Virus record (IMG/VR): IMGVR_UViG_3300032284_000862
Location: 1 to 24,014 of that record
Source: a virus
Direction: 5' to 3' (one strand)
DNA length: 24,014 bases
Part shown: positions 1 to 24,014 of the stretch, in pieces
How positions within the stretch are numbered: the first letter of the stretch is position 1
Layout of the letters: each line of letters opens with the position of its first letter
Made by a program: the position numbers and the translations under genes
The notes under the pieces: generated by a model
What the model saw: the letters and a program-made list of their open reading frames with translations, nothing else
Database searches by the model: none
What the model was told of the DNA's origin: nothing

Positions 1-4
1 CACC

Positions 5-252
5 AAATCTTTTAGTGAAGGGTACAAGGCATAAAAGCGTTCCGCAAGGACTAGGCAGAAACTCGGAAGGGAGTATGCTAAAGAGAATCATAGATTTTAC
101 GCGAGTCGTCGAAGGATACAGGTTTTACAGACCGGGAGTATCTGGGGTGCGATAAACTTGCTCCATGTTTGCTAGACAAGTAGAGCAGAGCTGTAAACTC
201 TGGGTAGCCGGGGGAACAACCAAAACTTTCAGTATCCTTCACTAAAAGATTT
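5..252 (+). ncRNA. candidate structured RNA closed by a 21-bp inverted repeat
   Basis: Positions 5-25 and 232-252 are complementary over 21 bp with a single G-U wobble, so a transcript could form a long closing stem around about 206 nt. Several small hairpins can be read inside: 61-64 with 71-74 (ACTC/GAGT), 86-89 with 93-96 (AATC/GATT), 128-131 with 141-144 (CAGA/TCTG), and 186-190 with 198-202 (CAGAG/CTCTG around a 7-nt loop). No convincing gene lies in the region. It sits directly upstream of tRNA-Gly on the + strand, which is why + is preferred; the repeat itself does not set the strand. A long closing stem around a branched interior is seen in several phage-encoded ncRNA classes, but I cannot match it to a named one. 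Alternatively it is a small inverted-repeat element; no target duplication can be judged because the left flank is cut by the window. Confidence 0.45.
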
Positions 253-264
253 AAATACATTCAT

Positions 265-338
265 GCGGGATTAGTTTAATGGTCAAACGAAACCTTGCCA
301 AGGTTTAGTCAGGAGTTCGATTCTCCTATCCCGCTCCA
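265..338 (+). tRNA. tRNA-Gly (anticodon GCC)
   Basis: The cloverleaf can be read completely. Acceptor stem 265-271 (GCGGGAT) pairs with 328-334. D-stem GTTT/AAAC is 274-277 with 285-288. Anticodon stem AAACC/GGTTT is 290-294 with 302-306, around loop TTGCCAA with anticodon GCC at 297-299. T-stem AGGAG/CTCCT is 311-315 with 323-327, around TTCGATT. The discriminator is T335, and CCA is encoded at 336-338. It reads GGC and GGU codons. Confidence 0.96.
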
Positions 339-368
339 TTTTTCATTACTTTGATAAATAGGTATATT

Positions 369-806
369 ATGCTATCCTTCATCACTGACCTTCAATCTCC
401 GGTCCTTGATTATATCAAGGATGATCCAGTACGCCCAGAACTCCCAAAAGAGTTTCGTGTTGGTCCTGGAAGATTTGTCAGCGCCTTGCTAGACGGTGAT
501 AGCCCAACAGCGATTGTCTGCGTTAACCTACTAGACTTTGTTCCAGCAGGAGTTGAAGACTTAGGTAAGCAAGTTGACGAAGCGACAACAGCAGTATTCT
601 ACACCATTTGGAGTTATGCTCCAGGAGCAGGTGCTCGTTTACTGTTTGAAACAGTTGATCAAATCCGTAAGCAGTTCCCTACAGTTACAAACTTTGTTAC
701 ACTAAGCCCTAAGACAGATATGGCTAGACGCTTTCATACAAAGAACGGCGCAACTGTACATCGTGAAAACGCAGAAACAATCAACTATCTATACAACTTG
801 GGCTAA
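369..806 (+). CDS. GNAT-like acyltransferase, small phage protein
   Basis: The 145-aa product looks like a compact GNAT fold: a beta-rich N-terminal half, then a stretch at about residues 83-100 (APGAGARLLFETVDQIRK) in the position of the acetyl-CoA-binding motif A turn and helix. The end (residues 112-128, with SPKTDMARRFHTKNGA) resembles the GNAT motif B region, where a helix precedes a substrate-side strand. The substrate cannot be told. An upstream in-frame TTG at 351 would add six residues, but ATG 369 is preferred. The stop overlaps the next start by one base (TAATG). The AT-rich box GATAAATA at 353-360 resembles a T4-type late promoter, although it would leave almost no leader. The family call rests on pattern only and is moderate; the ORF itself is secure. 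Confidence 0.75.
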   Translation: MLSFITDLQSPVLDYIKDDPVRPELPKEFRVGPGRFVSALLDGDSPTAIVCVNLLDFVPAGVEDLGKQVDEATTAVFYTIWSYAPGAGARLLFETVDQIRKQFPTVTNFVTLSPKTDMARRFHTKNGATVHRENAETINYLYNLG

Positions 807-1294
807 TGAAAATCGAAGTAATTCCTAGCGTATTAACCGCGCAGGAGATCGATCTTCTTCTAGAGCAAGTTAATCCTAAACAAACAGCAGAGCCCATGAA
901 GTATTTTGATGGGCAGGAGCGTAACTACGGTATTAAAAAAGTACAATGCCTAGACAACGAGATTGTACAACAATTGATCGCTAGATATAATTTAAATGTC
1001 GAAAGTGCTACAATATTATACTATCCAAGAGGTAGCCGTAACGAAACACATTCAGATAACGCAATCGTTAACGCAGACGGTCAAGTAGAAAAGGTACGAG
1101 ACTGGACTAGAACAGCAGTGGTATTCTTAAATAAAAACTACATAGGTGGCGAACTAGTATATCCTAATCAGGGTGCTATGTTTGCTCCTACACTAGGAAC
1201 AATGATTTTAGCAAGTGCTGATTACGAATACGCACACTTTGTTAAGCCCGTTGTACAAGGTGAACGCTTTACACTTGTACTGAGAATCCTATGA
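806..1294 (+). CDS. 2-oxoglutarate/Fe(II)-dependent oxygenase (prolyl-4-hydroxylase-like)
   Basis: This 162-aa protein has the double-stranded beta-helix signature of 2OG/Fe(II) oxygenases: the metal-binding His82-Ser-Asp84, a Phe-Leu-Asn...Gly-Gly-Glu-Leu segment at 107-117 typical of the P4H-like subgroup, a distal His144, and Arg154 in GERFTL, which would bind the 2OG carboxylate. The length is that of a bare catalytic domain. Such enzymes hydroxylate protein side chains or small molecules using O2 and 2OG; the substrate here is unknown. It overlaps its upstream neighbour by one base and its downstream neighbour by four (ATGA), so the three genes at 369-1956 are probably co-translated. The family call is firm. 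Confidence 0.88.
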   Translation: MKIEVIPSVLTAQEIDLLLEQVNPKQTAEPMKYFDGQERNYGIKKVQCLDNEIVQQLIARYNLNVESATILYYPRGSRNETHSDNAIVNADGQVEKVRDWTRTAVVFLNKNYIGGELVYPNQGAMFAPTLGTMILASADYEYAHFVKPVVQGERFTLVLRIL

Positions 1295-1956
1295 TTAAAA
1301 ATCTAACAGTACTAAACAACTTCTACGATGCCCCTGAAAAGATTCTAAACTTATCTGACGGTGAATTTCCCATCTTTGGATGCGGTACGGGTAATCGTAG
1401 CATAGGGCTACAGGATGTTGATCGTAACTTATACAATCAGTTCTGTCGCAAAATATTCCAGCTACATGGAATTAATGACCCACGCGGTCTACATGTCTTT
1501 ACATTCTTTATGGAACACTACTATAATGCTGTAGACATTTTCAACAAAGGTTGGGCACATATAGATGGCAAGAACCCAGATGCTTGCCGCATGACTACAG
1601 AAGACTACAAATTAGTCGTGTGTGGACAGATATTTTTAACGCCTAATCCAGATCCAGATAGTGGTGTACACATCTACAGACTTAAAGACGACCGTAGCTG
1701 GAGTCAACAAGAACTGTATGATCGATGTATCAACGACTACACAATCCCCAGAGAAGAATACCAAGCAGGTCGTATTGACCTAGCAGAATATACTCGCTTA
1801 CATAACGAGTATCACGATAACTTTGAGCAAGATGCTGAAGTTAAAAATCAGTTTAACCGAATGGTTAGCTGGAGGGCAGGCACGCTACATACCCAAAATA
1901 TGACAGCCAAAATGCCCACACGATTAAACCAATACTTTTTTATACAGAAAATCTAG
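1291..1956 (+). CDS. DUF6445-like putative 2OG/Fe(II) oxygenase
   Basis: The 221-aa product shows the pattern of the DUF6445 family, a likely branch of the 2OG/Fe(II) oxygenases: Trp-Ala-His90-Ile-Asp92 as the HxD pair, a following strand GQIFLTPNPDPDSGVHIYR (about 112-130), then, after an insert, NRMVSWRAGTLH with distal His200, and Arg211 just before the last strand. The insert at about 131-185 is rich in charged residues and Tyr, with no recognisable domain. No biochemical function is established for this family to my knowledge, so hydroxylase activity is inferred from the conserved residues. The ATG overlaps the previous stop (ATGA). Its stop codon is immediately followed by the -35 box of the next transcription unit. 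Confidence 0.8.
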   Translation: MIKNLTVLNNFYDAPEKILNLSDGEFPIFGCGTGNRSIGLQDVDRNLYNQFCRKIFQLHGINDPRGLHVFTFFMEHYYNAVDIFNKGWAHIDGKNPDACRMTTEDYKLVVCGQIFLTPNPDPDSGVHIYRLKDDRSWSQQELYDRCINDYTIPREEYQAGRIDLAEYTRLHNEYHDNFEQDAEVKNQFNRMVSWRAGTLHTQNMTAKMPTRLNQYFFIQKI

Positions 1957-1985
1957 TTGACACGCTGATAAAATTCTGCTATAAT
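1957..1985 (+). promoter_or_regulatory. full-consensus sigma70 promoter with extended -10
   Basis: TTGACA at 1957-1962 and TATAAT at 1980-1985 are separated by exactly 17 bp, and TG at the extended -10 position precedes the -10 (TGCTATAAT). Every consensus element recognised by host sigma70 RNA polymerase is present. The start point would be near 1992, giving a leader of about 16 nt that carries the AGGAG ribosome-binding site before ATG 2008. The -35 box begins right after the upstream stop codon. It probably drives the run 2008-6169. Confidence 0.88.
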
Positions 1986-2007
1986 CATATTATAACAGGA
2001 GCAGATT

Positions 2008-2544
2008 ATGCCATGGATTCAAAATGTATCGTTAAGTGATGTTCGGAGAGGCTTTCATATCGAGCCGGGTCCTAACGCCATGCTGATTCAAATTGTTGAT
2101 TGCGGCATGGGGTTCCCTCGTCCATTGCGTGACTTCAAAGAAGTACATCAGTTTGAGTTCCTCGATGTAGAGGAAAAGGACGAAGTGCTCGAGGAAGAAA
2201 TGAAGTGTAGCCAAAAGCAGGCTAACGAGCTTGTTCGTTTGCTACAACACGCATTAGAAAATCGTATGCACGTAGTTGTTCATTGTGTAGCAGGTGTATG
2301 CCGAAGCGGAGCAGTTTGCGAAGTCGGTGTTATGCTGGGCTTTGATGACACAGAGCGTTTCCGTAGTCCTAATCTACTTGTCAAGCATCGTATGATGAAG
2401 GCCCTAGGTTGGACATACGATGAAAACGAACCTCACTCTATTAACGGAGTGATGGTTCCCGAAGATTGGACAAACGATAACGAGAAAGTTTTTATACTTG
2501 CGGATGCTCGACATGCCCGCAGAGAAAGAGAAGGTGATATTTAA
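2008..2544 (+). CDS. dual-specificity/tyrosine phosphatase-like protein
   Basis: This 178-aa protein carries the CX5R signature of cysteine-based phosphatases: His92-Cys93-Val-Ala-Gly-Val-Cys-Arg99-Ser100, following a hydrophobic strand (VVV) as expected for the P-loop. Cys93 would be the nucleophile and Arg99 would bind phosphate. An acidic stretch at about 53-64 may supply the general acid. The size fits a single-domain dual-specificity phosphatase. Substrates could be phosphoproteins, or nucleotide or RNA 5' phosphates; the sequence does not decide. ATG 2008 has a good ribosome-binding site (AGGAG, 8 nt upstream). The gene directly abuts a kinase gene, so the two may have opposed or sequential roles. 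Confidence 0.87.
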   Translation: MPWIQNVSLSDVRRGFHIEPGPNAMLIQIVDCGMGFPRPLRDFKEVHQFEFLDVEEKDEVLEEEMKCSQKQANELVRLLQHALENRMHVVVHCVAGVCRSGAVCEVGVMLGFDDTERFRSPNLLVKHRMMKALGWTYDENEPHSINGVMVPEDWTNDNEKVFILADARHARREREGDI

Positions 2545-3009
2545 ATGCCAAAGTGTTATCAATTAATTGGAATTCCAGGTAGCGGAAAGAGTACCTGGGC
2601 TCGTTCTCAAGACTGGGTCGACGACTGTGCCTACATTAGTACAGACAAATTTGTAGATGCCTATGCTGAAAAAGTAGGCAAAACCTACAGCGAAGTGTTT
2701 AAGGATTACATGCCTACAGCAGTTGACCTAATGGCCAAAGAAGTTGTTGCGGCTCGTGAAGCAGGAAAAGATATTATTTGGGATCAAACTAGCACAACTA
2801 TTGCCAGTCGAACTCGTAAGTTTAATATGTTGCCTGACTATGAGCATATTGCTGTAGTATTTAAAGCACCAGATGCTAACGAACTTATTCGCCGATTGAA
2901 TAGTCGTCCAGGTAAAGATATTCCGTTAGATGTGATTGAACTAATGATTAAAAATTGGGAAAGCCCGACCGAGGAAGAAGGATTTAAAGACATCTGGGTG
3001 GCCGCTTAA
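2545..3009 (+). CDS. P-loop kinase, polynucleotide-kinase-like
   Basis: The 154-aa product opens with a Walker A loop (Gly9-Ile-Pro-Gly-Ser-Gly-Lys15-Ser-Thr17). A Ser/Thr-Asp-Lys stretch follows at about 32-35 (STDKF). A hydrophobic strand ends in Asp at about 80 (DIIWDQT), and an Arg-rich lid region lies at about 115-123 (RRLNSR). This matches the AAA-type P-loop kinases related to the 5'-kinase half of T4 polynucleotide kinase, without the 3'-phosphatase domain. It would transfer phosphate from ATP to a 5'-OH of RNA or DNA, or to another small substrate. ATG 2545 follows the phosphatase stop with no gap, so they are probably translationally coupled. Family certain; substrate inferred. Confidence 0.85.
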   Translation: MPKCYQLIGIPGSGKSTWARSQDWVDDCAYISTDKFVDAYAEKVGKTYSEVFKDYMPTAVDLMAKEVVAAREAGKDIIWDQTSTTIASRTRKFNMLPDYEHIAVVFKAPDANELIRRLNSRPGKDIPLDVIELMIKNWESPTEEEGFKDIWVAA

Positions 3010-3019
3010 TAAATATCGG

Positions 3020-4546
3020 ATGAAAATAATAATTATCGGTGGTGGTACATCAGGATGGTGGACAGCAGGTTACTTGTCTAAATTTGGCAAGGATTTAGAT
3101 ATTACGGTAATTGAAAGTCCTACTATTCCAAAAATAGGAGTAGGCGAAAGCGTACTTCCCCAAACTACTCTATTCTTAAGTAAATTAGGAATGGATGAAA
3201 AAGTTTGGATGAAGGACTGTGAAGCTGTTTATAAACTAGGTAACATGAAACAGGGATGGCATCGTAAAGATGATAAACCATTCCTGTTTTCTTTTTGGTG
3301 GAACTATGCTGAAAATGCTCTAGGTCGTAGTATGAGCTTTAGGCCAGGCCCTAGCATACTTTGGAATCATAGAAACTCAGCAAGGATTGGAGACTATTGG
3401 CTTGCTATGCGAAACACAGGCGAGAAGACCAATGAAGACTTTGTTCCTGATCTAAGTGACAGCTACGCACTTACACAAAATATGAGCAAGCCGTTTGATC
3501 AAGAAGGCAATCCTGTACTAGGTAACTGGGCCCCTTATAGCTATCATATTAACGCATTTAAGGCAGGCGAAGTTGTTAGAGATAATTGTGCTATTCCTAA
3601 TGGTGTTAAAAATATTCTTGCCGATGTTGTAGATGTAGTAGAACAAGATGGTAAAATTGTTTCTATTAAACTAGACGACGGCGAAGAACATACTGCCGAC
3701 CTATGGGTAGACTGTTCTGGATTCAGAAGGTTACTAATGAGTAAACTAGATCCAGAAGTTAAACGATATGAACATATTCGTACAAACTCAGCAGTAGTCG
3801 CTCCTTTCCCTTACGATGATGTAACTAAAGAACTTGAACCTTATACTCAGAGTATCGCTAGACCTTACGGATGGCAGTTTATTGTTACATTAACCGGACG
3901 AGCAGGTAGCGGGTATGTATTTGACCGTAGGCTATTAGATCCAGAGCAAGCAAAGAAAGACCTGCTAAGTTTCTGGCCAGGTAAGACTCCAGCAATAGAG
4001 CCTAGGTTAATTACATGGGATCCTAGTAGACTAGTTAAGCCTTGGAAGAGTAATGTAGTGTGTATTGGTTTAAGTGCCTTTTTCATGGATCCATTGGAGG
4101 CGAACGGTGTCTACGGTATTGAATACGGAGTTGAAACTCTGTTTAGAGTATTAGACAAGAACAATTATGTTGTTAATGATTATGCCTCAGAGCTTTATTC
4201 TAGAACAGTAGGTCGTCAGTTAGACTACATGAGCGAGTATATTACCCATCACTACATGCACACCGATCGTGATGATACAGAGTTTTGGCGTTACTATAAA
4301 AACCTAGCAAAGGAAACTAACGCTGAAGAAAAGTTATGGGAACTATACATGAGCAGGGACAACCCCAAGCATCATTTATTTCCAGATGCTATTTGGTTAA
4401 GCCTTGCTGTGTACTTCGATAAGTTTAAAGATAAAGAGTTTACTAACTTAAAGCCTCATATGTTTGAGCATGTAAAGAACCATATACAATTTACTCGTAC
4501 TCATTCTGAGATTTCAGCATCTATATGTAAGAAAGTTTGGGAATGA
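3020..4546 (+). CDS. flavin-dependent tryptophan-halogenase-like protein
   Basis: The 508-aa protein is full length for the Trp halogenase family (about 500-530 aa). It begins with a dinucleotide-binding motif (GGGTSGWW, residues 7-14) and has the GESVLPQ segment at 42-48. Lys72 sits in the position of the catalytic lysine of characterised halogenases. The flavin-site motif MDPLEANG is near 356-363. The family's WxWxIP motif is only partly kept: residues 284-289 read GWQFIV. The fold and cofactor are therefore clear, but halogenation itself is uncertain. If active it would need FADH2, O2 and halide, with reduced flavin from the host; no flavin reductase is in the window. It starts 10 nt after the kinase stop and its TGA overlaps the next ATG. 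Confidence 0.88.
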   Translation: MKIIIIGGGTSGWWTAGYLSKFGKDLDITVIESPTIPKIGVGESVLPQTTLFLSKLGMDEKVWMKDCEAVYKLGNMKQGWHRKDDKPFLFSFWWNYAENALGRSMSFRPGPSILWNHRNSARIGDYWLAMRNTGEKTNEDFVPDLSDSYALTQNMSKPFDQEGNPVLGNWAPYSYHINAFKAGEVVRDNCAIPNGVKNILADVVDVVEQDGKIVSIKLDDGEEHTADLWVDCSGFRRLLMSKLDPEVKRYEHIRTNSAVVAPFPYDDVTKELEPYTQSIARPYGWQFIVTLTGRAGSGYVFDRRLLDPEQAKKDLLSFWPGKTPAIEPRLITWDPSRLVKPWKSNVVCIGLSAFFMDPLEANGVYGIEYGVETLFRVLDKNNYVVNDYASELYSRTVGRQLDYMSEYITHHYMHTDRDDTEFWRYYKNLAKETNAEEKLWELYMSRDNPKHHLFPDAIWLSLAVYFDKFKDKEFTNLKPHMFEHVKNHIQFTRTHSEISASICKKVWE

Positions 4547-4728
4547 AAACTATACTATCTGGAATACTGTATTCTATTATAGGAGTAGCAGGAGTAATTT
4601 TATCAAACAAGTATCCCATGGGCGAACTGTATATGATGGGACCGGGACTTTTCCCATCAATTATATCTTCTGGTATATTAATCTGTGGTTTGATACTCAT
4701 ACTGAAAGGTATGATCAATGCTAGATAA
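4543..4728 (+). CDS. tctB: half-length TctB-like small membrane subunit of a tripartite tricarboxylate transporter
   Basis: The 61-aa product has two hydrophobic helices (about 4-21 and 38-56). Between them is the motif Gly-Pro-Gly-Leu-Phe-Pro at 33-38, which is the hallmark GPGxFP turn near the N-terminus of TctB-type subunits. Ordinary TctB proteins are about 140-180 aa with four helices, so this looks like the N-terminal half alone. I see no leftover second half in any frame, because TctA starts inside its last codons, so this seems a compact form rather than a fresh frameshift. ATG 4543 overlaps the halogenase stop (ATGA); the upstream in-frame TTG at 4537 is less likely. It lies directly before tctA, in the usual B-A order. 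Confidence 0.75.
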   Translation: MKTILSGILYSIIGVAGVILSNKYPMGELYMMGPGLFPSIISSGILICGLILILKGMINAR

Positions 4729-6169
4729 CCTTGCCTTAGGATTTGCCACAGCATTTAGTCTACAAAATATATTCTATTGTTTCATGGGATGCTTCCTTGG
4801 AACAATAGTAGGAGTACTGCCAGGGATCAGTGTAGTATCTACACTTAGCATTCTTATCCCGTTAACCTATACACTGAGTCCTACCTCGACATTAATCATG
4901 ATGGCGGGAATTTATTATGGCGCACAGTACGGTAGTTCAACTTGTGCTATTCTAATTAATAATCCCGGAGAGAACTCTAGTGTCATAACCTGTATAGATG
5001 GATATGCTATGACACAGAATGGCCGTGCTGGTGCCGCAATCGTAGTAGCAGGACTATCAAGTTTTATTGCTGGATGTATTGCTACAGTTATTATTGCGTT
5101 GTTTGCTCCTTCATTAACTGAATTAGCTTTTAAGTTTGGACCAGCAGAGTATAGTTGTATGATGCTGATGGGATTAATCAGTATTGCTGTTCTTACCAAC
5201 AGTGATCCTGTAGCAGGAATAGCAGTAGGCCTGTTGGGTATGTTGTTAGGATGTATTGGTACTGATGTTAATAGTGCTATCAGTAGATTTAATTTTGGTG
5301 TTAATGCTCTTGTTGATGGAGTCGGTGTTAATAATATTGCTATAGGTATATTTGGAGTAACAGAATTAATTCGAGGTTACTTAGATAAGACTCCTAGAGT
5401 TGTTCATAGTAAATTAAACATCATGCCTAACAAAGATGATCTGAAACGCATGTGGCCAGCGGCATTAAGAGGAACAGGCATCGGATCTTTTCTAGGACTA
5501 CTGCCCGGAGGCGGAGCCGCGATTGCTAGCTACATGAGTTATGTGTTTGAGAAAAGATTTAGTAAACTAGGTAACGGAGCCATTGAAGGAGTTGCCGCAC
5601 CAGAAGCTGGCAATAATGCCGCGGCTCAGACAGGATTTATTCCGTTGCTAGCAATGGGTATTCCAGAAAACGCTGTAATGAGTATCATGTTGGCCACTAT
5701 GATCATAGCAGGAATACAGCCGGGTCCAAGTGTAATAGTAAATCAACCCGAACTATTCTGGGGAGTTACTGTTAGTATGTTGATTGGTAACCTAATCCTA
5801 GTCATTCTAAATATACCATTAGTTGGCATTTGGGTTAAACTTATTTCAATACCTAAACACTTATTGTTTCCTTTGATATTTTTATTATGTGTTTACGGTG
5901 CTTATGTTGTAAATCATAGCGGAGTTGATGTTATAATAATGCTAGTGCTAGGAGTTCTAGGATATGTGTTTTATCTATTAGATATACAGCCTGCTCCGTT
6001 AATGCTAGGATTTGTTTTGGGCCCGCTGTTTGAAGAATACTTTAGACGGGCTATGAGTATTAGTAGGGGCAGTTTTGAACCATTTTTAACTAGCCCTATA
6101 TGTGTTGTTTTATTGCTACTAATTGGAGGATTTCTAATTTTAGGGCTTTACAAAATGGTAAAACGGTAG
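4718..6169 (+). CDS. tctA: TctA-family large permease subunit (tripartite tricarboxylate transporter)
   Basis: The 483-aa polytopic membrane protein has the diagnostic TctA features. GVLPGIS is at 32-38. Residues 65-85 read as the family's Tyr-Gly...Ser-Thr-Cys-Ala-Ile-Leu...Asn-Asn-Pro-Gly block. Asp-Gly-Tyr is at 94-96. A second Leu-Pro-Gly-Gly-Gly loop and a C-terminal MGIPEN...GIQPGPS block mark the inverted repeat of the fold. The length is near normal for the family (about 500 aa). TctA is the inner-membrane channel of secondary carriers that take up citrate or other carboxylates delivered by the periplasmic TctC protein. No TctC gene lies in the window, so a host binding protein would be needed. 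It overlaps the mini-TctB gene by 11 nt. Identification is firm; the substrate is unknown. Confidence 0.93.
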   Translation: MLDNLALGFATAFSLQNIFYCFMGCFLGTIVGVLPGISVVSTLSILIPLTYTLSPTSTLIMMAGIYYGAQYGSSTCAILINNPGENSSVITCIDGYAMTQNGRAGAAIVVAGLSSFIAGCIATVIIALFAPSLTELAFKFGPAEYSCMMLMGLISIAVLTNSDPVAGIAVGLLGMLLGCIGTDVNSAISRFNFGVNALVDGVGVNNIAIGIFGVTELIRGYLDKTPRVVHSKLNIMPNKDDLKRMWPAALRGTGIGSFLGLLPGGGAAIASYMSYVFEKRFSKLGNGAIEGVAAPEAGNNAAAQTGFIPLLAMGIPENAVMSIMLATMIIAGIQPGPSVIVNQPELFWGVTVSMLIGNLILVILNIPLVGIWVKLISIPKHLLFPLIFLLCVYGAYVVNHSGVDVIIMLVLGVLGYVFYLLDIQPAPLMLGFVLGPLFEEYFRRAMSISRGSFEPFLTSPICVVLLLLIGGFLILGLYKMVKR

Positions 6170-6175
6170 TACAAT
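6147..6175 (+). promoter_or_regulatory. probable sigma70-type promoter
   Basis: TTTACA at 6147-6152 and TACAAT at 6170-6175 are spaced by 17 bp, each matching five of six consensus positions. They lie at the end of tctA, about 22 nt before the small gene at 6198, whose leader has an AAGAAAGGG ribosome-binding site. It would start the unit 6198-8389. It is weaker than the promoters at 1957 and 16774. Confidence 0.5.
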
Positions 6176-6197
6176 ATAACATTAAGAAAGGGATCAT

Positions 6198-6371
6198 ATG
6201 GCTGGAACTGCGAAATCGGTGTACTTGACAATCACTAAAAAAGGTAGTTACAAAACAGAGTTTACCAAAGTGTTCTTTGATGCTAAGGCATACAATGAAT
6301 ATGTTAAGACAGACGAGTTCAAAGCCAAATGGCCCGTAGAAGAATTTGTAATCACAAAAGAAGTTTATTAA
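6198..6371 (+). CDS. 57-aa protein of unknown function
   Basis: A short open frame of 57 residues starts at ATG 6198 behind a purine-rich ribosome-binding site (AAAGGG, 7 nt upstream). It ends with TAA at 6369-6371, 15 nt before the next gene. The product is rich in Lys, Thr and aromatic residues, with beta-prone segments in the first half (SVYLTITKKGSYKTEF) and a short acidic/aromatic helix in the second. It has no signal peptide, membrane segment or metal motif. Support comes from codon structure, the ribosome-binding site and the way it fills an otherwise empty gap in a gene-dense region. I do not recognise the family. Confidence 0.75.
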   Translation: MAGTAKSVYLTITKKGSYKTEFTKVFFDAKAYNEYVKTDEFKAKWPVEEFVITKEVY

Positions 6372-6386
6372 AGAAAGGAGGCGAAT

Positions 6387-6995
6387 ATGCCAAGTGTATT
6401 TTTGGTAAGTGATACGCACTTTGGTCACATGGGCGTATGCCGCTTCACGAGAAACGACGGCGTGACAAAGTTGCGTCCTTGGGATAGTCCTGAGGAAATG
6501 GACGAAGCAATGATCAAGGCTTGGAACGAAAGAGTCAAGCCCACTGATAAAGTTTACCATTTGGGCGATGTTGTTATTAACCGCAAGGCTATGTCAACAT
6601 TGGCTAGATTGAACGGAGATAAGGTATTGATCCGCGGTAACCACGACATCTTTAGAGATGACGAATACCGTCAATACTTCCGCGAATTGAGAGCGTACCA
6701 TGTTATGGATGGAATGATTTTGAGTCACATTCCTTTGCACTCTGATTCGTTGGGTAGGTTTGGTACTAACATTCACGGTCACACTCACGCAAACCGCGTG
6801 AAGAAGGCTAGGGGTGTAGACGCTCGTACTGGAGAAATCTTGTACAGCGATGAGAACGATGTTCGTTACCATTGCGTTTGCGTTGAACAAACACCAGACT
6901 TTGCTCCTATCTTGTTCGAAGATGTAAAGAAGCGCATCATCGAAGAAGGTGGTTCAATCGAAATGCGGAATGGAAACTACGCTAGGGCAGACTAA
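6387..6995 (+). CDS. calcineurin-like metallophosphoesterase
   Basis: All metal-binding blocks of the calcineurin-like phosphoesterase fold are present in the 202-aa product: Asp9-Thr-His11, Gly60-Asp61, Gly84-Asn85-His86-Asp87, His114 and His130-Gly-His132-Thr-His134. The intact set implies an active two-metal phosphoesterase. Phage members of this group act on phosphomonoesters, phosphodiesters or diadenosine polyphosphates; the substrate cannot be set here. ATG 6387 has the best Shine-Dalgarno sequence in the window (AAGGAGG, 5-6 nt before the start), suggesting high expression. The stop overlaps the next start (TAATG). The C-terminal 50 residues beyond the core are not recognisable. Confidence 0.93.
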   Translation: MPSVFLVSDTHFGHMGVCRFTRNDGVTKLRPWDSPEEMDEAMIKAWNERVKPTDKVYHLGDVVINRKAMSTLARLNGDKVLIRGNHDIFRDDEYRQYFRELRAYHVMDGMILSHIPLHSDSLGRFGTNIHGHTHANRVKKARGVDARTGEILYSDENDVRYHCVCVEQTPDFAPILFEDVKKRIIEEGGSIEMRNGNYARAD

Positions 6996-7570
6996 TGAAG
7001 ATCCATTCCCTGGGCGTCCGGATTTATCAGTCGCAGATTAAGAAAGAGTTTTATAACTTTCTTCTTAACGAGTACGAGAATAATCTGGACGCCTATCCCA
7101 AGCTATTTCAAAATCAAAACTTTTGGGGCGGTGGGGACTATGCCTTTGTAAAAGACGACACTAGAGATTACATCGAATCAATGCTGTTGCCGCATGTTAA
7201 AGAATACATCGGTACTGATCAGATGACTCTGCGTAATCAATGGGTTAATGTACAAGCCCACGAAGGATTTGTTCCGCTACATACTCATTCCGGCAATTTA
7301 AGCTATGTAATCTACTTGAAAGTTCCAAAATATCTGTTAAACTATTACGGTAAGAGACGCAATGATATACAATACGCAGAAGGTGCTATTGATTTCATTT
7401 ACGGACACAAGACAAGTTTGTTTCCGGACGACCTTACTCTATACCCAGAAGAAGGAATGGTTATTATGTTTCCTAGCGAATTGCGCCACTATGTATTTCC
7501 GTTTAAGGACAAAGACTCTAAACGAGTAAGCATCAGTGGAAATTTTGACTTCATTAAAACAGATGGCTAG
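6995..7570 (+). CDS. putative 2OG/Fe(II) oxygenase (2OG-FeII_Oxy_5-like)
   Basis: The 191-aa product matches the pattern of the small 2OG-FeII_Oxy_5 group common in marine phages. It has a Trp-Val-Asn-Val strand at 83-86, the metal site His96-Thr-His98, a strand ending in Leu-Lys-Val-Pro (108-111), a Gly-x-Ile-x-Phe block at 130-134, then MFPSELRH with distal His165, and Arg177 in RVSISGNF. The usual Asp of HxD is replaced by His (HxH), so metal binding may differ from that of its neighbours, though related proteins also vary here. It is translationally coupled to the phosphoesterase and overlaps the next gene by 8 nt. No target is evident; tail or baseplate proteins are often suggested for such genes, and that is speculation here. 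Confidence 0.82.
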   Translation: MKIHSLGVRIYQSQIKKEFYNFLLNEYENNLDAYPKLFQNQNFWGGGDYAFVKDDTRDYIESMLLPHVKEYIGTDQMTLRNQWVNVQAHEGFVPLHTHSGNLSYVIYLKVPKYLLNYYGKRRNDIQYAEGAIDFIYGHKTSLFPDDLTLYPEEGMVIMFPSELRHYVFPFKDKDSKRVSISGNFDFIKTDG

Positions 7571-7925
7571 AAGTAAATGGCCCATAGACGCATGGGGTAA
7601 CGAATACGGCTATATGGGAACTCCACCAGAAAAACAATTAGAATACGAGGTTGTCTTAATGGAAGGTAAGTATGTTCGGATCAAACATTTTATAGTACAT
7701 TCATTTACGATGGGCGATGTTGAAGATCCTGACTTGTATGCTGCAGAACCTATGTGGAAATGGCAGAATACTGAAGAAGGTAAATGGGTAATGGAGAACG
7801 CAATGGAAACTCCTAGCTGGCATCGACATGCTGATCCTGTAACATACGGGTATCGTTATGTAATAAAAGCAAAGTTAAAAGACATTGATTATACATTTTG
7901 GGCATTGAAGTGGGGAACCAAATGA
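7563..7925 (+). CDS. conserved-type phage protein of unknown function (120 aa)
   Basis: The frame extends upstream to a GTG at 7536, but ATG 7563 gives a natural 8-nt overlap with the preceding gene and is preferred, giving 120 aa. The product is rich in Trp and Tyr (WGNEYGYMG; WKWQNTEEGKWV; WALKWGTK), acidic in the middle, and has no membrane segment or signal. The aromatic content and mixed strands suggest a compact beta-rich fold. It is joined to the next gene by an ATGA overlap. I do not recognise a domain. Confidence 0.75.
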   Translation: MARSKWPIDAWGNEYGYMGTPPEKQLEYEVVLMEGKYVRIKHFIVHSFTMGDVEDPDLYAAEPMWKWQNTEEGKWVMENAMETPSWHRHADPVTYGYRYVIKAKLKDIDYTFWALKWGTK

Positions 7926-8389
7926 AAAAGATTTACTACGAAAAAATTGGACGCAGGTATCGACCAGTCGCAGAATACGACAATGACTTAATGGACAGTT
8001 TTACAAAAGGTAATCATCTTATTATGTCTTATCCCGGGGGGTCTAGTCGTCGATATAACATTGAACCAGCGTATGCTCCTATGATTGCCGCCGGCCGTGT
8101 AGCAGAAGATGCTATCAGTAAAGCAGTACAAAGAGCTAGCGAAATGCGCCCACATCAAAACCCAATTACCGAAAGGCAAAAAAAGGCATGGGATGAATTA
8201 TCCAAAGCGTTCGGCAGTGATCGTTACTATATTGAAATTCCAAGTGCTAGAGAAATTGCCGAAGAAGGTGTTAAGGCCATGTCATTAGAAGCAGAGAAAC
8301 TATTAACACATGAAGCTGTCCGAAAGGCATACAATCATTTTATGTTAATTTGCCAATTAGTTAAAGAAACCAAACAAGAGAGTGTATAA
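7922..8389 (+). CDS. phage protein of unknown function (155 aa)
   Basis: ATG 7922 overlaps the preceding stop (ATGA) and is chosen over an in-frame TTG at 7898. The 155-aa product has a basic, beta-prone N-terminus (about 1-50, with a Pro-Gly-Gly-Ser-Ser-Arg-Arg turn near 39-45). Two to three long helices follow, rich in Ala, Glu and Lys (about 58-75, 85-98 and 108-150). There are no catalytic motifs that I can name, and no signal peptide. The helical C-terminal half could mediate oligomerisation. It is the last gene before a structured, non-coding stretch and tRNA-Arg. Function unknown. Confidence 0.75.
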   Translation: MKKIYYEKIGRRYRPVAEYDNDLMDSFTKGNHLIMSYPGGSSRRYNIEPAYAPMIAAGRVAEDAISKAVQRASEMRPHQNPITERQKKAWDELSKAFGSDRYYIEIPSAREIAEEGVKAMSLEAEKLLTHEAVRKAYNHFMLICQLVKETKQESV

Positions 8390-8512
8390 TAGTAGAGGCG
8401 GACCTGCCTCTCATCATAGATGAATATTCCGCCTCCGCTGACTCGAAAAGTAGGATGGGCTGAGCTCACGGGGTTTGACTGTTTCCTGACACAAAAATAA
8501 CAGTCAAGATTT
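8390..8512 (+). other. structured non-coding spacer with competing hairpins
   Basis: No ORF occupies this 123-nt spacer. 8395-8402 (GAGGCGGA) can pair with 8428-8435 (TCCGCCTC) around an inner hairpin 8411-8415/8419-8423 (TCATC/GATGA). Alternatively, 8394-8399 (AGAGGC) can pair with 8406-8411 (GCCTCT), which excludes both. A further stem 8475-8481 (TTGACTG) with 8501-8507 (CAGTCAA) follows, and the 8-nt palindrome TGAGCTCA lies between. A TATAAT at 8385-8390 lacks a convincing -35. It could be a small RNA, a processing site for the tRNA transcript or an attenuator. No U-tract follows the last stem closely enough for a clear terminator. Confidence 0.35.
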
Positions 8513-8513
8513 T

Positions 8514-8588
8514 CTGGCCGTAGCACAATGGACAGTGCAGTAGCCTTCTAAGCTATTGATCCAGGTTCGATTCCTGGCGGCCGGACCA
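8514..8588 (+). tRNA. tRNA-Arg (anticodon UCU)
   Basis: Acceptor 8514-8520 (CTGGCCG) pairs with 8578-8584, with one U-G pair. D-stem GCAC/GTGC is 8523-8526 with 8535-8538. Anticodon stem GTAGC/GCTAT is 8540-8544 with 8552-8556, around loop CTTCTAA with anticodon TCT at 8547-8549. T-stem CCAGG/CCTGG surrounds TTCGATT. The discriminator is A8585 and CCA is encoded at 8586-8588. It reads AGA/AGG, and AGA is common in the genes of this window. Confidence 0.95.
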
Positions 8589-8606
8589 ACATTTAAATAA
8601 AGATAT

Positions 8607-8837
8607 ATGAACAAAAGAGAAACTCCAATTTCTAATTCAGACTTAGAAACAAAATCGTCTAACAGATTCAATACTGTTATTGCCGCATCAATTAGATCAC
8701 GGGAGTTGTCCAATGGTCATCTTCCAATGGTCAATACCAAGAGCGTTACTAACAATGTAAAAGCATTAGAAGAAATTGCCGAAGGCAAAGTTGATGTAGA
8801 TGAATACATCGAAAAATTAAGAAAACATAAAAAATAA
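8607..8837 (+). CDS. rpoZ: RNA polymerase omega-subunit homologue
   Basis: The 76-aa product closely follows the omega pattern. Asn19-Arg20-Phe21 begins the conserved first helix (NRFNTVIAASIRSREL), matching the NRF...V..AA..RAR.. block of bacterial omega, including the arginines. A Pro-x-Val turn follows at about 40-42. A second conserved block at about 52-61 (KALEEIAEG) corresponds to AL.EI.EG. The length fits short bacterial omegas. Omega wraps the beta-prime C-terminal tail and helps RNA polymerase assembly. The N-terminal dozen residues (MNKRETPISNSD) lack the MARVT motif that forms part of ppGpp site 1 in Escherichia coli. The gene lies 18 nt after tRNA-Arg and close to an AT-rich box (TTTAAATA, 8592-8599). 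The homology is by eye but strong. Confidence 0.85.
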   Translation: MNKRETPISNSDLETKSSNRFNTVIAASIRSRELSNGHLPMVNTKSVTNNVKALEEIAEGKVDVDEYIEKLRKHKK

Positions 8838-8845
8838 GGAAAACT

Positions 8846-9061
8846 ATGTATATCAAACCAGGTCAAAACTATAAGATGAGTAAGACTCTAAAGACATCCC
8901 TTGCGTTAAGCAGGAAGTTTCAAGACCCTCATCAAAAGGGAGAATGGAAGCGGGCTATGATTCAAGCTGAACTTGCCGCACTAGTTGTTCCAAAGCGTGA
9001 GAAGCGTAACGATCGACCACCGCAAGGTAACTTTGCAGGAACTGCTCCAGCAGATGAGTAA
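8846..9061 (+). CDS. small basic protein of unknown function (71 aa)
   Basis: ATG 8846 has an AAGGA ribosome-binding site 6 nt upstream and lies 8 nt after the omega homologue. The 71-aa product is basic. One helix spans about 11-50 (KTSLALSRKF, then WKRAMIQAELAALVV), and a Lys/Arg/Asn/Pro-rich, probably disordered tail follows. It resembles small conserved proteins of T4-like marine phages, but I cannot name a family. The basic tail and the omega neighbour would suit a nucleic-acid or RNA-polymerase binding role; that is speculation. It overlaps the next gene by 8 nt. Confidence 0.72.
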   Translation: MYIKPGQNYKMSKTLKTSLALSRKFQDPHQKGEWKRAMIQAELAALVVPKREKRNDRPPQGNFAGTAPADE

Positions 9062-9791
9062 TGCGTTAAATCATCATGTTGGATGGGGATGGGAACGCAA
9101 GAGCGAACTCCTTCCTATCATTATTGAAAGGACCGGAGGTAAAGTGTACCAGGGTCCTTTTAAAGGCATGACCATTTTACCTAAATACAGTTGGGGAGAC
9201 GGAGATACTTGTGGCAAGTTATTAGGTCTATATGAAAACGAACTATATCCTGCTATTAGTCATTTAACTAAAGAAAACAAGTATGACCTAGTTCTTAATA
9301 TTGGATGCGCAGAAGGATACTACGGGTTAGGACTAGCTCGAAACTTACCCGATACATTGTGCGCATTGTTTGATATTAATCCTACTGCTATTTCTATTTG
9401 TAGGGAAAATGCTAGAGCTAACGACTTACATAATGTACAATTCAATACAGATTGTTCTGTTGAAAATATACGCAGTTATCTAACAAAAGCAGACAAACCA
9501 TTTATTGTTATGGATGTAGAAGGTCACGAGAGGGTGCTTTTAGACCTAGAAACAATACCTGAACTAAGTAAAACTACAGTCATAGTAGAGAGTCATGACT
9601 GTAATATACCCGGTACTACGGATTTAATTGTAGATCGGTTCAAGGAGACTCACGATGTTTACACTATCCCTCAGGGTGCCAAGAATCCTTATATTGACAT
9701 CCTTTTTGATTTATGCGACAGTGATAAGATGTTGCTATGTTGTGAATCGCGCCCTAGCACGATGACATGGATTGTTATGGTACCTAAATGA
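9054..9791 (+). CDS. FkbM-like SAM-dependent methyltransferase
   Basis: ATG 9054 is chosen over an in-frame TTG at 8985 because it gives a short 8-nt overlap with the upstream gene. The 245-aa product has a class I methyltransferase core. Motif I is Asn82-Ile-Gly-Cys-Ala-Glu-Gly88. Acidic residue Asp108 ends strand 2 (FDINP). Asp154-Val-Glu-Gly157-His-Glu159 is the DVEG-x-E block characteristic of FkbM-type O-methyltransferases. The N-terminal 75 residues are not recognised. Members methylate sugars or secondary metabolites; the acceptor here is unknown. It overlaps a 2OG-oxygenase gene by 4 nt, so methylation and hydroxylation may act on the same target. Confidence 0.83.
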   Translation: MSNALNHHVGWGWERKSELLPIIIERTGGKVYQGPFKGMTILPKYSWGDGDTCGKLLGLYENELYPAISHLTKENKYDLVLNIGCAEGYYGLGLARNLPDTLCALFDINPTAISICRENARANDLHNVQFNTDCSVENIRSYLTKADKPFIVMDVEGHERVLLDLETIPELSKTTVIVESHDCNIPGTTDLIVDRFKETHDVYTIPQGAKNPYIDILFDLCDSDKMLLCCESRPSTMTWIVMVPK

Positions 9792-10393
9792 ATGATGATA
9801 TTAAATCTGTCGACAATCTTATTCCCTTAGGTTATCAAAACGCTTTAGAAGAATTAATTTCAAATGAAATGTTTGAATGGGGATATACTAAAGATATCGT
9901 CTGGCAAAACAATCAAGATAAGCTGAAGCAACTAAATGATGGATTGAGTCATTTGGTTCATGTACCAAAACACGAAACTAAGTATTGGCCTTTCATTAAG
10001 CCTATTCTCTATTACATTGAGGATAAGTTTGGTGTAAAGGTCAATTCTATTTTGCGTGTTAGGATTGGCATGCTATTAAAAGCATATCCAGATGACTTGC
10101 CTTGGAACAATGAACATGTTGATAATCCAGGTCCTCACTACACAGCAATCTATTATGTAAATGACACAGACGGTCCTACATATATATTTGATCAAAAGAT
10201 TACAGATGTGCCTCACAAGAACAAGACAGAAGATCAAGTACTCAAATATGTTAACTCGACTGACTTTACAGTAGCTCACGCAATGGCTCCCAAGAAAGGA
10301 AGTTGCGTTATGTTTGACGGTCTAAGATTTCACGCCAGCAGTAAACCTAAACAGCATACCAATAGAATAGTTATTGCGTTTAATTGGAAGTAA
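9788..10393 (+). CDS. 2OG/Fe(II) oxygenase, paralogue A of a tandem pair
   Basis: The 201-aa protein has the complete 2OG/Fe(II) facial triad: His110-Val-Asp112 in NNEHVD, distal His182 in LRFHASS, and Arg193 in NRIVIAFNW, which would bind 2OG. The core strand TAIYYVNDTDGPTYIFDQ lies between. It is clearly related to the next gene, sharing NNEHVD, YYVND, DGPTYIFDQ, KKG, LRFH.SS and NRIVI.FNW at matching positions. It overlaps the methyltransferase stop by 4 nt (ATGA). The substrate is unknown. The first 90 residues, with a conserved DNLIP...YQ..LE start, are helical and specific to this pair. Confidence 0.87.
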   Translation: MNDDIKSVDNLIPLGYQNALEELISNEMFEWGYTKDIVWQNNQDKLKQLNDGLSHLVHVPKHETKYWPFIKPILYYIEDKFGVKVNSILRVRIGMLLKAYPDDLPWNNEHVDNPGPHYTAIYYVNDTDGPTYIFDQKITDVPHKNKTEDQVLKYVNSTDFTVAHAMAPKKGSCVMFDGLRFHASSKPKQHTNRIVIAFNWK

Positions 10394-10394
10394 C

Positions 10395-11003
10395 ATGGAC
10401 GATATTAAAATAATAGACGACCTAGTTCCTACAGCATATCAAGATGCTATTGAACAGATGTTCTTATCTAAGGATTTCAATTGGCATTATGTATCTGATG
10501 TAACTGACCAAACATACAAAAACATTGAGGGCTATGTTTCTAATGACGGCTTTGCTCACATGTTCATTGGACCAAAGGCAAACAGTCCCTATTTTGATTT
10601 TATTAAACCTATTCTCTATCAAGCAGAAGAGTCGCTAGGTGTTGTTATTGATCAAAAGAAATTGTGGAGAGCCCGTGCCGGGTTTCTAATGCCCGCACGA
10701 CCTAATACCCCAGAATACAACAATGAACATGTCGATCATATTATACCACACTACACAGGCCTATATTATGTAAATGACAATGATGGTCCTACTTACATTT
10801 TTGATCAAATGGTCAGTGAATTGCCTCCTTCTAAAAGAAATGACAAAGATATATTGGAGTATGTTAGGAATACCAAAATGACAGTAGCACAGACTGTAGA
10901 GCCAAAGAAGGGTAGATTTGTTGTGTTCAACGGATTGAGATTTCATTCAAGCAGTATGCCAAAGAATAATAATCGTATTGTCATTACATTCAATTGGAGA
11001 TAA
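10395..11003 (+). CDS. 2OG/Fe(II) oxygenase, paralogue B of a tandem pair
   Basis: The start is ATG 10395, one base after the preceding stop; an in-frame TTG at 10374 is rejected. The 202-aa product keeps His112-Val-Asp114, His184 and Arg194. It aligns end to end with the upstream gene, with long identical blocks around the metal site and C-terminus and a divergent N-terminal half. This indicates an old tandem duplication with both copies retained and catalytically intact. The N-terminal divergence may reflect different substrates. It is separated from the next oxygenase gene by a single base. Confidence 0.87.
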   Translation: MDDIKIIDDLVPTAYQDAIEQMFLSKDFNWHYVSDVTDQTYKNIEGYVSNDGFAHMFIGPKANSPYFDFIKPILYQAEESLGVVIDQKKLWRARAGFLMPARPNTPEYNNEHVDHIIPHYTGLYYVNDNDGPTYIFDQMVSELPPSKRNDKDILEYVRNTKMTVAQTVEPKKGRFVVFNGLRFHSSSMPKNNNRIVITFNWR

Positions 11004-11004
11004 G

Positions 11005-11631
11005 ATGGGAAACTTTGTAAGACCATTTAGTGACAGTTTATATCATGGTGTTGATCGTGTAGACACACACGAACAAATTAGACAACGACTGTTATCTCTC
11101 TACGAACAAAAGAAAGGCGACACAAAGTTTGACAGTTTCTATGCCAGTGCGTTTACATCTTTTGGTAAAGACAGTGATGTCGAATTAGACCTAACACAGT
11201 ATCCAGAAATTAAACCTCTACAGGATTTAATTCTCAACAGAGCCAAGCAACTGATCGATGATCAAAGAGATTACACAGGCATTAACTTTATCTACAAGAA
11301 TTTAAAGTTTAAAGAAATGTGGTTCAATGTCAATCCTCCGGATGGTTATCAGGGCAAGCATCATCATGCTGACTATCTGCTTGGCGGAACATACTATATA
11401 CAGGTTCCTAAGAACAGTGGTCTGATCAGATTCTTTAATCCAAACAACTACGCACAGTACAAGATGTATTCAACTAACAGGAATCATCTAATGAAACTAA
11501 TGGCCGATGTTGAAACCACTGACGGACATTTATTAATATGGCCGGGCTACTTTGATCACGAAGTAACAACTAACTTAACAGAAGACAAAATAAGAATCAC
11601 AATCAGCTTCTGTATTGACTGGGAGAAATAA
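11005..11631 (+). CDS. putative 2OG/Fe(II) oxygenase (2OG-FeII_Oxy_5-like)
   Basis: The start is ATG 11005, one base after the previous stop; an upstream TTG at 10978 is rejected. The 208-aa product has the pattern of the 2OG-FeII_Oxy_5 group: Trp-Phe-Asn-Val at 106-109, a His-rich metal site (His119 to Asp123, with His121-Ala-Asp123 as HxD), a strand ending in Gln-Val-Pro at about 135, Leu-Ile-Trp-Pro-Gly then distal His185, and Arg197 in RITISFCI. It belongs to the same subgroup as the gene at 6995 but is divergent from it. The next gene starts one base after its stop. Confidence 0.82.
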   Translation: MGNFVRPFSDSLYHGVDRVDTHEQIRQRLLSLYEQKKGDTKFDSFYASAFTSFGKDSDVELDLTQYPEIKPLQDLILNRAKQLIDDQRDYTGINFIYKNLKFKEMWFNVNPPDGYQGKHHHADYLLGGTYYIQVPKNSGLIRFFNPNNYAQYKMYSTNRNHLMKLMADVETTDGHLLIWPGYFDHEVTTNLTEDKIRITISFCIDWEK

Positions 11632-11632
11632 T

Positions 11633-12349
11633 ATGACTATCATGGACGATTCGAAAGCTAATAGCGCCTATCATTTTACTCCAGGTCGTGCGGACACTAG
11701 ATTTGATACAGTAATTGGTCTAGGACAATTTGAGGGCGATTGGACCAGAGAGCTAAAAGAAGTTATAAGACAAAGCCATCCCGCAACTCTAGCCAATAGA
11801 GGCAAAACAAGCAGAGGCGAAATGCCTCCGCCTCCTTCATTGGATCCAGGACAGCGTACTAATCAAGAAATTGAAAAAGAGTTTTTTGATACAACTACAT
11901 TAGACTATAATAGATATCCTATTATTAATAAAAGTCTTGGTGTAGGACCTGTGCTGATGAAAATGATCAAGGCATTCAAATTGGCCGCACCATGGAATTA
12001 CACAGTTCATGTACAGCATACTGGTCAGGTCTTTCCCTATCACTTTGATTTTTTTCATAACTCGAACGCATTCCTAGAAGTTCCAAAAGAAAAGATCATT
12101 CGTGTTATGATCATGCTTACGGATTGGGAGCCAGGACATATGATGGGTTACGGTAATTTCCAACATACAAATTGGCAGGCTGGTGATTTTCATACTTTTC
12201 ATCACGATCAAGTTCCACACTATTCTGCCAACGCCGCTTATAATCCCAGAGTCAATATCATGCTTACTGGTATTCGAACAGAAGAAACAGAGAAATTCTT
12301 TTGGAAAGCCCGTACTTCAAAAACCATTAAGGTTGACGAATTAGAATAA
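11633..12349 (+). CDS. putative 2OG/Fe(II) oxygenase, divergent
   Basis: ATG 11633 follows the previous stop by one base; an in-frame TTG at 11615 is rejected. The 238-aa product has His137-Phe-Asp139 as an HxD pair, a following strand RVMIMLTDW at 157-165, a Gly-Asp-Phe-His turn at 184-187, distal His196 in VPHYSAN, and Arg206 in PRVNIMLTG. This order is that of 2OG/Fe(II) or aspartyl-hydroxylase-like beta-helix enzymes. The N-terminal 75 residues are polar with a run of prolines (65-68). The subfamily is not recognised. Its last 17 bases contain the -35 box for the downstream tRNA-like gene. Confidence 0.75.
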   Translation: MTIMDDSKANSAYHFTPGRADTRFDTVIGLGQFEGDWTRELKEVIRQSHPATLANRGKTSRGEMPPPPSLDPGQRTNQEIEKEFFDTTTLDYNRYPIINKSLGVGPVLMKMIKAFKLAAPWNYTVHVQHTGQVFPYHFDFFHNSNAFLEVPKEKIIRVMIMLTDWEPGHMMGYGNFQHTNWQAGDFHTFHHDQVPHYSANAAYNPRVNIMLTGIRTEETEKFFWKARTSKTIKVDELE

Positions 12350-12361
12350 TTATAATATAAT
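12333..12361 (+). promoter_or_regulatory. sigma70-type promoter for the tRNA-like gene
   Basis: TTGACG at 12333-12338 and TATAAT at 12356-12361 are 17 bp apart. The expected start point, about 7 nt after the -10 box, is at 12368, which is exactly the first base of the acceptor stem of the tRNA-like gene. The -35 element lies inside the end of the upstream coding region. Confidence 0.65.
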
Positions 12362-12367
12362 ATATTT

Positions 12368-12480
12368 GTGGCCGTGAGTGGAATTTGGCAGACCTCCCGC
12401 CTAACACATAGTTAGGATAGGGGATGGGGCATTGACATAGTCGCTTGCCTTTGGAGGTTCGAAACCTCCCGGCCATACCA
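12368..12480 (+). tRNA. tRNA-like gene with abnormal, enlarged anticodon region
   Basis: Acceptor 12368-12374 (GTGGCCG) pairs with 12470-12476, the discriminator is A12477 and CCA is encoded at 12478-12480. The T-arm is perfect (GGAGG/CCTCC around TTCGAAA, 12453-12469). The D-region 12377-12394 resembles that of class II tRNAs such as tRNA-Leu (GGAATTTGGCAGAC). Between D- and T-arms are about 58 nt, instead of the 40 or so of a class II tRNA. They can form 12400-12405/12411-12416 (CCTAAC/GTTAGG), extendable by 12396-12399 with 12420-12423, and 12428-12431/12446-12449 with an inner GAC/GTC stem. No 7-nt loop with T at position 33 is readable, so no anticodon is assigned. It could be an intron-bearing tRNA, a degenerate one or a tRNA-like RNA. 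Confidence 0.6.
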
Positions 12481-12485
12481 TAATT

Positions 12486-13130
12486 ATGAAAATAACAATA
12501 AACAAAGAACCTTGTACCTACATCACAATCGAAGATTGGTTGCCTGTAGATATTAATAAAATAATCTATAAAGAGATACTGCGGGTTATGCCGTTCATGA
12601 AACCAAGCATAACATATTCGCATGACTCGGACGCACAGATACAAAATAGAACATTCAAGAGTAGTCAGAATCTTTGGATGTATCAGTTTTATCAAGCAAT
12701 GCCAAACGATATAAACATTGGCAAAATATTTGAAGAACAACTGTGGAGTCCAGAAGTTAAGCAGGCTTTAATAGATACAAATGACTCATTGTTTCGACAG
12801 ATGCTCTATACTGACCATAGTCAACTATTGTTAAGCAAGTACGAACAAAGTGATCATTATCATTGGCATAGAGATTACAATGATACTGTTACTATCAATT
12901 ATCTAATTGGAAGAGAACCGCATACATGGACAGGTGGAGATTTTGAATTTGGTTCATGGGAAGAACCAGAAACTAAATCTGTTGTACCATTCAAGAACAA
13001 CACACTTATTATATTTCCTAGTAGAATATTTCATAGGGTAACACCTGTAGAAAATTATTTCACTCCAAGTTACGGAGCAAGATTTACACTACAGTATTGG
13101 GGCAAACTCAAACATGTAGTCGAGAAATAA
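12486..13130 (+). CDS. 2OG/Fe(II) oxygenase, prolyl-4-hydroxylase-like
   Basis: The 214-aa product carries a textbook P4H-like core: His128-Arg-Asp130 in HWHRD, a strand ITINYL-type segment (134-140), Thr-Gly-Gly-Asp-Phe-Glu at 149-154, Leu-Ile-Ile-Phe-Pro-Ser at 174-179, distal His183 and Arg199. ATG 12486 begins 6 nt after the CCA end of the tRNA-like gene, so the two may share a transcript from the 12333 promoter. The N-terminal 110 residues contain a predicted helix pair of the kind that precedes the core in phage P4H-like proteins. No target is known. Confidence 0.88.
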   Translation: MKITINKEPCTYITIEDWLPVDINKIIYKEILRVMPFMKPSITYSHDSDAQIQNRTFKSSQNLWMYQFYQAMPNDINIGKIFEEQLWSPEVKQALIDTNDSLFRQMLYTDHSQLLLSKYEQSDHYHWHRDYNDTVTINYLIGREPHTWTGGDFEFGSWEEPETKSVVPFKNNTLIIFPSRIFHRVTPVENYFTPSYGARFTLQYWGKLKHVVEK

Positions 13131-13167
13131 AACCCTAGTTAAATAAAAACAACAATAAAGGATTAGC

Positions 13168-14316
13168 ATGAGATTTCATATTTTAGGATTACCGCACACA
13201 GTCACAAGCAAAGAGTTTAATGCGTGTGCTTATACACAAAAGGTTGTTAAGTTCGGTAAGATGATGAAAGCCCTAGGGCATACAATTATTCATTACGGTC
13301 ATGAAGATAGTGACCTAGTATGCGATGAACATGTAACAGTTTTAACTAACGAAGATTTTGAAATCAGTTATGGTAGTCATGATTGGCGCAGTAACTTTTT
13401 TAAATTCAATACAGAAGATCACGCATATCAAACATTCTTTAAGAATGCCATTCGTGAAATCGAAAAGCGTAAACAACCAAATGACTTCTTATTACCATTC
13501 TGGGGCAGTGGTGTTCGTCCTATTTGCGATGCTCACCAACATGATATGATTGTTGTTGAACCCGGCATTGGCTACGCAGGTGGACATTGGGCTCGTTGGA
13601 AAATATTTGAGTCATACGCAATCTATCACGCATACTACGGACTAGAGGCTGTAGGTACTTGTAAGCAGGATTGGTACGATGTTGTTATTCCTAACTACTT
13701 TGACTTAGACGACTTTGAGTTTAAACCAGAAGAGAAAGAAGATTACTTCTTGTACATGGGTCGTGTATATTCCGGAAAGGGTACACATATCGCTATCGAA
13801 GTTTGCCGAGACCTAAACATCCCTTTAAAGATAGCAGGACAAAATAATTTAAAAGACATGGGATACGATAAGACTCCAGATCATGTAGAGTTTATTGGTT
13901 ACGCAGATGTGCCTACTCGTAAGAAACTAATGAGCAAGGCCAGGGGTGCGTTTACTCCTAGTCAATATGTAGAACCATTTGGTGGTGTTCAAATTGAAAT
14001 GTTGTTAAGCGGTACTCCTACTATTACAACAGACTGGGGTTCTTTTACTGAAAATAACATTCACGGACTAACAGGATATCGTTGCCGCACTATGGAACAC
14101 TTTAAATGGGCGGCTCAAAACATTGATAAAATTGATCCATATAAGTGCCGTGACTTTGCTGAAAAGAATTTTAGCCTAGAGCGTGTAGGTAAAATGTACG
14201 AAGAATATTTTCAAATGGTATTAGATGTACATACTGGAGCAGGTTGGTATCAAGAGCATCCAGAGCGTACAGATATTAATTGGTTAGCTAAACATTTACC
14301 AGGGTCAGCAATATGA
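13168..14316 (+). CDS. GT-B glycosyltransferase (GT4-like)
   Basis: The 382-aa product has a GT4-like C-terminal half. [10 protein letters not shown] (196-205) is the start of the second Rossmann domain, where GT4 enzymes bind the nucleotide-sugar phosphates. Glu269-Pro-Phe-Gly-Gly-Val-Gln-Ile-Glu277 is the E-x7-E retaining motif, followed by SGTPTITTD. The N-terminal acceptor domain is unlike standard family members but has a His/Gly loop (LGLPH) at the start. ATG 13168 has an AAAGGA ribosome-binding site, and a 37-nt gap separates it from the oxygenase gene. It overlaps the next glycosyltransferase by 4 nt; the two are probably sequential enzymes of one glycan pathway. Confidence 0.9.
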
Positions 14317-15251
14317 AAAAGGTAATATTTTTCTTTGAGCCCGATTGGGCATTTGGTTCAGTTCACTATGAATTGTTTAAGTACTTGTGGGCCGAAGATT
14401 ATAACTGCCATTTGTTAGCATGGAATAAACCTTATACAGTAGATGAACTACAAGAGCTAGACAAGCATATTGATTTCTGGGTTACTACTCCGCACGGGTA
14501 TCGTTATCTAGAATATGTATACGGCGCTATTAAAGCAGAACGAGTTGTTGTTATTGCTCACGCACCACTAGATCTACAAGAGCTTGTACATCATCACGGT
14601 ATGGACGATTTCCCTCGTTTCAGAAACTACGGGGTTGTTAGTGAATATCTAAAGCAGTACAGCAAAGACATGGGCATCGAAAGAGAGCCTATTGTATGTC
14701 CTGTTGCTATTAACTATCACACATATTTTGGTGAGCCTAATCAAGAACTTAAAGTTGTGGGCTACGCAGGTACAATGCATGAGCGTGAGGAATTTACGCA
14801 AGAAGATATTGACAGTAAGTTGGCACAACCTAAGTTTAAAAAGCGAGGATATCTAGTCCGTGAAGTAGCACAACGGGCAGGATTAGAATTTAAAGTAGCT
14901 CAGTACTATCATAACAGTTTTGTTACAATGGGCGGATTCTATAAAAATGTAGACTGCGTCATTATGGCAAGTACAGAAGAGGGTGCAGGTTTACCAGTTT
15001 TAGAAGCAGGTGCCGCTGGAAAACTAGTAATTGGTACACCCGTTGGACATTGGCCGCAACGAGTACAGGACAAAGGCGGAATACAAGTATCAATTCCTGA
15101 AGAGCAATTTGTCCAAGAATGCGTGGAAATTTTAACCTATTATAAAAACCATCCCGCAGAGTACAGAAATCGTTGCGCCCAAATACAAGAACATGCTAAG
15201 AGTTATGACTGGAGCAACTATTTACAGCCCTGGCTGGATGTGTTAAAGTAA
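14313..15251 (+). CDS. GT-B glycosyltransferase, second of a pair
   Basis: The 312-aa product has a C-terminal GT-B domain with Glu223-Gly-Ala-Gly-Leu-Pro-Val-Leu-Glu231 (E-x7-E), followed by [10 protein letters not shown], and VVGYAGTMH at 148-156 as the start of the second domain. At 312 aa it is shorter than typical GT4 enzymes, with a reduced N-terminal acceptor domain that contains [14 protein letters not shown] near the start. The sugar donor and acceptor are unknown. It is coupled to the upstream glycosyltransferase through ATGA. A 78-nt spacer with a late-promoter-like box follows. Confidence 0.85.
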
Positions 15252-15284
15252 TAAAGTACCTACTTAATGCTTTTTGCCGTCGGA

Positions 15285-15292
15285 AATAAATA
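15285..15292 (+). promoter_or_regulatory. T4-type late promoter-like box (AATAAATA)
   Basis: AATAAATA differs from the T4 late promoter TATAAATA in one position. It lies in the 78-nt spacer before the first metallopeptidase gene. The start point would be near 15298, leaving about 32 nt of leader with a GAGG ribosome-binding site before ATG 15330. This spacing is sensible, which makes it the best of the late-like boxes in the window. Confidence 0.4.
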
Positions 15293-15329
15293 CTCAGACA
15301 GAGTAGGCTTTAAACATAAAGAGGTCAAA

Positions 15330-16058
15330 ATGGCTCGTAGTGCTACATTCAAATGGGGCGGTTTAGATAAATTCAGCATCATAGAGATGCTGAAGCCGTG
15401 TCGTAGACTCTTAGTAGACCAAAAACTTAAAGTATCTGACATACAAAAGATATTTTCTAAGCAGATCAAGTCCCATTTACCAATTAAAGTTACTAGAGAT
15501 AGAGATGTTAATACCCAGCAAGGGTATATCTATGTCGGCGGGTTCTACCACACTTTTGAAGATATGTACGGGCGTCAATGTATTGAGCTTCGTTTATCAT
15601 ATCATCCATTTGAAAATTACCTAACAATTACATCTAAAAGATTTGCGGCTATGTGTAACACAATAGCTGATACAATTCTACACGAAATTATTCATATGCG
15701 TCAGGCAAGGTCTAGGAGTTTTAGACAAATTCCAGGATTTTCAAGCTACGCTGAAAGCAATAAACAACGCAGGCAACAAAACTACCTAGGGGATCCTGAT
15801 GAAATAGATGCCCACGGTTTTAATATTGCTTGTAGTTTATATGAAAGGTTAGGAAGTTATAACGCTGTAGCTAATCATTTAAACGAAAATATGGAAGACG
15901 GGCGTAAAAAGAAAGACACCTGGAAAACATATTTAGAAGCGTTTGATCACAACCACAGACACCCAGTCATACAAAAATTAAAAAAACGGGTCATGTACTA
16001 TGTTCCATATGCGGAACTAGGCAAGCCTTACAAAACAACTGATTGGTTAAAACATTGA
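15330..16058 (+). CDS. HExxH zinc metallopeptidase-like protein, copy 1
   Basis: ATG 15330 is chosen over an in-frame ATG at 15267 because it has an AGAGG ribosome-binding site and lies downstream of the late-like promoter box. The 242-aa product has His118-Glu119-Ile-Ile-His122 within a helix (TILHEIIHMRQ). A second block at 153-162 (LGDPDEIDAH) has Glu158 placed to be the third zinc ligand. This makes it a gluzincin-like metalloprotease candidate; no signal peptide is present, so it acts in the cytoplasm or on virion proteins. Residues around both motifs recur in the next gene. The family name is not recognised, and the peptidase role is inferred from the motif. Confidence 0.8.
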   Translation: MARSATFKWGGLDKFSIIEMLKPCRRLLVDQKLKVSDIQKIFSKQIKSHLPIKVTRDRDVNTQQGYIYVGGFYHTFEDMYGRQCIELRLSYHPFENYLTITSKRFAAMCNTIADTILHEIIHMRQARSRSFRQIPGFSSYAESNKQRRQQNYLGDPDEIDAHGFNIACSLYERLGSYNAVANHLNENMEDGRKKKDTWKTYLEAFDHNHRHPVIQKLKKRVMYYVPYAELGKPYKTTDWLKH

Positions 16059-16777
16059 AAAAAATTAAAAAATTTAATTGCTGTCCCAGCTTAAAGAAAG
16101 AAGTTACTATTCCAGATAGAAAATTACTGTTATCTATTCTAGAAGAACTTCGGGAGCCACTTGTTGGAAAATTTTTATTTGCTAACGAAGTTGTTAATAC
16201 TATGGGCTATTTTATAGGCCAGCGGTTTAAGATAAGTGTTAGTCACGCTGAAAGTCCAGAAGTAGAACAAAACGATATTGAGTTCAATGGGTTTTACGAT
16301 AGTGGACTCGACGAGTTTGGCGATGTGCCTATTGAAATATATTTGATTTCAAACCCGCATAACGATTTTATTATTCTTGATGATCAGGGATTCAATGTTA
16401 TTGTTCGTAAATGTGCCGACAGTATTATTCACGAATTGATACATATGAAGCAAAGCCGTAGTCGAGACTTCCTAGAAGTTGACGACATGGCTTATACAAT
16501 GGTGGAGGACGAAGTACTTGAAAATCAATTGTACTTAGGTAGTAGAGATGAAATCTATGCTTATGGATACAATATTGCTCAAGAACTTTTGGATACAGGT
16601 GACCTCCAAACTAGTCTAAAAAAGCTAGAGCATGTTAGTACAATCAAAATGGAAGACAGCATTAACCTTTGGGCGTATGTTAATACCTTTGCCAAAGATG
16701 TTGATCATCCAGTTCTGCGCCGTTTAATCAAACGGATTTATAAAAGTCTACACGAAATTGGTAAAACTGGTAATTGA
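16055..16777 (+). CDS. HExxH zinc metallopeptidase-like protein, copy 2
   Basis: The frame has no ATG near its beginning. TTG 16055 overlaps the preceding stop (TTGA, like the ATGA links elsewhere) and is the preferred start; TTG 16043 is the alternative. The product is then 240 aa, close in length to copy 1. It keeps His126-Glu127-Leu-Ile-His130 in IIHELIHMKQSRSR and Glu166 in LGSRDEIYAYGYNIA, so the two genes are tandem paralogues with both metal sites intact. Outside these blocks they differ strongly. The stop codon lies inside the -35 box of the next promoter. Confidence 0.78.
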   Translation: MKKIKKFNCCPSLKKEVTIPDRKLLLSILEELREPLVGKFLFANEVVNTMGYFIGQRFKISVSHAESPEVEQNDIEFNGFYDSGLDEFGDVPIEIYLISNPHNDFIILDDQGFNVIVRKCADSIIHELIHMKQSRSRDFLEVDDMAYTMVEDEVLENQLYLGSRDEIYAYGYNIAQELLDTGDLQTSLKKLEHVSTIKMEDSINLWAYVNTFAKDVDHPVLRRLIKRIYKSLHEIGKTGN

Positions 16778-16802
16778 CAAAACCACTTAAACTTGCTATA
16801 AT
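16774..16802 (+). promoter_or_regulatory. full-consensus sigma70 promoter with extended -10, start point at an ATG
   Basis: TTGACA at 16774-16779 and TATAAT at 16797-16802 are 17 bp apart, with an extended -10 (TGCTATAAT). As at 1957, all consensus elements are present. The expected start point is near 16809, which is the A of the ATG of the next ORF. The message would then be leaderless, or translation would start further downstream. It probably drives the exported-protein block. Confidence 0.85.
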
Positions 16803-16808
16803 AATAGC

Positions 16809-17039
16809 ATGTTTACAGAAACCAAAGAACCAACTACACGGACCATCAAAGCCGGAGATCCAAATTACATGATCTCCGATGGCTTAACTTTGGCCCAAAG
16901 AGCAGGTATCGAAATTGATCCAGCATGTCCATCTGCTTATAAGTCTATTATCATTCAGGCCTATAACAATGGTTGGCTCAAACCGTTTTCTGTAGTAACA
17001 GCCGAAGAATACACTTGGATGACATTGAGGCGCAAATGA
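16809..17039 (+). CDS. small protein of unknown function, possibly from a leaderless mRNA (76 aa)
   Basis: ATG 16809 coincides with the predicted transcription start, so no ribosome-binding site would be present. A second in-frame Met at 16869 lies 11 nt after a GGAGA stretch and could be the real start of a shorter 56-aa form. The full 76-aa product has a polar, Thr-rich N-terminus, then LTLAQRAGIEID and a C-terminal segment with Trp and Tyr ending in Arg-Arg-Lys. No signal or membrane segment is present. The ATGA overlap to the following lipoprotein gene supports the frame. Function unknown. Confidence 0.65.
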   Translation: MFTETKEPTTRTIKAGDPNYMISDGLTLAQRAGIEIDPACPSAYKSIIIQAYNNGWLKPFSVVTAEEYTWMTLRRK

Positions 17040-17314
17040 ACGCATACAGAATCAAAGAATTGATGTGGCTTGTAATAGTACTTTTGTTTATTGCTATTGC
17101 TGTTGCTGTGTCAGGGTGCTCTACCCAAAGCTACCGAATGATTACTCCCGCAGAGACTGCTAACATTCCGGTTGACTGCCTTAACCGAAAAGCAATCACT
17201 GAATATCTAGAAACCCAAAAGAATTACAAACCAACTACAGAAAGAGAATATGAACAAGTTAATGCTGTCAAATACAAAATTTGGCAAATTCGTTCTACTT
17301 GTCAGTCTGGCTAG
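17036..17314 (+). CDS. small predicted lipoprotein (92 aa)
   Basis: ATG 17036 overlaps the preceding stop (ATGA); an upstream TTG at 16973 is rejected because it would put 21 residues before the signal. Residues 9-26 are hydrophobic and end in the lipobox Val-Ser-Gly-Cys28. After lipidation the mature part is about 65 aa, with a second Cys in PVDCLNRKAI and another near the C-terminus (STCQSG), possibly a disulfide. The last 65 nt overlap the next gene in another frame. It would be membrane-anchored in the periplasm. Residues around PVDC resemble the PNC region of the next lipoprotein, so the two may be distant paralogues. Confidence 0.72.
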   Translation: MNAYRIKELMWLVIVLLFIAIAVAVSGCSTQSYRMITPAETANIPVDCLNRKAITEYLETQKNYKPTTEREYEQVNAVKYKIWQIRSTCQSG

Positions 17315-17582
17315 TTTAACAGCCTGTGGCACAACTAGGTATTCCCCAACAGCAGAACAGTTGTCTGAGTTCAAACCAAATTGCAGTATTGCTCGACAAC
17401 AAATAGAATGGCTTAACAGTCTTCGAACAACTTCAGACGAGCGACTAGGCAGTCGTGCCCAAACTAAAATGTTTGGTATTTTAACTTCGGACTACCAACA
17501 TAGAGTTGACCAAGGAAATGGATTAACAGATTGGTGGGTTAACACTAACATCAAAGAGGTATATAACAAATGCGCTGTTTAA
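17250..17582 (+). CDS. small predicted lipoprotein (110 aa), nested start
   Basis: ATG 17250, preceded by AGAAAGAGA, starts inside the previous gene and overlaps it by 65 nt in a different frame. A second Met at 17262 is an alternative. The signal is at 11-25, with lipobox Leu-Thr-Ala-Cys26. The mature part is about 85 aa and mostly helical, with Cys near residue 45 (PNCSIARQQIEWL) and near the C-terminus (YNKCAV). The nested arrangement of two membrane-anchored proteins recalls Rz/Rz1 spanin pairs, but here both have lipoboxes and no typical coiled coil, so a spanin role is not supported. Its end overlaps the next gene by 13 nt. Confidence 0.72.
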   Translation: MNKLMLSNTKFGKFVLLVSLASLTACGTTRYSPTAEQLSEFKPNCSIARQQIEWLNSLRTTSDERLGSRAQTKMFGILTSDYQHRVDQGNGLTDWWVNTNIKEVYNKCAV

Positions 17583-18139
17583 TATTAATCGGATGTTTAA
17601 TCTCTGCTAATGTTTTGGCACAGGAATGTATGCTTACCGAAAAGACAGTAAGTAGAGATTCGAGTATAATTTATGGTGTTCGAAATATCCAAACTCAATT
17701 AAGTGAATGGAAAAATGGTTCTCAGAGTTGTACAGCTACCTTAGAGGGTAATGTAGATGGTAAATGGGGATCCGGAAAAGGTGTCTTTACTTGGGACGGA
17801 CAAAGTTCAGCCGTAGATGCTTGTTCAGCCGCAGTTGGTTTGGCTAAAAAAGACTTGCTCGAATCACTAAGAGACAGTACAATTAGTAATGTGAGTACAG
17901 TAATTTGTAAAGAGGTACCAAAAAAAGATCAGCCTATTTTGGTTACTAAGGTCGGTCAGATCTTAGATAATCAAGCAACGCTAAGACGACACCCGACTTA
18001 TCCAAATTGGTTTACCTATAATGGACAGTCGTGTAGATGGTACATCGAAACAGGTTGGACAGGCAAGGACATCAATCAGATAAATGGAATTGTTTGTAGA
18101 ATGTCTCAAGATAAATGGATAGTAGTTGATAAGTTTTAA
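17570..18139 (+). CDS. secreted protein of unknown function (189 aa)
   Basis: The N-terminus is a clear Sec signal peptide, with cleavage likely after Ala17 (NVLA before Gln). The mature 172-aa protein contains at least six Cys residues (in the QECML, SQSCT, DACSA, VICKE, SCRWY and IVCRM contexts), which suits disulfide bonds in the periplasm, and is beta-rich in the first half (GKWGSGKGVFTWDG). No domain is recognised. It starts 13 nt inside the previous gene, as part of the exported-protein run behind the 16774 promoter. Confidence 0.8.
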   Translation: MRCLILIGCLISANVLAQECMLTEKTVSRDSSIIYGVRNIQTQLSEWKNGSQSCTATLEGNVDGKWGSGKGVFTWDGQSSAVDACSAAVGLAKKDLLESLRDSTISNVSTVICKEVPKKDQPILVTKVGQILDNQATLRRHPTYPNWFTYNGQSCRWYIETGWTGKDINQINGIVCRMSQDKWIVVDKF

Positions 18140-18159
18140 CACACACAGAAAGGTTAGTC

Positions 18160-18762
18160 ATGAAACTTAAAACCCTAGCACTGGCAATGGCCGTAGCATC
18201 GCTTACCGCTTGTTCAGGTATGAGCGAATTAAAGACTGAAACAGTCGAAAAGAAACAGGTACCTACATGGTATTTGGATCATGAGGACTTCGGTACACAG
18301 TCTACCTCTTGGTACAAGCCTTGGGATAGAGAAGGAATGTATTACGCAGTAGCAGAAGATGTTAGCCCTAATATGGAATTTGCCATTAAGAAAGCTACTC
18401 TAAAAGCTAAGGCTAAGATTGCTGATCGAATCAATGGTGAAATGAATAACCGTACTACTATCAAGTATGATGAATCGGGCTCCACTGATCGACCAACTGG
18501 ACGCAATCAATCACAAGATGTGATTGTTAATTTGATTGCTGAAAATGTGCTACGCACTTATGGCATCGAAAAGAAGATGGTTATTTACAACCAAGAGCTG
18601 AATAACTACCGTGCGTTCGTTATGTTGAAGATTAGCCAAAAGGATGTTCAAACCCTTGCCGCAGTCTATGACGAAAACAAGCAGGCAAAATTACAAGGTC
18701 GTGTTGCTGGTAAGAGCTTAGACGACACAGCTAAAGAAGTTCTTTCTCAAACTCAACGATAA
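18160..18762 (+). CDS. LPP20-like lipoprotein
   Basis: The 200-aa protein has a signal peptide ending in lipobox Leu-Thr-Ala-Cys18. The mature part has the LPP20-type layout: a short linker with VPTWYLD at about 34-40, a strand YYAVAED, then a long helix rich in Ala and Lys (about 72-92, containing AIKKATLKAKAKIADRI), a polar loop, and a final strand YRAFVMLKIS before a helical tail. LPP20-like proteins are outer-membrane-associated lipoproteins of Gram-negative bacteria, some linked to motility. A phage copy could alter the host envelope or block other phages; this is inference. ATG 18160 has an AAAGG ribosome-binding site. Confidence 0.83.
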   Translation: MKLKTLALAMAVASLTACSGMSELKTETVEKKQVPTWYLDHEDFGTQSTSWYKPWDREGMYYAVAEDVSPNMEFAIKKATLKAKAKIADRINGEMNNRTTIKYDESGSTDRPTGRNQSQDVIVNLIAENVLRTYGIEKKMVIYNQELNNYRAFVMLKISQKDVQTLAAVYDENKQAKLQGRVAGKSLDDTAKEVLSQTQR

Positions 18763-18768
18763 AATTGT

Positions 18769-19221
18769 ATGTGGAAAAGAATTATTTGGCAACGCAGTAG
18801 TGGATACTGGCTCTTCTATTGGAGTGCCATTTACTTTACTATTGGTATGCTAGATTTGTTTGTATTCAAGGTAGGATTGTCTCCTTGGATACAAATTATA
18901 TGGTTAAGCATTATAGCTCTACCGTTAACTTATAACCCGCTAGCTCGTTGGCTTAATATGAGAGAGAATCATATGTTTGATTGGTTGAAAATGAAAAAAG
19001 ATGATAAAGTAATTCCGTTTCCGGAACCTAAACCAGTTCCTTATATTGCGCCTCCTGAACCAAAAAAGGAACCCAAAACTTACTACACCTTTGGTCTTAC
19101 AGATGACAATCGTGTAACATTCACAATGGGACATGCCACACTAACTATGACAAGATTGGGTGTAGACGGTTTAATTAAACAACTTGAATTCTTTAGAGAT
19201 CAACTTGGAGAAGAAGAATGA
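18769..19221 (+). CDS. two-helix membrane protein with cytoplasmic-type tail (150 aa)
   Basis: The product has two hydrophobic helices at about 13-31 and 39-56, a basic stretch, a Pro/Lys/Glu-rich linker at 82-103, and a compact C-terminal part of about 45 residues with two strands and a helix (YYTFGLTDDNRVTF, then LIKQLEFFRDQL). Positive residues before the first helix and after the second suggest both ends lie in the cytoplasm. The C-terminal part resembles small stand-alone phage proteins. The gene starts 6 nt after the LPP20-like gene and overlaps the next by 4 nt. Function unknown. Confidence 0.75.
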   Translation: MWKRIIWQRSSGYWLFYWSAIYFTIGMLDLFVFKVGLSPWIQIIWLSIIALPLTYNPLARWLNMRENHMFDWLKMKKDDKVIPFPEPKPVPYIAPPEPKKEPKTYYTFGLTDDNRVTFTMGHATLTMTRLGVDGLIKQLEFFRDQLGEEE

Positions 19222-19430
19222 CTGAACAAGAGTTAGAAGAAATGCGCCTTGATTATGAAGAGCGTGATCGCGTCATAACAGAAGCTATCGAAACCCTTCG
19301 TCAAATTAGAACTGGTGAGATTATCATAGTACCTACAGATGTTGATCATGCTCGTTCTATGTTCAAAATGGCCTGTTTCTATCTTAGCCAACACAATAAA
19401 GATTTTGGTTTAAAACATGATTTCTTTTAA
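19218..19430 (+). CDS. small acidic helical protein of unknown function (70 aa)
   Basis: ATG 19218 overlaps the previous stop (ATGA). The N-terminal half is a long charged helix (EQELEEMRLDYEERD, then AIETLRQIRTG) that could form a coiled coil. A short strand IIIVP and another helix with Met, Cys and Phe follow. There is no signal or catalytic motif. The end overlaps the next gene by 14 nt. It may work with the membrane protein encoded just upstream; nothing in the sequence proves this. Confidence 0.72.
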   Translation: MTEQELEEMRLDYEERDRVITEAIETLRQIRTGEIIIVPTDVDHARSMFKMACFYLSQHNKDFGLKHDFF

Positions 19431-19704
19431 TTTCAATATTCGAAATCCGTGGAGTGATCGGTTTTTCAATGTTTGGTGCCGAGCATTTAATACACCTTTT
19501 AAGAATAAGTTTATTGAACTAGAGGTATATAAAGACTCTAGCATCCTATCAGTTAACTGTAACTGGACTATTCGACAAAGTCACGCAGGGCTTGATATTG
19601 AATTAGGATTATTTGGTTATTGTTTCCATTTTAATTTTTATGATAGCCGCCATTGGAACTACGATGGTAGATGCTATGAAACATACGAGGATAAAGTAGA
19701 ATGA
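19417..19704 (+). CDS. aromatic-rich phage protein of unknown function (95 aa)
   Basis: ATG 19417 lies inside the end of the preceding gene. The 95-aa product is exceptionally rich in Phe, Tyr, Trp and Asn (for example NPWSDRFFNVWCRAF and FGYCFHFNFYDSRHW) and seems beta-stranded throughout, with no signal peptide and no true membrane helix. Such composition fits a small compact beta-sandwich. I cannot name the family. It connects to the next gene through an ATGA overlap. Confidence 0.72.
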   Translation: MISFNFNIRNPWSDRFFNVWCRAFNTPFKNKFIELEVYKDSSILSVNCNWTIRQSHAGLDIELGLFGYCFHFNFYDSRHWNYDGRCYETYEDKVE

Positions 19705-20123
19705 AACTGTTAGAAGTTATTACAGCGGCCGGTGGCCGTGTTAGTGGCGGCGATCCTTACCTTTGGCATTGCTTTGGAGAGAACGCACAGTTTATGGAAT
19801 TTCGAGATGTAGATGGTAACGGATATGCTCATTGTGTTTTTGACACAAAGACCTACGAAGTATACGAAGTCTACTGTGAAGTTCCACTTACCTCTAACGA
19901 AGCCGATGCTCCTGCTCAACCATTCCATTGGATGGAACAAACTAAGGTAATGGCCTACTTGGACGAATGTAAGCGTATGGGTATTGATCCAAACGAAGCA
20001 TACGATGATGTTAAGTATATCATTGTTAACGACACATCAACTATTCTTCAATATGTAAAAGATATTGGAGAAACTTATTACGACAACTTGCCTGTTCCTG
20101 AGGCCAAGATTAGTGTTTCGTAA
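19701..20123 (+). CDS. phage protein of unknown function (140 aa)
   Basis: The 140-aa acidic protein starts at ATG 19701, overlapping the previous stop. It shows alternating strands in the first half (FMEFRDVDGNGYAHCVFD, then YEVYEVYCEVPL) and a helical second half with KVMAYLDECKRMGIDPNEAYDDVKYI. This layout suggests a small alpha/beta domain. It has no catalytic motif, signal or membrane segment. It is the last gene of the run behind the 16774 promoter; a 41-nt gap with no clear terminator follows. Confidence 0.73.
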   Translation: MKLLEVITAAGGRVSGGDPYLWHCFGENAQFMEFRDVDGNGYAHCVFDTKTYEVYEVYCEVPLTSNEADAPAQPFHWMEQTKVMAYLDECKRMGIDPNEAYDDVKYIIVNDTSTILQYVKDIGETYYDNLPVPEAKISVS

Positions 20124-20164
20124 TCAATTTACAGATAATTATAAAAACAAAGTAAAGGACTTTC

Positions 20165-20905
20165 ATGAAAAATAAACCAAAGTTTAATGTGATCCCAGCA
20201 AAGCCTGCGGCACAAACACCGGCTACAAATACTCCAGCTAAGCCAAATGCCGCACAGCAAATTCAACAAGGACAGAAAAGAACTCCGTCTGTTATGATTG
20301 CTGTTCCGGCAATGGAAATGGTTAATGCTGAATTTGCTCAACATTTAGCCATGGCGGCTGCTAATATGGTTGCCAACGGCATTAAGATTAATTGTGCTTT
20401 CAATATTGGATCTGTTATTACTATTGCCCGTAGAAATTTAACAGATATTTTCTTGAAATCCGATTTCGATTACATCTGGTGGGTTGACAGCGATATGAAA
20501 TTCCCAATTGATGCTCCGTTGCGTTTGCTACAGCGTGGCAAAGCTATTGTTGGTGCTAACTATCGTAGACGCCGTTTCCCTAATCCAAACTTCACAGGTA
20601 TGAAGGGTACAAGCGGTAACTTTGAAGAATTCAAAACAGAAGATACAAGCCCAGATATGGAATTGATTGATGTTCTACCACACGGTATGGTTCTGTGTCA
20701 TCGGTCAGTTTACGAAACAATCCCTCAGCCACATTACTTACAAGAGTATATTCCAGAGTTGAATTTGGAAATTGGTGAGGACATTTATTTCTGCCAGCAA
20801 GCTCAAAAGGCTGGATTTGAAATTTGGTGTGACCAACAACTAAGTAGAGAAATTAGTCACATCGGTATTTTCCACTTTAACTATAACTTATCAGTACCAC
20901 AATAA
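20165..20905 (+). CDS. GT-A-type glycosyltransferase (GT2-like)
   Basis: After a disordered Pro/Ala/Gln-rich leader (about 10-38), the 246-aa product has a GT-A core. A first strand VMIAVPAM (43-50) stands where GT2 enzymes begin. ITIARRNL follows at about 85-92. Asp108-Ser-Asp110 within WWVDSDMKFP is the DxD metal/nucleotide site. A later GEDIYFCQQAQKAGFEIWCD region corresponds to the catalytic (E/D)D segment and the end of the fold. It would transfer a sugar from a nucleotide donor. ATG 20165 has an AAAGGA ribosome-binding site. The nearby galE could supply UDP-galactose. Confidence 0.87.
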   Translation: MKNKPKFNVIPAKPAAQTPATNTPAKPNAAQQIQQGQKRTPSVMIAVPAMEMVNAEFAQHLAMAAANMVANGIKINCAFNIGSVITIARRNLTDIFLKSDFDYIWWVDSDMKFPIDAPLRLLQRGKAIVGANYRRRRFPNPNFTGMKGTSGNFEEFKTEDTSPDMELIDVLPHGMVLCHRSVYETIPQPHYLQEYIPELNLEIGEDIYFCQQAQKAGFEIWCDQQLSREISHIGIFHFNYNLSVPQ

Positions 20906-20919
20906 ACGAAAGGGCAACT

Positions 20920-21069
20920 ATGTTTGAGAGTATCGAACTACGCAAAGTAGAAAACGGGGTCATCGTAACTTTGACCACTCCTGAAGGCGACAACAAGGAG
21001 TATGTTTATGATACTCCTCGTAAAGCTCTAAGATTTGTAAAAGAACTATTAGAAGGTAAAGCAGAGTGA
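20920..21069 (+). CDS. 49-aa phage protein of unknown function
   Basis: ATG 20920 has a GAAAGGG ribosome-binding site, and the TGA overlaps the GTG start of galE (GTGA). The 49-aa product has two strands (ESIELRKVENGVIVTL, then KEYVYDT) and one helix (RKALRFVKELLEG). This small beta-beta-alpha layout recalls short conserved proteins of T4-like phages. Translational coupling means galE expression probably depends on it. Function unknown. Confidence 0.77.
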   Translation: MFESIELRKVENGVIVTLTTPEGDNKEYVYDTPRKALRFVKELLEGKAE

Positions 21070-22064
21070 GAATTCTTGTAACAGGCGGCAGTGGCTATGT
21101 TGGTAGCCATGTCGCTAAATTACTTGATCAGACAGGGCATATTGTTTTTGTCCTTGACAAAGTTGCTGATCGTAAAACTTGGGTCAATCCGCATATTCGT
21201 CACTTCACTGGCGATGTTGCGGATTATAATGGACTAGATAATCTATTTGAAAACTACAAATTCAATGCTGTTATCCATATGGCCGCCAGCAGTGAAATTG
21301 GGCCTAGCGTAACGGATCCATTATTCTATTACGCAAACAATGTTGCCAATACAGCATTATTACTTAACATCTGTGCTAAACACAATGTGGACAAGGTAGT
21401 GTTTAGTTCAACTAGCGCAGTCTACGGGGAAGTTGACCCTAAGGATTTACCAACTAAAGAAGACCACGCAAAGAATCCTAGAACAAGTTACGGCTCTAGC
21501 AAATTGTGTAATGAACACATGCTACGAGATGTTGCTCGTGCCTACGGTATTCGTAGTGTGAGCTTGAGATACTTCAACGCAAGTGGAGCAAGTCCAGACG
21601 CTTCAATTGGTGAGTTCCGTGAAAAGCCTACGCATTTAATCCCAAATCTGGCCGCGGTGGCATTAGGACAGAAGCCAGAATTTACAATTAACGGAATTGA
21701 TTATCCTACTTCAGATGGTACTGCCATTCGAGATTATACTCATGTGTGGGATATTGCTAGAGCACACGAAAGCGCACTGGATTATCTAGATGGAGGTTCT
21801 CCAACTACATCTATAAATATCGGAGCAGGCGGTGGATATTCTGTACAAGAGATGTTACAAGAATTCCAAAAGCAATGGGGTAGTCCAATATTTTGTATAG
21901 ACGGTCCTAGACGAGTTGGAGATATTCCAATTAACTATGCTGACATTACCCGAGCAAAACAACTTCTAAATTGGCAACCAGAACTTAGCACACCATCTCA
22001 AATTATTGAAGATGCTATTCGCTGGTACCGTAGTGACTTATACAAAAGGCTAGCAAATGTTTGA
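21066..22064 (+). CDS. galE: UDP-glucose 4-epimerase-like NAD-dependent epimerase
   Basis: The 332-aa product is a full-length extended short-chain dehydrogenase close to GalE. NAD-binding TGGSGYVGSH is at 6-15, the catalytic Ser/Thr region SSTSAVYG at about 114-121, and Tyr142-Gly-Ser-Ser-Lys146 is the YxxxK pair. The GalE-specific block ASGASPDASIGE is followed by a THLIP segment near 200. It would interconvert UDP-Glc and UDP-Gal (or the GlcNAc/GalNAc forms) in the cytoplasm. It starts with GTG, coupled to the small gene upstream, and overlaps the next gene by 8 nt. With the three glycosyltransferases in the window it fits a phage glycan pathway. Substrate specificity is inferred. Confidence 0.92.
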   Translation: MRILVTGGSGYVGSHVAKLLDQTGHIVFVLDKVADRKTWVNPHIRHFTGDVADYNGLDNLFENYKFNAVIHMAASSEIGPSVTDPLFYYANNVANTALLLNICAKHNVDKVVFSSTSAVYGEVDPKDLPTKEDHAKNPRTSYGSSKLCNEHMLRDVARAYGIRSVSLRYFNASGASPDASIGEFREKPTHLIPNLAAVALGQKPEFTINGIDYPTSDGTAIRDYTHVWDIARAHESALDYLDGGSPTTSINIGAGGGYSVQEMLQEFQKQWGSPIFCIDGPRRVGDIPINYADITRAKQLLNWQPELSTPSQIIEDAIRWYRSDLYKRLANV

Positions 22065-22431
22065 CGCAATATTTTCACTCTTAATTTTGTTACAAATTAA
22101 GCATTGGTACATTGACTTTGTTAATCAGTCCGAAGAAGAAGTTACATGGAAAGGTACTTATCTAGATTGGCGTGGAGTTAAGCATAGTCTTAAACACGGA
22201 TTGGCAACTACGGCGTGTTTGTTGATTGTCACAGGAGTTGAATACCTACCTTTCTGTATAGTGCTGGGATTTGTTGATTTCCTAGTACACTATCATGTAG
22301 ATTGGTCTAAAATGAATCTTAACAAGAAATTAGGATATACTATTGCAATGCCACAGTTTTGGGCATTGTTAGGTTTAGATCAATTAGCACATCAACTAAC
22401 TTACATAGGCATAGCATGGGCTATGATTTAA
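22057..22431 (+). CDS. DUF3307-like membrane protein (124 aa)
   Basis: The 124-aa product has three to four hydrophobic segments (about 4-17, 48-79 and 96-122). The conserved polar residues match the DUF3307 pattern: His16 and Asp20 with Gln24 in the first helix, His47 in the second, Asp74/His78/His80-Val-Asp82-x-x-Lys85 in the middle, and Asp108-Gln109...His112 near the end. Intramembrane His/Asp residues suggest metal binding or an enzyme in the membrane, but no function is established to my knowledge. It overlaps galE by 8 nt and precedes the next gene by one base. Confidence 0.78.
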   Translation: MFDAIFSLLILLQIKHWYIDFVNQSEEEVTWKGTYLDWRGVKHSLKHGLATTACLLIVTGVEYLPFCIVLGFVDFLVHYHVDWSKMNLNKKLGYTIAMPQFWALLGLDQLAHQLTYIGIAWAMI

Positions 22432-22432
22432 A

Positions 22433-22957
22433 ATGAAAACAGAATACGAAATTAAAGATAAGGTGTGGATTCACATTGGTGAACGCAAACTTACAGAAGG
22501 TCGAGTAGTAGAAATTATTGACCTCGAGCACTTAGACGAAGGTCACGATCCAGATCGTGAATTATATGTCATCGAACTTAAAACAGGTATCGAGGATATA
22601 TACGAAGTACGCACATTTGAACAAATCAGTCCAGACGCCAAAGGTCCTATTAATCTTTTCCGTAAGACTAAAACTCGAATGGAGCAAAGAGCATTGAAGC
22701 GTCTAGGAATGATTATTCCTAACGAAGATGGTGTTATTCCTGCTGATGGATATGTTGCTCCAGAAATCAACCTACTCAGTATTGGAGATGTAGAAGAGGA
22801 TGACGAGGACGGACCGACACCAGAACAGATTCATGCCGCAATGGAAGCCGCACAAAACTCTACAAATATTCCGCCATTAATGGCCCAACCTGCTAAGAAG
22901 AAAAGGCAATTTAACCGTGGAACAAAAAAACCCCGAACAGCAAAAGCTAAATTATAA
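22433..22957 (+). CDS. phage protein of unknown function with acidic and basic tail (174 aa)
   Basis: The N-terminal 75 residues look like a small beta-barrel (VWIHIG, GRVVEIIDL, LYVIELK), similar in layout to KOW/SH3-like domains. A helical middle (about 80-95), an acidic low-complexity stretch (about 118-128, EEDDEDG) and a Lys/Arg-rich C-terminus (about 152-174) follow. The basic tail suggests nucleic-acid or protein binding. ATG 22433 follows the previous stop by one base. Its end overlaps the next ORF by 41 nt if that one starts at GTG 22917. Function unknown. Confidence 0.75.
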   Translation: MKTEYEIKDKVWIHIGERKLTEGRVVEIIDLEHLDEGHDPDRELYVIELKTGIEDIYEVRTFEQISPDAKGPINLFRKTKTRMEQRALKRLGMIIPNEDGVIPADGYVAPEINLLSIGDVEEDDEDGPTPEQIHAAMEAAQNSTNIPPLMAQPAKKKRQFNRGTKKPRTAKAKL

Positions 22958-23261
22958 TGATTGGCAAGGCCTACAGTCAATAATGATTATGTGGGCCAAT
23001 AAAATGGCATCAGAGCAAATCACTATTGAAGCTAAACTATACAAACGAAAAAACAAGTGGGCTATAGTCTTAGAAGAGTGTTGGCCATATGACACTCCTC
23101 CTGTCCGTGAAGCAGATGTGTTAGGAGAAAGAGTTGATTGGTGTATTGAAAAATTAAAAGATTGGCCGGGCTGTAAACGCATGGCATATGATCAATTCTG
23201 GTTTGATAAAAAGCTCGAAGCAGAAAAGTTTATAACTATGTACACACTAACCTGGCGTTAA
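22917..23261 (+). CDS. phage protein of unknown function (114 aa or shorter)
   Basis: The open frame begins at GTG 22917, inside the previous gene. ATG 22983 or 22989 are alternatives that would give about 92 or 90 aa and avoid the overlap. Neither choice has a strong ribosome-binding site, so the start is open. The product is rich in Trp and Lys, with a strand-strand segment (QITIEAKLYKRKNKWAIVLE) and helices in the second half that include DWCIEKLKDW and KKLEAEKFITMY. No known motif is present. It lies 4 nt upstream of the carboxypeptidase gene. Confidence 0.68.
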   Translation: MEQKNPEQQKLNYNDWQGLQSIMIMWANKMASEQITIEAKLYKRKNKWAIVLEECWPYDTPPVREADVLGERVDWCIEKLKDWPGCKRMAYDQFWFDKKLEAEKFITMYTLTWR

Positions 23262-23265
23262 AACT

Positions 23266-24014
23266 ATGAAGTACATTTTTTGTTTGTTATTGGCGTTGTC
23301 AACAGTATGTTATGCTAAAAAACCCAACCCAAGTGTTTGGTTATACAATGTAACAGAAGACAAAGTCATTGTTAAAGATAATGCCGATGTGCAACGACCA
23401 TTAGCAAGCATTACTAAGCTAATGACTGCTATGGTTGTCCTAGATCAAACAATCAATCTAGATGATAAAATTACTAAGAAGCTAATAGGACCTCTTCCTA
23501 TTGGCACATATACTCGAAGAGAACTGCTAACAGCTATGTTGGTTAAGAGTGAAAATAGTGCCGCAGAAACTCTAGCAGAAGCATATCCAGGCGGACGAAA
23601 AGCCTTTATAGTAGCAATGAATAATCGTGCCGAAAGTCTAGGCATGACACAAACATCATTTGAAGATGCTAGTGGGCTTTCTAAAAATAATATTTCAAGC
23701 GCAATGGATATCAACAAGATGTTAATTGCGTCTATGAACTATCAATTTATTCGCGATACCAGCACAATGAAACATGCCATGTTTGAAACGCAATACAAAA
23801 AGAAAATTCGAACTGTTACACTGGATCATACCAGCAAACAGTTTTTGTTTGAGTTTGACAATATTGTTATTACCAAAACAGGTTATACCAACCCGGCAGG
23901 ATTTTGTCTAGCACTGGTTGTAGAGCAAGATCATAAGTTCTATACTGCAGTTGTTATGGGAACTCCTAGCCCAATGTTTAGATTCCAATTGGTTAAAAAA
24001 CTTCTAAATAAAGA
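23266..24014 (+). CDS. exported D-alanyl-D-alanine carboxypeptidase/endopeptidase (PBP, S11 family), 3'-truncated by the window
   Basis: The frame starts at ATG 23266 and is still open at the window end (249 codons seen). A Sec signal peptide lies at 1-17 (cleavage after CYA). The three active-site motifs of low-molecular-mass penicillin-binding proteins are intact: Ser48-Ile-Thr-Lys51 (SxxK), Ser95-Glu-Asn97 (SxN) and Lys204-Thr-Gly206 (KTG). The compact size up to KTG resembles PBP7/S11 enzymes without the extra C-terminal domain of PBP5. It would trim or cut peptidoglycan cross-links in the periplasm. A role in lysis timing, DNA entry or wall remodelling is inferred. The end cannot be judged. 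Confidence 0.92.
   Translation, partial: MKYIFCLLLALSTVCYAKKPNPSVWLYNVTEDKVIVKDNADVQRPLASITKLMTAMVVLDQTINLDDKITKKLIGPLPIGTYTRRELLTAMLVKSENSAAETLAEAYPGGRKAFIVAMNNRAESLGMTQTSFEDASGLSKNNISSAMDINKMLIASMNYQFIRDTSTMKHAMFETQYKKKIRTVTLDHTSKQFLFEFDNIVITKTGYTNPAGFCLALVVEQDHKFYTAVVMGTPSPMFRFQLVKKLLNK

Follow-up and report, generated by a model that had tools for sequence, protein, structure and literature searches.

The closest described relative of the protein reported here is the bacterial omega subunit of RNA polymerase (RpoZ; PF01192/TIGR00690, considered here as a proteobacterial set), with which it has in common the fold, the length and the NRF / R-x-R-E-L / ALxEI core. Omega is the least understood of the core polymerase subunits, participation in ppGpp site 1 being its one clear regulatory role; otherwise it is known for its part in the folding and assembly of beta-prime (PMC5811629). 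At site 1, omega residues 2–5 and ‘other residues in omega’ coordinate the phosphates of ppGpp, and polymerase carrying omega-delta2-5 has, without DksA, an apparent Kd for ppGpp of >100 uM (PMC7676912). The N-terminal MAR motif serves as a predictor of the site; some omegas from outside the Proteobacteria, such as those of the Firmicutes, also lack it (PMC6912228), and the phage omegas described below are compared with proteobacterial ones only.

Amongst viruses, the Rpb6 proteins of nucleocytoplasmic giant viruses belong to the same superfamily and are likewise virus-encoded, appearing as weak Foldseek matches to our protein. Those viruses encode large RNA polymerase subunits, whereas no beta-prime was found in the omega phages. 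The best BFVD matches, A0A6J5T227 and A0A6J7WH19, are omega-like proteins of uncultured Caudovirales phage, auto-named ‘DNA-directed RNA polymerase’; the literature searched holds no account of a phage omega family, of its context or of ppGpp-site loss within it. A likeness by proposed role only extends to AsiA, MotA, Alt/ModA, gp33 and gp55 of T4, which also act on the host polymerase; these takeover factors are not omega homologues, whereas the protein described here is a look-alike of a polymerase subunit.

The window, by which we mean the whole 24,014-base IMG/VR virus fragment that was analysed, sets itself apart from RpoZ loci in several respects: phage omegas are found in genomes without a detected beta-prime, are placed within tRNA arrays and not next to gmk/spoT, and form a lineage of their own, and the omega of the window additionally has neither MAR nor a basic residue at position 52.

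An omega subunit encoded by a large tailed phage

The gene and the two parts of it that matter most for what follows are:

8607–8837, + strand: phage omega (RNA polymerase subunit omega, Rpb6 family), 76 aa, ATG start; identified by PF01192, TIGR00690, AlphaFold and Foldseek
8607–8660, + strand: unusual N-terminus MNKRETPISNSDLETKSS, replacing MARVT...; Pro in the column of E. coli Arg3 in alignments
8769–8771, + strand: codon of Glu55, at the position of E. coli omega Arg52 (ALREI to ALEEI) in alignments; R or K in 153/153 proteobacterial omegas (non-matching rows read by eye)

A first-pass annotation made from the letters of the sequence had proposed an omega homologue at 8607–8837, and profile searches bear this out: the product scores 43.9 bits against PF01192 of Pfam (E 2.4e-11; curated cut-off 26) and 26.8 bits against TIGR00690 of NCBIfam (cut-off 23.6), and falls below the model's own cut-off for NF001579 (PRK00392). 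At the sequence level it also matches omegas in the PDB, from E 1.2e-4. An AlphaFold model, built from an input alignment of 40 phage sequences, reaches a pLDDT of 81.9, with the N-terminus as its least confident part (mean pLDDT of 61 for residues 1–10). When this model is compared with the PDB by Foldseek, all 50 of the listed matches are RNA polymerase omega chains (probability 0.97–1.00; TM 0.56–0.73 by query); the E-values, no better than 0.007, are modest, as the small size of the protein would lead one to expect.

The E. coli omega core residues N15, R16, F17, A23, R28, A50, L51, E53, I54 and G57 are all retained, and the NRF...RSREL and ALEEIAEG blocks are present; the earlier description of NRF...RSREL and KALEEIAEG blocks resembling those of bacterial omega is accurate as it stands. 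The nearest relative, in the viral locus we call L002, is 71% identical, and the pair gives a dN/dS of ~0.23 at a dS of 0.82, indicating that the gene is maintained by purifying selection. Family and fold together show that 8607–8837 encodes a true omega of a large tailed phage.

The same annotation had noted an N-terminus without MARVT, and rightly so: the first residues are MNKRETPISNSDLE. An in-frame TAA at 8598–8600 leaves the frame open for only two codons 5' of the ATG, so that a missed upstream start supplying MAR is excluded. L002 has a similarly unusual N-terminus, MKPINTNETPVSNSDIE, matching that of the window, with ETP[IV]SNSD[LI]E common to both; both also have Pro in the Arg3 column and Glu in the Arg52 column. 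As MAR is found in 153/153 of the proteobacterial omegas examined, and position 52 is basic in the same set, alignment shows that the window and L002 have lost both features. We presume that Arg52 of E. coli omega itself touches ppGpp, although no such direct contact was found in the literature searched.

A phage omega family and its carriers

Neither tblastn with the window protein nor a first single-sequence scan of IMG/VR returned any match, and the family was reached only by alignment-based scans, which yielded 23 loci and then at least 360 viral loci, the best 80 of 360 being retained. PF01192 matches 40/40 of the phage omegas tested, and none of these 40 has a match among the 38,880 families of PHROGs. 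Three query omegas (that of E. coli and two members of the family) found apparent bacterial omegas only in 50,697 annotated phage records (INPHARED). The E. coli query matched 13 of these records, six at 99–100% identity, others being weak or annotated bacterial rpoZ genes in large contigs, and we read these matches as host sequence. Four records labelled as phage (MG065691, MG065686, OR845831 and OR851528) carry an omega 99–100% identical to that of E. coli, which suggests host contamination or mislabelling. Being missing from PHROGs and not found in annotated phage genomes, phage omegas have been overlooked by current annotation, and the family is apparently both large and so far undescribed.

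Each of 16 large carrier records contains exactly one omega. T4 gp23 capsid protein is above cut-off in 6/16 of them; the gp23-negative ones gave no match to terminase (PF03237, PF17289) or tail sheath (PF04984), and one of these, the 229-kb record of L006, contains tail-fibre, clamp-loader and NrdA/NrdB ribonucleotide reductase families (PHROGs). Beta-prime (PF04997) was detected in 0/16 of the large records as against 14/14 control genomes, although some of these records could be partial and the model could miss diverged subunits of the phiKZ type; it is from this result that we take the partner of the phage omega to be the host polymerase. The same 16 records likewise yielded no DksA/TraR gene.

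A tree places 55 phage omegas on one side of a branch and 18 proteobacterial omegas on the other, with support of 97/93. Addition of 15 more sequences leaves the split between phage and proteobacterial omegas in place at a lower support of 90/80, with 70/72 distinct phage omegas standing apart; only those of L021 and L024, both without tRNAs, are placed among bacterial omegas. The trees were built from 62 columns, leaving out the columns of the traits discussed below, and do not include Firmicute omegas; the weakness of their inner forks follows from so small a number of columns. Within this sampling, tree topology shows that phage omegas fall mainly into a single lineage, separate from the sampled host omegas, and nearly all members conserve the core blocks.

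The tRNA neighbourhood and a conserved structured RNA

Several features of the window recur around phage omegas:

8514–8588, + strand: tRNA-Arg (anticodon tct), by ARAGORN, Rfam tRNA 65.9 bits; 18 bp 5' of the omega start
8846–9061, + strand: small conserved ORF, 71 aa; 8 bp 3' of omega, relatives in 37 fetched viral loci
6387–6995, + strand: calcineurin-like phosphoesterase (Pfam); relatives in 78 loci, common to tRNA-array neighbourhoods
2008–2544, + strand: dual-specificity phosphatase-like gene; relatives in 72 loci, L006 copy 71% identical
2545–3009, + strand: AAA_33 kinase-like gene; relatives in 34 loci, L006 copy 72% identical

The order tRNA-Arg then omega is kept in L002, and tRNAs are present in the locus for 49/56 distinct omegas, always on the omega strand, lying within 1 kb in 46/56 and within 50 bp in 21/56. 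The 71-aa ORF that follows omega has no match in Pfam or NCBIfam and no clear one in PHROG. Elsewhere, the window encodes 2OG-Fe(II) oxygenases, glycosyltransferases (one of them sharing ~67–73% DNA identity with the Synechococcus phages ACG-2014f and S-CAM7) and a tryptophan halogenase, which together with the phosphoesterase make up a gene content typical of large aquatic tailed phages.

Two further observations concern the left part of the window. Between the halogenase and the phosphoesterase, 4537–6169 encodes two components of a tripartite tricarboxylate transporter, a TctB-like fragment of 63 aa and TctA at its full length of 483 aa; these look like a recent insertion (or a loss in L002), as they are absent from that place in L002, and for TctA a single viral relative was found (L025, 49%). 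At 351–806, a small protein scores over cut-off for the malonyl-CoA decarboxylase C-terminal domain, possibly reflecting an acetyltransferase fold.

Immediately upstream of the tRNA, the window contains:

8392–8518, + strand: conserved structured RNA of three helices plus a loop-loop pseudoknot, between ORF163 and tRNA-Arg; limits as given by the model match
8385–8390, + strand: TATAAT, a possible -10 box 5' of the RNA element, from reading of the sequence only

The RNA element is 98% identical to that of L002, as against a synonymous dS near 0.9 in neighbouring genes. In an alignment of 51 distinct sequences, the proportion of cells that pair is 97.2% and 14/24 pairs have changed on both sides, shuffled and slid controls being far lower; fitting the alignment to the structure tilts the cell count in its favour, but the compensated changes are directly readable. 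For the loop-loop pseudoknot, 100% of cells pair, with one pair compensated. Matches to the exact core number 89 viral contig stretches, and further copies of the element lie at L017 6497–6610, L006 5383–5496 and L254 2756–2869, amongst others, and tRNAs are found in the locus for 72/80 of the stretches examined, often within 50 nt. Neither Rfam 15 nor annotated phages contain a match. A consensus promoter scan reported nothing at 8385–8390, and promoter and terminator scans in general performed no better than on shuffles.

The nearest described thing is the theta ribozyme, which is tRNA-associated (PMC10879173), as is our element. Theta ribozymes have an HDV-like nested double pseudoknot with a catalytic C next to a tRNA; the order of helices in the element, which has a loop-loop pseudoknot and no Rfam match, appears to differ. 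The element could act in tRNA processing or be a ribozyme. As a separate observation, ARAGORN labels tRNAs near the element as tRNA-Pyl (likely amber-reading) in L245, L247, L256, L263, L276, L311 and others, raising the possibility of stop-codon recoding.

ppGpp-site residues and the function of phage omegas

The features lost in the window and L002 vary widely across the family. Amongst 72 distinct phage omegas (15 of the phage omegas having been added via the neighbouring RNA element, not via omega patterns), 24 have MAR and a basic position 52, one has MAR and a non-basic residue, 15 have a basic residue without MAR and 32 have neither; strict MAR is thus found in 25/72, about a third. In the raw counts MAR and a basic position 52 are strongly associated (Fisher p 6e-8, for sequences related by descent), and on the omega tree parsimony has MAR changing 11 times and position 52 changing 10 times; an independent-pair test of the coupling gives p 0.5, being underpowered with too few informative pairs. 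We therefore regard the association as striking, yet partly a matter of ancestry as far as the sequences tell. Since so many members have strict MAR, the family cannot have been founded on ppGpp-blindness; the loss of MAR looks secondary, as many phage relatives retain the motif, in a comparison made with MAR-bearing proteobacterial omegas only. The pattern is best seen as a derived and repeated specialisation that would make some phage omegas ppGpp-blind.

Our preferred reading, to which we give a probability of about 0.5 as a whole, is that the phage omega acts on the host polymerase, that site 1 has been lost and that phage transcription is in this way buffered against the stringent response. 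During infection, the phage omega would bind host beta-prime at the seat of the host omega, the target being newly made or omega-free polymerase. Polymerase carrying an omega of the window type would then not bind ppGpp at site 1, because the residues that hold the ppGpp phosphates are absent from it. Strongly transcribed phage genes, the tRNAs included, would be buffered against the stringent response, to the benefit of the phage under starvation. The loss of site 1 would by itself have only a partial effect: in a host with DksA, site 2 would still respond to ppGpp. Where relatives have retained MAR, omega probably serves first as an extra subunit that stabilises or assembles polymerase.

Some phages with a MAR-keeping omega carry a ppGpp-hydrolase-like gene near omega instead. 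The HD_4 domain (SpoT/MESH1-like hydrolase) is over cut-off in 5/18 records, lying ~3–4 kb from omega in three of them. In L006, 8756–9292 encodes a small alarmone-hydrolase-like HD protein, 2.6 kb 3' of the phage omega; it matches the structures of Lmo0812, RelA/SpoT and MESH1, with HD and ED motifs visible on reading. No ppGpp-related gene was found in the window, a 24-kb fragment, and for this reason the hydrolase neighbours are context, not proof, where the window is concerned. A more ambitious form of the idea, in which large phages rich in tRNAs possess an omega dedicated to countering the stringent response, which swaps into host polymerase, has lost site 1 in several lineages and is sometimes joined by a nearby hydrolase, we put forward tentatively, thinking it appreciably less probable than the reading above.

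Also less likely than our preferred reading is a general supply of polymerase: the phage omega would be an additional factor for the assembly or stability of beta-prime whilst the phage transcribes heavily, with the N-terminus and position 52 drifting because ppGpp sensing is unselected. The known role of omega in the folding and assembly of beta-prime speaks for it (PMC5811629), as does a family in which the core blocks are near-universal and the ppGpp-site residues variably kept or lost. Drift would not explain, however, why many MAR-keeping phage omegas that are otherwise diverged from the host have both site-1 features intact, and the N-terminus common to the window and L002 (ETPxSNSDxE) is a conserved alternative, not random change.

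That N-terminus could alternatively be an adaptor, docking another phage protein or shifting promoter choice such that host polymerase is brought to phage genes. We consider this improbable. In its favour, the segment in the window and L002 has been replaced by a longer, conserved one, other clades have distinct extensions of their own, and when E. coli lacks omega its polymerase is distributed differently over prophage genes (PMC5811629). Against it, the analysis turned up neither a partner protein nor a special promoter, and the N-terminus is the part of the model with the lowest confidence. The first-pass proposal needs dividing: a phage-encoded omega without the N-terminal ppGpp-site motif stands, the redirection to phage promoters that it also offered found nothing in its support, and the loss of MAR is not general to the family. 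Very improbable is a passenger, taken up a single time along with host DNA and retained in a tRNA array as a gene-gain hot spot, for whilst the neighbouring phosphoesterase, phosphatase and kinase are common to such arrays like mobile cargo, omega is under purifying selection, occurs at hundreds of loci and forms one deep phage lineage.

A polymerase less responsive to ppGpp is, from the comparison of sequences, the best-supported function for the omega of the window, through which phages may be able to keep transcribing in starving cells. Should the phage omega replace that of the host, it would be a very small viral means of uncoupling transcription from the stringent response; if true, this device would differ from the T4 factors already known and would tie phage tRNA arrays to the control of transcription. 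With natural phage omegas both with and without the site-1 residues, the question of what omega is for becomes one that can be tested with natural variants.
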